DNA of 64,000 bases from Gemmatimonadota bacterium (GTDB lineage Bacteria; Gemmatimonadota; Gemmatimonadetes; Gemmatimonadales; Gemmatimonadaceae), in contig JAJTGR010000052.1 of assembly GCA_021299375.1 (NCBI GenBank), forward strand, positions 40,385-104,384, written 5' to 3'. This document shows, piece by piece, positions 1 through 64,000 of this stretch. The first letter of the stretch is position 1. Each line of letters begins with the position of its first letter. The notes beneath the pieces were generated by a model that saw only the letters and a list, made by a program, of their open reading frames with translations, made no database searches and had not been told where the DNA came from. The position numbers and the translations under genes are program-made.

Positions 1-2
1 TC

Positions 3-293
3 GTGGAGACGGACATGCGGGCGCACTGCAACCCCACGCGCATGGCCAGCATCGCCAGCCTCGCCGAGCGCCTGGCGAGGCGCCTGGCGGCGTGCTGTCC
101 CGCGTGCCGTGCACCTGGGTGGGGACGCGTGGCGACGACGCCGGGCCTTGCCTGCGGTTGGTGCGGCACCCCCACGGCGCTCGTTCTCGAAGAGACGTGG
201 GGCTGCACCTGCTGCCGCCACCGGGAGGGGCACCCGCGTGCGGATGGCCGCCGCACTGCGGACCCTGGCCAGTGTCCGTCGTGCAACCCTTGA
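3..293 (+). CDS. C-terminal part of DUF6671-like protein (5' truncated by window edge)
   Basis: ORF ETDMRAHCNPTRMASIASLAERLARRLAACCPACRAPGW... with paired CxxC motifs, resembling the C-terminal Cys-rich region of DUF6671 proteins. Confidence 0.6.
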   Translation: METDMRAHCNPTRMASIASLAERLARRLAACCPACRAPGWGRVATTPGLACGWCGTPTALVLEETWGCTCCRHREGHPRADGRRTADPGQCPSCNP

Positions 294-368
294 GGTGCAC
301 GGACGGACGCGGTTGGCGTGGTCGGCGGGGACACCTCGCGTCGGCAACCCACCGGGAGCCCACCGGGC

Positions 369-2459
369 TCACGCCTTCGACAACAGGGGAATGAGCAGCA
401 GCGCCACGATGTTGATGATCTTGATCAGCGGGTTGATGGCCGGGCCGGCCGTATCCTTGTAGGGGTCACCCACCGTATCGCCGGTGACGGCCGCCTTGTG
501 GGCGTCGCTTCCTTTGCCGCCGTGATGCCCTTCCTCGATGTACTTCTTCGCGTTGTCCCACGCGCCACCGCCGGTGCACATGGAGATGGCGACGAAGAGC
601 CCCGTCACGATCGTGCCCATGAGCAGCCCGCCCAGCGCTGCGCCGCCGAGCAGAAGCCCCACGATCGCGGGAATCACGAGCGGCAGCATCGAGGGCAGGA
701 TCATCTCGCGGATGGCCGCCCTGGTCAGCAGGTCCACGGCGCGGTCGTACTGCGGCTTCTGTGTGCCCGTCATGATGCCGGGCAGCTCGCGGAACTGACG
801 GCGGACCTCCTCCACCACGGCACCGGCGGCCCGTCCCACGGCCTGCATGGCCGAGGCGCCGAACAGGTAGGGGATCATGCCGCCCACCAGCAGGCCGATC
901 ACGACCTTCGGATCGTCGATGGAGAAATTCACCGGCGCGCCGAGGTGGGTGCCCAGCCGGCTGCTGTAGTCGGCAAAGAGCACCAGGGCCGCGAGTCCCG
1001 CCGAGCCGATGGCATAGCCCTTGGTCACGGCCTTGGTGGTATTGCCCACGGCATCGAGGGCGTCGGTGGTCTTGCGGATCTCGGGGCCGAGGTGGCTCAT
1101 CTCGGCGATCCCGCCAGCGTTGTCGGTGATGGGGCCGTAGGCGTCGAGCGCCACGATCATGCCCGCCATGGACAGCATGGACGTGGCGGCAATGGCCACG
1201 CCGTACAGCCCGGCGATCTGGTAGCAGGCATAGATGGCGATGGCCACCGCAAGCACCGGCGCCGCCGTGGACCGCATGGACACCGCGAGACCGGCGATGA
1301 CGTTGGTGCCGTGCCCCGTCTCCGATGCCTTCGCGATCTGCCGTACGGGGCCGTACTCGGTGGCCGTGTAGAACTCGGTGATCAGCACCATCGCCGCGGT
1401 GAGCGCGAGGCCGACCAACGCGCAGAGGAGCAGGTTGGTGGCCTGATCGCCGGGGAACATGGCCCGCGTGACGAAGAAGAACGCCGCCGCGGCGAGTACG
1501 CCGGACACGATCAGCCCGCGGTACAGCGCGTTCATGATCTTGCCGCCGGGCTTCACGTTCACGAAAAACGTGCCGACGATGGACGCGGGAATGGAGACGG
1601 CGCCGAGCACCAGCGGATAGAGTACGCCGGTGTGGCCATACGTCGACCAGGACAGGCCGGCCACCAGCATGGCGGCGATCACCGTGACCGCATACGTCTC
1701 GAAGAGGTCGGCCGCCATGCCGGCGCAGTCGCCGACGTTGTCGCCCACGTTGTCGGCAATCACGGCCGGGTTGCGCGGGTCGTCCTCCGGGATGCCGGCC
1801 TCTACCTTGCCCACGAGGTCCGCGCCCACATCGGCCCCCTTGGTGAAGATGCCGCCGCCAAGGCGAGCGAAGATCGAGATGAGCGACGAGCCGAAGGCGA
1901 GGCCGACCAGCGGCTCGAGGGCACGGGTGACCGCCGTTTCGTCGGTGCCGCCGCCCAGGGTCACGTAATAGAAGCCGGCGACGCCAAGCAGGCCGAGGCC
2001 GACCACAAGCATGCCGGTGATGGCGCCGCCCTTGAACGAGACGTTCAGCGCTGCGTTGAGGCCGACGGTAGCCGCCTGCGCCGTCCGGGAGTTGGCGCGC
2101 ACCGACACGTACATGCCGATGAAACCGGCCACGCCCGACAGAACCGCCCCGAGGGCGAAGCCGATGGCCGTCAGCCAGCTGCCCAGCCCGACGCCAACCG
2201 CGAGGAACAGCACCACCCCCACGGCAGCAATGGTGGTGTATTGACGCTTCAGGTAGGCATCGGCGCCTTCCTGGATGGCGCTGGCGATCTGCTGCATGCG
2301 GTCGTTGCCGGCGGGCTGGGCGACGATCCAGCGGGCCGACACGATGCCGTACCCAATGGCCACCGCGGCGCAGCCAAGGGCGAGTATGAGGGCGTACTGT
2401 TCGAGCACGAGAGAGGGGATGGAAGGAACGACGCGTCCGGACTGTCGAAACGTCACCAT
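369..2459 (-). CDS. hppA: Membrane-bound H+-translocating pyrophosphatase, K+-independent type
   Basis: 696 aa, ~16 hydrophobic segments, [44 protein letters not shown] and [16 protein letters not shown] motifs. Confidence 0.95.
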
Positions 2460-2543
2460 TCGTCCCTGATATTGCCAGCGTGTCCCTGGTACGGGCGCAC
2501 CGGTCGGCTTGTCCGTCGCGGTGCGGCTCGGCAGCTTCCCGGC

Positions 2544-4424
2544 ATGATCACACCCGCGTACCTCCCTCGTTTCGGAGCGGTCGCCCTCCTGGCACTGCTC
2601 GCCTCAGGCTGCCGCCGTGCGGCCCCGGCGGCTCCGGCTGCGGTAGCGCCGCTGCCATCCCCCTACGTCATCACCGACGGCCAGTCGCAGGTCGTGGCGG
2701 CTTTCGCCGATACCGCGATGTGGATTCGCGAACGCCTCTGGGTGGAGACCGCGTTCGACTCCGACTTCGATGGCAGGCCCGATCGCGTCCATGTCGACGT
2801 GACGCGCCCGGGGCCCACGGCCACGGGGCTCAAGGTGCCGGTGGTGTACGAAACGAGCCCGTATTTCGCCGGGACACTGGGCGACGCGCCGGTGTTCTGG
2901 CCCGTGAAGCAGGAGCTGGGTGATGCGTCACCGTCGCGCACGCTGGGCATGGGGGTGCCCTTCAACGCCAACCGCACGCGCATCAGCACCTCGCACGTGC
3001 GCACCTGGGTGCCGCGCGGCTTCGCCGTGGTGCACTCCGAGTCGCCGGGAACCGGGCTCAGTCAGGGGTGCGTCACCATCGGTGGCGAGAATGAGTCGCT
3101 CGCACCTAAGGCCGTGATCGACTGGTTGAACGGGCGCGCCAAGGGCTACACCACCGTCGACGGCACCGAGGAAGTGCGCGCGACGTGGTCGACAGGCAAG
3201 GTCGGCATGACCGGCACGTCGTTCAACGGCACGCTGCCGATTGCCGCCGCCACCACCGGTGTGAAGGGGCTCGAGGCCATCATCCCGGTGTCGCCCAACA
3301 ACTCGTACTACCGCTACTACCGCGACAACGGGCTCGTACGCAGCCCCGGCGGCTACCTCGGCGAAGATGTGGATGTGCTGTACGATTTCGTGCAGAGTGG
3401 CAACCCCGCCACGCGCGCGCTGTGCAATGCGCGGGTCCGCGATGCGAATATTACGCCGGGCATCGATCGCCGCACGGGCGACCTGAGCGACTTCTGGACC
3501 AAGCGCGACTACATCCTGCAGGCCAAGGGCATCAAGGCAGCGATGCTCACGGCGCACGGCTTCAACGACTGGAACGTGATGCCGGCGCACACGGCGATCA
3601 TGGCCGAGGCGGTGCGGGCGAACGGCGTACCGGTGCAGATGTACTGGCATCAGGGCGGGCATGGTGGCGAGCCGCCGCTGGCCATGATGAACAAGTGGTT
3701 CACGCGCTACCTGCTCGGTGTGCGCAATGGCGTGGAGAACGACCCCAAGTCGTTCGTCGTACGTGAAGGCGCGAACCGGCAGCAGCCCACGGCCTACGCG
3801 GCCTATCCGCATCCGCAGGCGGCGCCGGTCACCGTGTATCCCACGGCCGGCGGGGCGCGGCGCGGCGGGCTGGCGTTGGACAAGCCGGCCGGGTCGGGCA
3901 CCGAGTCGCTCACCGACGATGTGAACGTCACGGGGGCGCAGCTGGCCCTGGCCGAGGCGTCGCCCAATCGGCTGCTGTATGCCACGCCGGAGCTGGTGGC
4001 GCCGGTACACCTGTCGGGCACCGCGCGCGTCACGGTGCGCGTGGCGTCGAGCAAGGCGGCGGCCAATCTGTCGGTGTGGCTGGTGGAGCTGCCGTGGCCC
4101 GCCAACGCGAGCGGCCCCATGAACCCCAACGGCATCATCACGCGGGGCTGGGCCGATCCGCAGAACGCGAAGTCGCTGCACACGAGCGAGCCGCTGGTGC
4201 CCGGGCAGCCGGTCACGGTGACGTTCGACCTCGAACCCGACGACCAGATCATCCCCGCGGGCAAGCGTATTGGCCTGATGATCATGTCGAGCGACAGGGA
4301 CTTCACGCTCTGGCCGGCGCCGGGCACGGTGCTCACGGTCGATTTGGGCGGCACGTCGCTCACGTTGCCGGTGGTGGAGGGGCGCGCGGCGCTGGTGCGG
4401 GCACTGGGGGCGGCGGCGCGGTGA
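2544..4424 (+). CDS. CocE/NonD family (X-Pro dipeptidyl-peptidase-like) secreted hydrolase
   Basis: Lipoprotein-like signal (LLALLASGC); [28 protein letters not shown] nucleophile region; C-terminal galactose-binding-like jelly-roll. Start chosen at ATG 2544 inside ORF 318..4424. Confidence 0.85.
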
Positions 4425-5368
4425 CGGCGGCTGCGTCGCGACGATCGTGGCGACGGTCGTCGCGGCGGTTGTCGCAGCGGTCGTCGCGGTCGTCGACTTG
4501 GTTGGTCCACATCGCGCTGCGGTGTGGGCTGTCGGCCGGCTCTGTCGTCGCGGCGCAGCGTGCGGACGCGCAAGTCGCAGGCGCCCAGCGCTACCCCGCC
4601 GCGATCGAAGGATGCTGGGAGGCGGACCGGGCGCTCATGGCGCAGTTGGTCGACCTTTCGGACGATCGCGCCTCCCGCCTGCTGATCCTGTCGCCCGGCG
4701 GTGGCGTGGGGCGGCCGTTGTTGCCGCTCCGCGAGGCGCAACTGATGTGGGAGCCGGCCAGCGTCTGGTCAGTGACGGGCGATTCAGTGCATCTGCGGGT
4801 GTTTACCGGGCTGGTGGGGTGGGACGCGCGGCTTACCTCCTCTCCCGGCGGCGACCGGCTGCAGGGGCGCGCGCACTACCTCTCCGACGCCATCGTGCGC
4901 GGGCGGGCGCCGGATTCGGAGTCGCTGTCGCTGAGGCGCGTACTGTGCAACCCGACCTGGCGACGCCCTGATACCAGCGCCTCGTTCGCGGCGCGGCGAG
5001 AGGGCACGGTGTGGTTCGCGTCGCAGGTCACGCGTGCGGCTGTGCTGAACTCATCGGTCGCCCTGCCGCAACAACTTCGCCGGGTCGACGTGCTCGGCGA
5101 GTACGAGGAGAACGCGGGCTGGGAGCCGCTGGTCCGGCGCGTGACCCAGGCGGCCGAGCCGGTGGTGCTGGTCAGTGCGGTCATCGAGGCGGATGGCCGG
5201 ATTCATCCGTCCACGGTGAATGTGCGCACGGCCTCGGCGTCGATGACCAGCGTACCCCGGGCCGCGGTGGCGGCGCTGCTGCGCCAGGTACGCTTCACGC
5301 CGGCCCAGCGCAACGGCGAGTCGGTGGGGGTGCTGGCGCTGCTGACCATGGAACTGACACCACCGTAA
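4421..5368 (+). CDS. Hypothetical secreted protein with TonB-C-terminal-like domain
   Basis: GTG start overlapping the preceding TGA; C-terminus EADGRIHPSTVNVRTASASMTSVPRAAVAALLRQVRFTPAQRNG resembles energy-transducer TonB C-domain. Confidence 0.55.
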   Translation: MTAAASRRSWRRSSRRLSQRSSRSSTWLVHIALRCGLSAGSVVAAQRADAQVAGAQRYPAAIEGCWEADRALMAQLVDLSDDRASRLLILSPGGGVGRPLLPLREAQLMWEPASVWSVTGDSVHLRVFTGLVGWDARLTSSPGGDRLQGRAHYLSDAIVRGRAPDSESLSLRRVLCNPTWRRPDTSASFAARREGTVWFASQVTRAAVLNSSVALPQQLRRVDVLGEYEENAGWEPLVRRVTQAAEPVVLVSAVIEADGRIHPSTVNVRTASASMTSVPRAAVAALLRQVRFTPAQRNGESVGVLALLTMELTPP

Positions 5369-5464
5369 GGCATGCGGCGGCGATCGGCGCCGCCCGGCGG
5401 TGTAGATTGCAAGGCGCTGTCGCCTCGTTCGGGCGCGGCTCCTCGCCTCCCTGGAGAACTCCGC

Positions 5465-7360
5465 ATGACGCGGGCCTGGTCCCTTTCGCTGCTCACCCTC
5501 GTTGCCGCCGGCTGTGCCAGTGCCGGCGCGACCCGTCCCGCACCCGAGTCGCCGGCCCCCGCGCCGAGCGCACCCGTCGCGCCCACCATGCGCCCCACGG
5601 TGTCCGACCCGCGCGATCGCGCGCGGTGGGCCGACTCCGTGCTGGCCACACTCTCGCTCCGGCAGAAGGTGGGCCAGATGGTGTGGGTGTGGACCCTCGG
5701 CGACTACACCGCCGTCGACGCGCCGGTCTACGCCACCATCGAGCGCCAGATCCGCGACCTCGAACTGGGCGGCATCATCGTCTCGGTGGGCGGGCCGATG
5801 GACATCGCCACCAAGGTGAACGCCCTCCAGCGTGCGGCGCGCCTGCCGCTGCTGGTGGGCGCCGACCTCGAGACTGGCGCGGCATTCCGTGCCCGCGGCG
5901 GCTGGTTCCTTCCCAACGCCATCGAACTCGGTGGCGCCACGTCGTTCCCCTACCAGATGGGCATCGGCGCTACGCGGGACACGGCGCTGGCCTACGAGAT
6001 GGGACGTGTGACGGCCGTCGAGGGACGCGCGATGGGCATCCACATGGCGTTCGCGCCGGTGCTGGATGTGAACAACAACCCCAAGAACCCCGTCATCAGC
6101 GGGCGCTCGTTCGGCGAGGACGCCACGCTCGTGTCGCGCATGGGCACGGCGCTCATGCGCGGCATCCAGGACCACGGCATGCTCGCCACCGGCAAGCACT
6201 TCCCGGGGCACGGCGATACCGAGCAGAACTCGCACCTCGAGCTCTCGCGCGTGAACGTGTCGCGCGCGCGCCTCGACAGCGTGGAGCTCAAGCCGTTCCA
6301 GGCCGCCATCGACGCCGGCTTGCGCGGTATGATGACCTTTCACGGCGACCTGCCGGCGCTCGACACCACGCGGACCGCTGCCACGCTCAGCCGCGCGGTG
6401 ATGACCGACCTGCTGCGCCGCGACATGCGCTTCAGCGGCTTGCTCGTCACCGACGCGCTCGACATGAACGGCGTGCTTGGCAACCTCACCATGGCCGAAG
6501 CCACCGTGCGCGCCGTGGAAGCCGGCAACGACGTGCTCCTCATGCCCACCGATGCCAAGGTGTCCATTCAGGCGGTGGTCGACGCCGTGGCCGCCGGCCG
6601 CCTCACCGAGGCGCGCATCAACGAATCGGTACACAAGCTGCTGCTGGCCAAGCACGAGTTCGGGCTCAACACCAATCGCTTCGTGGATGTGGAGGGTGTG
6701 CGTACCCGCGTCGGCACCGCCGACAACCTGGCGCCGGCGCGGGCGGCGGCCGAGAAGGCCATCACGCTGGTGCGCGACTCGCTGTCGCTGGTGCCGCTCA
6801 AGCTGCCGCGTGAGGCCCGGGTGGTGAGCATCACGGTGTCGTCGCGGGTGGACCTGAGCGCGGGGCGCGGCTTGGACGCCGAACTGCGCAGCAGCTTTCC
6901 GCGCCTGCTCTCGCTGACGCTCACGCCGGAGGTAGTGGCCGAGGCCACCGCCGGCGCGGCGGCGGGTAATGCGGGCGGCTATCGCATCACGCCCGATCCG
7001 GCCATTCTGCCGGCCTCAGTGGAGAACGCGCTGAACATCGCCAAGGGCGCCGATGTGGTGATCGTGTCGAGCTATATCGGGGCGGCCACCAATACCGCGA
7101 GCATGGTGCCCACCAAGGGGCTGCCGGAGCTACTCAACGGGCTACGGGCGGCGAACACCAAGGTGGTGCTGGTGAGCTTCAGTAATCCGTACCTGCAGCT
7201 CGGGCTGCCGCTCACCGAAGCGCACCTCATCGCCTGGAGCCCGTGGACGATGTCGCAGCGGGCGGCCGGGCGGGCGCTGGTAGGCAAGGCGCCGATCACC
7301 GGGCGCCTGCCGATCACGCTGCCGGGTATCGCGCCCTTCGGCGCAGGGATCACGCGCTGA
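5465..7360 (+). CDS. Glycoside hydrolase family 3 (beta-N-acetylhexosaminidase-like) lipoprotein
   Basis: KHFPGHGDTEQNSHLELSRV and LLVTDALDMNGVLGNLTMAEATVRAVEAGNDVLLMP are GH3 signatures; lipobox AAGC. Confidence 0.92.
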   Translation: MTRAWSLSLLTLVAAGCASAGATRPAPESPAPAPSAPVAPTMRPTVSDPRDRARWADSVLATLSLRQKVGQMVWVWTLGDYTAVDAPVYATIERQIRDLELGGIIVSVGGPMDIATKVNALQRAARLPLLVGADLETGAAFRARGGWFLPNAIELGGATSFPYQMGIGATRDTALAYEMGRVTAVEGRAMGIHMAFAPVLDVNNNPKNPVISGRSFGEDATLVSRMGTALMRGIQDHGMLATGKHFPGHGDTEQNSHLELSRVNVSRARLDSVELKPFQAAIDAGLRGMMTFHGDLPALDTTRTAATLSRAVMTDLLRRDMRFSGLLVTDALDMNGVLGNLTMAEATVRAVEAGNDVLLMPTDAKVSIQAVVDAVAAGRLTEARINESVHKLLLAKHEFGLNTNRFVDVEGVRTRVGTADNLAPARAAAEKAITLVRDSLSLVPLKLPREARVVSITVSSRVDLSAGRGLDAELRSSFPRLLSLTLTPEVVAEATAGAAAGNAGGYRITPDPAILPASVENALNIAKGADVVIVSSYIGAATNTASMVPTKGLPELLNGLRAANTKVVLVSFSNPYLQLGLPLTEAHLIAWSPWTMSQRAAGRALVGKAPITGRLPITLPGIAPFGAGITR

Positions 7361-7395
7361 GCAGGCGTTTCCTCCAACCGATCACAGATCACCTC

Positions 7396-7767
7396 ATGAC
7401 GTCACGTCTCCGTTCCGCCGTGGTGGCCGCCGCGCTGGCGGCACCTGTCGCACTTGTGGCACAGCGTGCCATCGACCTCACCGGCACCTGGGCCTTTGCC
7501 GTCGTCACCGAGAACGGGACGGGCACACCCACGGTCACCATCAAGCAGCAGGGCGACTCGCTCAGCGGCACCTACGAGTCGGGACGCATGGGCATCATTC
7601 CCTTCAAGGGCACCGTCAAGGACTCGACGTTCACCTTCGCGCTGAACACCGGCGGTGGCGCGACGCTCACCTTCACGGGGGTGCTGGTGAACGCCAACAG
7701 CGTAAAGGGGGACGTCGACTTCGGCGGGCAGGGGGGCGCGACGTTCACGGGGGAGCGCAAGAGATAA
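7396..7767 (+). CDS. Small secreted hypothetical protein
   Basis: Signal peptide MTSRLRSAVVAAALAAPVALVAQ; IDLTGTWAFAVVTENGTGTPTVTIKQQGDSLSGTYES pattern. Confidence 0.7.
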   Translation: MTSRLRSAVVAAALAAPVALVAQRAIDLTGTWAFAVVTENGTGTPTVTIKQQGDSLSGTYESGRMGIIPFKGTVKDSTFTFALNTGGGATLTFTGVLVNANSVKGDVDFGGQGGATFTGERKR

Positions 7768-7789
7768 GCGCCGACCGGGTGCTCGTGGA

Positions 7790-7934
7790 GGGCGCCGTGG
7801 GTGGGTGTCGTTTGGGAGAGAGCCATGCCGTCAGGGCATACTCCGGGAGGCGTCGCCTGACGACCGCCCGATCGTATGCGGAGTAGGCCCTGAAGCAAGA
7901 GTCTCTTCCCAAACGACACCCACCCACGGCGCCC
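7790..7934. repeat. Nested long inverted repeat (28-bp outer arms, 15-bp inner arms)
   Basis: 7790-7817 GGGCGCCGTGGGTGGGTGTCGTTTGGGA is the reverse complement of 7907-7934; inner TCAGGGCATACTCCG (7831-7845) vs CGGAGTAGGCCCTGA (7879-7893), one mismatch. Confidence 0.9.
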
Positions 7935-7949
7935 CGCGCGAGTCCCGCG

Positions 7950-10900
7950 TTACGGCTGCAGCAGCGGCAGCACGCTGAAGGTCTGGGCCGGCCCGATCGG
8001 GGTCACGGTGGTGCCGGTCCGCCTGCTGAGTCGGGCGGTGTAGGTGCCGTTGGGCACGCGCTGGGCCTGGCCGCCGCGCAGGAAGGCCGCGATGCCGCCA
8101 CCAGCACCACCGCCAAAGCCGCCGCCGGGCGCGCCGCCCGCCGGCACGCAGGGCTGCAGGGCGTTCTGGGCCGGACGCGGGGCGCCCGCCGCGCTGTCCG
8201 CCTGCTGGCCCATCTGCGCCGGCATCTGCCCGCCAAACTGCTGGCGCATGCGGCGCATCTGGGCGCTGTCCGGCGGCGTGGGATCGCCGTTGAGGTTCCA
8301 CGCGAAGCGCTTGAGCCCAGGGCTGCGCTCCAGCTCACAGGTACGCCACGCCTTGCCGGTGTTGTCGCTGATCGTGAGCACCAGCTTGGTGTCGGCAGGC
8401 AGCGAGTCCTTCACGTGGTACGTGATCCACGCGCCGACGGGCGGGTTGGGGGTGCTGTAGTTCCCGCTGATGGCCAGCACGCCGGCGGCGCCCGCGGGCG
8501 CGAGTCCGCCCGGCGTGAAGCTGTACGCATGGCGCAGCGGGAACAGCCGCGCTTCCTCGGCCAGCGTGGTGGCCGACAGGTCGCGCAGGGCGGTGTAGTC
8601 GTCGAGCACGTAGAAGCCGCGGCCGAACGTCGCCATGACCAGGTCGTTTTCGCGCTTCTGGATGGTGAGGTCGCGCACCTGTGTGACCGGCATGCCGCCG
8701 CGCAGGGACACATACGAGGCACCGCCATCCACGCTGGTGAACAGCCCGAACTCGGTGCCGACGAACAGCAGGTCACTGTTCACGTGGTCCTGGGCCACCG
8801 CCCACACGTTGTGCTTCGCGGGCAGGTTGGCGGTGATGTTCGTCCACGTGCGCCCGCGGTCGGTGGACTTCACGATGTACGGGGCGTAGTCGCCGCGCTG
8901 CCAGTTGTTGAGCGTCACGAACACGGTGTTGGCGTCGCGCGGGGACGCCAGCACATCGCTCACGTACGTCCACTGCGGCACGCCCGGGAAGCGCTCGATG
9001 CGCCGCCACGTCTTGCCGGCGTCCTCGCTCACCTGCACGAGGCCGTCGTCGGTGCCCACCCAGAGCAGCCCTTCCATGACCGGGGACTCGTCGATGGCCA
9101 CGATGTTGGACAGATCCGTGGTCGAGACGTTGAGCGCCACCGATCCACGCGGCCAGACCTTGCCCATGATGGGGAGCGTGTCGCGATTGAGGGTGCGCGA
9201 GAGGTCGGGGCTGATGCGCGTCCACGTGTCGCCACGATCATCGGTGCGGTACACGAACTGGCTGGCGAAGTACATGCGCGCCGGGTTGTGCGGGCTGAGC
9301 ACGAACGGCGCGTCCCAGTTGGTGCGGTCGCGCACGCGCGGTGTTGCTGCCGTGGAGTCACGACGCGGCGCACCGCCGGTGGTGTCCGGAACCCCGGCCC
9401 CGCTTTCGTCGCCACCGAACGCCGCCGTGGTGGGCCGGATGCTCTGCCCGCGCCCGGTGCGCAGGTCGAAGCGGCTCAGCCCCCCGTTCTGCGACTCGCC
9501 GTAGAAGATGTGCTGGTCTTCCATGTCGCCGCGCGCCTGGAAGCCGTCGCCACCCACGATGTTGAACCAGTCGCTGTTGCGGATGCCCCACGTGTTCGTG
9601 GTGCGCGAGGGGCCGCACTGCGAGAAGTTGTCCTGCGTGCCGCCGCACACGAAGTAGAACGGCTTGGCGTTGTTGATGCCCACCCGGTAGTACTGCGTGA
9701 TGGGCAGCGTGGCGTGGAATTTCCACGTCTCCCCGGCATCGTAGGTCTCGTACAGGCCGCCGTCGTTGCCGAGCAGGATGTGGTTCTGGTCGACCGGGTC
9801 GAAGGCCATGGCATGATGATCCACGTGCACGCCGCGATTCTCCCAGCCGGTGTTGGACCACGTGGCGCCGCCATCGGTGCTGCGCGACAGGTTGGTGCCC
9901 ACTTCGTACATGGTGCCCACGCGGTGCGGGTCGAGGAACAGCTCGCTGTAGTACTGCCCGAGTCCGTTCGTGAACCACTGCGCCATGGCGGCGCGGGCGC
10001 TGTCCTGCGGGGCGCCAGCGCGAACGCCACCGGCACCGCCGGCACCTGCACCACCGCCGCCAGGACCGCGCGCGACCTGTGCGTTCTTGCCGAAGCGCGT
10101 CCACGTGGCGCCGTCGTCCACCGAGCGATAGAGCCCCGACTGGTTGTTGCCGGCTTCGATGAACGCGAACACCTGCGTCGGCGACACGCGCGTCTCGATG
10201 GCGAGGCCGGCGCGCCCCACGTCACCGGTGGGCAGGCCGCCCGCCAGCTTCGTCCAGCTCTTGCCGCCGTCCACCGACTTGTGAATGCCTCCCTCGGGGC
10301 TGCCGCCGATAGCCTGCCCCACGTGCCGCCGCCGCGGATAGGCCGCCGCGTACAGCACGTCGGGGTTCTTGGCATCGAGCACGAGGTCGGTGATGCCGGT
10401 GTTGTCGCTGATGAACAGGCTGCGCGACCAGGTCCTGCCGCCGTCAGTGGTCTTGTACACGCCGCGCTCGCCCCCCGCCGAAAAGAGCGGGCCCTGCGCC
10501 GCCACGTACACCACATCGGAGTTGCGGGGGTCGATCACGATCTGGCCGATGTGCTCCGACTGCTCGAGCCCCACGCGCGCCCATCTCCTGCCGGCATCGG
10601 TGCTCTTGTACACGCCGTCACCGAAATGCGCGCTGCGCTGGCTGTGGTTCTCGCCGGTGCCCAGCCAGAGCACGTTGTTGTTCTTCGGGTCGATCCGGAT
10701 GCAGCACAGGTTGTGCGCGCCGTAACTGTCGAAGATGGGCGTGAACGACGCCCCGCGATTGGTGGTCTTCCACACGCCGCCGAAGGCCGAGGCGATGTAC
10801 CACGTGCTGGGGTTGGTCGGGTCGATGGCGATATCGGCGATGCGTCCGGTCACCAGCCCCGGCCCCAGCGGGCGGATCTGGATGGCGTTGAGCACCGAGG

Positions 10901-11018
10901 CCGGGATCGCCGGTGTCGGTGCGGGCGCCGCCTTCTTCGGAGCCTTCTGGGCGGGCAGCCACGCCGGCAGCAACAGCGCACCGGCGAGCAGGGGGGAGAG
11001 TCGAAGGGACGGTCGCAT
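7950..11018 (-). CDS. Secreted VPS10/sortilin-like BNR-repeat (glycosyl-hydrolase-type beta-propeller) protein
   Basis: Many Asp-box-like repeats ([39 protein letters not shown]); signal peptide [24 protein letters not shown]. Confidence 0.88.
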
Positions 11019-12085
11019 CAGGCAGCCACGGTGGGGGAGGGAGCCGTGCCGGCGGGGACGCCGCACGTGGGGCAGTACGGGTAGAAGGCGTTCTTGCGCG
11101 TCTGGCAGGCGCCGCAGTGGTCGAAGTGGCGCAGCCCACAGTGTACGCAGAAGTTCGAGGCGCCGTTCGGCCCCTTGGCCACCCCGCGCTCGCACCCCGG
11201 ACACACCCCGGCGTCGATGCGCTTGAGCGCCTCCTCGTACGGGAGCGCCCGGCGTCGCTCGGCCTCGCTCTGCTGCTCCACCCGCTTGCGCTGCGCGAGG
11301 TAGCGGCGCATGGCGCGAATCACGTACACCCCGGTCACGCCGGACGCGATGATGCCCACGCCGTAACGTACGTAGCCGCCATAGCTGGGCAGGTACGGGA
11401 CCAGTTCAACGAAAAACGCGAACACCGCGAACAGCACGAAGCCCCGCAGCAGCGGCCAGTACTCGCTGCGCCGCTTGCGGGCCACCAGCCAACCAGCCAC
11501 CAGCAGCAGCGGCAGCGTCAGCGCGAGGCGGATGCCGAACGTCTTCAACTCCTCCTGAAAGCGCGCGCGCTCGAACGTGCCGCGAGCGGCGATCTCGAGC
11601 TCCACCTCGGCTTCGCGGTTTGCCTCCTGCGCCTGCGTGATGGCCAGCAGCTGCGCGTCCAGCTGCTCCACCTCGGCTTCCGCCACGCGCTCGCGCGCCT
11701 TGAGTGTATCGAGCGTGCGCGTCCGCGACAGCACCTCCGGGTCCTGCTGCGGGTCGGTCGTCGCGGTGCGGGTGGCGACCCACGCATCGAATGACTCGCG
11801 CTGAGCACTGTACGTGTTGCGAGCCACGGTGTGCTGCTGGGAGGCGCGGTCACGCGCGTCCTGCGTGGTGCGCTGGAGCGCGACCAGCGAGTCGCGTGAT
11901 GCATGCAGCGGAGCGAGCTGCGCCGGTGGAATGAAGTCGCGCAGCGTGCGCGCCTTCTCCACGCCGGGCAGTTCGCCGACGATTTTGCCGCCCAGGCCGA
12001 TCAGGAAGCTGGCGAACACCAGCGACACCGCCCACGCGGCGAGAGCGAAGACCCGTTCCGGGACACGCAGCGATCGGAAGAGCAT
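11018..12085 (-). CDS. Membrane protein with C-terminal double zinc ribbon
   Basis: N-terminal TM, central coiled coil, TM pair, then CPGCERG...[29 protein letters not shown]. Confidence 0.65.
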
Positions 12086-12086
12086 G

Positions 12087-12809
12087 TCAGCCTCCAGTAG
12101 TGAAGTCGGCCAGATCGGTCAGCTCGCGCACGATCAGCGCGGGCGGCACACGTTCGATGGGGTGCGGCACGCCGTCCAGCAGCGAGGCGCGGGCGTGGGG
12201 AATGTGCGAGGCGGCGCGGGTGGTCTCCTCGAGTGTCACTGTGTCGTCCTTGCTGCCCACGAGCAGGTGGACGGGACAGGCGATGGCCCGCAGCGCGTCG
12301 TCGGTGAGCGGGGGCGCTGCGCCGAGGGTGGTGAGCAGCGCGGCGGTGTCAGCGACCACCTGCTCCCAGCCACCGGCTCCGCGATGTCGCGCCTCGAGCG
12401 CCTCGGCAAAGGCCGGCACCTTGGCGCGCATCGTGGCCGGGTCCAGGCGCGAGGCCGCCCGCGCCGCCACCTCCGGCGTCCAGTGCAGCATGGTGCCGAG
12501 GGTGACGATGCCGCCGAGTGACCCCGGCGCACTTGCCTCGAGCAGGAGGGCGACGTATCCGCCCATGGAGTAGCCGAAGACCACGGGGCGGCCGAAGCCG
12601 ACGTCCCGGACCGCCGTGGCCAGCGCCGACGTGAACGGCCCCATGCCGAAGCCGACACTGGTCGGCGTCCGGCCGTGGCCCGGCAGTTCGACGGCCTGCA
12701 CCGCCGCAAAGCGCCCCGACGCGGAGAGGGCCTCCACAATGGGGTGCATCTGGGCGGTGCTGCCCAGGGCGCCGTGCACCACGAGGGCCGGCGGGAGGGC
12801 GGGAGTCAT
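12087..12809 (-). CDS. Alpha/beta hydrolase
   Basis: VVHGALGST, VELPGHGRT, VFGYSMGGYVALLLEA nucleophile elbow, C-terminal HPIERVPP. Confidence 0.85.
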   Translation of the reverse strand: MTPALPPALVVHGALGSTAQMHPIVEALSASGRFAAVQAVELPGHGRTPTSVGFGMGPFTSALATAVRDVGFGRPVVFGYSMGGYVALLLEASAPGSLGGIVTLGTMLHWTPEVAARAASRLDPATMRAKVPAFAEALEARHRGAGGWEQVVADTAALLTTLGAAPPLTDDALRAIACPVHLLVGSKDDTVTLEETTRAASHIPHARASLLDGVPHPIERVPPALIVRELTDLADFTTGG

Positions 12810-12832
12810 CGTGGTGTGAGCGGAGGGGTCGG

Positions 12833-13618
12833 TCAGCGGGCCTTGAAGGCCCCGATCGCCTGTCGGGTGAAGTCGGAGAGCACCAAGGTGCCGCTCATGG
12901 CGGCCCGCTCAGCGAGGAGCGCGTCCCACTGTTCGGTACCGGCCCAGAAGACGCGCTTGAGCTGGGCCATGGCATCGGGGTTCGACGCCGCGAGGGTCGC
13001 CGCCAGGGCGTCAACGCCGCCATCGAGCGCCGCGACGTCAGGATAGACGCGCGCGTACAACCCATGCCGCTCGCACCACGCGGCGTCGCGCCAATCGGCG
13101 TCCACGGCCATCTGGCTGAAGCCGGCCAGGCCGATCTTTTTCTCGATCACCGGGCCGACCACGAACGGCCCGATGCCCACGGCCAGCTCGCTGAGCTTGG
13201 CCGAGGCCTTGTCCACGGCCATGCTGAAATCGGATGCCGCAATGAGACCGACCGCGCCGCCGGCGGCCTTGCCGTGCACGCGGCTGATGACGAACTGCGG
13301 CGCGCGGATCATGGCCAGGATCACGCCGGCGAAGCCGCTGAAGAACTGCTGCCCCTGCGCGGTGTCGCTGATGGCGGTCAGTTCGTCGAAGGAGGCACCG
13401 GCGCAGAAGGGGCCGCTGCCGCCGCTCTGCAGCACGAGCACACGCACACCGGGCGTCTCGCTCACCGCCGTCACCGTGGCGGCCAGCTCCCGCAACAGGT
13501 GGCCGGGCAGGGAATTGCTCTTGGGGTGATGGAACTCGATGCGGCCGATGCCGTCGGCCACATGAGTCCGGACGTAGCCATCCGGACCCGATTCGGGAGT
13601 GGAAGCCGGGGAATTCAT
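12833..13618 (-). CDS. Enoyl-CoA hydratase/isomerase family protein
   Basis: Crotonase fold: IEFHHPKSNSLPGHLLRELAATV, FCAGASFDEL, HGKAAGGAVGLIAASDFSMA; divergent from paaA. Confidence 0.85.
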   Translation of the reverse strand: MNSPASTPESGPDGYVRTHVADGIGRIEFHHPKSNSLPGHLLRELAATVTAVSETPGVRVLVLQSGGSGPFCAGASFDELTAISDTAQGQQFFSGFAGVILAMIRAPQFVISRVHGKAAGGAVGLIAASDFSMAVDKASAKLSELAVGIGPFVVGPVIEKKIGLAGFSQMAVDADWRDAAWCERHGLYARVYPDVAALDGGVDALAATLAASNPDAMAQLKRVFWAGTEQWDALLAERAAMSGTLVLSDFTRQAIGAFKAR

Positions 13619-13679
13619 GGGGGAATGATAGCGCCCGGTTCCGATTGTCGAATCCGGCGGGTGCCTCCTACATTTCGGC

Positions 13680-14651
13680 ATGGAACCGACCACGCCCGTC
13701 CCCACCGACGATCCGGCGCTCCTCGCCGCCTTCGAAGCCCGCATCGCCGCCGGCGAGAGCATCGAGCCCAAGGACTGGATGCCCGAGCGCTATCGCAAGC
13801 AGCTCACGCGGATGATGTCGCAGCACGCGCACTCCGAGATCGTGGGCATGCTCCCCGAAGGCAACTGGATCACGCGGGCCCCGAGTCTGCGCCGCAAGCT
13901 GTCGCTGATCGCCAAGGTGCAGGATGAGGCGGGCCACGGCCTGTACATCTACTGCGGCACGGAGACGCTTGGCGTCGATCGCCACGAGCTTGTCGAGCAG
14001 CTGCTCGACGGCCGCGCGAAGTACTCCAGCATCTTCAACTACCCGACGCTGTCGTGGGCCGACATGGGCGTGATCGGGTGGCTGGTGGACGGCGCGGCGA
14101 TCGTGAACCAGACGGTGCTCGCCAAGGCCAGCTACGGTCCGTATGCGCGCGCCATGGTGCGCATCTGCAAGGAAGAGAACTTCCACAAGCGGCAGGGCTA
14201 CGAGATCTGCACGGTGCTCGCCAACGGCACGCCGGCGCAGAAGGCCATGCTGCAGGAGTCGGTGAACCGCTTCTGGTGGCCGGCGCTCATGATGTTCGGC
14301 CCCAGCGACACCAACTCGCCCAACAGCGCCGAACTGCTCAAGTGGCGCGTGAAGCGCAAGACCAACGACGAGCTGCGTCAGCGCTTCGTGAATCTCACGG
14401 TGCCGCAGGCCATCGCGCTCGGCATCACGCTCCCCGATCCGGACCTTCGCCTGAACGAAGCCAGCGGCGACTGGGAATTCGGCGAGATCGACTGGAGCGA
14501 GTTCCACGAGGTGCTGAAGGGCAATGGCCCGTGCAACGAAGAGCGCATGGCGGCCCGCCGGGCGGCGCACGAGAACGGCGCGTGGGTGCGGGCGGCGGCG
14601 ACGGCCCATGCCGAAAAGCAGAAGGCGCGGCAGTCCACGGCGGCGGCCTGA
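13680..14651 (+). CDS. paaA: 1,2-phenylacetyl-CoA epoxidase subunit PaaA
   Basis: [55 protein letters not shown] diiron motifs. Confidence 0.97.
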
Positions 14652-14950
14652 TGGGCACCACGATCACGGACAGCCAATGGCCGCTCTGGGAGGTGTTCAC
14701 GCAGGGCGCCCGCGGTGAGCCGTTCGAGCATGCGGGGAGCATTCACGCCGCCGACGCCGAGCAGGCGCTGCAGAACGCGCGCGACGTGTACACGCGGCGC
14801 GGTGAAGCCATGAATCTCTGGGTGGTGCCGAGCGGCGCCATCGTGGCCTCGGCGCCGTCGGACAGTGGCCCGTTCTTCGATCCCGGCAACGACAAGCCGT
14901 ACCGGCATCCGCAGTTCTACGTCGCGCCGCGCGGCGTGCGCATCTTCTGA
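14651..14950 (+). CDS. paaB: 1,2-phenylacetyl-CoA epoxidase subunit PaaB
   Basis: WPLWEVFTQGARGEPFEHAGSIHAADAEQALQNARDVYTRRGEAMNLWVV; ATGA overlap with paaA. Confidence 0.96.
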   Translation: MGTTITDSQWPLWEVFTQGARGEPFEHAGSIHAADAEQALQNARDVYTRRGEAMNLWVVPSGAIVASAPSDSGPFFDPGNDKPYRHPQFYVAPRGVRIF

Positions 14951-14957
14951 GGTCCGC

Positions 14958-15803
14958 GTGAGCCACGAGGAGCAGGGCCCCGTTGGTGGACGCTCGGGTG
15001 TCGTGAACAAGGCGCCCGACTACCCGATCGCCGCCCCGCGCACAGCGCCTATCGCCAATCCGCTGGCCGAGTATCTCCTGCGCCTCGGCGATGACCGGCT
15101 GGTGCTGGGGCACCGCGTCTCGGAGTGGTGCGGGCACGGCCCCATCCTCGAAGAGGACATCGCGATGTCGAACATCGCGCTCGACCTCATCGGGCATGCA
15201 CAGTCGCTGCTGGCGCTCGCCGGCGAGGTGGAGGGGCAGGGGCGCACCGAGGATGCGCTGGCGTACTTCCGCGACGGCACGGCCTACCGCAACGCGTTGC
15301 TGGTGGAGCAGCCCAACGGCGACTTCGCGATGACGATGGTGCGCCAGTTCCTGTTCGACGCCTACAGCGTGCTGCTGTGGGACCAGCTGGCCAAGTGCGG
15401 GCACGAACAGCTCGCCGCCATCGCCGCCAAGTCGCTCAAGGAAGACACGTACCATCTGCGCCACAGCAGCGAATGGGTGGTGCGACTGGGTGACGGCACG
15501 GAAGAGAGCCACGCACGGACGCAGGCGGCCCTCGACGTCCTCTGGCGCTTCACCGACGAGCTGTTCGTGCCCGATGCCGTGGACGAGGCGGTCGCCTCGC
15601 TCGGCATCGTGGTGGACCACGGCGCCCTCCGCGCACTCTGGGACACGATGGTCGACGACGTGCTGCAGCGGGCCACGCTGGCGCGCCCCACGTCCGCAGC
15701 CATGCGGCGCGGCGGGCGTCGGGGGCTGCACTCGGAGCACCTGGGGCACCTGCTGGCCACCATGCAGAGCGTCGCCCGCGCGCACCCCGGCGCCACGTGG
15801 TGA
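14958..15803 (+). CDS. paaC: 1,2-phenylacetyl-CoA epoxidase subunit PaaC
   Basis: LRLGDDRLVLGHRVSEWCGHGPILEEDIAMSNIALDLIGHAQ, KEDTYHLRHSSEWVVRLGDGTEESH. Confidence 0.95.
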   Translation: MSHEEQGPVGGRSGVVNKAPDYPIAAPRTAPIANPLAEYLLRLGDDRLVLGHRVSEWCGHGPILEEDIAMSNIALDLIGHAQSLLALAGEVEGQGRTEDALAYFRDGTAYRNALLVEQPNGDFAMTMVRQFLFDAYSVLLWDQLAKCGHEQLAAIAAKSLKEDTYHLRHSSEWVVRLGDGTEESHARTQAALDVLWRFTDELFVPDAVDEAVASLGIVVDHGALRALWDTMVDDVLQRATLARPTSAAMRRGGRRGLHSEHLGHLLATMQSVARAHPGATW

Positions 15804-16303
15804 CCCCCGCGACGATGCTGTCGCGCGACGAGGTGTACGCCATCCTGCAGACGGTGCCCGACCCCGAGGTGCCGGTCATCAGTGTGGTGGAGCTGGGGGT
15901 GGTGCGCGATGTGGAGATCACCCCCGAGCGCATCACGGTGACGATGACGCCCACGTACTCCGGGTGCCCCGCGATGCGCGAAATGGAGGCCGACGTGAAG
16001 GCGGCGCTTCTCGCGCGCGGCGTGCCCGACGTGGACGTGCGCATGGTGCTGTCGCCGGCCTGGACCACGGAGTGGATTGGCCCCGAGGCGCGGGAGAAGC
16101 TGCGCAAGTACGGCATCGCGCCGCCAGGCCGGGTGGACACGAGCGGATTCGTGACGCTGACCCGTGCGCGGCCGGCGGTGCCGTGTCCCTTCTGCGGCTC
16201 CACCGACACGCGGCTGCAGAGCGAGTTCGGCTCGACGGCGTGCAAGGCGATTCACAGCTGCAACGCGTGCAAGCAGCCGTTTGATGAGTTCAAGGCGCTC
16301 TGA
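15797..16303 (+). CDS. paaD: 1,2-phenylacetyl-CoA epoxidase subunit PaaD
   Basis: VPDPEVPVISVVELGVVRDVE, TPTYSGCPAM, CPFCGSTDTRLQSEFGSTACKAIHSCNACKQPFDEFK. Confidence 0.96.
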   Translation: MVTPATMLSRDEVYAILQTVPDPEVPVISVVELGVVRDVEITPERITVTMTPTYSGCPAMREMEADVKAALLARGVPDVDVRMVLSPAWTTEWIGPEAREKLRKYGIAPPGRVDTSGFVTLTRARPAVPCPFCGSTDTRLQSEFGSTACKAIHSCNACKQPFDEFKAL

Positions 16304-16308
16304 GAGGG

Positions 16309-16616
16309 GAACGGCTCACACGGAGGGCACCGAGGACGGTGAGGGCATGGAGGAACTGCTCTCACGGAGGGCACCGAGGACGGTGAGGGCGCGGAGAAAC
16401 GGCTCACACGGAGGGCGCCGAGGACGGTGAGGGCATGGAGGAACTGCTCTCACGGAGGGCGCCGAGGACCGTGAGGGCATGGAGGAACGGCTCACACGGA
16501 GGGCGCCGAGGACGGTGAGGGCGCGGAGAAACGGCTCACACGGAGGGCGCCGAGGACGGTGAGGGCGCGGAGAAACGGCTCACACGGAGGGCGCCGAGGA
16601 CGGTGAGGGCATGGAG
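16309..16616 (+). repeat. Left array: 7 tandem copies of a 44-bp repeat, GAACGGCTCACACGGAGGGCGCCGAGGACGGTGAGGGCATGGAG-type
   Basis: Seven contiguous 44-bp units by eye; a partial eighth (ggaactgct) follows. Confidence 0.97.
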
Positions 16617-16625
16617 GGAACTGCT

Positions 16626-17009
16626 TCAGCCCCAACCGTTTACGACGCGTTGAATGCCGTCCTTGAGGCGATCGAAGCCGAAGTTGATGAGCAGGCCGGT
16701 ACGCTTCTCGGACAGGCGCAGGTAGGTCAACAGCTGCCTGAGGTAGACCGGATTGGGATTGGTGGTGCTTTTCAGCTCGACAATGACGCGGTCCTCGACC
16801 ATGAGGTCGACGCGGTAGCCAAGCGGGATGGTCATGCCGTCGTACGTGACCGGTAGGGCCAGCTGCTGCTCGACCGTCAAGCCGCGATTGCGCAGACCGT
16901 GCGCGAGGAACGCCTCATAGGGCCCCTCGAAGACCCCGGGGCCCAGCCTGCGGTGGATCTTGATCGCCTCGCCGATGATGATCTCAGTGATGTCGTCGTC
17001 AGTACGCAT
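16626..17009 (-). CDS. GxxExxY family protein, predicted PD-(D/E)XK-fold nuclease
   Basis: GVFEGPY matches GxxExxY; YRVDLMVEDRVIVELKS fits D-x(n)-ExK; RQLLTYL fits QxxxY. ATG start taken at 17007-17009 (MRTDDDITEIIIGEAIKIHRRLGPG). Confidence 0.9.
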   Translation of the reverse strand: MRTDDDITEIIIGEAIKIHRRLGPGVFEGPYEAFLAHGLRNRGLTVEQQLALPVTYDGMTIPLGYRVDLMVEDRVIVELKSTTNPNPVYLRQLLTYLRLSEKRTGLLINFGFDRLKDGIQRVVNGWG

Positions 17010-17056
17010 ACCCACACGATGCCGCCCGACGTCATCTCCCTGTCATCGCGCCGTTT

Positions 17057-17686
17057 CTCCATCCCCTTACGGTACTCCGTACCCCCCGTGTGCGCCGGTC
17101 ACCTCCGCGCCCTCACGGTCCTCCGTGCCCTCCGTGTGGGCAGTTCCTCCGTGCCCTCACCATCCTCGGCGCCCTCCGTGTGAGCCGTTCCTCCATGCCC
17201 TCATCGTCCTCGGCGCCCCCCGTGTGAGCCGTTCCTCCGTGCCCTCACCGTCCTCGGCGCCCTCCGTGTGGGCAGTTCCTCCGCGCCCTCACCGTCCTCC
17301 GTGCCCTCTGTGTGAGCCGTTCCTCCGCGCCCTCACGGTCCTCGGTGCCCTCCGTGTGGGCCGTTCCTCCGTGCCCTCACCGTCCTCGGTGCCCCCCGTG
17401 TGAGCCGTTCCTCCATGCCCTCACCGTCCTCGGCGCCCTCCGTGTGAGCCGGTCACCTCCGTGCCCTCACCGTCCTCCGCGCCCTCCGTGTGGGCCGGTC
17501 ACCTCCGTGCCCTCACCGTCCTCCGCGCCCTCCGTGTGAGCCGGTCACCTCCGTGCCCTCACCGTCCTCCGCGCCCTCCGTGTGAGCCGGTCACCTCCGC
17601 GCCCTCACCGTCCTCCGCGCCCACTGTGTGAGCCGGTCACCTCCGTGCCCTCACGGTCCTCGGTGCCCCCCGTGTGAGCCGTTCAC
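17057..17686 (-). repeat. Right array: 14 tandem units of the same repeat in opposite orientation (CTCCRTGCCCTCACCGTCCTCGGCGCCCTCCGTGTGAGCCGTTC), 44- and 46-bp versions
   Basis: Units beginning 17057, 17103, 17147, 17191, 17235, 17279, 17323, 17367, 17411, 17457, 17503, 17549, 17595, 17641; first unit is degenerate. Confidence 0.96.
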
Positions 17687-17701
17687 CCAAACCCGTCTCG
17701 C

Positions 17702-17743
17702 AAAAAAAAACCGGCCCCGGAGCATGAAGCCCCGGGACCGGTT
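17702..17743 (-). terminator. Rho-independent terminator of the ompA-like gene
   Basis: Minus-strand AACCGGTCCCGGGG-CTTCATGCT-CCGGGGCCGGTT followed by a T tract (+ strand AAAAAAAAA at 17702-17710). Confidence 0.88.
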
Positions 17744-17765
17744 CACTACCGCACTGCCGCGCGGC

Positions 17766-19352
17766 TTACTGCAACGCGCCGAAGCTCATGCGGCCGTTGC
17801 GCTCGGCCGCCGACCGGCAGGCCGTGGGCGCACCGGCGCCGTTGAGCTGCCAGATCTCCACGCGACGGTTGGGCGACTGGGCCGTACGGTCCGGTGCCGG
17901 CACTCGGGGGCGCGGCGACGGCGGCGGCTCCTGCTCGTTCTGCCCGTCGCGCACCAGGATGCACTGCTCGCCGAAGCTCGACGTCATGATGCGGTCCTTG
18001 ATGGACGCGGCGTCCTTGCCCGCCAGCCGGAGCAGCTGCTTGGTCACGGCCTCGGCGCGGCTCTTGGCGAGCTTGTTGTTGTACGCTTCCGAGCCGTACC
18101 AATCGGTGTGCCCCTCGATCGAGATGCGCAGCGACGGGATGCGGCGCAACGCGGCGAGCACAACCTGCAGCGAGTCGTTGCCGGCCTTCTTGATGATGGC
18201 ACGGTCGAAGTCGAACAGCGTCTGGTCGAGCGCCAGGCGCGCGACCGGCTTGACCGTGCACTCCACGCTCGCCTGCTCGCTCTTGGTGCTGCCGTAGGCC
18301 GTCTTCGACGCCGTGATCGACGTGGTGCCGGCCGCGTTGCAGGTGACCGTGCCATTGCTGACCGACGCGATCGACGCGTTGGCCGAGCCCCAGGTGATCG
18401 CGCCGAGGTCGACGTTGTTCGCGTCGACCGCCTTGGCGGTGAAGCTGATCGTCTGGCCGACTTCGGCCGAGCCGCTGCGTGGGCTCAGCGTCAGCGTCCA
18501 CGCCGGCGGCGGCACGGTGACCGTCGACGACGCCGTGCGCTCCAGCTTCTTGACCGTGCCGCGGCAGGTGATGGTGGCCGTGCCGTACTTGACAGCCCGC
18601 ACCTTGCCCGCGTTGTCAACGGTGGCCACCGACGGATCACTCGACGAGCAGGTCAGGTTCTGCACCTTGCGCAGCTCGATCGGCCGGGCCTTCATGTCGA
18701 CCGCGCTGAGCGCGAACTGGCGATCGCTGCCCGCATTCACCGTGGCGCTGGCCGGGTCCATCTTGAGCGACCAGTCGAACGGCACGGTGGTGGCACAGGC
18801 GCCGCGCAGCGCGTAGCTCACGCCGGCCCGCAGGCCCAGCTGGCGCGACGTGCCGTCGATCTGCTGCTCCTGCGGCGACGGGTCGTAGTCCATCAGGCCG
18901 TCGAGGCGCGCCCCCCACTTGCCGCTGCCGCAGATCTTGAGCCCGACCAGGCCCGTGAACGCGTCCTCGTACTCATTGGCCGTGGTGCGGCCGGCAAACA
19001 CCTGATTGGTGTAGCCGGCGCCGAGGACGAGCGCGGCCTTCTTCGACTCGGTCACCGGGATCGTGAGCGTGCCGAGACCGCGGAACGGCCGGTACGTGAT
19101 GGTTTCGAACGGGTTGCGGCTGGCCTTGGTGGACGCGACTTGGATGTCGCCCTCGACACCGAGCCACTTGTAGACCGACATGCCGAGGCGGCCACCGACG
19201 CCGAACGCGTCGTCGATGCGGATCGCCTTGTCCATCCTCGTAAACTGGCCAAAGGCGCCGATTTCGATCCGTTCACCCAGTGACTGCGCCTGAGCCGCTG
19301 GCGCCAGCACGGCGGCGGCAAGCATCGTCATTCCGACGACGGTTTTCTTCAT
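17766..19352 (-). CDS. OmpA-family outer-membrane protein with beta-barrel N-terminus and Big_2-like Ig repeats
   Basis: LFDFDRAIIKKAGNDSLQVVLAALRRIPSLRISIEGHTDWYGSEAYNNKLAKSRAEAV; SSDPSVATVDNAGKVRAVKYGTATITC repeats; signal peptide. Confidence 0.9.
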   Translation of the reverse strand: MKKTVVGMTMLAAAVLAPAAQAQSLGERIEIGAFGQFTRMDKAIRIDDAFGVGGRLGMSVYKWLGVEGDIQVASTKASRNPFETITYRPFRGLGTLTIPVTESKKAALVLGAGYTNQVFAGRTTANEYEDAFTGLVGLKICGSGKWGARLDGLMDYDPSPQEQQIDGTSRQLGLRAGVSYALRGACATTVPFDWSLKMDPASATVNAGSDRQFALSAVDMKARPIELRKVQNLTCSSSDPSVATVDNAGKVRAVKYGTATITCRGTVKKLERTASSTVTVPPPAWTLTLSPRSGSAEVGQTISFTAKAVDANNVDLGAITWGSANASIASVSNGTVTCNAAGTTSITASKTAYGSTKSEQASVECTVKPVARLALDQTLFDFDRAIIKKAGNDSLQVVLAALRRIPSLRISIEGHTDWYGSEAYNNKLAKSRAEAVTKQLLRLAGKDAASIKDRIMTSSFGEQCILVRDGQNEQEPPPSPRPRVPAPDRTAQSPNRRVEIWQLNGAGAPTACRSAAERNGRMSFGALQ

Positions 19353-19547
19353 GAGACCCTCCGGGAGGAAGCAGGAAAGGCGGGCAATGTATCGCCCGCG
19401 TCTTCCCCGGACCCAGTCCAGGGAAGGCTCGGATTAAGGTAAATCAGGACCACGCCGTACGATACATCACGCGCGCCTTTGCAGACGATTGGACCGGCCC
19501 TTTGGTTCACACCAGCGGGAGCCGCTGACAGATCGGCGGGGATACCC

Positions 19548-21683
19548 TTACACCGCGAGCAGGCGATCGAGTTCGGTCCGGATGGCGTCGACCGTCGGAA
19601 TGACGGCGGCCAGAAGGTCGGGATGGTACGGCACCGGGACATCGCGCGGGGCAAGGCGCTGCACCGGCGCATCCAGCTGCCAGAAGGCGTCCTGGGCCAA
19701 CGTGCCCGCAATCTCAGCGCCGAAGCCAGCGGTGAGGTTGTCCTCGTGGACGATCAGGCAGCGGCCGGTCTTGCGGACCGACGCCAGTACGCCGTGCCGG
19801 TCCCAGGGGGCAATCGTCCGCAGGTCGATGAGCTCGATGCGATCCCCCAGTGGTTCGATCGCTTCGGCGCAGCGATGCACCATGGCGCCCCAGGTCACGA
19901 CGGTCGCGTCCGTCCCTGCTTGCACCACGCGGGCCCGGCCAAGCGGCAGCACGTACTCGTCACCCGGATACCGTGCGCTGCCGTCGCCGGTCATGAGCAG
20001 TGACCGATGCTCGAAAAAGATGGTGGGGTTGGGGCTGCGCATGGCCGCCCGCAACAGCCCCACGGCGTCGGCGGCGTTGGAGGGCATGACCACCTGCCAG
20101 CCGTACGCATGCGCGAAGCGCACTTCATCACTGAGGGAATGCCAGGGGTCGCCTACGTCCTTGCCAAAACCGCCGGGCATGCGCACCACGATCGGGGCGG
20201 CGAAGCGATTGGCGGTACGCCAGCGCATCGTGCCGCAGTTGTTGAGCTGCTCGGTGGCCGGGTCGGCATACTTGCGGAACTGGATCTCGGCTACCGGAAC
20301 CAGCCCGCTGATCGCCATCGCGACCGCGCGCCCGATGATCCCTTCTTCACTGAGGCTCGTGTCGAAGACGCGGTCGGCGCCGAACTGCTTCTGCAGCCCC
20401 TCGGTCACCAGGTGCACGCCGCCCTTGCGCCCCACGTCCTCACCGAACACCACGACCTTCGGATTCACCGCCAACTCGTGCCGAAGCGTCCGCCGCACCG
20501 CTTCAGCGAAGCGCAGCAGGTCCCCCCCGTCGGCCGGGACCTCGGTGCCAGCGAGCGTCGCGCGTTCGCGGCGGGTGAGGCCGCCCATCGCGTCGTGCGC
20601 CGCGTCTGCTTCGGCGTACACGTGGCGTGCCACCGTGGTCGGGTCGGGCATCGGCCGGGCCCGCGCCGCATCGAGCGCCGCCTGCACATCGCGCGCAACG
20701 TCGGCTTCCAGCGCCTGCCACTCGCTCTCCGACATCAGCGCCGGCACGAGATAGTCGCGCAGGGCCGGCAGCGGATCGCGCGCCGTATCGGCGGCGATCT
20801 CCGCCTCGGTGCGATAGCCTTTCTGATTGTCCGGCCCCGAATGGCTCGATAGCCGCGGTACCGTGAGGCGCACCAGCGCCGGCCCCTGTCCGCGACGCAC
20901 ATGTGTCACTGCGTCGTGCAACAGCCCCGAGGCTTCGTGCGGGTCGGTGCCGCTGCCATTCAGCACGAAGAGATTCGTGAACGACGCCAGGTTCTTTGCG
21001 ATGTCGCCGCCCGGTGTCTGCATGTCGCCGCGTACACTGATGCCGAGATCGTTGTCCTCGATGTAGAACAGCATCGGCAGCTGGAGCGTCGTGGCCATCG
21101 TGAGCGCGGCCCAGAAGCCGTTGGTGGCCACCGAGCCATCGCCGCCGAGCGACACGCTGATGCTGCCGGCATAGCTCGCGTCCCGCAGCGTGTCGCGGTG
21201 GTACACGATGCTCTGCGCCCACCCGGCGGCCGGCGTGTACTGCGACCCCACGTCGCCCGACATCGGCAGTACCGTGCAGCCGTGCCGATTGGGCAGGTTG
21301 CACACCACGCCGATATCGCGCCCGTCGCTGAATCCGCCCGCACGACCGAGTGGACTGCCCAGCGCGTCCTCGAGGCTCAGGCCGACGGAGAGGAGCAGGG
21401 GGCGCGAGCGATAGTAGGCGCCAGCGCCATCGTGCGCCCCGGTGAGCAGCGACCCGAGGATGACCTGGGCCATGTCGTGGCCGCGGGCCGAAAACTGGTA
21501 CAGGACCAGATGCTCGCGCGGCACCGTCGCGCGGTTGCGATTGGTGGTCTCCTCGACCTCGTCGAGCAGGCGCGAGGCGAGCGTCGTGTACGCAATCCGC
21601 CGCCAATCGAACCCCGGGCGAGGTGTCCGGACGGCGGCGACGGCAGCGCGGGGCAGAGGGCGTACGGCAGGCTTGGCTGGCAT
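19548..21683 (-). CDS. 2-oxoacid dehydrogenase E1, fused alpha and beta subunits
   Basis: GDGSVATNGFWAALTMATTLQLPMLFYIEDNDLGIS (TPP alpha) and VVFGEDVGRKGGVHLVTEGLQKQFGADRVFDTSLSEEGIIG...RMPGGFGKDVGDPWHS (beta). Confidence 0.92.
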   Translation of the reverse strand: MPAKPAVRPLPRAAVAAVRTPRPGFDWRRIAYTTLASRLLDEVEETTNRNRATVPREHLVLYQFSARGHDMAQVILGSLLTGAHDGAGAYYRSRPLLLSVGLSLEDALGSPLGRAGGFSDGRDIGVVCNLPNRHGCTVLPMSGDVGSQYTPAAGWAQSIVYHRDTLRDASYAGSISVSLGGDGSVATNGFWAALTMATTLQLPMLFYIEDNDLGISVRGDMQTPGGDIAKNLASFTNLFVLNGSGTDPHEASGLLHDAVTHVRRGQGPALVRLTVPRLSSHSGPDNQKGYRTEAEIAADTARDPLPALRDYLVPALMSESEWQALEADVARDVQAALDAARARPMPDPTTVARHVYAEADAAHDAMGGLTRRERATLAGTEVPADGGDLLRFAEAVRRTLRHELAVNPKVVVFGEDVGRKGGVHLVTEGLQKQFGADRVFDTSLSEEGIIGRAVAMAISGLVPVAEIQFRKYADPATEQLNNCGTMRWRTANRFAAPIVVRMPGGFGKDVGDPWHSLSDEVRFAHAYGWQVVMPSNAADAVGLLRAAMRSPNPTIFFEHRSLLMTGDGSARYPGDEYVLPLGRARVVQAGTDATVVTWGAMVHRCAEAIEPLGDRIELIDLRTIAPWDRHGVLASVRKTGRCLIVHEDNLTAGFGAEIAGTLAQDAFWQLDAPVQRLAPRDVPVPYHPDLLAAVIPTVDAIRTELDRLLAV

Positions 21684-21698
21684 AGCCCAATAATCTGC

Positions 21699-21998
21699 CT
21701 AGCGCGTCTCTCTGGCGGGAGTTTCCGCGTCGGCCCAGACGCTGGTGGGCACCGTGCGCTGGGCGACGGAGACGACGAGTCGTGCCGTCGAGGTGGTGGC
21801 CGGCACGCCGATCCCCACGGCAAGAAGGAGCAGGTTGCCGGCGAGCCAGGCCGACGTCCAGCGTTGGACCAACCCGCGGCTGCCCTGCAGGACGAACGCG
21901 ATGGCCGCCGCGCCATTGAGCAGCAGCAGGCCCGCCAGTGACCAGGTGAAGGCTCGCCAACCCATCCCGGCCAGCCACTCGGTGAGTACCGTGTCCAT
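21699..21998 (-). CDS. Small membrane protein
   Basis: MDTVLTEWLAGMGWRAFTWSLAGLLLLNGAAAIAFVLQ with two or more TM segments; divergent from paaG. Confidence 0.6.
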   Translation of the reverse strand: MDTVLTEWLAGMGWRAFTWSLAGLLLLNGAAAIAFVLQGSRGLVQRWTSAWLAGNLLLLAVGIGVPATTSTARLVVSVAQRTVPTSVWADAETPARETR

Positions 21999-22115
21999 GC
22001 GCCACGACTCCGTCGTCTGAGGTGGGACCACCCGACGACAATACGCCCCGAACCGCGGAATGGCGAGCCCAATGGTTGCGGTTGGTCCATGGGAGATTCC
22101 TGCTAGTTTTGGTGG

Positions 22116-22913
22116 ATGTCTTCTCCTCCCTCCTGTCTCCTCGTCGAGCGGGGCGATGGCGTCCTGACGCTCACGCTGCACCGTCCCGACGTCCTCAACA
22201 GCTTCAATCGCGAGATGGCGCAGGCGCTGCATGGCGCCTTGCAGGCCGCCGCCGACGATGCCGCGGTCCGGGCGATCGTGCTGACAGGCGCCGGGCGCGG
22301 TTTCTGCGCCGGCCAGGATCTGGCCGAGGCGCTGCCCTCGGACGGTGGTCCCATGCCGGACATCGGCGAGATCGTGAAGGCCAGCTACAACCCCATCATT
22401 CGCGCCATTCGCACCATCGAGAAGCCGGTGCTGTGCGCCGTGAACGGCATTGCCGCCGGGGCGGGCGCGAACCTCGCCTTTGCCTGCGACCTCACCATCG
22501 CAGCCGACGACGCGAGCTTCGTGGAAAGCTTCGCCAAGCTCGGCCTCATTCCCGACACGAGCGGCACCTTCTTCGTGCCGCGCCTGGTGGGGATGCAGCG
22601 CGCCACGGGGATGTTCTTCCTCGCCGAGAAGATGCCGGCGCCCAAGGCGAAGGAATGGGGGCTGATCTGGGACGTGGTGCCCAGGGCCGACCTCATGCCC
22701 ACCGTGATGACGCTCGCGCGGCAGCTCGCCACGCAGGCCACGCGCGGCTTCGGGCTCACCAAGCGTGCGCTCAACGCGAGTTTCGGCAACACGCTCGATG
22801 CGCAGCTGGAGGTGGAGGCGCAGGCCATGCACGAGGCCGGGCGCACGGCCGACTATGCCGAAGGGGTGCGGGCGTTCCTGGAGAAGCGTACGCCGGTGTA
22901 TCGCGGCGCATGA
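22116..22913 (+). CDS. paaG: 2-(1,2-epoxy-1,2-dihydrophenyl)acetyl-CoA isomerase-like enoyl-CoA hydratase
   Basis: Crotonase motifs; RGFCAGQDLAE, AVNGIAAGAGANLAFACDL, DTSGTFFVPRLVG; paa context. Confidence 0.9.
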   Translation: MSSPPSCLLVERGDGVLTLTLHRPDVLNSFNREMAQALHGALQAAADDAAVRAIVLTGAGRGFCAGQDLAEALPSDGGPMPDIGEIVKASYNPIIRAIRTIEKPVLCAVNGIAAGAGANLAFACDLTIAADDASFVESFAKLGLIPDTSGTFFVPRLVGMQRATGMFFLAEKMPAPKAKEWGLIWDVVPRADLMPTVMTLARQLATQATRGFGLTKRALNASFGNTLDAQLEVEAQAMHEAGRTADYAEGVRAFLEKRTPVYRGA

Positions 22914-24112
22914 GTGCGGACGCGGTGCAGGTTGGCGTCGTGGGTGCTGGGGCGATGGGCGCCGGGATCGCGCAGGTGGCGGCGGTGCATGGGCACCCGG
23001 TGGTGCTTGCCGACGCCCAGCCCTCGGCCATCACGCGGGCCCGTACCGGGCACGAGAAGGCGATGGCGCGCGAGGTGGAGAAGGGGCGGCTGACGCGAGA
23101 AGCCGCCGATCAGGTGCTCGCCCGGTTCACATACGTCGAGGGGGTCGGCGAGAGCGAGCTGGCGCCGTTCGCGGCGTGCGGGTTCGTGATCGAAGCCATC
23201 GTCGAGCAGCTGGCGGCGAAGCAGGCGCTGTTCCGTCTGCTCGAGGGCGTGGTCGGAAGCGAGGCGACGCTCGCGTCCAATACCTCGTCGCTGTCCATCG
23301 CCGCGCTGGCCGGCGCCTGCCGCCACAAGGGGCGTGTGGTGGGCGTGCACTTCTTCAACCCGGCGCCGGTCATGCCGCTGGTGGAGATCATTCCCGCCAT
23401 CAGCACGGATACCGCGGTGGCCGACTCGGCGCGTGCGCTGGTGGCGTCGTGGAAGAAGGTCACCGTGATGGCGGCCGACACGCCGGGCTTCCTCGTGAAT
23501 CGCGTGGCGCGCCCGTTTTACGGCGAGTCGCTGCGCATCCGTGAGGAGGGCCTCGCCGACTGTGCCACCATCGACTGGGCGCTGCGAACCCTCGGCGGCT
23601 TCCGCATGGGGCCCTTCGAGCTCATGGACTTCATCGGGCTCGACGTGAACTACGCCGTCACGCGCTCGGTGTTCGAGGGCCTGTTCCATGACCCGCGCTA
23701 CCGCCCGAGCCTGCCGCAGCAGCGGCTCGTGGAGGCGGGCTGGCTGGGCCGCAAGACGGGGCGCGGCTTCTACGACCACCGCGCGGGCGCGACGGCTCCG
23801 GCGCCGCAGGAAGACGCCGCCCGTGGGCAGGCCATCGTCGATCGCGTGCTGGCCATGCTGGTCAACGAGGCCGTCGATGCCGTGCACCTGCAGCTCGCCA
23901 CGGTGGAGGACATCGAACTCGCGATGACGACCGGGGTGAACTACCCGCGCGGGCTGCTGGCGTGGGGCGACGAGATCGGCCCCGCCGCCGTGCTGGCTCG
24001 GCTGGAGGCCCTGCTGGCCGAGACGGGCGATCCCCGCTACCGGCCCAGCGTACGTCTGCGTCGGGCGGTGGCCAGCGGGGCGTCGCTCCGCGACTCACGG
24101 CGGTACTGGTGA
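22910..24112 (+). CDS. paaH: 3-hydroxyacyl-CoA dehydrogenase PaaH-like
   Basis: VGVVGAGAMGAGIAQVAAVHG, SNTSSLSI, VGVHFFNPAPVMPLVEI, GFLVNRVARPFY; ATGA overlap with paaG. Confidence 0.92.
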   Translation: MSADAVQVGVVGAGAMGAGIAQVAAVHGHPVVLADAQPSAITRARTGHEKAMAREVEKGRLTREAADQVLARFTYVEGVGESELAPFAACGFVIEAIVEQLAAKQALFRLLEGVVGSEATLASNTSSLSIAALAGACRHKGRVVGVHFFNPAPVMPLVEIIPAISTDTAVADSARALVASWKKVTVMAADTPGFLVNRVARPFYGESLRIREEGLADCATIDWALRTLGGFRMGPFELMDFIGLDVNYAVTRSVFEGLFHDPRYRPSLPQQRLVEAGWLGRKTGRGFYDHRAGATAPAPQEDAARGQAIVDRVLAMLVNEAVDAVHLQLATVEDIELAMTTGVNYPRGLLAWGDEIGPAAVLARLEALLAETGDPRYRPSVRLRRAVASGASLRDSRRYW

Positions 24113-24531
24113 CGCCCCACACGCCGCACGACGTCATCGCGCATCTCATGCGGCGCGATGCCTTTTCGCAGTTGCTGGGCATGGAGGTGCTCGAAGCCGA
24201 CCTTGGCCGTTCGGTGGTGCGCATGCGGGTGCGTCCCGACCTCGTGAATGGCTTCGGGACCCTGCATGGCGGTGCGCTGTTCTCGCTCGCCGACAGCGCG
24301 TTCGCCTTCGCCACCAATGCCGGCGGCATGCTGAGTGTGGCGGTGGACTGCACCATCAGCTTCCCAGTGGCATGCCGGCCCGGTGACGTGCTGACTGCCA
24401 CGGCGGTGGAGCAATCGGCCACCAACCGCCTCGCGTTCGTCGAGGTGACGGTCCGCAACCAGGACGACGTGGACGTGGGCTACTTTCGCGGCACCGTGTA
24501 TCGCACAACGCGTACGCACGACCTCACCTGA
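24109..24531 (+). CDS. paaI: Hydroxyphenylacetyl-CoA thioesterase PaaI
   Basis: VNGFGTLHGGALFSLADSAFAFATN hotdog signature; GTG start overlaps the preceding gene. Confidence 0.9.
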   Translation: MTPHTPHDVIAHLMRRDAFSQLLGMEVLEADLGRSVVRMRVRPDLVNGFGTLHGGALFSLADSAFAFATNAGGMLSVAVDCTISFPVACRPGDVLTATAVEQSATNRLAFVEVTVRNQDDVDVGYFRGTVYRTTRTHDLT

Positions 24532-24568
24532 CTTCACCCGAACGGACCGGCGGCGTGCCGGGAGACCC

Positions 24569-25804
24569 ATGGCAACTGCAGGACGACAGGCGTGGCTGGT
24601 GGATGGCATCCGTACACCCATCGGCACCCTCGGCGGGGCGCTGAGCGCCGTACGCGCCGATGACCTGGCAGCGCACACCATGCGCGCGCTACTGGCGCGC
24701 GTGGCCGAACGCACACCGGGCTTCGACGCGACGCAGATTGCTGACGTCGTGCTGGGGTGCGCCAACCAGGCGGGCGAAGACAATCGCAACGTGGCGCGCA
24801 TGGCCGCGCTGCTGGCGGGGCTGCCGGTGACGGTGCCCGGCGAGACGGTGAACCGGCTGTGCGCCTCGGGGCTGAGTGCGGTGGCCCACGCTGCGCGCGG
24901 CATTCGCAGCGGCGAGGGTGACATATATGTGGCCGGCGGCGTGGAGAGCATGACCCGCGCCCCGTTCGTGCTGTCCAAGGGCGCCACGCCGTTTGCGCGC
25001 GACGTGCAGCTCTTCGACACCAGTCTCGGATGGCGTTTCGTCAACCCGACGATGAAGGCCTTGCATGGCGTGGACAGCATGGGCGAGACGGCCGAGCACG
25101 TGGCGGCGCAGTATGGCGTCTCGCGCGGCGACCAGGATGCGTTTGCTGTCCGCTCCCAGCAGAAAGCGGCGGCGGCGCGCACGAGCGGGCGGCTGGCCGA
25201 GGAGATCGCGCCGGTGCACATCGCGCAGAAGAGAGGCGACCCGCTCGTGGTGCGAGACGACGAGTTCCTGCGCCCCGACACGACCATGGACACGCTGGCC
25301 AGGCTGAAGCCGGCGTTTCGTCATGATGGCCAGGGGAGCGTGACGGCCGGCAATGCGAGTGGCCTCAACGACGGTGCCGCCGCCCTGCTGCTGGCCTCCG
25401 ATGCCGCCGTGGCCGCGCACGGTTTCACGCCGATGGCACGCGTGGTGGCCAGCGCCGCGGCCGGCGTGGAGCCCCGCATCATGGGCATGGGGCCGGTGCC
25501 GGCCACGCGCCTCGTGCTGCAGCGCGCAGGGCTCACCCTCGAGCAGATGGACGTCATCGAGCTGAACGAGGCGTTCGCTGCACAGGGGCTGGCGTGTCTG
25601 CGCGAACTCGGGGTTGCCGACGACGATGTGCGCGTGAACCCCAACGGTGGCGCCATCGCGCTTGGCCATCCGCTGGGCATGAGCGGGGCGCGCCTCGCGC
25701 TCACCGCCGCACGGCAGCTCCAGCAGACGGGTGGCCGCTACGCCCTGTGCACGATGTGCATCGGGGTGGGGCAGGGGTACGCCGTCATCCTCGAGCGCGC
25801 CTGA
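24569..25804 (+). CDS. paaJ: 3-oxoadipyl-CoA/acetyl-CoA thiolase
   Basis: GETVNRLCASGLSAVAHAARGIRSGEGDIYVAGGVESMTRAP; NPNGGAIALGHPLGMSGARL; CTMCIGVGQG. Confidence 0.93.
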   Translation: MATAGRQAWLVDGIRTPIGTLGGALSAVRADDLAAHTMRALLARVAERTPGFDATQIADVVLGCANQAGEDNRNVARMAALLAGLPVTVPGETVNRLCASGLSAVAHAARGIRSGEGDIYVAGGVESMTRAPFVLSKGATPFARDVQLFDTSLGWRFVNPTMKALHGVDSMGETAEHVAAQYGVSRGDQDAFAVRSQQKAAAARTSGRLAEEIAPVHIAQKRGDPLVVRDDEFLRPDTTMDTLARLKPAFRHDGQGSVTAGNASGLNDGAAALLLASDAAVAAHGFTPMARVVASAAAGVEPRIMGMGPVPATRLVLQRAGLTLEQMDVIELNEAFAAQGLACLRELGVADDDVRVNPNGGAIALGHPLGMSGARLALTAARQLQQTGGRYALCTMCIGVGQGYAVILERA

Positions 25805-25814
25805 GCGCCCGGCC

Positions 25815-26426
25815 GTGATCTACGCCTTCGACGACTTCATCCCCGTGGTGCACGAGACGGCCTTCGTGCACCCGCAGGCCGCCGTGACCGGCAACGTGAT
25901 CATTGGCCGCGACGTGTATGTGGGGCCGGGCGCTGCCATCCGCGGCGACTGGGGCGGTATCGTCATCGAAGACGGCTGCAACGTGCAGGAGAACTGCACG
26001 ATTCACATGTTCCCCGGTGTGGTCGTGACCCTCAAAGCCGGCGCGCACATCGGGCACGGGGCCATCGTGCACGGGGCTCGCATCGGGGCCAACGCGCTGA
26101 TCGGCATGAACGCGGTGATCATGGACAACGCCGTCGTGGGGAACGGCTGCATCGTGGGCGCGCTCTGTTTCGTGCCCACCGACATGGTGATTCCGCCCCG
26201 CAAGGTCGTGGTGGGAAATCCCGCGAAGATCGTGAAGGACGTGAGCGATGAGATGCTCGCGTGGAAGTCGGACGGGACGGCGCTCTACCAGCAGTTGCCG
26301 GCGGCGATGCGCGCCGGCTGGCGCCCGGTGGAGCCACTGCGTGCGCTCCCCGCCGATCGCCCCACGCAGGCCAATATCCTGAAGAACTGGAAAGCCACCC
26401 AGCGTACCCGAGAGGAATCCCGCTGA
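25815..26426 (+). CDS. paaY: PaaY-like hexapeptide-repeat (gamma-carbonic-anhydrase-like) protein
   Basis: Left-handed beta-helix hexapeptides (NVIIGRDVYVGPGAAIRGDWGGIVIEDGCNVQENCTIH); paa context. Confidence 0.88.
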   Translation: MIYAFDDFIPVVHETAFVHPQAAVTGNVIIGRDVYVGPGAAIRGDWGGIVIEDGCNVQENCTIHMFPGVVVTLKAGAHIGHGAIVHGARIGANALIGMNAVIMDNAVVGNGCIVGALCFVPTDMVIPPRKVVVGNPAKIVKDVSDEMLAWKSDGTALYQQLPAAMRAGWRPVEPLRALPADRPTQANILKNWKATQRTREESR

Positions 26427-28465
26427 TGCTGTTGCTGCAGAACTTCGCCCTGGGCGAGTGGGTCGAAGGCACGGGCCCGCGCACCGATCTGGTGCACGCC
26501 GTGACCGGCGAGAAGATCGGCGAAACGTCGAGCCATGGGCTCGATTTCCGGCAGATGATGCACTTCGCGCGCGCCGTGGGCGGCCCCGCCCTGCGCGCGT
26601 TCACGTTCCATCAGCGGGCGCTGATGCTCAAGCGCATCGCCATCGCGCTCATGGAACGCAAGGAGGAGTTCTACCCGCTGTCGTACATGACCGGCGCCAC
26701 GCGCGCCGACTCGTGGGTGGACATCGAAGGGGGCATCGGGACGTTCTTTGCCTACGCCAGCCGCGGGCGTCGCGAGTTCACCAATGAGCGCTTCCATGTG
26801 GAGGGGCCAGCCGAGCTCCTCTCCAAGGGGGGCAGCTTCGTAGGGCGGCACATCCTGGTGCCCATGGAAGGCGTGGCCGTGCACATCAATGCCTTCAACT
26901 TCCCCGTGTGGGGCATGCTGGAGAAGCTGGCGCCGGCGCTGCTCGCGGGGGTGCCGTGCATCGTGAAGCCGTCCACCACGGGCTGTCACCTCACGTACGC
27001 CGTGTTCAAGGCCATCCTCGACACGAAGGAGCTGCCGGCCGGTGCGCTGCAGCTCATCTGCGGTGAGGCGCGCACGCTGCTCGAGCACGTGGAAGAACAG
27101 GATGTCGTGGCGTTCACCGGGTCGGCGGCCACCGGCCAGAAGCTCAAGGCCAGCCCGGCCATCGTGCAGCACTCCGTGCGCTTCAACATGGAGGCCGACT
27201 CGCTCAACTGCTCCATCCTCGGCCCCGACGCGGTGCCCGGCACCGCGGAGTTCGACCTCTTCATCAAAGAGGTCGCCCGGGAGATGACGAGCAAGGCGGG
27301 GCAGAAGTGTACCGCCATCCGTCGCACCATCGTGCCGAGCGGCCTGGAGGAGGCGGTCATCGCGGCGCTGTCGAAGCGGTTGGGGAGCACGACGATCGGT
27401 GATCCGACGGCCGAAGGGGTGCGCATGGGGCCCCTTGCGTCGCGCGCCCAGGTACGGGCGGTGGCGGAGAGCGCCAGTGCCATTCGTGCGGCGGCGGAGC
27501 GGGTGTACGGCGGCGGAGACTTCGCGGTGGTGGGGGCCGACCGCGAGCGCGGCGCCTTCTTCGCGCCCGAGCTGCTGTACTGCGCCGAGCCGCTGCGGCG
27601 CCACGAGCCGCACGATGTCGAGGCCTTCGGGCCGGTCAACACCATCATGCCCTATCGCGACCTGGGCGAAGCCGTGCAACTCGCGCGCCTGGGCAAGGGC
27701 TCGCTCGTGGGTTCCCTCGTCACGCACGACCCGAAGGTGGCGCAGGAGGTCATTCTCGGAACGGCCTGCTACCATGGGCGCATGCTGGTGCTGGACCGCA
27801 CCAGTGCGAAGGAGAGCACCGGACACGGCTCGCCGCTGCCCAACCTCGTACATGGCGGTCCCGGGCGGGCCGGCGGTGGTGAGGAGATGGGCGGCGCCCG
27901 CGGGGTCACGCACTACCTGCAGCGCGTGGCGCTGCAGGGAAGCCCGAGCATGATCACCGCCATCACGCGCGAGTGGACCAAGGGCGCCGAGGAGAAGCAG
28001 GACACGGTGCATCCGTTCCGGAAAACGTTCGATCAGCTCGAGGTGGGCGATACGCTGATCACGACGTCGCGGACGATCACGCTGGACGATGTCGAGGCGT
28101 TCGCGAAGCTGAGCGGCGACACGTTCTACGCCCACATGAGCGACGAGGATGCGCGCAGCAACGGCGTGTTCGAGGGGCGCGTGGCGCACGGGTATTTCGT
28201 GGTGTCGGCGGCGGCCGGGCTCTTCGTCGATCCCGACCTCGGGCCGGTGCTCGCCAACTACGGGCTCGAAAAGCTGCGCTTCACCAAGCCGGTCTATCCG
28301 GGCGACACCATTCACGTGCGGCTGACCGTGAAGCAGAAGACCGCCAAGGACACCCCGGTGGGTACCATCCCGCAGGGCGTGGTGGAGTGGGATGTAGAGG
28401 TCATCAACCAGCACGACGAGCCCGTAGCCGTGTATTCCATCCTCACGCTCGTCAGGCGCGGGTGA
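26426..28465 (+). CDS. paaZ: Bifunctional oxepin-CoA hydrolase / 3-oxo-5,6-dehydrosuberyl-CoA semialdehyde dehydrogenase PaaZ
   Basis: N-terminal aldehyde dehydrogenase ([28 protein letters not shown]) plus C-terminal MaoC-like domain ([14 protein letters not shown]). Confidence 0.95.
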
Positions 28466-29865
28466 GCACACCGGCGGCGGGGAAGCGCTTCGATCGCTCG
28501 ATCGTGGACGGACCGATCGGCCAGGCGGTGTGGAAGCTCGCGTGGCCGACCGTGCTGCAGAACATGATCGGTGGCCTGCAGGGGGTGATCGACCACGCCA
28601 TGGTTGGTCACCTGGTGGGTTTTCAGGGCAACGCCGCCATCGGCGTGGCGTTCCAGATCTTTCTCGTGGTGGTGGTGTTCATCGGCTCGGTGTTCACCGG
28701 TATGGGCGTGCTGGTGGCGCGCTTCACCGGCGCCAACGACGAGGCGGCCGTCAACCGCGCGGCGTCGCAGGCGTTTCTGGTGGCGGTGGCGCTGAGCGTG
28801 GGCATCCTGGCGCCGGTCGGCTGGTTCGCGGCGCCGGCGTTGCTCGACATGGTCAACGCGGCCCCGGCCGTGCAGCGTGAGGCGCTGGGCTACCTGCGCA
28901 TCATGTTCCTGTTCAACATCGGCATGATGAGCTTCTTCATGCTGAGTGGTGGCCTGCGCTCGGCGGGCGATGCGAAGACGCCGCTGCGCCTCGGGGTCGC
29001 GATGACGGTGATGAACATCGTCTTCAACGTGATCTTCATTCGCGGCGTGGGGCCGATTCCGTCGTTCGGGACCGCGGGCGCGGCGATCGGGACGGTGCTG
29101 TCGGGAGGATTGGTGCTCGCGTATTCGCTCTGGCGGCTCTTTGGTGGGGCGTGGGTCATCAGCTTCCGCGGGGTGTCGTGGCGCCCACACTGGCCGACCA
29201 TCCGGCTGCTGTTTCAGGTGGGGCTGCCGGCGGGGCTGCAGGGCATTGCCATGAACGTGGCCGGCGTGCTGTTGCTGCGCTTCATCGGGGCTACGGAACA
29301 GAGCGCCGAGGCGCAGGCGGCGTACGCATTGGGGTACAGCGAGCTCTTCTCGTTCATCACGTGGACGTCGGTGGGGCTCATGGGGGCGGCCAGTGCCGTC
29401 GTCGGGCAGAATCTCGGGGCGGGGTTTCCCGCGCGCAGTCGCCAGGCGGTGCGCGCCGCGGCGCGGCTGGGCCTGAGCATGGCCGCGGTCATCGGGTCGC
29501 TCTTTCTGCTCATTCCGACGCAGCTCTTCGCGCTGTTCGGGGCCTCCAACGCGGCGGTGCTCGACGTCGGCCGGGGGTTGCTGGCGTTCCTCAGCGTTTC
29601 GGGGCTGTTCATCACCGTGGCCCTGACCTACACCGGTGGCCTGCAGGGCAGCGGCGACACGCGGTCGCCGCTGTTCATCTCGCTGCTCTCGCAGTTCGTG
29701 CTGCCGATCGGATACCTGACGGTGGTGCAGCAAACGCGCCAGCTGCAGCCGACGGATGTGTGGATGGCCATCGTGATGGGGCATGCCCTGCGCTGCGCGC
29801 TGAGTGTGTACCGGTTCGAACGGGGGAAGTGGCGGGAGCTCGAGGTGGGGGTGGTGACGAGATAA
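28462..29865 (+). CDS. MATE family efflux transporter
   Basis: 12-TM pattern; LAWPTVLQNMIGGLQGVIDHAMVGHL, GGLRSAGDAKTPL, GGLQGSGDTRSPL; GTG start overlaps paaZ stop. Confidence 0.93.
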   Translation: MSTPAAGKRFDRSIVDGPIGQAVWKLAWPTVLQNMIGGLQGVIDHAMVGHLVGFQGNAAIGVAFQIFLVVVVFIGSVFTGMGVLVARFTGANDEAAVNRAASQAFLVAVALSVGILAPVGWFAAPALLDMVNAAPAVQREALGYLRIMFLFNIGMMSFFMLSGGLRSAGDAKTPLRLGVAMTVMNIVFNVIFIRGVGPIPSFGTAGAAIGTVLSGGLVLAYSLWRLFGGAWVISFRGVSWRPHWPTIRLLFQVGLPAGLQGIAMNVAGVLLLRFIGATEQSAEAQAAYALGYSELFSFITWTSVGLMGAASAVVGQNLGAGFPARSRQAVRAAARLGLSMAAVIGSLFLLIPTQLFALFGASNAAVLDVGRGLLAFLSVSGLFITVALTYTGGLQGSGDTRSPLFISLLSQFVLPIGYLTVVQQTRQLQPTDVWMAIVMGHALRCALSVYRFERGKWRELEVGVVTR

Positions 29866-29999
29866 GGATGGCGTCGACGGGCCTCGTCCCCCAAGGCATC
29901 GGGGGGGAGGATGCCCGGAAGGAGGAAGCAGGGGCAGGGCGCCGTCCGCACGTCAGGGCTTCCTGCCCCCTGATCTTCTCCTTTCTGACGCCGTGGGGG

Positions 30000-31196
30000 T
30001 CAGTTGTCACGAACCCGAAACACGAGATCCGCATATCGCGTCACCCGCGCCACCCCCACATCCCGGGCAAAGGCGTCCATCGGCTCGACGAGCTGCGTCG
30101 TGTAGTACCCCGGCACATTCAGGGGATGCGAGCCCGGGCCGCCGAACCAACTGCGGATGATCACGCTCTCGGGGGTGCGCGGGAGCGCCTGCACGTGGCG
30201 TACGAACGTGGCGAACGTCCCGGCGCGGATCAGATAGTCCTCGACGTTCGACGTGTAGAGCACCGAGACCGCGTCTCCGCGTTGCCGCAGCAACGCCGCC
30301 ACGGCCGGTAGCACTTTCGGGCCGGCGAGGTCGCCCACGACGGGAATGATCAGGTTGCGCCGTTCGAGTGACTGCACCACGCGAAAGGCGGTCTCGCTGG
30401 CGAGATAACTGCCCTGCCGGCCGTCGAGGTCGCGTTCGGCGAGCAGCTGCCCGAGCGTCGGGTAGTACGGCCGAGGGGCGCGTCCGGTGCTGGTGAACCG
30501 GAGGCCGATGCCGTCGGTGATGAACGCCCGGTGGAATCGCGTGATCGTGGCGAGGTCCTGCGAATCGAGCGGGATGCCGAAGGTCGTGAGCCGTGCGCGA
30601 ACGGTGCGCAGCGCCGCATCGACGCTGGCGGGTGTGATGGGCGTCCGCGCGGCCCACGCCACGAGGCTGTCGACGGGCCACGCCAGCACGCGGGCACTCG
30701 GCGCCGGCGCGGGACGCCCGAGCCACAGGGCCAGAAACTCCACCCGGCTGCTGGTGGACGTGAACAGCGCCTTGAACAGCAGGTGATGCAGGAGGTTATC
30801 GCGCCGCACATCGGCGATGATCGCGAGGCGCGGTGCCACCCGCGCGAGGTAATTGAAGTTCTGGTCGGGCCCGACGCCGATGTACACGCCGCCCCGCACG
30901 CCGCGCCGATCGAGAACGGTGAGCGGATGCAGGAGGCTCTGCTCGTTGGAGATGAGGTTGTCGGTGTCGAAGTAGCCGCCCCGATCGCTGAGACGCGCGG
31001 AGAGGGCCGCGAACTCGGTGGGGGAGAGACTGTCGGGACGTTGGGCGGGGAGTGGGGCGCTGACCGCCAGCTGGGCGGGCAGGGCGAACAGCGCGAGCCG
31101 GGACAGCGCGAGCCGGGACAGCGCGAGCGGGAACGGCGCGAGCGGGAACGGCGCGAGCGGGGGGGGCGTGGCGGAGGGAGACGGGGACATCGGCAC
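30000..31196 (-). CDS. Secreted hypothetical protein, LIC_10091-like
   Basis: FDTDNLISNEQSLLHPLTVL...GGVYIGVGPDQNFNYLARVAPRLAIIADVRRDNLLHHLLFKALF. Confidence 0.65.
   Translation of the reverse strand: MPMSPSPSATPPPLAPFPLAPFPLALSRLALSRLALFALPAQLAVSAPLPAQRPDSLSPTEFAALSARLSDRGGYFDTDNLISNEQSLLHPLTVLDRRGVRGGVYIGVGPDQNFNYLARVAPRLAIIADVRRDNLLHHLLFKALFTSTSSRVEFLALWLGRPAPAPSARVLAWPVDSLVAWAARTPITPASVDAALRTVRARLTTFGIPLDSQDLATITRFHRAFITDGIGLRFTSTGRAPRPYYPTLGQLLAERDLDGRQGSYLASETAFRVVQSLERRNLIIPVVGDLAGPKVLPAVAALLRQRGDAVSVLYTSNVEDYLIRAGTFATFVRHVQALPRTPESVIIRSWFGGPGSHPLNVPGYYTTQLVEPMDAFARDVGVARVTRYADLVFRVRDN
31086..31160 (-). repeat. 15-bp tandem repeat x5 within the signal-peptide-coding region
   Basis: GAACAGCGCGAGCCG / GGACAGCGCGAGCCG / GGACAGCGCGAGCGG / GAACGGCGCGAGCGG x2. 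Confidence 0.92.
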
Positions 31197-31200
31197 GGGG

Positions 31201-32013
31201 CTACCTCCGCCGCAATTCGCGGCCCGCCGTTGTCCAGATCACGATCACGCCGCAGCCGGCGTGGCGGCCGGCGAACTCGCCGGGCACGTCGCTGGCGCCG
31301 GTGTAGACCTCCAGGCCCTGGATGTCGCGCACGGGAATCGTCGGGCCGAAGGCGTTGTCCTCACGCTCGTCCACGATGTACTCCGGGGCGCAGCCCATGG
31401 GCGCGCGCGCCATCTGCGCCGTGCAGCTGCCGCCGGCACACGAGAAGCGGATGCCGCGCAACGTACGCATGGCGTCCTGCAGCGTGAAGAAGTTGTTTCG
31501 CTCGAAGTCCTCGCGCGTGAGATACTGGCCGCGCCCGGTCGCACGACGGCGCTCGAAGTCGAGGTAGCGACGGCCCAGCGCCGGATCAGCGGTCACCGCG
31601 ACGTTGGGAAGGCGCTGTGCGCTGGCGGTGTCGGTGGCGGTCGACGCGCCGAGCGGCTCGAGTTCGAGGTCCCGCTCCATCCGTTCCCGGGCTGCGAACG
31701 CCAGGCTGACCGAGCCCCGGGCGTACCCCGACGCGCTGACCAGGAACCGGTGGATACCGACCTTGAGTCCCCCGAGGTTGAACCGGCCGGCAGAGTCCGT
31801 TCGGGTGCTGAGTCCGGCGGTGGTGGCGGCAATGGTTGCACCGACGACGGGTGCCCCCGAGGTTGCATCGATGATCCGACCATGGAGTGACGCCCCCTGT
31901 GCCCCTAACGGTGCGGCGCAGGGTGAGGCCGCCAGCATCCATCCCAGGACGCCGGCCACGAGCAGTGGCCTCGAGCGCTTCGGGCAGTACGGGTTGGGAC
32001 ACGCGTTCGGCAT
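31201..32013 (-). CDS. Carboxypeptidase-regulatory-like plus TonB plug-like domain protein
   Basis: LHGRIIDATSGAPVVGATIAATTAGLSTRTDSAGRFNLGGLKVG; RNNFFTLQDAMRTLRGIRFSC plug-like segment; no beta-barrel. Confidence 0.75.
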   Translation of the reverse strand: MPNACPNPYCPKRSRPLLVAGVLGWMLAASPCAAPLGAQGASLHGRIIDATSGAPVVGATIAATTAGLSTRTDSAGRFNLGGLKVGIHRFLVSASGYARGSVSLAFAARERMERDLELEPLGASTATDTASAQRLPNVAVTADPALGRRYLDFERRRATGRGQYLTREDFERNNFFTLQDAMRTLRGIRFSCAGGSCTAQMARAPMGCAPEYIVDEREDNAFGPTIPVRDIQGLEVYTGASDVPGEFAGRHAGCGVIVIWTTAGRELRRR

Positions 32014-32181
32014 AACGGGACAAGCAGCGCTGAAAGGGGACGAACTGTATCGGCTTACGACGGTTTCGTCACAAACTTATTGCGGATTTGGGAACATCTC
32101 TGAACATTAACGAGCGTCGCAGGACCGGTTAGCACGACGCGTCACACCGGGACCGGTTTCCCTTCAGAGTCAGGAGCCTGC

Positions 32182-35100
32182 ATGTTGCACCGTCTGCGCC
32201 GGTTGCTCGCCGTCGCTGGAACTGCCGCCGCGCTGCCGTTATCCGGCCTCGCGGCCCAACAGACCGCCTCGATCACGGGCCGAGTCACCACGGCCGGCCA
32301 GCCCCTCGGCGGCGCCCAGGTCGGGATCGTGGAGCTCGGGGTTGGCAGTGTGACCGATACCCAGGGGCGATACACCTTCACGGTGGATCCGGCGCGCGCC
32401 GGAGGCAAGCCGGTCACCCTGCTTGCCCGCACGATCGGCTACCGGCCGGTCAAGCACGTGATCACCCTCACGGCGGGACGCATCGAGCAGAACTTCGACC
32501 TCGACAAGGACGTGCTCAACCTCGAGGCCGTGGTCACCACGGGCGTGTCGGACGCGACGTCGCAGCGAAAGACGACGTTCGCCGTCGCCGCGGTGGACAA
32601 CCAGCAGATCAAGGAGGCCCCGGCCTCCTCACCGCTGGGCACGCTCAACGGCCGCGTCGCCGGGGCCAGCGTGACCGCCGTGAACGGTGAGCCTGGCTCG
32701 GCGCCTCGCATCCGCCTGCGCGGCCCCACGTCGCTCACCGGCGGCCAGGATCCGCTCATCATTGTCGACGGCACCATTTCACGCATCTCGCTCGCCGACA
32801 TCAACGCCGAAGACATCGAGCGCATCGAGGTCATCAAGGGCGCCGCCGCCAGCTCGCTGTACGGCTCCGACGCCGCCAACGGCGTGGTCCAGATCTTCAC
32901 CAAGCGCGGTGCCACGCTGGCCACGGGCCAGACCAGCATCACGGTGCGCAACGAGTTCGGTACCAACGACCTCCGCAAGACCATCCCGAACAATCTGTCG
33001 CATCCCTACAAGCTGGATGCGCAGGGGCAGTTCCTGCGCGACGCCAACGGCAACCGCATCCAGGAAGACGACCGCGTCTCGGACAACTCGTATCCGGTGG
33101 TTTTCAACCAGCTGGACGACGTGTTCCGCCAGGGCCAGTTCATGACCAACTACATCTCGGTCGGCCAGCGGAATGCCAATTCCAACTTCAACGCGTCGTT
33201 CCAGAACACCAGGGATCAGGGCATCGCGAATCTGCTGAGCGGCTACAACCGCCAGAACTTCCGAGTCAACCTGGACATGGAGCTGCACCCCAAGCTCGAC
33301 TTCCAGACCGGCGCTTTCTATGGCCAGTCCACGGCCGACCAGGCCGACGACAGCTCCGGCGATGCCTTCTTCGGGCTGCGCTTCCTCGAGCCGAACATCA
33401 ACCTGCTGGAGCAGAACCCGAACGGCCCCCCCTACAAGGCGGCGATCCGGCAGACGCCGGCGTCGGGCAACGTGAGCAACCCGCTCTACAACTGGTCGAA
33501 CATCCAGAACAGCAACGACCGGGCGCGCTTCACGGGCCTGCTCAAGGTCCGCTATCGCCCACTGACCTGGCTGACCGCCGAGGGCAACACGAACTTCGAT
33601 CGCGGCTCGCGCACCTTCCGCTCGCTCACGCCACTGGGCTACATCGGCTCCACCGGCACGGTGAGCAAGGGCAGCCTCTTCAATCAGGAAGACGTGACGC
33701 AGGCCTACAACCTGGGGGCGACGCTCACGGCGGTGCGCAGCACCTCGTGGTTCACCAATACCACGAAGCTGGCCTGGGTCTACGAGGACCAGCAGAACAC
33801 GAGCACCACCATGCAGGCCACGGCGCTCACCGTGCCGCGGGTCACGGAGTTCTCGGCGGCTTCGCGCGATCCGGAGAACCCGGTCATCCCCGGCTCGTTC
33901 TCGCAGCCGATCCGCAACCAGAACTTCTTTGCGATTACCACGTTTGACATCAAGGACCGCTACATCATCGACGGTCTGATCCGTCAGGACCAGTCGTCGC
34001 TGTTCGGCGAGGACCAGCGTTCGCGCACCTTCAAGCGGTTGTCCGGTGCGTGGCGCGTCTCCGAGGATTTCTCGCTTCCGGGTATCGACGAACTCAAGCT
34101 GCGCACGTCGTACGGGGAGGCGGGGCTGCGCCCCGTGTTCGACGCGCAGTACGAACAGTTCGCCATCCAGGGCGGCAGTCCGGTCAAGGTCACACTCGGC
34201 AACCCCAACCTGCGTCCGGCGTTTTCCCGGGAAATCGAAGCTGGCTTCAACGTGAACTTCCTCAAGAATTTCACGTTCGAGTACAGCTATTCGAGCAAGA
34301 TCACCGACGACCAGATCCTCAACGTGCCGGTGTCGTCGGCCACGGGCTTCCGCAACCAGTGGCTCAATGCCGGCTCGCTCGCGGGCAGGACGCACGAGGT
34401 GCTGCTCGGGGCGGTGCTCGCCTCCACGCGCGACTTCCTGTGGCGGGTGAACATCGCTGGTGACCGCACGCGTCAGACGGTGCGCAGCCTCGCCGTCCCG
34501 CCGTTCCTGGTCGGCCCGGTGGCCAACACCACGATCTTCCGCCTGGCCCCGAACGAGCCGTTCGGCATCGTCTACGGCAGTCGCTGGGTGGACTCGCAGG
34601 ACCGACTCGACGCCATGCTGCGGACCCGGCGACTGAGCGGTACGGCGGCCGATTACGTGCAGAACGAAGAAGGCTACTTTGTGCCGCGGTCGGCGTGGCG
34701 CACCATCAACGAGCGCCCCATCAAGTTCGCTGACAGCACCGGCAACACGCTCTTCCAGATCGCCGACGTGAATCCCGACTTCAACCTGAACTTCAACACC
34801 CAGCTCAACTGGAAGAAGCTCTCCGTGACGGCGGTGGTGAACTGGGTGAAGGGCGGGCAGATCTACAACTACACGCGCCAGTGGCCGTTCTTCGACCAGC
34901 GGGACCCCGCGTTCGACCAGCGCGGCAAGCCGGAGAACGAGAAGAAGCCGACGACGTACTACGCCACGTTCTACAACAACTTCGACGCCAACGAGTACTT
35001 CGTCGAAAACGGCACGTACGTCCGCCTGCGTGAGCTCGCGGTCAACTACGAAATCCCGCGGGTCATCGTGAAGCGCTTCGGCCTCAGCGAGGGGCGCAGT

Positions 35101-35265
35101 GCCCGCCTCGGCGTGGTCGGCCGCAACCTGTTCACGAGCACCAAGTACAGCGGATACGATCCCGACGTGTCGGGCGGCGGGAGCAATCCGTTCGCCTACC
35201 GTGTGGACTACTTCACGTACCCCATCTTCAGGACGTTCACGTTCATGCTGGAGCTCGGCCTGTGA
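32182..35265 (+). CDS. SusC/RagA family TonB-linked outer membrane receptor
   Basis: Carboxypeptidase-like N-domain, PLGTLNGRVAGASVT..PRIRLRGPTSLTGGQDPLIIVDG, IERIEVIKGAAASSLYGSDAANGVVQIFTKRG. Confidence 0.95.
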   Translation: MLHRLRRLLAVAGTAAALPLSGLAAQQTASITGRVTTAGQPLGGAQVGIVELGVGSVTDTQGRYTFTVDPARAGGKPVTLLARTIGYRPVKHVITLTAGRIEQNFDLDKDVLNLEAVVTTGVSDATSQRKTTFAVAAVDNQQIKEAPASSPLGTLNGRVAGASVTAVNGEPGSAPRIRLRGPTSLTGGQDPLIIVDGTISRISLADINAEDIERIEVIKGAAASSLYGSDAANGVVQIFTKRGATLATGQTSITVRNEFGTNDLRKTIPNNLSHPYKLDAQGQFLRDANGNRIQEDDRVSDNSYPVVFNQLDDVFRQGQFMTNYISVGQRNANSNFNASFQNTRDQGIANLLSGYNRQNFRVNLDMELHPKLDFQTGAFYGQSTADQADDSSGDAFFGLRFLEPNINLLEQNPNGPPYKAAIRQTPASGNVSNPLYNWSNIQNSNDRARFTGLLKVRYRPLTWLTAEGNTNFDRGSRTFRSLTPLGYIGSTGTVSKGSLFNQEDVTQAYNLGATLTAVRSTSWFTNTTKLAWVYEDQQNTSTTMQATALTVPRVTEFSAASRDPENPVIPGSFSQPIRNQNFFAITTFDIKDRYIIDGLIRQDQSSLFGEDQRSRTFKRLSGAWRVSEDFSLPGIDELKLRTSYGEAGLRPVFDAQYEQFAIQGGSPVKVTLGNPNLRPAFSREIEAGFNVNFLKNFTFEYSYSSKITDDQILNVPVSSATGFRNQWLNAGSLAGRTHEVLLGAVLASTRDFLWRVNIAGDRTRQTVRSLAVPPFLVGPVANTTIFRLAPNEPFGIVYGSRWVDSQDRLDAMLRTRRLSGTAADYVQNEEGYFVPRSAWRTINERPIKFADSTGNTLFQIADVNPDFNLNFNTQLNWKKLSVTAVVNWVKGGQIYNYTRQWPFFDQRDPAFDQRGKPENEKKPTTYYATFYNNFDANEYFVENGTYVRLRELAVNYEIPRVIVKRFGLSEGRSARLGVVGRNLFTSTKYSGYDPDVSGGGSNPFAYRVDYFTYPIFRTFTFMLELGL

Positions 35266-36866
35266 GCCCCCTCGATCCGAACTTCTCACTCCGCGTCCGC
35301 GGGGCCGTGGGCATCGCCTTGGGTGCCTTGCTGCTCGCCAGCTGCAATTCCCTCGACGTCGAGAACCCCAACGCGCCGGACGCCACGCGGGCGCTGGCCG
35401 ATCCCGCGGCCATCGAGGCGGTGGCGGGCGGCACGCTGCGCACCTGGTTCAACACGTGGGACGGCATGGAAGGGGGCGGCCCGCTGGTCACGATGGCCCA
35501 GACCTACTCGGCCTCGTGGAACAACTTCAACATGAACTTCTACTCGTCGATCGACGGTGACGGGACCCGCAACTCGCGCCCGTTCCAGAACGATCTGGCG
35601 TCGGCGGGCCGCACCACGATGATCGCCTACTGGGAGGGGTACTACTCCACCCTGTCGTCAGCGGTGGACGTGCTCACGGCCATCCGCAAGAACAATCTCG
35701 TCATCGGCAATGCCAGCAACACGAAGCGGGCCGAGACCATCGCCCAGCTCATGCGGGGGGCGGCGCTCATGGGCATCGCCCTCAACTACGACAAGGGCTA
35801 CGTGATCGACGAGAACACCGACCTCGCCGGTCTGGCGTACAAGACGCGCAAGGAGGTGCGGGACGCGGCGGTGGCGGCATTCGCCAATGCGGCCACGCTG
35901 GCGGCGGCGAACCAGTTCACCACGCCTTCGGCGTGGACCAACGGCACGGCGTATACCAACACGCAGATCGCCGCGCTGGCGCGCACGATGGCGGCGATGA
36001 CGCTGGCCTACTACCCGCGCACAGCCGACGAGAATGCGCAGGTGGACTGGAACGCGGTGGCGCAGCTGGCGTCGCAGGGGATCTCGTCGGGTACCAACCG
36101 GTTCGATTTCATCTTCACCGGCGATGGCTGCAACTCGTGGTGCCACGAGATGCTGTACTGGTTCAACGCGTTCGACGGCGGCCGCGTGAGCACGCGGGTG
36201 GCTGCGCTGCTCGACCCGGCCACGCAGCGACATCCGTATCCCGCCGGTGGCAACCCCCGCCCGAATTCGCCCGACAAGCGGCTCGGTGACGGCTCCTTCG
36301 GTCCGGACGACGGCGATTTCGCCGGGTACTTCGGCACCATCCCCAAGACGGCGCGGGGTGGCACCGACTTCGTGTACTCCACGGAGGAGATCTTCCGTCC
36401 CGACCGCGGCATGTATCATCAGTCCAACATCGGCCACATTCGCTATGACCGCTCCGGCGAGCAGTCGCCGAACGGGATCTACGGTGGCTTCGGGCCGGCG
36501 CCGGTCATCACGCGGCACCAGAACGACCTGGTCTGGGCCGAGGCCGAACTGCGGCGTTCGGGTGGCAACCTGGCCACGGCCGCGAACCTCATCAACAACA
36601 CGCGCGTCGATCGTGGCGGCCTCACGCCGGCTACGGCGGGTGAAGGGCAGGCGTCGCTTCTCCAGAAGCTCATCTACGAACAGGAGGTCGAACTGTTGGG
36701 CCTTGGCGCAGCCCCCTTCTATCAGCGCCGCCGGGTGGCCAATGGCCTCCTGACGGGGACGCCGCGCGAGATGCCGGTGCCAGCCAAGGAGCTGGGGGTC
36801 AAGGGTGACGCGTTCTACACCTTCGGCGGGGCCAGCAACCCGGCCAACAGCCCGACCCCACCGTGA
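35262..36866 (+). CDS. SusD/RagB-like outer-membrane lipoprotein
   Basis: LLASCNSLDVENPNAPD lipobox and N-terminal SusD pattern; C-terminus LIYEQEVELLGLGAAPFYQRRR; immediately downstream of susC-like gene. Confidence 0.88.
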   Translation: MSPLDPNFSLRVRGAVGIALGALLLASCNSLDVENPNAPDATRALADPAAIEAVAGGTLRTWFNTWDGMEGGGPLVTMAQTYSASWNNFNMNFYSSIDGDGTRNSRPFQNDLASAGRTTMIAYWEGYYSTLSSAVDVLTAIRKNNLVIGNASNTKRAETIAQLMRGAALMGIALNYDKGYVIDENTDLAGLAYKTRKEVRDAAVAAFANAATLAAANQFTTPSAWTNGTAYTNTQIAALARTMAAMTLAYYPRTADENAQVDWNAVAQLASQGISSGTNRFDFIFTGDGCNSWCHEMLYWFNAFDGGRVSTRVAALLDPATQRHPYPAGGNPRPNSPDKRLGDGSFGPDDGDFAGYFGTIPKTARGGTDFVYSTEEIFRPDRGMYHQSNIGHIRYDRSGEQSPNGIYGGFGPAPVITRHQNDLVWAEAELRRSGGNLATAANLINNTRVDRGGLTPATAGEGQASLLQKLIYEQEVELLGLGAAPFYQRRRVANGLLTGTPREMPVPAKELGVKGDAFYTFGGASNPANSPTPP

Positions 36867-36899
36867 TGCGTGGCAGCAGCCACCTGCATTCCGCGTTAC

Positions 36900-36933
36900 C
36901 ACGAGAGGCCGGGCCTGCGCCCGGCCTCTCGTG
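36900..36933 (+). terminator. Stem-loop after susD-like gene (15-bp perfect stem, CTGC loop)
   Basis: CACGAGAGGCCGGGC CTGC GCCCGGCCTCTCGTG; no clear U tract. Confidence 0.6.
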
Positions 36934-36982
36934 CGTTCGCCCGGCGCTGTTCCCGAATGCGCCGTCGTGGCAGACTTCGCGC

Positions 36983-38092
36983 ATGAACCGGATGGCCTTG
37001 CTGGCTGCGATCATCGGCACCGTGTTGCAGAGCGCCTGCAGCGCCGAGCCCGCCCGCACGCCGGCGGCACTGCGGCTTGATGGCTCCCCGGCATCCCTTG
37101 GCGTCGCCCTGCGAAGCGAGGGGGCTGAGCAGCGTGGGTACGCGGCGGCTGACAGTGCGCCGCGGATCATCGTACGTGCCGCCGACGGTCAAGACGACGA
37201 CGCGCGGTTGTGCAGCGTGGTCGCCTCGCGCACGCGGGTGCCGGTCGCACTGGCCTGGGGCTTTCCGGTGGACTCCGCACTGCCGAGGCTCGCCACGCGC
37301 GTGCTCGTGGAGGGTGACGTGCAGGGGGTACGCTTCGTGCTCCCCGGCGCCGAGTCCCGCTACGTGTTCGAGGGGCTCACACGCGACGGCGTGTGGCGGG
37401 TGAGTGTGCGCTGGCCGGTCACGAGTGATTCGGCGCAGGCGGTCCCGGTGGGGGCGCCGGACTCGCTGATCGAACGGGCGCTTACGCCGTCACCGCTGGT
37501 GCTCGACTCGTTGGTCGCCGCGCTTCGGCTGACCGAGGAGCGAACGGTGACGGCCACGAGACCCCGCGCCGCGATGGTGCCACGCGCGGCGCGCGCTGTA
37601 CCCGTACTCAGCGACCTGCCGGTGCACGAGGTGTCACCCACCGCGGCGTGTCCCGAGGCCACGGTGGCCCTGTCCGCGCTCGCCCGTGTCGATCAGATGG
37701 TGCGCATCCCGGTGCGCGCAGGCGACGTCATCAGCGCCGACGCCATCGTGGAGAACGGCACCGTGCGCCTCGCGTTCGACGAGGCGCTCCCGCGACCGGA
37801 GTCTCGCGAGCGCCAGTCTGAGCCGCACGCGGCCATCGCCGCCACGGTCGACGGCCGCGTCACGTTGCGGATTCGGGTGCAGGTACTGCCGCGCGCGCAG
37901 GCGGAGCGGCAGACGGTGCTGCTCAGGTTGGTGCGGGCCGGCGGGGGCAGTCCAGCGGTGATTCACTCGCGAGACGGCGCCAGCGCAAAAGCGCGAGCGA
38001 GTCAGCGCCGCACCGCCCCGGCCGACCCAGCCCGTCGCGGATCGGCACCGGCGGTCACACTGCGCCCGTCGATACGGATGGCGGCGCCGTAG
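36983..38092 (+). CDS. Hypothetical lipoprotein
   Basis: MNRMALLAAIIGTVLQSACSAEPARTP lipobox. Confidence 0.65.
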   Translation: MNRMALLAAIIGTVLQSACSAEPARTPAALRLDGSPASLGVALRSEGAEQRGYAAADSAPRIIVRAADGQDDDARLCSVVASRTRVPVALAWGFPVDSALPRLATRVLVEGDVQGVRFVLPGAESRYVFEGLTRDGVWRVSVRWPVTSDSAQAVPVGAPDSLIERALTPSPLVLDSLVAALRLTEERTVTATRPRAAMVPRAARAVPVLSDLPVHEVSPTAACPEATVALSALARVDQMVRIPVRAGDVISADAIVENGTVRLAFDEALPRPESRERQSEPHAAIAATVDGRVTLRIRVQVLPRAQAERQTVLLRLVRAGGGSPAVIHSRDGASAKARASQRRTAPADPARRGSAPAVTLRPSIRMAAP

Positions 38093-40974
38093 CCCTCGCG
38101 CACCTCGCCGAGGGCGGAGACGAACGAAAGGTCGTACCCGAGCGCGCGTAACCGCTGGATGACCGTGGGCGCGAAGCCGTCCTCGAGCTGGATGGTGTAC
38201 GGCGCCGGAGTCGAGGCCGCGCCGGCGCCCGGTGGCCCGCCGCCCCCGGGGAGGAATCGCGGCAGCTCCAGCGCCGCCTGCGCGCCGAGGCCGTAGTCGA
38301 GCGCGCCCAGCAGCGTCTGGTAGACCGCCGACGTGATCCACGCATTGCCGGCGGCGCCGACCACGAATACCGGCCGATCGCCCTTGAACGCAATGGTGGG
38401 GGCGATGGTGCTGCCATGGCGCGAGAAGGGCAGGCGAGATCCGTATTGCGTGGGATCGGTGCCGTACGAGGTGAGCTTGTCATTGCTGAGGAAGCCGAGC
38501 CCCGGGGTGACGTAGAAATTGCCGCCCCAGGTGCCCAGCGTCTGCGTCACGGCCACCGCGTTGCCGTCGGCGTCGGCGACGGTAAAGGCCGTGGTGCCGG
38601 CGGCGTGGCAGACGGTCATCTCGGCGGCGTGGTCCTCACCGCAGGGGGCATCGGTGGTGGCGGCAACGGAAACGCCAGGCCCGGGCGACGCGTCGCCATG
38701 GTCATCACGCCGCGGTGCGTCACCCGCTGGCGGCGACGCGGTACGCTTCGCCGCCTCCGCCAGGCACGGCAGCGAATCCCCGCGCACGGCCGCCGGCGTC
38801 AGCGCCTGCTCGGGATCGTGACAGCGCCAGCGCACAATCGCCGTGTCGCGGTCGATGATGGAGGCCACGTCCACCGGCCACATCGCCGGGTCGGCAATGC
38901 GATTGCGTGACGATGGCGTGAGGAACCACGCACTGAGCGCGGCGTGCAGCGTGGGCGCGCTCTCGGTGTAGCGTTGCGGCGCGGGAAACTGTCCGAGCAG
39001 GTTGAGGCGCGCGACAAGCTCTGCGCCGCCGCTCACCGGCGGCGCCGTCGAGCAGATGCGATAGGCCCGATAGAACCCGCACACCGGCTCCCGCTCGTTG
39101 GCGAAGTACCGCGCCAGGTCACTCGGCTTCATCGCATTGCCCTTGCTGCGCAGGTCCCCGGCGTATTTCGTTGCCACCTCGCCTTTGTAGAACCCGTCCG
39201 CGCCCTTGGCGGCGATCTGCTCCAGCACCCAGGCGAGGTCGGCATTGCGCACGGTATCCCCTGCCTGCAGCGGAGCACCGTTGCGGAAGAACAGGGCGCG
39301 ACTACCCTCGTACTTGGCGAAGTGCTCGCGCTCGGTGGCGAGCGTGGTGGCGAGGCCGTCGCTCACTTCGTAGCCATGGCGCGCCGCACGAATGGCGGGC
39401 GCGAGCAGGTCGGCCCAGGGCACACGCTTGCTGCCGTAGCGCTGCCACGCGAGGTACATGCCAGCCACCGTCCCCGGCACATTCACCAGCACCGGCCCGT
39501 CGCTCGGATAGCGGCCGTTCACCAGCAGCGAGGTGTTGGTGAGCCCGCCCTCCTCGGGCACGCGGCTCATGAACTCGATGTTGGTGGGTGCCTTGCCTGC
39601 GAGCGCCACCACCATCTGGCCGTAGCCGCCGATGCCGCTGGCATCGGGCTCCACCACACCGATGGCAAAGCTCACCGCCACGGCAGCATCCACTACGTTG
39701 CCGCCGCGGCGGAAGATTTCGAGCCCCGCCTCGGTGGCCACCGGATGCGCACTCGATACGGCGGCACGCCCGGCGGCCTCGTCGCGCAGCGGCGGCCGCT
39801 CGCGCAGTGCCGTGTGCAGGACCTGCTGGAGCGCGCTGTCCGTCGTGGCGGCGAGCGCCTGCGGACGGCGCCGTGTGCGTACCGCCTCCCACCGTGTACG
39901 TCGTGTCGCCGCCGCCGGGCCGTCGAAGTACAACCGGGCACTGCGCGTCCACATTCGGTCGAAGGCGGCCGCGTTGGCCGTGGCGCGATCGGTGGGGAGC
40001 GGGCCGGTGACCGTCAGCCGACCCGCATCGACCGGCAGTGGCGCCGGGACGCGAAAGAGATTCTGGGGCGCCGCCACCGCCGTCAGTGTACGACGCTCGT
40101 GCGCCGTGCGGTCGACGCCGCGGTCGGGATCGCCGTTGTACGCCACGGTCACCTCGCGATACTCGGCGATACTCAGCAGCGCACCGTCGGGCGACCAGTC
40201 GAGGTCGCCGTGCGCGCGTGAGGCGAGGTTGCTGTAGGGCGGCCCTTCAGTGGGGACCACGAATACGCCGGTGCGGGTGGAGACGGCCAGCCGCCCGTCA
40301 GGTGCCCACGCCAAATCCTCGAGTGTGGCGTCGGTGCTCACGGTCGCCTCTCGGCCTCCGCCCAGCGCGCGCACCACGGCCTTGCGCCCCGTCTCGGTGA
40401 ATACCAGGTATGCCACCTGGCGCCCGTCGGCCGACACTCGCGGCCGGCGCTCCGTCTGCTCCCCGATGGTGACGCGCCGTTCGGTGCCATCGGCGGCGCG
40501 CAGCCAGAGACGCGAGTCGCCGCCGAGGCCGCGCTGAAAGACCACCTGCCCGTCACCCGTGGTCGACGGCGCGACATCGTGCGCCGGGTTCGTGGTGAGC
40601 CGGCGCGGCGCGCCCGCCGGCTGGCCCCTGGCATCGATGACCTGCGAGTACACGTCGTACTGGCCGGCCGAGTCCGACGCATAGTACAGCGTGTCGCCGC
40701 GGATGTGGGGGTCGCGGTGCCAGGCGCTCCCCTGTGTCACGCGCACTGCCGGCTCGCCGGCGCGCTGCATGAACAGGTGACCGTCGCGGGCAAAGAACAG
40801 TACCCCCGTCACGGTGCTGGCGGGGGTGCGCGCGTGCTCCATGGCGACTGTGCTGCCTGGACGGGTGGCGGTCGGTTGCGCCACGAGGGGCGTCCGCCCC
40901 GGTACCGCGGTGAGCAGCACCAGCAGCCCCAAGCACAAGGGGGGGAACGGCGATGGCATGGTGAGGTTCCGCAC
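38002..40974 (-). CDS. Gamma-glutamyltransferase with N-terminal PD40/TolB-like beta-propeller
   Basis: GGNVVDAAVAVSFAIGVVEPDASGIGGYG, GTTAFTVADADGNAVAVTQTL (GGT); N-terminal RRPRVSADGRQVAYLVFT, DLAWAPDGRLAVST, DLDWSPDGALLSI repeats. Confidence 0.88.
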   Translation of the reverse strand: MRNLTMPSPFPPLCLGLLVLLTAVPGRTPLVAQPTATRPGSTVAMEHARTPASTVTGVLFFARDGHLFMQRAGEPAVRVTQGSAWHRDPHIRGDTLYYASDSAGQYDVYSQVIDARGQPAGAPRRLTTNPAHDVAPSTTGDGQVVFQRGLGGDSRLWLRAADGTERRVTIGEQTERRPRVSADGRQVAYLVFTETGRKAVVRALGGGREATVSTDATLEDLAWAPDGRLAVSTRTGVFVVPTEGPPYSNLASRAHGDLDWSPDGALLSIAEYREVTVAYNGDPDRGVDRTAHERRTLTAVAAPQNLFRVPAPLPVDAGRLTVTGPLPTDRATANAAAFDRMWTRSARLYFDGPAAATRRTRWEAVRTRRRPQALAATTDSALQQVLHTALRERPPLRDEAAGRAAVSSAHPVATEAGLEIFRRGGNVVDAAVAVSFAIGVVEPDASGIGGYGQMVVALAGKAPTNIEFMSRVPEEGGLTNTSLLVNGRYPSDGPVLVNVPGTVAGMYLAWQRYGSKRVPWADLLAPAIRAARHGYEVSDGLATTLATEREHFAKYEGSRALFFRNGAPLQAGDTVRNADLAWVLEQIAAKGADGFYKGEVATKYAGDLRSKGNAMKPSDLARYFANEREPVCGFYRAYRICSTAPPVSGGAELVARLNLLGQFPAPQRYTESAPTLHAALSAWFLTPSSRNRIADPAMWPVDVASIIDRDTAIVRWRCHDPEQALTPAAVRGDSLPCLAEAAKRTASPPAGDAPRRDDHGDASPGPGVSVAATTDAPCGEDHAAEMTVCHAAGTTAFTVADADGNAVAVTQTLGTWGGNFYVTPGLGFLSNDKLTSYGTDPTQYGSRLPFSRHGSTIAPTIAFKGDRPVFVVGAAGNAWITSAVYQTLLGALDYGLGAQAALELPRFLPGGGGPPGAGAASTPAPYTIQLEDGFAPTVIQRLRALGYDLSFVSALGEVREGYGAAIRIDGRSVTAGADPRRAGSAGAVRR

Positions 40975-40978
40975 GGGT

Positions 40979-42862
40979 TCAGCGCCGCGCGCGGCGCACG
41001 ATTACCGACTCGATCACGTCACCTTCCTGCACACGGTCGACCACGTCGAGCCCGCGCACGGTTTCCGCGAACACGGTGTAGTCGTGGTCGAGCCGCACAT
41101 TGTCGACGAGGTTGACGTACAGCTGCCCGTCGCCCGTATCGCGGCCGCGGGTGGAGATCCCGAACGTACCACGCGCATTCCGCGCGAAACCGACTTCGTC
41201 TCGCATGAAGAACGACGAGGCCGGGTCGTACTCATCGGCGCCGGGGCTGCCACCCTGAATGACGAAATTCGGCACGATGCGGTGGATGGTCTTTCCGGCA
41301 TACGCACCGCGCTCGGCCAACGTGACGAAGGTCTGCACCGCCATGGGAGCCTCCCCCGGCAGGAAGCGCAGCGTGATGGTGCCCTTGCCGCGAATGCGAA
41401 CGTCAGCCGTAGCGCCATCGAGCGCAGCGAGTGCCGCCGCCGACGGGAAGGGGGGCGGCACGTAGGGCAGGCGGAACACGCCGCGCTCGGACTTTGGGGT
41501 GGTCGGCAACGCGTCGTACGCCATCGCCGCAATCACCGGGTCGGCATCGCGCAGCCATGGCGTCAGCCAGGCCGGGTCGGTCTCGGCGAGCAGCGGGAGC
41601 ATGACGTTGAGCAGCGCCACCCGCGGATCGCGCCACGTCACTGGTTTGGTGCGGCTGATGCGCTCGAAGGTGCGTTGGAGGCGCGGCAGCGCGGCGACGC
41701 CATCGTACGCACCACGCTGCTGCCCGAGCACCGTCGCAGCGTGCAGCAGCAGCCCCGCGTGGTCGCGCTCCAGTACCGCGAGCGCCTGCGAGGCCGTCGT
41801 CATGGCGGCGATCGCAACGTTTGGTGCCGAGTCGCGGGCCAGGCGCGCCAGGGTGGCCGAATCGCCAAGTCGCTCGGCGGCCTCGGCGGCCCACGCACGC
41901 GCCTGCCACACGGGCGACTGCGCCAGCTGCCGCACCGCCGGGCCAGCCTCACGCGGTGCCACGCGCGCCAGCGCGACCACCGCGTGCGCGCGCGGCCGCC
42001 AAGCTTCGGCGGGGCCCACCAGCGCCCGCAGTGGCCCCGCGTCGCACGACTTCTCGCCCAGGAGGTCGATCGCGAGAAGCTGCACGTGCTCGCTGGTGTC
42101 GCGCAGGTGCGATGCCGCCCGCGCGCAATCACCAGCCACGCGCAGCGCCTGCCAGCGCACCATCGGCGACGGGTCGTCCACCCACACACGCCCCAGCACC
42201 ACCGCGGCCCGCCGCACCTGTTCGTCGCGGTCGCGCAGTCCGTTCGCAATCACGCTCGTGTCGCGATGGCCGGCTGCCGTGAGCGCCAGCAGCACGAGGT
42301 GGCGCAGTTCGGCATCATCGTTGCCCTGAAAGGCGCCGGTGAGCGCCGTCAGGGTGGCCGCGGCGGGCTTGTAGTTGCGCGCATGGCGCCGCGTGAACGA
42401 TTCGAGCCCGCGTGCGGCACCTTGTCGCACCACGAGGGCCGCATCGGCGAGACCGGGGCGCAGCATCGCCTCGGCCGTGCTGTCCGCTGCCGCCACGCGG
42501 CCAAGCGATTCGTACAAGGCCGCCCGCACGGTGGGATTCGTCTCGCGGGTGTACGGCACGAGCGCGGCCTGCGCCAGCAACGCCGGCGCCCGCAGCTGCG
42601 CCGCCGCATTGGCCGCTTCGCGCCGCACCGAGGCCGCCGGCGCCCGCAGCATCGGGTCGAGCAGCGACGCGTGCCGCGCGTCCTCGAAACGGCCGAGCGC
42701 CCGCACGGCGAGCCGCTGCAGCAGCGAGTCGCCCGAGGCCAGCGCCCGCTCGATGGTGCGCAGGTCGGCTCCGCGGGCGTGTTCGGCCTTCAGGACGTCG
42801 TGGGGAGTGAGGGGGGCGGGCTGGGTGGCGCCGTGAAGCGCGAGCAGAAGAAACGGCCACAT
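40979..42862 (-). CDS. HEAT-repeat protein with C-terminal cyclophilin-type peptidyl-prolyl isomerase
   Basis: GTITLRFLPGEAPMAVQTFVTLAERGAYAGKTIHRIVPNFVIQGGSPGADE; N-terminal HEAT-like helical repeats. Confidence 0.9.
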   Translation of the reverse strand: MWPFLLLALHGATQPAPLTPHDVLKAEHARGADLRTIERALASGDSLLQRLAVRALGRFEDARHASLLDPMLRAPAASVRREAANAAAQLRAPALLAQAALVPYTRETNPTVRAALYESLGRVAAADSTAEAMLRPGLADAALVVRQGAARGLESFTRRHARNYKPAAATLTALTGAFQGNDDAELRHLVLLALTAAGHRDTSVIANGLRDRDEQVRRAAVVLGRVWVDDPSPMVRWQALRVAGDCARAASHLRDTSEHVQLLAIDLLGEKSCDAGPLRALVGPAEAWRPRAHAVVALARVAPREAGPAVRQLAQSPVWQARAWAAEAAERLGDSATLARLARDSAPNVAIAAMTTASQALAVLERDHAGLLLHAATVLGQQRGAYDGVAALPRLQRTFERISRTKPVTWRDPRVALLNVMLPLLAETDPAWLTPWLRDADPVIAAMAYDALPTTPKSERGVFRLPYVPPPFPSAAALAALDGATADVRIRGKGTITLRFLPGEAPMAVQTFVTLAERGAYAGKTIHRIVPNFVIQGGSPGADEYDPASSFFMRDEVGFARNARGTFGISTRGRDTGDGQLYVNLVDNVRLDHDYTVFAETVRGLDVVDRVQEGDVIESVIVRRARR

Positions 42863-42977
42863 GGAGGAGAGGGGAGGAGGACGTGCCAATATGCGGGGCG
42901 ACCCTTACACGCGTAACTTGCCTCGATGGCGCGGTGCTCGCGCCGTCCACTTTCCGTCCGTCTTTCCGGAGAACTCC

Positions 42978-44777
42978 ATGCGGTCTGTTCGCTCCCTGTC
43001 CCCTGCGCTCATGGGGCCGGTGCTGCTCGTGCCCGGGCTCCTGCTCGCGCAGAAGCCCGCGGTGAACCAGTATGGCAACCCCGAACGGCTGCGCCCCGCG
43101 CCGACCACGGGAGCGATCACGGTGCGCGATCTGCAAACCCGCCTCTACCAGTTCGCCGACGACTCCATGCTCGGCCGCCAGGTCGGGCGCGCCGCCAACA
43201 AAAAGGGTACCGATTTCATCGCCGCCGAGGTCAAGCGGCTCGGGCTCCTGCCGGCGGGGAACAATGGGACGTACTTCCAGAGTCTGCCGTTCCACCTGCG
43301 CAAGTTCACCGATCAGTCCCGGGTGACGGTGGATGGCAACCCGGTGGCCTGGAACAGCGACATCGTGGCGGTGCCGGGGCAGCGGGCACCGCGCCCGGTG
43401 CTCAATGCGCCCGTGGTGTTCGGTGGCACCCAGGGCGACACGGCCACCCAGATCAGCGCCGCCGAGGCCGCAGGCAAGGTGGTCGTCCTGCTGCCCCCGC
43501 CGGGCGGCGCGCGCGGGGGGCAGGGGCAGGCGTTCGCGGTGCGCCAGGGTTTCAACGCGGCGCCCTCGCGCTTCGCCGATGCCGCCGCCATCGTGACCAT
43601 CGATCTCGACGGCCTGACGGCGGCCCAGCGTATCGCCATCAACGAGCCCACGGTGGCGTCGCAGATTGCGCCGCCGCGCGGGCCTGCCCAGGCGGGTCCC
43701 ACCACGGCGGCCGATACGCTCGTCGCGCTCCGCCAGCAGCTCGCCGCGCTGCAGCCGCAGGCGGTCTTCCGCGTCACGCGCGCCGGTGCGGCCCAGCTAT
43801 TCAAGGGCGCCAACGTCGACGCGCTCGCGGCGGGCGCGAAGGGCGGGTCCCTCACCGCCTCCCTCGACTTCGTCGAGCTCCCCACCGACTGGGCACGCAA
43901 TGTGATTGCCGTGATTCCCGGCAGCGACCCGGTGCTCAGGCACCAGTACGTGGCCGTCGGCGCTCATAACGACCATGTCGGCTTCACCACTCCGGTCGAC
44001 AAGGATTCGCTCAAGGCCTTCAACACCGAGCGCAACCGCCGGCTGCTGGCCAACGATATGAAGCCGCTCGGCCCGGCCGACATGGCCGCCATCCGCGTGA
44101 ACATGGACAGCATCCGCAAGGTGCACCCGACGCCGCGCCTCGACTCCATCAACAATGGCGCCGACGACGATGGCTCGGGCTCCATGGCGGTGCTGGAGAT
44201 CGCCGAGGCGATCATGGCCATGCCGGTCAAGCCCAAGCGCTCCACGCTGTTCGTGTGGCACACCGGCGAGGAAGCGGGGCTGCTGGGGGCGGCCCATTTC
44301 ACGCGCAATCCCACCGTGCCCATCGACTCGATCGTGGCCCAGCTCAACATCGACATGATCGGCCGCGGCCGCGCCGAGGACCTGCCGGGTGGCGGGCCGG
44401 ACTACCTGGGCGTGGTGGGATCGTTCTTCGACTCCAAGGATCTGGGTGATCAGGTCAGGGCGGTGAATTCGAAGCAGGGCAAGGCGCTCGACCTCGACTA
44501 CAAGTTCGACGAGCCGATCTCGTGGGCCGGCTACAACAACATCTACGGGCGCAGCGACCATTACAACTATGCACAGCAGGGTATCCCGATCGCCTTCTTC
44601 TTCACCGGCCTGCACGGCGACTACCACCAGCGCACCGACGAGCCGGAGTGGATCGACTACCCGCACTACGCGCGCATCACGAATTTCATCAAGGACCTGA
44701 CCGTGGATGTGGCCAACGGGCCGCGCCCGCGGCTCAACGGCACGAAGCCCGCGAAACCCAAGGTCATCGTGCCGTGA
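42978..44777 (+). CDS. M28 family metallopeptidase
   Basis: VAVGAHNDHVGF, NGADDDGSGSMAVLEIAEAI, FVWHTGEEAGLLGAAHF, DMIGRG zinc-ligand motifs. Confidence 0.92.
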   Translation: MRSVRSLSPALMGPVLLVPGLLLAQKPAVNQYGNPERLRPAPTTGAITVRDLQTRLYQFADDSMLGRQVGRAANKKGTDFIAAEVKRLGLLPAGNNGTYFQSLPFHLRKFTDQSRVTVDGNPVAWNSDIVAVPGQRAPRPVLNAPVVFGGTQGDTATQISAAEAAGKVVVLLPPPGGARGGQGQAFAVRQGFNAAPSRFADAAAIVTIDLDGLTAAQRIAINEPTVASQIAPPRGPAQAGPTTAADTLVALRQQLAALQPQAVFRVTRAGAAQLFKGANVDALAAGAKGGSLTASLDFVELPTDWARNVIAVIPGSDPVLRHQYVAVGAHNDHVGFTTPVDKDSLKAFNTERNRRLLANDMKPLGPADMAAIRVNMDSIRKVHPTPRLDSINNGADDDGSGSMAVLEIAEAIMAMPVKPKRSTLFVWHTGEEAGLLGAAHFTRNPTVPIDSIVAQLNIDMIGRGRAEDLPGGGPDYLGVVGSFFDSKDLGDQVRAVNSKQGKALDLDYKFDEPISWAGYNNIYGRSDHYNYAQQGIPIAFFFTGLHGDYHQRTDEPEWIDYPHYARITNFIKDLTVDVANGPRPRLNGTKPAKPKVIVP

Positions 44778-44786
44778 GCCGGGCGC

Positions 44787-47507
44787 TCACATGGTCGTGA
44801 TCTTCCGGCCGTTGGCGTTCTTCACGTACTTGTCCAGCCAGGCCACCCAGCGCGCCCACTGATCGAGCACGGTTTCCTTCGCGATGGGGCCGTGGTCTTC
44901 GTACGGGTACAGGTAGAGCGACGAGGTCTTGCCCAGCCCCTGCAGGGCGTGGAAGAGCTTGGTGGAGTTGATGGGGTCGGTGCCGACGTTCTGGTCTTCC
45001 GTGCTGTGGTACATCAGCAGGGCGCCGTTGAGCTGGTCAGCATAGAGGAACGGGGACATCTCGAGGTAGGTCTGGCGTCCCTGCCACAGGTCGCGACGCT
45101 CACTCTGGAATCCATTCGGGGTGAGCGTCCGATTGTAGGCGCCATCGCCGGCAATGCCGGCCTTGAAGAACGGCGTGTGCACCATGGCGTTCACCGTGCT
45201 GAACGCGCCGTAGCTGTGGCCGCCGATGCCCAGGCGCTGGCGATCGATGATGGCCAGCGTGTCGAGCGCGTCGATGACGGCGGCGAGGTTGTTGCGCAGG
45301 TCCACGACGTAGTTGTCGTTGGGCAGCTGCCCTTCGCTGGCGAAAATGGGGGCGTCGGGTTCGACCACCGCGTACCCCTGCGTGACCAGGAACTGCAGGG
45401 ACCGCGGCCCGAACGTGGGGAAACGGTTGGCCGCAGCGGCGCCCTGCGTGAGTGAACGGTTGTACGCTTCCTGATTGTCGTACTCGCGCGGATAGAACCA
45501 GAACATGCCGGGCAGCCGCGTGCCGTCCTTGTAGTCGGCGGGGAGCGTGACGCGCACCGTGAAGCTGTAGCCGTCGGCGCGGCGCGCGGTCACGGTCTTC
45601 TTCACGGCCTGCGAGATCTCGGGCATGAGATCCCGATTGGTCGTGAGCTGGGTGGCCGCCTTGCTCGACAGCGTGAGCGCGAACGACTGCGGCACCACCG
45701 TGGGCGACTCGCGCTGCACGATGGCCCGCGTGAAGTCGTCATCGAGCGGCGCCGAGATGGTCTCGAGTACGTCGCCGGTGCCCTCGTAGACGCGCGTGCG
45801 GGTGCCGGTGCGGATCTCGATTTTCTCCACGAAGGCCTTCGGCATGCGGAGGCTGTCGGGCGTGGAGCCCTGCGTGAACACGAACTTGCCGTCGGTGGAG
45901 ACCATGACCACCGCTCCCCCTCGGCGGCCGGGGCGCGTCACCACACCTCCGGCGTTGCCGCCGAAGCGCCCCCCGGGGCCTTGCGGTCCCACCGCGGCCG
46001 GTGGCGATGGCGCGGCCGCGCTGTCACCGCGGCCGCGGGCGCGTGGCGCGATCACGGTGAACTTGGCGTTGTTCTCGGTGAGGAAGATGGCCTGCTCGAA
46101 CGTGCCGCCAGTGCCCGTCTCACTCACGAACAGGATGGTGCCCGCGTCATTGAAGCGGGCGTTGGTGATGCGGTTGGGCGTCTCGTAGAGCACCGAGGCG
46201 CTGGCGGAGTCGAAGGGCGGCTTCCAGTGCATCAGGCGGTCGGTGCGGCGCGCGAGGGCGGCGCTGTCGGTGCGCGCAGTGGCTCCGGCGCCTGCTCCGG
46301 CGGGGCGATTCCCGTTGCCGGTGGTCGGTGCCGGCGCGAGCTGCGCGTACAGCAGTCCGGGCGCAAACGGATGCCAGGCGATGTTGCGCTTGCCGGTGTC
46401 GGCCGCCGCACCACGCCCCGGTCCGAACGGCGTGGCTTGTGGTCGCGGCGTCGGGTCGGTGGGGTCGGCGGGTTCCTCACCTTCACGCAGCGGGCGCTTG
46501 GCGATCTCCCGCACCTCGGTGCCGCTCGCGTCGAGGATCACGTCTCGTGTGCCGTATGCCGACACCGGCAGGACGTACGAGAACGGCTTCTCGGTATAGG
46601 TCACGCGAAAGCCCTGCGCATCGGGCGCCGGGTCGACGCTGCGAATGAGCCCCGGGGCGCCGACTCGTCTGATGGCGCGCGTTCTCGTGTTGACGACCGC
46701 CAGCTGGCCCGTGAGGTGGTACGCGAGCAGCTCCCGCTCGTACGGCGTGGTCACGAGGTCGGCGTAGGTGCGCGTCTTGAGCTTGTTGTTCTCGTTGAGG
46801 CGCACCATCGGGCCGGTGGCGAGCACCGGCTCCTTGGGCTCGGGGCCGCGGCCATCGGGCACCAGCACGGTCACCAGTGACACCCCGTCGGCGGTCCACT
46901 CCGGCTGCGTCACCGCCGTGGCGAGAACCGTGCGCGGCGACACCGGGCGCGCCTTGCCGGTCGCGGCGTCGGCCACATACAGCTGGGTGGCATCGTCGAA
47001 GAGGGCGAGAAAGGCGATCTGCATCCCGTCGGGCGACCACACGGGGCTCCCCACGCGCGCCCCGGCGGGTACGGCCACGGCGATCGTGCGCCCGGTTTCC
47101 CACTCGGTCACCTCAATGCCGGCGCTACTGCGCATGGTCAGCGTGCGCTCGCGGTTGGCGCGGTGGTCGATCTGCAACCCGCCCAGGTTGTGGTGGGCCT
47201 TGCCCACCAGGCGGAGGGCTGGTAGGCCGTCGCTCACGGTGCGCATGAAGAACCGGCGATTCCCCGGACTCGGCGTGGCGAACGTCGCGTTCGTCTCACG
47301 GGGCGCGGTGACGAGCCTGGCGATGGCCTCCGGAGGCGACACGTAGCCTTCGTCAGCGAGCAGGTCGGGTTTGGCGACGGCACCGCTGGCCGGCGTCGCG
47401 GCATTCGCGCCAGGGCGGTTCTGCGCGGGAAGGGCGGCCGGCAGGCTCAGGAGGCCCAGTACGATGAGGTCGCGTATGCCGCAGGGGACTGGGAAGGGGC
47501 GGGGCAT
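44787..47507 (-). CDS. Prolyl oligopeptidase family (S9) serine peptidase
   Basis: LGIGGHSYGAFSTVNAMVHTPFFKAGIAGDGAYNRTLTP; MYHSTEDQNVG; YEDHGP. Confidence 0.92.
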   Translation of the reverse strand: MPRPFPVPCGIRDLIVLGLLSLPAALPAQNRPGANAATPASGAVAKPDLLADEGYVSPPEAIARLVTAPRETNATFATPSPGNRRFFMRTVSDGLPALRLVGKAHHNLGGLQIDHRANRERTLTMRSSAGIEVTEWETGRTIAVAVPAGARVGSPVWSPDGMQIAFLALFDDATQLYVADAATGKARPVSPRTVLATAVTQPEWTADGVSLVTVLVPDGRGPEPKEPVLATGPMVRLNENNKLKTRTYADLVTTPYERELLAYHLTGQLAVVNTRTRAIRRVGAPGLIRSVDPAPDAQGFRVTYTEKPFSYVLPVSAYGTRDVILDASGTEVREIAKRPLREGEEPADPTDPTPRPQATPFGPGRGAAADTGKRNIAWHPFAPGLLYAQLAPAPTTGNGNRPAGAGAGATARTDSAALARRTDRLMHWKPPFDSASASVLYETPNRITNARFNDAGTILFVSETGTGGTFEQAIFLTENNAKFTVIAPRARGRGDSAAAPSPPAAVGPQGPGGRFGGNAGGVVTRPGRRGGAVVMVSTDGKFVFTQGSTPDSLRMPKAFVEKIEIRTGTRTRVYEGTGDVLETISAPLDDDFTRAIVQRESPTVVPQSFALTLSSKAATQLTTNRDLMPEISQAVKKTVTARRADGYSFTVRVTLPADYKDGTRLPGMFWFYPREYDNQEAYNRSLTQGAAAANRFPTFGPRSLQFLVTQGYAVVEPDAPIFASEGQLPNDNYVVDLRNNLAAVIDALDTLAIIDRQRLGIGGHSYGAFSTVNAMVHTPFFKAGIAGDGAYNRTLTPNGFQSERRDLWQGRQTYLEMSPFLYADQLNGALLMYHSTEDQNVGTDPINSTKLFHALQGLGKTSSLYLYPYEDHGPIAKETVLDQWARWVAWLDKYVKNANGRKITTM

Positions 47508-47664
47508 GGGAACGGCAGCTGCCTCGAGGGAGGAAGGGACAGGAGGGACCGGCGGCCCCCGGGTGACAACGCAGCGGCGACGACAAACGCTCGCCGCATG
47601 GGAATGCCGGGGGCCGCCGCTATCTTGCGGCATCGCTCACCACGACACGAGGGGGTACGTACGG

Positions 47665-48129
47665 ATGACCGAACCAGGCCCGGGAACGACAGGGGCGGAG
47701 GAGGCCTTGGGGGGGGCGCACGTCGAGCGCCCACCCGCCACCGCTGCCGACCTGCAGCGCCTCGACCACGTGCGGCTGGAGTTGCTCCGGGTGCACCGGG
47801 CGTTGCTGGAGGTGGAACGGGCCCGCTACGAGAAGGCCCACGGGCGCATCGCCAACAACAGCGCTTTTCTGCAACTCGTCATCAACGATCCGTGGTTCGA
47901 CTGGTTACGTCCTTTGGCGCAACTGGTCCTCCTCATTGATGAGCGCACCTCCGACAAGACGTCGCCCCTCGGCACGGCCGAAGCCCGGTCCCTGTTTGAT
48001 CGGGCCTGCTCGCTGCTGCGTGCCGACGCCGAGGGCGATGCGTTTCAGCGCTTGTTCTTTCAGGCCGTTCAGCAGTCGCCGGCGCTGGCGGTGCTCGCCC
48101 GTCAGGTGGCGGCCGGGCTCATGCGCTGA
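47665..48129 (+). CDS. Hypothetical helical protein
   Basis: ORF MTEPGPGTTGAEEAL..RLELLRVHRALLEVERARYEKAHGRIANNSAFLQLVINDPWFDWLRPLAQLVLLIDERT. Confidence 0.65.
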   Translation: MTEPGPGTTGAEEALGGAHVERPPATAADLQRLDHVRLELLRVHRALLEVERARYEKAHGRIANNSAFLQLVINDPWFDWLRPLAQLVLLIDERTSDKTSPLGTAEARSLFDRACSLLRADAEGDAFQRLFFQAVQQSPALAVLARQVAAGLMR

Positions 48130-48224
48130 GCGGGCCACGATGAACGCCTGGGCCACCGCCTGGCCGCGCGGCGGCCTGTCCCAACGGTCTGGACCTGCCT
48201 TGGTCCGGGCGTCATCCTAGGAGA

Positions 48225-49340
48225 ATGCGACGCGCCGGATTCCCCCTCGCTTTGCTGACGCTGGCGGCGGCCATGCTCGCGTCGGCGTGCGTGCACGCGC
48301 CCGGGCTGGTCCGTCAGGCCGAGCCGCCGGCCGCGCGCCGCCTGACGTATGTCGACCAGTTCGACTCGCTGTGGACGCGCTTCGCGGCCGTGTATCCGTC
48401 GTTCGGGTACAAGCGCGTGGACTGGGCGGCGCAGCGCGCGCTTTACCGGCCGCGCGCCGAGCGGGCGCGCTCGCAGGACGAACTCATCGCCATTCTGTTG
48501 GCCATGCTGGCGCCGCTGCGCGACCTGCACGTGTGGTTCGTGGATCCGCGCGGGCAGGTGGTGCCCACCTACAGGCCGACGGTCCTTGCCAATTTCGATC
48601 GTGCCCGATGGGCGAGTGCGCTGCGCGATGCCAACTTCGTGGCGCGGGCCGGCAACACCGGCGACGGCGTCATGGGCGGCTTCGCCTACATGCACATCGA
48701 CACCTGGAAGGCACCCGTCGACGGGGCCCTGCTCGACCTCATGCTGCAGCGCGCGCGCACCTCGGAGGGGCTGATCATCGACGTCCGCACGAATGCCGGG
48801 GGCAGTGATGCGACGGCGCTGACCTTTGCCAGCCGGTTCACCCTGCGCCCCTTCGCGGCGTCGTACGTGCAGATCAATACCGACCCGCGCGTCACCGACA
48901 TCGAGATGCCGCTTGCCCGCACCATCGTGCCGCGCGGTACCTGGCAGTTCACGCGGCCGGTCGTCATCATCGCCGGCCGGCGCGGATACAGCGCCACGGA
49001 GAGTTTCGTGGCCGCCATGCGGACGCTGCCGCAGGTCACCGTCATCGGCGACACCACCGGTGGCGCCTCGGGGAACCCCACCACGTTCCCACTCGGGAAC
49101 GGATGGCAGTTCAGTGTGCCCAGGTGGCTCGAGTTCGGCCCCGACCGCCAGCCCATCGAGTGGCGCGGCGTGGCGCCGCACCTCGCCATGGCCTGGGAGC
49201 CTGCGCGCTACGACAAGCAGCGTGACCCGTTGATTGACGCGGCGGTCGGCCTGCTCGGCGAGCGCACCGGGTATTACCGTATCGCGCCACTCAGCACGGA
49301 ACCCTCGGGGCGGCAGGAGCTCGCCCCCGATCGGCCGTGA
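48225..49340 (+). CDS. S41 family peptidase (lipoprotein)
   Basis: LRDLHVWF, LIIDVRTNAGGSDATALTFASRF, ATESFVAAMRTLPQVTVIGDTTGGASGNP. Confidence 0.88.
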   Translation: MRRAGFPLALLTLAAAMLASACVHAPGLVRQAEPPAARRLTYVDQFDSLWTRFAAVYPSFGYKRVDWAAQRALYRPRAERARSQDELIAILLAMLAPLRDLHVWFVDPRGQVVPTYRPTVLANFDRARWASALRDANFVARAGNTGDGVMGGFAYMHIDTWKAPVDGALLDLMLQRARTSEGLIIDVRTNAGGSDATALTFASRFTLRPFAASYVQINTDPRVTDIEMPLARTIVPRGTWQFTRPVVIIAGRRGYSATESFVAAMRTLPQVTVIGDTTGGASGNPTTFPLGNGWQFSVPRWLEFGPDRQPIEWRGVAPHLAMAWEPARYDKQRDPLIDAAVGLLGERTGYYRIAPLSTEPSGRQELAPDRP

Positions 49341-49359
49341 GTCGCCAGGCGCTCGCCAC

Positions 49360-50538
49360 GTGACCGGGTCGCTCCTCGCCGATACCGCGCCCGTCTGGGA
49401 TGACGGCCGCTGGACCCCATTGCCGACCCTGCACGGCGACGTCAGTGCCGACGCCGTGGTCATCGGGCTCGGGGGCAGCGGACTGACGCTCATCGAGGAA
49501 CTGCTGCGGCGGGACGAACGCGTCATCGGCATCGACGCACACGACGTGGCGGCGGGCGCGGCCGGGCGCAACGGCGGCTTTCTCCTGGCCGGGGCGTACG
49601 ACTTCTACCATGACGCCGTGCGCCGGTATGGACGCGAGCGGGCGCGTGCCATCTACGCGGCCACTCTCGAGGAGATCCCCCGCATCGCCGAGGCGGCGCC
49701 GGGGACGGTGCGCCCCGTGGGGTCGAAACGGATTGCCGCCAACGCCGCGGAGATCCGCGACTGCCGCGAGCAACTGGCAATGATGCAGGCCGATGGCCTG
49801 CCCGCCGAGTGGTACGAGGGGACCGATGGCGTCGGGCTGTTCATTCCCACGGATGGCGCGTTCGATCCGCTCACGCGCTGCCGGATGCTGGCCGCGCGGG
49901 CGCGGCGTGATGGGGCTACACTCTTTGCCAAGACCCGCGTCGACGCCATCGAGGGCACCCGCGTGCTCACGCCGCACGGGGTGATTCACGCGGGCCGGGT
50001 GTTCGTGGCGGTGGATGGCAAGCTGGAGACGGTGCTCCCCGAGCTGGTGGGCCGAGTGCGAACGGCGCGCCTGCAGATGCTGGCGTGTGCACCCACAGCC
50101 GAGGTGCGCATTCCGTGCCCGGTGTACTACCGCGGTGGGTACGAGTACTGGCAGCAGTTGCCCGACGGGCGGATCGCGCTGGGGGGCCTGCGCGACCATG
50201 GCGGAATGGAGGAGTGGAGCCTCGAACCGAAGCCTACGGCCACGGTGCAGTCGGCGCTGGAGGCATTCCTTCGGTCACACATCAAGGTGTCGGCGCCTGT
50301 CACCCATCGGTGGGCCGCATGTGCCGCGTACACCGAAACCGGGCTGCCCATTCTGGAGCAGGTGCGCGAGCACGTCTGGGCGCTGGGTGGCTATTCCGGT
50401 ACGGGCAACGTGATCGGCGCCCTGTGCGCGCGGGCGGCGGTGTCGGCGGCCCTCGACGGCGACTCGGCGCCGGCGCAGCGGCTGTTTGGTCAATCGTGGA
50501 GCGCGAAGGTGACCCATGGAGGGTGGTTGGCGCAGTAG
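49360..50538 (+). CDS. FAD-dependent oxidoreductase (DAO family)
   Basis: DAVVIGLGGSGLTLIEELLRRDERVIGIDAHDVAAGAAGRNGGFLLAG. Confidence 0.85.
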   Translation: MTGSLLADTAPVWDDGRWTPLPTLHGDVSADAVVIGLGGSGLTLIEELLRRDERVIGIDAHDVAAGAAGRNGGFLLAGAYDFYHDAVRRYGRERARAIYAATLEEIPRIAEAAPGTVRPVGSKRIAANAAEIRDCREQLAMMQADGLPAEWYEGTDGVGLFIPTDGAFDPLTRCRMLAARARRDGATLFAKTRVDAIEGTRVLTPHGVIHAGRVFVAVDGKLETVLPELVGRVRTARLQMLACAPTAEVRIPCPVYYRGGYEYWQQLPDGRIALGGLRDHGGMEEWSLEPKPTATVQSALEAFLRSHIKVSAPVTHRWAACAAYTETGLPILEQVREHVWALGGYSGTGNVIGALCARAAVSAALDGDSAPAQRLFGQSWSAKVTHGGWLAQ

Positions 50539-50577
50539 ATTGTAGCGCTGAGACTCGCCTCAACCCCGCCCGCCGTC

Positions 50578-51429
50578 ATGATGTCAGCTGTCGCCCGCGC
50601 CTGGTCGGCGCGGTTCCTCGCCGCGCGATCGCCGCTCTTCGCGCTGGTGATCGCTCTCCCCGCCCGCGCCCAAGGGGGCCCCCCGCCGGAACTCGGCCCG
50701 CCGCCCAGCCTGCGCCAGGCGCCACCGGTGCCCTCCACCTACGAGGGGCTCTTCGCCGAGCGCGATGCCCGCGCGCAATCCGTCATCGGATTCGCGGGCT
50801 GTATGCAGCGGACCATGAACGCCGCGCGCAGCGGGGCGCTCGGCAGCGTGTCGCCCTCGTGGTCCATCGCCTGCATCCAGCAAGGCAAGGAATGGCGTGG
50901 CCTGCTGGTGGAACTCAAGGCGAAGGACGACGTCGTGGTCGTACAGCGGCAGTGGGCCCTGCGTGGAGCCGGCATGGTGGTACGCGAACCGTTCGACACC
51001 GCGGCAGCCGGGACCATTGCCCGGGCCATGCGCCGCGCCCTGTCGGCGCCGCTCCCCGGGCGCGGTGTGGCCGACTTCATGCCCATCGCCCTCGTGCAGA
51101 AGGGCTACAGCGAGGTCTGGTTTCTTCCCATGCCGGACGCCTCGACGCGCATCGTGATTGGTGGCGACTCGCTCATTCAGATGACCGAGGATGGCACCCG
51201 CGAGTTGGGCCACGCCAAGTTCACGCCCCGCATTCGTGTGCTGCCGCCGCTCTCGGCAGGGGCCACCAGCCTTACCCTGCCCAGCCGCGAGGAGCGCCTC
51301 CCGCTGGTGAGTGAAATCGTGGCGGCGCGGCTTGCGCTCCCCAAGGTGGCCGAGGTCCGCATCCGTACGGCCACCTACGACGCGATGCTCTCTCGGGCAA
51401 CCGGCAAGTGGACGCATTCCGCCCGCTGA
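50578..51429 (+). CDS. Secreted hypothetical protein
   Basis: Signal peptide MMSAVARAWSARFLAARSPLFALVIALPARAQ. Confidence 0.6.
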   Translation: MMSAVARAWSARFLAARSPLFALVIALPARAQGGPPPELGPPPSLRQAPPVPSTYEGLFAERDARAQSVIGFAGCMQRTMNAARSGALGSVSPSWSIACIQQGKEWRGLLVELKAKDDVVVVQRQWALRGAGMVVREPFDTAAAGTIARAMRRALSAPLPGRGVADFMPIALVQKGYSEVWFLPMPDASTRIVIGGDSLIQMTEDGTRELGHAKFTPRIRVLPPLSAGATSLTLPSREERLPLVSEIVAARLALPKVAEVRIRTATYDAMLSRATGKWTHSAR

Positions 51430-51974
51430 CGGTCGACCTGCCGGCGTGGGTGCCGACGCTGCTTGGCCAGCGCACGCACGTTGTCTCCGACGACGAGCGC
51501 GTGGCACTGGCCATCGCGCTGGCGCGGGAGAATGTGGCGCATGGCAGTGGCGGGCCGTTCGGCGCGGCGGTGTTCGACGATCGCACGGGGCGGCTGATCG
51601 CGGTGGGCACCAACAGTGTGCGCCGGCTCGGTAACTGTGTGCTGCACGCCGAGGTCATGGCCCTGATGTTCGCGGTGCAGCAGGCTGGCACCCATGCCTT
51701 CGACCGAGCAGCGCCGCCGGCGATCATGCTCGCCACCTCGTGTGACCCGTGTGCGATGTGTCTGGGCGCGGTGTTGTGGAGTGGCGTACGGCGCGTCGTG
51801 TGCGGCGCCACCCGCGAGGACGCGCTGGCCATTGGTTTTGACGAGGGGCCGGTGTTCCCGGCGTCGCTGCAGTATCTGGCCGATCGCGGCATCACGTTCA
51901 CGCACGGGGTGCGGCGCGCGGAGGCCTGCGCCGTGCTGCACGACTTCGTGGCGGCCGGCAACCCCGTGTACTGA
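51408..51974 (+). CDS. Nucleoside (cytidine/guanine-type) deaminase
   Basis: CVLHAEVMAL and SCDPCAMCLGAVLWSGVRRVVCG zinc-binding motifs. Confidence 0.9.
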   Translation: MDAFRPLTVDLPAWVPTLLGQRTHVVSDDERVALAIALARENVAHGSGGPFGAAVFDDRTGRLIAVGTNSVRRLGNCVLHAEVMALMFAVQQAGTHAFDRAAPPAIMLATSCDPCAMCLGAVLWSGVRRVVCGATREDALAIGFDEGPVFPASLQYLADRGITFTHGVRRAEACAVLHDFVAAGNPVY

Positions 51975-52006
51975 CGCGCCATCGTGGCGCGGCCTCTCCT
52001 TCCTCC

Positions 52007-52492
52007 ATGACCGTCACGCTCCGTCCGGCTTCCACCGCCGACGTCCCGGCAATCCGCGACCTGATCGAGGGCCTCGCGGACTACGAACGCCTGCGGCACG
52101 AGTGCCAGGCCACCGACGCCCTGCTCCAGGAGGCGCTTTTCGGGGGGCGACCCTACGCCGAAGTGGTGCTGGCCGAGGCCGACGGCGAGGTGGCCGGGTT
52201 CGCGCTGTTCTTCCACAATTTCTCGACGTTCCTTGCGCGGCCGGGGATCTACCTCGAAGATCTGTTCGTGCGTCCGGCGTTCCGCGGCCGTGGCATCGGC
52301 ACGGCGCTGCTGGTGCACCTCGCGCAGCTGGCGGTCGCACGCGGATGCGGACGACTGGAGTGGTCGGTGCTGGACTGGAACGTGGACGCGATCGGCTTCT
52401 ACACGAGGCTGGGGGCGCGGCCACAGGATGAATGGACCGTATACCGCGTCACGGGCGATGCCCTGACGCAGCTCGCCTCGGGAGACGCCTGA
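52007..52492 (+). CDS. GNAT family N-acetyltransferase
   Basis: IYLEDLFVRPAFRGRGIGTALLVHLAQLAVARGCGRLEWSVLDWN. Confidence 0.92.
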   Translation: MTVTLRPASTADVPAIRDLIEGLADYERLRHECQATDALLQEALFGGRPYAEVVLAEADGEVAGFALFFHNFSTFLARPGIYLEDLFVRPAFRGRGIGTALLVHLAQLAVARGCGRLEWSVLDWNVDAIGFYTRLGARPQDEWTVYRVTGDALTQLASGDA

Positions 52493-52493
52493 T

Positions 52494-53360
52494 ATGCACG
52501 ACCAGACCCGTGCGGTGCTGACGCGCCGCGACACGCTTCGCCTGCTCGCCGCCGGCGTGGCGGGGACCGCCTTGCTGCCACACCTCGCCCAGGCCTCGGT
52601 GGGCGACCGTGCCGTGCCACGCCTGGACCGGATCGGGCTGCAGCTCTACACCGTGCGCAGCGCGCTCGCCAAGGACCTCGAGGGCACGATTGCCGCCATC
52701 GCCAAGGCCGGCATCACCGAACTCGAGTTCTTCAATCCATTCGGCAAGGACGTCGCATGGTGGCGCGACCTGCTGAAGAAGCATGGCCTCACCGCGCCAT
52801 CGTCGCACGAAGCCCTGCCGGCCAATGACGAGTGGGGTCCCATTTTCGAGCGCGCCCATGGCATGGGGCACCAGCTCGTGGTCGTGCCGTACGTTGGCAA
52901 CGAGTATCGCGGCAGCAGGGCCAACTGGCAGAAGCTCGCCGATCGCCTCAACGTGGGCGCGCAGAAGGCCAAGGCCGCCGGACTGCAGTTCGGCTACCAC
53001 AACCACGACTTCGAGTTCGTGCCGGTCGAGGGCACGACCGGCTATGAGATCCTCACCTCGCAGACGGACCACGATCTCGTGAAGCTCGAGCTCGATCTGT
53101 ACTGGACGGTCAAGGCCGGGCAGGAGCCGCTCGCCATCATGAAGCGCTGGCCCAACCGCATCGTGGCGGTGCACGTCAAGGATGCCGGGCCGGCGCCCGA
53201 GCGCACCATGACCGAGGTGGGCAAGGGCACGATCGACTTCCGGACCATCCTGGCCACGGGGCGCAAGCAGGGGCTCGCGCACTGGTTCATCGAGCACGAC
53301 AACCCCTCCGACCCCATCGCCTCGATCACGGCCAGCGCGGCCGTGATGAAGACCCTCTAA
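52494..53360 (+). CDS. Sugar phosphate isomerase/epimerase-like TIM barrel with Tat-like leader
   Basis: TRRDTLRLLAAG leader; GLQLYTVRSALAKDLEGTIAAIAKAGITELEFFN; FGYHNHDFEF; HVKDAGPAPE. Confidence 0.9.
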   Translation: MHDQTRAVLTRRDTLRLLAAGVAGTALLPHLAQASVGDRAVPRLDRIGLQLYTVRSALAKDLEGTIAAIAKAGITELEFFNPFGKDVAWWRDLLKKHGLTAPSSHEALPANDEWGPIFERAHGMGHQLVVVPYVGNEYRGSRANWQKLADRLNVGAQKAKAAGLQFGYHNHDFEFVPVEGTTGYEILTSQTDHDLVKLELDLYWTVKAGQEPLAIMKRWPNRIVAVHVKDAGPAPERTMTEVGKGTIDFRTILATGRKQGLAHWFIEHDNPSDPIASITASAAVMKTL

Positions 53361-53372
53361 GGAGCATCCCGC

Positions 53373-55163
53373 GTGACTTCCCGTCGTTCCAAGGTGGCGC
53401 CGCAGTATGATGTGATCGTGGTGGGCTCGGGGGCCGGGGGCGGCATGGCGGCCTACCAACTCTCCGTGCAGGGGCTCAAGGTGCTGCTGCTCGAGGCCGG
53501 GCGTGACTACGACCCGGTCACCGAAACGCCGATGTTCCAGACGCCCAAGGACGCGCCGCTGCGCGGCAGCGGCAACGCCGACAAACCCTTCGGGTTCTAC
53601 GATGCCACGGTGGACGGTGGCTGGCGCGTGCCGGGTGAGCCGTTCACCACCGCGCCCGGCTCGCAGTTCCAGTGGTGGCGGGCGCGCATGCTCGGCGGGC
53701 GCACCAACCACTGGGGGCGCATCTCGCTCCGCATGGGGCCCTACGACTTCAAACCCAAGTCGCGCGACGGCCTCGGTGAAGACTGGCCGATGACGTACGA
53801 GACGATGGCGCCGTACTACGACAAGACGGAGCTGCTCATCGGGGTGTATGGCGGCGAGGAGGATCTGGAGAACACGCCACGCTCGTCGCCGGGTGTGCTG
53901 CAGCCGCCGCCCGCCGCACGTACCTACGAGCTGCTCACCAAGCAGGCGTGTGACCACCTGAAGATCCCGTGCATTCCGGCGCACCGTGCCGTGCTCACCC
54001 AGCGACAGGACTCGGCGCGCCTGCCGCAGAAACTGCACCCCGGCAACCCGCTGGCGCAGCGTGTGCTTCGGCAGAGCATGAACCAGCGCATGGCGTGCTT
54101 CTACGCCACCGATTGCGGCCGCGGCTGCTCCATCAAGGCCAACTTCCAGAGCACCACCGTGCTGCTGCCCCCCGCCATGGCCACCGGAAATGTCACCCTC
54201 ATCACCGACGCCATGGTGCGTGAGGTGACGGTGGACAAGGACGGTCGCGCGAGTGGGGTGCACTACATCGACAAGCTCACGCGCGTGGATCACCACGTCA
54301 CGGCCAAGGTCGTCGTGCTGGCGGCCAGTGCCTGCGAAACGTCGCGCATCATGCTGAACAGCAGGAGTGCGCTGTTCCCCAATGGCATTGCCAACGGCAG
54401 CGGCGTGGTGGGCAAGTACCTCATGGACACCGTGGGGGCCGGCCTGTCGGCGCAGATCCCGCGCCTTGAGGGGCTGCCCCCCATCAACGAGGACGGCACC
54501 GCCGGCATCCACATGTACATGCCCTGGTGGCTGTACGGTGAGCAGGCTGCAGGAAGGATGAACTTCGCGCGCGGCTACCACATCGAGTTCGGTGGCGGGC
54601 GCGGCATGCCGGGCCCCGGCATCTTCGGTGGGCTCGAGTCGTTCACCGGCGGCGCCTACGGCCGGAAGTTCAAGGAAGAGGCGCGTCGCTACTATGGGTC
54701 GTTCATGTACTTCGACGGCCGTGGCGAGATGATTCCCAACGAAGACTCCTACTGCGAGATCGACCCGGTCGCGGTGGACCAGTGGGGCATTCCGGTGCTG
54801 CGCTTCCATTGGAAGTGGTCGGAGCACGAGATCAACCAGGCGGCGCACATGCACAAGACCTTCGCCGAGATCATCGATCGAATGGGCGGCAAGGTGCAGG
54901 GCACCGTGCAGACCGACGGCAGCAAGGCCATCGCCACCGGCGGCTCGATCATTCACGAGGTGGGGACCGTGCGCATGGGCAGCGACCCGAAGAAGTCGGT
55001 GCTCAACGAGTTCGGGCAGGCCTGGGAGGTGAAGAACCTGTTCGTCACCGATGGCGCCACGTTCGTTTCCAACGCCGACAAGAACCCCACGCTGTCCATT
55101 CTCGCGCTGGCGTGGCGCAGCTGCGACTACCTGGTGGACGAACTGAAGAAGGGGAACCTCTGA
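53373..55163 (+). CDS. GMC family oxidoreductase
   Basis: DVIVVGSGAGGGMAAYQLSVQGLKVLLLEAGRDY; LGGRTNHWGRISLRM; VTDGATFVSNADKNPTLSILALAWRSCDYL. Confidence 0.95.
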   Translation: MTSRRSKVAPQYDVIVVGSGAGGGMAAYQLSVQGLKVLLLEAGRDYDPVTETPMFQTPKDAPLRGSGNADKPFGFYDATVDGGWRVPGEPFTTAPGSQFQWWRARMLGGRTNHWGRISLRMGPYDFKPKSRDGLGEDWPMTYETMAPYYDKTELLIGVYGGEEDLENTPRSSPGVLQPPPAARTYELLTKQACDHLKIPCIPAHRAVLTQRQDSARLPQKLHPGNPLAQRVLRQSMNQRMACFYATDCGRGCSIKANFQSTTVLLPPAMATGNVTLITDAMVREVTVDKDGRASGVHYIDKLTRVDHHVTAKVVVLAASACETSRIMLNSRSALFPNGIANGSGVVGKYLMDTVGAGLSAQIPRLEGLPPINEDGTAGIHMYMPWWLYGEQAAGRMNFARGYHIEFGGGRGMPGPGIFGGLESFTGGAYGRKFKEEARRYYGSFMYFDGRGEMIPNEDSYCEIDPVAVDQWGIPVLRFHWKWSEHEINQAAHMHKTFAEIIDRMGGKVQGTVQTDGSKAIATGGSIIHEVGTVRMGSDPKKSVLNEFGQAWEVKNLFVTDGATFVSNADKNPTLSILALAWRSCDYLVDELKKGNL

Positions 55164-55852
55164 TGAGCGACGAGACGAAGCCCACCAGCGGCATTGCCCG
55201 GCGCGATGCGCTCAAGGTGATGGCCGCCGCGGCCGTCGTGCCCATGCTGCCCGAGAGCGCGGCGGCCGCGCCGGCCCCGGCGCCAGCTTCACGGGAGCCG
55301 CTGCCGTTGCTGGACGAGCCGCAGCGGCCGGTGCGCCGCAAGGGCCCGCGCGGCACGCCGAGCGATCCGGTGCTGCAGGTGGCCAAGGCCGACTGGCCCA
55401 TGAAGCTCTCGCTGCGCGAGCTCACCACGCTGAGCGCGCTCTGCGACATGATCATCCCCGCCGATGCCAAGAGTCCGTCGGCGTCGGCGGTGGGGGCGCC
55501 CGGCTACATCAACGAGTGGGCCAGTCGCCCCGGTGGCGATGCCTCGCTGGTGCGGGTGCGAGGCGGCCTTGCGTGGCTCGACCGCGAGAGCCAGGCCCGT
55601 TTCGGCACGCGCTTCCATCTGGCCACCAACGCCCAGCGCACGGCCATCTGCGACGACATCTGCTACCTGCCCAAGGCCAAGCCCGAGCACCAGTTCGCGG
55701 CGCAGTTCTTCGACACCATTCGCGACCAGACGGCGACGGCGTTCTACACTACGCCGCAGGGGTGGAAAGACCTCGGCTACATCGGCAATGTGGCGATCCC
55801 GAAGTTCGAAGGGCCGAGCGCCGCGGTGCGAAAGCAGATCGGGGTGGAGTAG
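55163..55852 (+). CDS. Gluconate 2-dehydrogenase subunit 3 family protein (Tat leader)
   Basis: IARRDALKVMAAAAVVPML; LRELTTLSALCDMIIPADAKSPSASAVGAPGYINEWAS; ATGA overlap with GMC gene. Confidence 0.9.
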   Translation: MSDETKPTSGIARRDALKVMAAAAVVPMLPESAAAAPAPAPASREPLPLLDEPQRPVRRKGPRGTPSDPVLQVAKADWPMKLSLRELTTLSALCDMIIPADAKSPSASAVGAPGYINEWASRPGGDASLVRVRGGLAWLDRESQARFGTRFHLATNAQRTAICDDICYLPKAKPEHQFAAQFFDTIRDQTATAFYTTPQGWKDLGYIGNVAIPKFEGPSAAVRKQIGVE

Positions 55853-55907
55853 CGAAGGCGGCGCGCACGCAGACACTACGCACACCGTTGTCCATCTCGG
55901 CGGTGCC

Positions 55908-56324
55908 TCACCCGCGCGGATACAGGATCAGCTGCGTACACCGGTAGTGCGCGATCGCCTTTCCCGTCCGTACGTGCGTGACGACAGCGTCCCACACCTG
56001 CGTCGTGCGGCCGCCGTGCACGAGGGTGGCCGAGCACGACACCGTGCCCTCGCGCGCGGTCCCCACGTGATTGGTCTTGAGTTCGATGGTGGTGAAGCTC
56101 TCGGCACCCGCCGGCAGGTTGTTGATGCAGCCGAAGCCGGCGGCTGTGTCGGCGAGGCTCACGATGGCGCCTGCGTGCAGGAAGCCGTTCACGGCCATGA
56201 TCTCGGCGCGCACGTCGAACTCGGCGTGCATGACGCCCGGCGCGGCGTGCGTGATACGGATACCGAGGTAGGCGGGCAGGCAGGTGCCTGCGCGCGCCTG
56301 CAGTTGTGCGAGTGTGAGATGCAT
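55908..56324 (-). CDS. PaaI-family acyl-CoA thioesterase
   Basis: NGFLHAGAIVSLADTAAGFGCINNLP; FTTIELKTNHVGTAREGTVSCSATLVHGGRTTQVWDAVV. Confidence 0.88.
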   Translation of the reverse strand: MHLTLAQLQARAGTCLPAYLGIRITHAAPGVMHAEFDVRAEIMAVNGFLHAGAIVSLADTAAGFGCINNLPAGAESFTTIELKTNHVGTAREGTVSCSATLVHGGRTTQVWDAVVTHVRTGKAIAHYRCTQLILYPRG

Positions 56325-56602
56325 GCAGGGGTGTCGCGTTCGTTCATGGTGAGGGTGGCGCAGACCTGCGACCGCGGGACATGGCCACGGCCGGACACTT
56401 CCACGCGGCCGATGGTCAGCGCCTCAGCGTACAGGTTGCCGGCCGCGCTCGCCAGATCCGTGCCCACCGCCACTTACGCAGTTGCAGGCCGTCCGATCGA
56501 TGCATCGCACCAGCGTGGGGCACCGACCTGCACCATACCAAGACGGGCGCCACTCGGGGACGGCGTCCACCGGCAGCTGGCGCGCCTTGACTCCAGCCGC
56601 TG

Positions 56603-58339
56603 TTGCGGAAGCTTCCGGGTATGTCCTTCCCTCCTGTCGCCTCACGGCGCTCCGATGGCGCCTCGCTCGTGGCCTCGCTGCTGGCCACCCTGTTCATCAA
56701 TCTGCTGGCCATGCCGCTGGCGGCACCGTTGTCGGCGCAGCGCTTCACGCTGTCCTTTCCGGCCAGTGCGCAGCGCACACCCGTCACGGGCCGCGCCTTC
56801 GTGTTCATCGCCCGCGCCGACCGGCAGGAGCCGCGGCTGCAGGCCGGGGCACGACGTACCAGCGAACCCTTCTTCGGGGTGGATGTCGAGGCGCTCGCGC
56901 CCGGCGCCGCCGCGCGCATCGACACCGGGACGCTCGGCTTCCCGCTGTCGTCGCTCAAGGCACTGCCTCCGGGCGAGTACGTCGTGCAGGGGCTGCTGCT
57001 GCCCTACACCCGCTTCGCGCGCGCCGACGGCCACACCATCTGGGCGCACATGGACCAGTGGGAGGGGCAGCGCTTCAACGATGCGCCGGGCTCGCTGGTG
57101 AGTGCCGTGCAGAAGGTGCGCCTCGATGCGTCGTCCGACATCGCGCTCACGCTCGACCGTGTGCTGCCGCCGGTGACGCGCCCCGCCGATAGCGAGTGGG
57201 TGCAGCGCTTCACCATCACGTCGAAGCGCGTCAGCGCCTTCTGGAACCACGACATGCCGCTCGGGGCCGTGGTGCTGCTGCCCAGGGACTACGCGAAGGA
57301 CACCAGCCGCCGCTATCCGGTGGTGTACACCGTGGGGCATTTCAGTCAGCGGGCGCCGTTCGGCTTCACCTTCGAGGGGTGCGACGTGCCGGAGAGCGCC
57401 GATGCGAAAGCGGCGCGTCTCGCCCGCAGTGCGCGCGAACCGGGGTGCGAGTTCCAGCAGGCGTGGACGAGCGGTACGGTGCCGCCGTTCATCGCCGTGT
57501 TCATCCAGCACCCCACGCCGTTCTACGACGACAGCTACGTGCTCAACTCGGCCAACAACGGCCCCTACGGCGATGCCATCACGCAGGAGCTGATTCCCGA
57601 GATCGATCGGCGCTATCGCACCATCGCGTCGTCGCCCGCGCGGCTGCTCACGGGTGGCTCCACCGGTGGGTGGGACGTGCTGGCGCTGCAGATCCACTAT
57701 CCGGAGGTGTTCGGCGGGGCGTGGTCGCTGTACCCCGACCAGGTGGATTTCCGGAACTATCAGTTCGGCGACATCTATCGCGACGCGAACGCCTTCGAGA
57801 TGCGCGACCAGGCGTGGCTGGCGCGCGAGATTCCATCCAGCCGCACCCCCGAGGGGATGACCGAGCTGACCATGCGCGAGGAGAACCAGGCCGAGCTGGT
57901 CATCGCCACCCGAGGGCGCAGCGGCGGCCAGTGGGACGGCTGGCAGGCGGCGTGGGCGCCGGTGGGCGCCGACGGCTATCCCCAGCCACTCTGGGACAAG
58001 CGGACGGGCGTCATCGACCATGCTGTGGCCGAGTCGATGCGAGCCAGAGGGTACGACCTGCGCGACTACCTGGAGCGGAACTGGGCCACGGTGGGGCCGC
58101 GTCTGGTGGGCAAGCTGCACATCGCGGTAGGGGACATGGACAACTACTTCCTCAACCTCGGCGTGTACCGGCTGGAGACTTTTCTCGAGAGCACCAGGCT
58201 GTCCGGCAAGGGGCCGTACTGGGGCGGGACCATCGAGTACGGACGGCCGCTCAAGCCGCATGGCTGGCAACCGTGGAGCAACCAGGAGCTGCTGCGCCTC
58301 ATGCAGCGGCAGGTGGAGCGGGGCGCACTGCGCCCCTGA
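56603..58339 (+). CDS. Secreted esterase/alpha-beta hydrolase (EsteraseD-like)
   Basis: RLLTGGSTGGWDVLALQIHYPEVFGGAWSLYPDQVDF; RYPVVYTVGHF. Confidence 0.8.
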   Translation: MRKLPGMSFPPVASRRSDGASLVASLLATLFINLLAMPLAAPLSAQRFTLSFPASAQRTPVTGRAFVFIARADRQEPRLQAGARRTSEPFFGVDVEALAPGAAARIDTGTLGFPLSSLKALPPGEYVVQGLLLPYTRFARADGHTIWAHMDQWEGQRFNDAPGSLVSAVQKVRLDASSDIALTLDRVLPPVTRPADSEWVQRFTITSKRVSAFWNHDMPLGAVVLLPRDYAKDTSRRYPVVYTVGHFSQRAPFGFTFEGCDVPESADAKAARLARSAREPGCEFQQAWTSGTVPPFIAVFIQHPTPFYDDSYVLNSANNGPYGDAITQELIPEIDRRYRTIASSPARLLTGGSTGGWDVLALQIHYPEVFGGAWSLYPDQVDFRNYQFGDIYRDANAFEMRDQAWLAREIPSSRTPEGMTELTMREENQAELVIATRGRSGGQWDGWQAAWAPVGADGYPQPLWDKRTGVIDHAVAESMRARGYDLRDYLERNWATVGPRLVGKLHIAVGDMDNYFLNLGVYRLETFLESTRLSGKGPYWGGTIEYGRPLKPHGWQPWSNQELLRLMQRQVERGALRP

Positions 58340-58441
58340 GGGTGGCGGGGGTGGTGTTTCGTCCCCGCCGGGCCGGTCGTCTTGAAACGTTCCGGCCTCA
58401 GAGAGGTCCGGACCTCTGATCCCCTGCTCCGGAGCCCCCAC

Positions 58442-59149
58442 ATGCCCGCTGCCCGCGTGCCGTCACATCTCGCGATCATCATGGACGGCAATGGACGATG
58501 GGCCACCCGTCGCGGGCGCGCCCGCTGGATGGGGCATGTGCGCGGCGCACACACCGCCCGCGAGGTGGTGGCGCATTGCGCGCGCGCCGGAGTGTCGCAC
58601 GTGACCCTCTACGCGTTCTCCAGCGACAACTGGAAGCGGCCGCGTGAAGAGGTGGGGTTCCTGTTCGACCTCTTCACCTCGCACCTCGACCGGCAGTTGG
58701 CCACGCTCCTGGAGCACGGCATTCGGCTGTCCATCATCGGCCGGCGTGATCGGCTCCCGGCGGCGCTCGTCGAGCAGATCGCCGCCGCCGAACAGCGCAC
58801 CGCCGCCGGCACCCGCCTGCATCTGCGCGTGGCCATCGACTATTCCAGCAAGGACGCGATGCGCGAGGCCTTCGCGCGCGTGGACGCCGCCAACGGTGAC
58901 CTGCCGGGCGAACCGCTGCTACCGGACGTGGACCTGCTGCTGCGCACCGGTGGCGAGCGGCGCCTGTCCGACTTTCTGCTCTGGGAGTGTGCCTACGCCG
59001 AGCTGGCGTTTCTCGATGTGCACTTTCCCGACCTGAGCACCGCGGATCTGGACGCGGTGTTCGCGGACTACGCCAGGCGCGACCGGCGGTATGGTGGAGT
59101 GCAGGTGACAGCGGACGCCGAAGTCGCCGCGCCCGTGGGCGCGCGTTGA
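58442..59149 (+). CDS. uppS: Isoprenyl transferase (undecaprenyl diphosphate synthase family)
   Basis: PSHLAIIMDGNGRWATRRGRARWMGHVRGA; LYAFSSDNWKRPREEV; LLLRTGGERRLSDFLLWECAYAELAFLDVHFPDL. Confidence 0.95.
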   Translation: MPAARVPSHLAIIMDGNGRWATRRGRARWMGHVRGAHTAREVVAHCARAGVSHVTLYAFSSDNWKRPREEVGFLFDLFTSHLDRQLATLLEHGIRLSIIGRRDRLPAALVEQIAAAEQRTAAGTRLHLRVAIDYSSKDAMREAFARVDAANGDLPGEPLLPDVDLLLRTGGERRLSDFLLWECAYAELAFLDVHFPDLSTADLDAVFADYARRDRRYGGVQVTADAEVAAPVGAR

Positions 59150-59327
59150 GCGGGTTACCATCGCCGGCAGCCGGTCCGTAGTCCCCCGACAGCCGGCACG
59201 GTATCAGGGGGGGGCTGACCAGGCGGCGCTGCTGTAGGTGCCTTCGGCCTGGTGGTGGGCGGCCTGATCGGGATGGCCACGGGGCTCGTGCGGAGCGAGA
59301 CGTGGCGGCCGGTGGTGCGACCCGCGT

Positions 59328-60479
59328 TCAGCGCAACGGCGTTCTCGCGCCCGGCGCTCGCCGGCCACCCATCAGCCGGTCGAGTTCGGTCACGCTGAAA
59401 CGGGTGCTCACGATGTACGGCGGCTGCCCCTCGGCCCAGTGTCCGTAGGTGGTGCCCACGAAGGTGCCGTCGCGCAGCACTTCAAGTCCGGGGTAGCTCG
59501 AGTCCCAGCGGTCGGTGTTGTCGGCGAGACGCACCCGGTACTGACCGGGTGCACCGGACAGCAGGTCGCCAAAGTGTCCCACCCACGCCACCCAGTCGCC
59601 GGCGGTGGCGCTGTTGGCGGCCATGTCGCGGAACGTCACCACGAGACGGCCATCGGGCGCGTACTGCGCCGTGTGCCGGTCGCCGGTGAGTTCACGGGCC
59701 ACCGGGCGCGGCGTGCTCCAGGTGGCCCCTTCGTCGGTCGTGATCATCACGTGCGACTCGGCGCGGCGGCGGTTTTCGCGCAGCAGCAGCGCCAGCGTGC
59801 GCCCGTCGGGCGACCGCACGGCGCCCGGCTCGCAGAGATGCACCGCGTCGCCGCTCCAGATGGCCCGTGGCGTGTCCCAGCTGCGGCCGCCATCGCGTGA
59901 GCGCACCTGATAGAGCGTGAAAGTGCCCGTGGCCTTGCCGCCTGCGGCAAAGAAGCGTCCGTCGTCGTGGAAGAACGCCAGCAGGCTGCCGTCACGCATG
60001 ACGACCACCGAGCCCATCACCACGATGCCGCCCCAGTCGGCGATGGGGGCGAGCGGGGTCCACGTCTGCCCTTCGTTATCACTGGAGGCGAGCCGTGCGG
60101 GGTGGAGGCCGGAGAAGAGCAGCAGCCGATGCCCGCCGCGGATGGGATCGGGCACACGGTGGATGGTCGGCACTTCGCGCGAGCTGCGCCAGTTGTCGGG
60201 CACCGGCAGCCGTTCGCTCCACGTACGGCCGGCGTCGGCGCTGCGCTTCATCACGATGCCGCCTTCGCCGTGCCCCTTGGGGTACACCGCCAGCATGGTG
60301 CGCCCATCGCCGAGCAGCGTTGTGGTGACGTGGCCGAGGTACTGGCCGGGTTCCCGATCGACGATGACGAGGCGCGCGGAGTCGCGCGCGAGGTCGAGCT
60401 GGGGGATGCGGAAGGGGTCCTGGGCGGCGAGGGACGCCGGCAGCAGGAGCACGCAAAGAGACGTGAAGGAGCGGCGCAT
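59328..60479 (-). CDS. Secreted sialidase-like (BNR) protein
   Basis: RSADAGRTWSERLPVPDN, SDNEGQTWTPLAP, SRDGGRSWDTPR, TTDEGATWSTPR Asp boxes; signal peptide MRRSFTSLCVLLLPASLAAQ. Confidence 0.85.
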   Translation of the reverse strand: MRRSFTSLCVLLLPASLAAQDPFRIPQLDLARDSARLVIVDREPGQYLGHVTTTLLGDGRTMLAVYPKGHGEGGIVMKRSADAGRTWSERLPVPDNWRSSREVPTIHRVPDPIRGGHRLLLFSGLHPARLASSDNEGQTWTPLAPIADWGGIVVMGSVVVMRDGSLLAFFHDDGRFFAAGGKATGTFTLYQVRSRDGGRSWDTPRAIWSGDAVHLCEPGAVRSPDGRTLALLLRENRRRAESHVMITTDEGATWSTPRPVARELTGDRHTAQYAPDGRLVVTFRDMAANSATAGDWVAWVGHFGDLLSGAPGQYRVRLADNTDRWDSSYPGLEVLRDGTFVGTTYGHWAEGQPPYIVSTRFSVTELDRLMGGRRAPGARTPLR

Positions 60480-60749
60480 GTCGTTCGGGATACAATGGAG
60501 GACGGGGAGGCGCACCGCAATGACGACCTCGGCCGTATCTCGGCCGCGACGTCCTGTGTCCGGTTTCGCGCGTTGCTGACGCCACGACCGTGAATGCAGT
60601 ACGTCGGTCGGCATCCCACGTCAGCCCCGGATATGGCCATGGCCAACAAGCTCACCCACCGGTCGCTCCCCCTCTGCGCCCCCGTCGTTGTCCCGGCCTC
60701 GGCTGCCCGACGCCTCCTCACGTGACAGAGTGCCGGCACGAAACCCAAC

Positions 60750-62495
60750 GTGACGATCCGTCTGCAGCCAGGCGTCGGTGATCGCGTGGCGTACCTCGCG
60801 CTCACGGGCGTCCGCTTCACCTTCCCGAGTTCGGAGGTCCCGGAGGCGGTCATGTATCGCCCCGACCTTGTGACCGATCCGATCCCGCCGGGTGAGTCCG
60901 CCCGGTGGTCGAGTGGCGTCGTGGGCATCCCGATTGCCAAAGAGTCCAAGTGCAACGCCGTGTATCACGACCTGCCGGCGCCACCGGGCGTTCGCATCCA
61001 CCTGCAGTTCGCGGGCTACACCCAGGAGATTGCCATCACGGCGCCGCTGGTCCGCCACGAAGCACCGGTGGCGGGCAAAGGCTACCGCTTTCCCTTCTTG
61101 ACGCGCGATCTGTCGCCGGGCGAGTGGTTCACGATCTCCGCACGGCACTGGGCCAACGGCGGGGCGAGCGGTACGCAGATCTTCGCCCACGACATCAGCG
61201 TGGTTGGTGTCCATGCCGACGGGAGTTTCTCTCGTCTGGTCGAACACGGCCGTGACGATCGCAACGCCGACGACCGCATCCATGAGGTGCCCGTGCGCGC
61301 CATGGCCGATGGCGTGGTGATCGAGGTGGATGACGGCATGGCGGAGAATTCGCCGCCGGGGTTCCCTGATCCGGCACTGGCGAAGAAGGGGGGGCAACGT
61401 GGTCCGTGTGCGACACGGGACGGACATCCTGCGCTACTGCCATCTGCAGCCGGGCACCATTCCAGCCGCCGTCATGAAGGATGCCACCGTGAAGGCAGGG
61501 CAGGTGCTCGGCCTGTGCGGCAACACCGGCAACTCGTCGGCGCCGCATCTGCACATCGAATGCACCGAGGAAGGGCTCGGGGTGCAGCCGATGCCGCTGC
61601 GAGACACGTGGGTGTTCGACGAACCGGATCTCACGAGCGAGCGAACAGGGCCGTGGGCGCTGCTGGCCGGCGAGGGTATTCCACTGGAGCCCGTCCTGAT
61701 CTGGCCCGCACCGACGAAACCCGATTGGTATCCGCCCGAGTGGGGGGAGGTGTCGCAGGCCGCGATGCCCGCCGCCCAATACCAGCGCTGGGCGAAACGC
61801 GCGTTCGACAGCCGCTATCGCCCCGGGTGGGTGGACGCCTACGAGGTGGGCGGCCAGACGTTCTTCAGCGCGCTCTATCGATGGGATGACACGCGCACCC
61901 CGTGGATCTCGCGGCACGGGCTGACGGCCGCCGAGTGTCAGGCGTTCTTCACCGAGCGGACCGGCAAGGGCTTTCGCCTGAGCAACCTCACGTTGTATGT
62001 CGAGGCCGGGCGTATCCGCTACGCGTGCATCTTCGAGAAAACGGCAGGCCCCGCCTGAGTCGCGTATCACGGCCGGACGCACGCCCAGCACCTCGCCGAG
62101 GTCGCGCGGCTCGACAAGGACGGGTTCGGCCCGGTCGACGTGTCGGTCGTGTCCATCAACGGCGAGCGCTCGTACGCGGCGTTCTTTGAAAAGGATGACG
62201 GCACGTCGTGGCGGCTGCACACCGCGCTTACGCCGGCGCAGTACGAGGCCAAGTGGGAGGAGGAGTGGAAAGCCGGATGTCGCGCGACCTACCTGTCGGC
62301 CTACCAGCACGATGGCGGCGTGCGTTTCTCCGCGGTCTTTCGCACATCGCGCGCCAGCCCGGCCGGCGACACAATCTCACGGTCGCCCAGCTCGGCGCCC
62401 TCATCGATGAGCACGTGCGGGCGGGACGGCTCACGCGGTGTGTGGCCGGCTACGCCGTGGGCGGGGAGGCGCGTTTCGGCGCAGTGTGGCGGTAG
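60750..62495 (+). pseudogene. Disrupted M23-family peptidase followed by bacterial tandem repeat domain (BTRD1-like) units
   Basis: Frame switch at G7 61388-61394, in-frame TGA at 62056-62058, second frame switch near 62325-62350; homology reads through all three. Confidence 0.78.
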
Positions 62496-62642
62496 CGCGC
62501 TGCGCCGTTGGCCGTTCCGCACCGTCTTTGCCATCCGACGTGCACGTGTTGCCGGAGCGGGTCGTGGTCAGAGCCCCGCGACGGCAGCCGTGACGACCGT
62601 GATCTGGCCGCTCGGAATCAGACGCACGGACTGCCGAGCGTC

Positions 62643-63206
62643 TCAGTAGCTCGATCGTGCCGTGTCGGAGCGGCTCACCGAGTCGCGCATCGCCTGCGCG
62701 GCCTCACGCTGTGAAACGAGATCGACCGTCGGTCGCTCCGGCATGCGGACATTGGCGAAGCGCCAGTCGGTGCCTTCGCGCGCGACGTCCAGCAGGACGG
62801 CCGGCGTCGCCACACCGCCCTCGCACTGCGCCGAGACGGCGACCTGCCAGCCGGTTCCGCGAGGCACGACCGCCAGCGCCGCATAGTGTGGACAGGGATC
62901 CTGTGCGTTGAGGAACGGATCGAAGTCGCCCACGACGCTCACGATGTCCGCCACGTTGCGCTGGGCATCGACATCGCGCTGCAGGGCATGTTGCAGCATC
63001 GGTGTGAACCACTGCGGGCCGCGCGCCACCACACGGTAGAGCCGCGTCGCGGGGGCGCGGTCACCAAGCGGCACGTACCAGTCGTAGAACGCCTGCACGA
63101 ACCGCCGGGCGGACTGCGCATCCTCGGCGTCGGTAACCGCATCGCGTGTATCGGCGCTGCGGCAGGCGATTGCGAGCCGCGCGGCGAACAGGAGGCGATG
63201 GGGCAC
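62643..63206 (-). CDS. Hypothetical protein, DUF3828/NTF2-like
   Basis: ARRFVQAFYDWYVPLGDRAPATRLYRVVARGPQWFTPMLQHALQRDVDAQ...GDFDPFLNAQDP. Confidence 0.55.
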   Translation of the reverse strand: MPHRLLFAARLAIACRSADTRDAVTDAEDAQSARRFVQAFYDWYVPLGDRAPATRLYRVVARGPQWFTPMLQHALQRDVDAQRNVADIVSVVGDFDPFLNAQDPCPHYAALAVVPRGTGWQVAVSAQCEGGVATPAVLLDVAREGTDWRFANVRMPERPTVDLVSQREAAQAMRDSVSRSDTARSSY

Positions 63207-63430
63207 GGGGGACTGGGGGCGTTGGGCGGGGTGTGGACGCCAGCTTCTGTTGCGAGCGGACCGGCCCGATGCTTCAAGCTGCGCAGATGGTCGGTCCGCT
63301 CGGCAACAGCAAGCATCGTTAGGCCCGCTCGACCGGACGTTGCGTCGGAATGGCCCGTCGCGCAACGGAATGGTGACAGTCCGCGCCCGAGTCGGGCGTA
63401 TGCTGGGCGCTCCCCGGTCCCGGAGCCCGG

Positions 63431-64000
63431 ATGCCCGACGCGGTCCCGGCGGCGCGCGGCGTCTACAACCCCCGACGCCCCCAGGCGTCGCCGCTCTTTC
63501 GGTTGGTATCGGACCATCTGCATCGCCTGCAGATGGTCTACGACGACCGCTTCGCACGCGAGTACGGCCCGTGGCGCCCCGTGGTCGCGCAGGTTGCCGA
63601 CAAGTTCCTCGCCTGCGGCGTGTTGGAGCACGGCTTCGCCCGCATCCGCTGCGACGACTGTGCGCACGAATACCTGCTCGCGTTCTCGTGCAAGTGCCGC
63701 TACTTCTGTCCGAGCTGCCACGCCCAGCGGTTGGCGATCTGGACGCAGTGGCTGGACACGACCCTGCTCGCGCCGGTGCCGCACCGCCAAGTGGTGCTCA
63801 CCATCCCCAAGCGGCTCCGCGCCTACTGTCTGTACCGGCGTCGCCTGCTCGGCGAGATCGCCCGCGTCGCGGCCCGCACCGTGACCGCCGCCATGCGCAC
63901 ACTGACCGGCGAGCGCGACCTCGCCGTGGGGATCGTCGCGTGCCTGCAGACGCACGGCTCCCGGGCGAACTGGCATCCGCACCTACACCTCCTCGTGACC
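63431..64000 (+). CDS. IS91-family (HUH) transposase, 3' truncated by window edge
   Basis: Open frame not in ORF track: MPDAVPAARGVYNPRRPQASPLFRLVSDHLHRLQ...IRCDDCAHEYLLAFSCKCRYFCPSCHAQRLAIW...HRQVVLTIPKRLR...WHPHLHLLVT (zinc-binding domain and HxHxH HUH core). Confidence 0.93.
   Translation, partial: MPDAVPAARGVYNPRRPQASPLFRLVSDHLHRLQMVYDDRFAREYGPWRPVVAQVADKFLACGVLEHGFARIRCDDCAHEYLLAFSCKCRYFCPSCHAQRLAIWTQWLDTTLLAPVPHRQVVLTIPKRLRAYCLYRRRLLGEIARVAARTVTAAMRTLTGERDLAVGIVACLQTHGSRANWHPHLHLLVT
63431..64000 (+). mobile_element. IS91-like insertion sequence (left portion)
   Basis: Transposase identity as above; element ends not resolved. Confidence 0.7.

Follow-up and report, generated by a model that had tools for sequence, protein, structure and literature searches.

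The mirrored arrays between paaD and ompA

We analyzed a 64,000-nucleotide stretch of DNA from a Gemmatimonadota bacterium (the window), in which a GxxExxY gene lies between two repeat arrays. This array/ORF unit is flanked by convergent neighbors, paaD and an ompA-family gene:

15797-16303, + strand: paaD (PF23451, PF01883; stop at 16303), left border of the insertion site; the paaD-ompA order is conserved in same-genus genomes
16308-16625, + strand: left array of seven arm units, each 44 bp long, whose + strand is rich in purines and which read towards the ORF (TRF; inverted partner of the right array)
16626-17015, - strand: GxxExxY ORF, 129 aa, occupying the loop that the arrays enclose and modeled as a PD-(D/E)XK nuclease of the lambda-exonuclease/Cas4 type (TIGR04256, PF13366, structure model, Foldseek)
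17050-17684, - strand: right array, ~14 arm units with lengths of 44 and 46 bp that repeat the left array in reverse complement (TRF; 90% complementary to it)
17703-17745, - strand: hairpin serving as terminator of the ompA-family gene and preserved in relatives with an empty junction (sequence; corresponding hairpins in the empty junctions)
17766-19352, - strand: OmpA-family gene (PF00691, PF02368), right border of the insertion site

In the window, TRF reported 7.2 copies of a 44-bp period for the left array (90% match) and 14.2 copies of the same period for the right array (88% match). A repeat search divided the right array into two parts, with 44-bp units from 17102 to ~17410 and 46-bp units at ~17410-17685, and paired the two arrays as inverted arms of 310-314 nt with 90% complementarity. 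Read from the sequence, each 44-bp unit consists of four ~9-bp sub-units and an 8-bp link, with the composition ACACGGAGG GCRCCGAGG ACGGTGAGG GCATGGAGG AACGGCTC. These results bear out an earlier sequence-only reading, which had counted seven left and fourteen right units of 44/46 bp in inverted orientation, with exactly one gene, GxxExxY, between them. As that reading had also concluded, the arrays are not CRISPR, because their units follow one another head-to-tail without unique spacers. It also proposed that a single transcript could fold into a stem with the gene in the loop. The fold predicted for the gene strand is a long stem whose loop contains the ORF; this fold is predicted because the arrays are complementary, and it is silent on function.

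No Rfam family scored above its gathering score at the locus, and the searches gave no support for reading it as an RNA family (Rfam), a phage or a defence locus. The unit sits between paaD and ompA rather than in 23S rRNA and encodes only the GxxExxY ORF, with no transposase.

The ORF matches TIGR04256 with 125 bits (cut-off 35) and PF13366 with 121 bits (cut-off 22). A structure model of the protein reached a mean pLDDT of 93.6, and Foldseek placed the model among PD-(D/E)XK nucleases; the best PDB matches were LHK-Exo, SSO0001 (a Cas4 protein) and lambda exonuclease, with TM-scores near 0.5. The fold match comes from Foldseek only; a profile search against PDB sequences returned no relative. 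Among 24 relatives, Y33 and E80 do not vary, and conservation is at least 90% at D70 and K82. The Q-x-x-x-Y pattern recalls RecB/Cas4 nucleases. Thus, judged from the model, the GxxExxY protein has a lambda-exonuclease/Cas4-type PD-(D/E)XK fold. It shares this fold with Cas4, lambda exonuclease and RecB-type nucleases and gives weak Cas4-like profile matches (Cas4 was the sole match among the known defence families of PADLOC, E 0.044). Unlike them, it stands alone at 110-130 aa, in the window outside any CRISPR or phage recombination module.

GxxExxY proteins are a widespread nuclease family of obscure function, whose name appears in just two papers of a library of 5.39 million, a single time in each and in at least one of them only incidentally. 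TIGR04256 was found in 69 of 99 genomes of the host bacterial family. The gene was not found in 50,697 phage records and is present in 8 plasmid records; the one match among IMG/VR viral contigs (L288 2091-2603) is likewise flanked by inverted arms that follow the shared consensus described below.

Inverted arms around GxxExxY and four-helix-bundle genes

We compared the 500 bp to the left of each gene with the 500 bp to its right and scored inverted matches of at least 34 bits. In the host family, such arms lay outside the ORF at 39 of 94 GxxExxY loci but in only 2 of 620 random intervals of the same loci. Direct matches were much less enriched (14/94 GxxExxY loci versus 23/620 random intervals), and PIN-domain genes of the same genomes had inverted arms in 0 of 25 cases. 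Most of the armed units (26 of 39) resemble one hairpin split by the ORF, and four are bracketed by two whole hairpins. Over half of the GxxExxY loci in the host family, and most same-genus units, had no detectable arms. The proposed co-occurrence of inverted repeats with GxxExxY genes exceeds chance locus by locus, but gene and repeat do not track each other significantly from genome to genome: among the 99 genomes, the gene is carried by 13 of the 16 with at least three motif matches and by 56 of the 83 others. Motif copies are present, with no GxxExxY gene found, in G071, G088 and G093.

We also examined the best 80 GTDB matches to one query, a set that is not a random draw and that spans 17 phyla by the NCBI labels of the protein tree, with Methanosarcinales and Methanophagales included. 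Inverted arms were present at 51 of the 77 testable loci and in none of 512 random intervals; with a weaker threshold, the counts rose to 61 loci and 10 random intervals. The arm consensus is TTMACC followed by two to four CRCRRAG units, mostly spaced 8-9 bp apart, and the purine-rich arm is 5′ of the gene in 49 of the 51 armed loci. Terminal inverted repeats resembling those of IS and MITE elements are therefore present around GxxExxY genes. The oriented motif pair occurred at 51/77 GxxExxY loci, 1/713 random intervals, 0/23 four-helix-bundle loci and 0/25 PIN loci; since the motif was derived from the same arms, it is the controls rather than the raw rate that carry weight here, and the BLAST arm test does not depend on the motif. 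For 33 of the 61 units with a usable score, the best partner of the left arm among all 77 right arms was its own; the arms of one unit thus resemble each other in more than the general consensus. Neighboring genes were fully co-directional at 29 of 42 multi-phylum loci, but not in the high-GC host-family set, for which crude ORF calling is unreliable, and we do not count the 29 of 42 as evidence.

The paaD-ompA arrays are an extreme case of this general GxxExxY rule. Long arrays are atypical, the usual form being one 30-45 bp arm per side, and those in the window are best read as a local tandem amplification of one arm. As the design of a gene between mirrored repeats is found across bacteria and archaea, it seems to represent a family of selfish DNA units that has yet to be described, and not a local oddity. 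In the literature searched, whose coverage leaves out most subscription papers and preprints, we found no earlier description of GxxExxY hairpin units and no mention of the arm sequences as text strings.

The same layout surrounds four-helix-bundle/S23 genes (TIGR02436). In the host family, inverted arms flank 20 of 23 full-length loci; seven further loci end at contig ends, where coordinates are unreliable, and were not counted. In named plasmid records, mostly cyanobacterial, the corresponding count is 10 of 11. The arms of these units are tandem heptamers, with a period of 7 in 20 of 25 measurable loci compared with 0 of 33 GxxExxY loci, where the period is 8-11 bp. As four-helix-bundle units share the layout without a nuclease, nuclease activity is not needed for it. 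Cyanobacterial TIGR02436 genes with such arms lie between cas6 and cas4, between cas10 and a cmr3-family gene, and between ribonucleotide reductase genes (L118-L147, L326-L336).

Gene-less hairpins, insertion sites and turnover

The host genome, a 4.48-Mb draft in 116 contigs, contains the window repeat at about a dozen other places. Most of these copies are single intergenic hairpins of ~100-250 bp that run from a purine-rich arm through a loop to a pyrimidine-rich one. Some copies form arrays where a contig ends, and the repeat is the last sequence of several draft contigs. The unusual GTGAGGG sub-unit seen in the window arms recurs in these copies, and in 8 of 11 stand-alone hairpins the two arms match each other best. 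We detected no GxxExxY gene in the hairpin loci of this genome, and no arms at its three other GxxExxY genes. This goes part of the way towards what the sequence-only reading said would refute it, arrays at intergenic sites with no GxxExxY association: gene-less copies are common in the host's own genome, and repeat abundance does not follow gene presence significantly across the 99 genomes. On contigs C36 and C20, the whole hairpin, with a window-type arm, forms a ~124-bp tandem array (L019 1-455, L022 1-325); both arrays are cut by contig ends, and the contigs may be chromosomal neighbors.

In three genomes whose dispersed copies we read out (G012, G034 and G083), the copies start with CACC and finish with GGTG. 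Their length is nearly uniform within G012 (158-162 bp) and within G034 (~81-87 bp). Among the motif matches listed for the genomes surveyed, the purine arm comes first in 16 of 16 close opposite-strand pairs counted. No target-site duplication was visible by eye around gene-less copies. In all five cases tested, the arms of the gene unit matched the resident dispersed family best; in four of these cases a genome's unit was compared with copies from that same genome, and in the fifth G040 was compared with a congeneric genome. For a sixth, G070, no copies from the genome itself were sampled. Together with the two arm surveys and the best-partner comparison, this strongly supports the proposal of a self-contained gene with cognate inverted repeats and extends it beyond this locus.

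Comparison of the paaD-ompA junction among relatives, which the sequence-only reading had suggested, revealed that the unit is missing from the same junction in same-genus genomes. In five of them the gap measures 96-129 bp, most of the others hold different, gene-less palindromes, and that of G106 holds a different GxxExxY gene (47% identical). These relatives are too diverged for a base-exact insertion junction or target-site duplication. Other contents were seen at the same junction: G113 (L260) has a gene-free palindrome of 648 bp that carries GTCGGGGTC-type repeats, and yet another palindrome, of 151-155 bp, is present in several sister species. G103 (L266 1980-2909) and G101 (L267), 97.5% identical upstream, share a left arm that is followed by nested hairpins in one species and an unidentified open frame in the other; this is at a contig end, where an assembly effect is possible.

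Units elsewhere also occupy gaps between genes, which in named isolates are neighbors of the operon type. A Bacteroides finegoldii unit lies between radA and a gene for an FAD-dependent protein, and a Sphingomonas parapaucimobilis unit lies between fabD and fabG, beside a retained TTGGAG ribosome-binding site of fabG; in Sphingomonas paeninsulae, Rhizobium and Methylobacterium, these two genes are separated by a short gap that holds no unit. A Rhodocyclaceae unit separates trpE-like and trpG-like ORFs (names read from translations). This apparently single trp operon holds two GxxExxY genes (L178 4001-4348 and 6797-7186), the first with clear arms.

At one site in the sister species G101 and G103, two GxxExxY genes are 57% identical between flanks that are ~85% identical. 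The DNA between these flanks does not align; the right end is similar and the left ends differ. A pair of orthologous GxxExxY loci that are ~93% identical (L353 and L085, from G113 and G069) is set apart by a 132-bp tandem duplication beside the gene. In the GxxExxY protein tree, phyla are mixed at supported branches (the label changes 37 times, where 16 changes would be the minimum), and the tree is also clustered by phylum label beyond chance. The absence of the unit from the same junction in relatives and the mixing of phyla in the tree support the part of the sequence-only reading that saw a mobile or selfish island.

Possible mechanism and relation to known systems

A model that probably describes these units is that of a selfish hairpin element resembling REP/RAYT systems, with a GxxExxY nuclease gene in the loop between complementary, directional arms. 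The gene-bearing copy, with arms built of 8-9 bp purine-rich motifs, would be the master, and gene-less hairpins with the same arms would be its dispersed, non-autonomous copies. Units would spread between lineages and settle in intergenic gaps, including those of operons. The nuclease may be the trans-acting factor for the arms, cutting or trimming them as hairpin or single strand and thereby copying or maintaining them. In the window, an arm would have been tandemly amplified 7x and 14x into minisatellite-like arrays, which may have grown by slippage or unequal exchange. In practical terms, a fixed cis-element beside the GxxExxY gene offers a concrete handle on the substrate of the nuclease.

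RAYT genes are flanked by inverted REPs and have cognate dispersed palindromes (PMC2817692). GxxExxY units likewise have a single gene flanked by inverted repeat copies, cognate gene-less copies, and a gene that diverges faster than its neighbors. However, the GxxExxY protein is modeled as a PD-(D/E)XK nuclease and not an HUH tyrosine transposase of the IS200/IS605 type, the arms consist of tandem motifs of 8-9 bp and have CACC ends whereas REPs are short tagged palindromes, and the correlation of gene and repeat across genomes is not significant. Because enzyme, repeat type and genome-level correlation differ, GxxExxY units would work like REP/RAYT without belonging to it. With MITEs and insertion sequences they share directional terminal inverted repeats and near-uniform gene-less copies, but the unit has no transposase and no target-site duplication was resolved.

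An unlikely alternative is that the unit acts in RNA, as the intervening sequences (IVS) of 23S rRNA do: it would be part of host transcripts, its arms would pair in RNA around a loop with the ORF, RNase III would trim it, and spread at the DNA level would be rare and due to host enzymes. In the Coxiella IVS, a stem-loop with terminal repeats and tandem heptamers of variable number contains an S23p ORF (PMC4990558). Its layout matches that of our units, in which terminal inverted repeats likewise enclose a small ORF and the arm has variable-number short tandem repeats, and four-helix-bundle/S23 genes outside rRNA share it. The predicted fold, a long stem with the ORF in its loop, and the units that lie inside operons, in the reading direction in named cases, are also what this alternative expects. 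In its differences from the IVS, the GxxExxY unit lies outside rRNA, its ORF is a predicted nuclease instead of a four-helix bundle, and its period is 8-9 rather than 7. Against the RNA alternative, dispersed gene-less hairpins with conserved directional ends fit a DNA element better, and orientation relative to neighboring genes is inconsistent between samples.

Still less probable is that the hairpins spread by another mechanism, and that their loops capture or tolerate small orphan genes, GxxExxY among them, that exert no action on the arms. Such passengers would account for gene-less hairpin families in genomes with no GxxExxY gene found, for sister species whose paaD-ompA junction has hairpins without a gene or other contents, and for two unrelated protein families sharing one layout. 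However, each gene family has an arm consensus and a period of its own (8-11 bp for GxxExxY, with 0/33 at 7; 7 bp for four-helix bundles, in 20/25), and PIN genes were found in such loops in 0 of 25 cases. Random capture would not produce this pattern.

We consider it very unlikely that the arms serve the host, as transcription terminators or mRNA-stabilizing stems of an ordinary, vertically inherited gene. The 3′ arm does directly follow the stop codon, a few hairpins are followed by T-runs, and the ompA terminator adjoins the array. But arms are present on both sides, match each other beyond the consensus, are conserved over phyla and occur dispersed without the gene, and terminating units in operons would cut off downstream essential genes. 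The several draft contigs ending in the repeat might suggest that assembly, or simply repeat-rich DNA, produced the layout as an artefact. The controls exclude this for practical purposes, since the layout recurs in many independent assemblies and named isolates and is not seen in random intervals or around PIN genes.

Returning to the selfish hairpin element, a wider version of it is quite possible, if somewhat short of probable: GxxExxY and four-helix-bundle/S23 genes would be the master genes of an unrecognized, pan-prokaryotic class of selfish hairpins, whose arm period would depend on the gene family (8-9 versus 7 bp). Copying would be unlike known transposition and, in the GxxExxY branch, would involve a Cas4/lambda-exonuclease-like nuclease acting on arm hairpins. 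Such a class could explain many orphan dispersed palindromes and the cyanobacterial STRRs, which are intergenic, hairpin-forming short tandem heptamer repeats (PMC2670836). STRRs resemble GxxExxY arms in being short intergenic tandem repeats able to form hairpins, but they are heptamers, and in our sample heptamers flank four-helix-bundle genes and not GxxExxY. The Coxiella IVS, the STRRs and the four-helix-bundle units look like one thing seen from different angles. If the gene family dictates the arm period, the intervening sequences of rRNA, the heptamer repeats of cyanobacteria and a large number of orphan palindromes would all come under one rule, and the long-standing question of how bacterial intergenic repeats originate would become directly testable.

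Elsewhere in the window, at 31088-31162, we observed a 15-bp tandem array of five copies of ACAGCGCGAGCGGGG.
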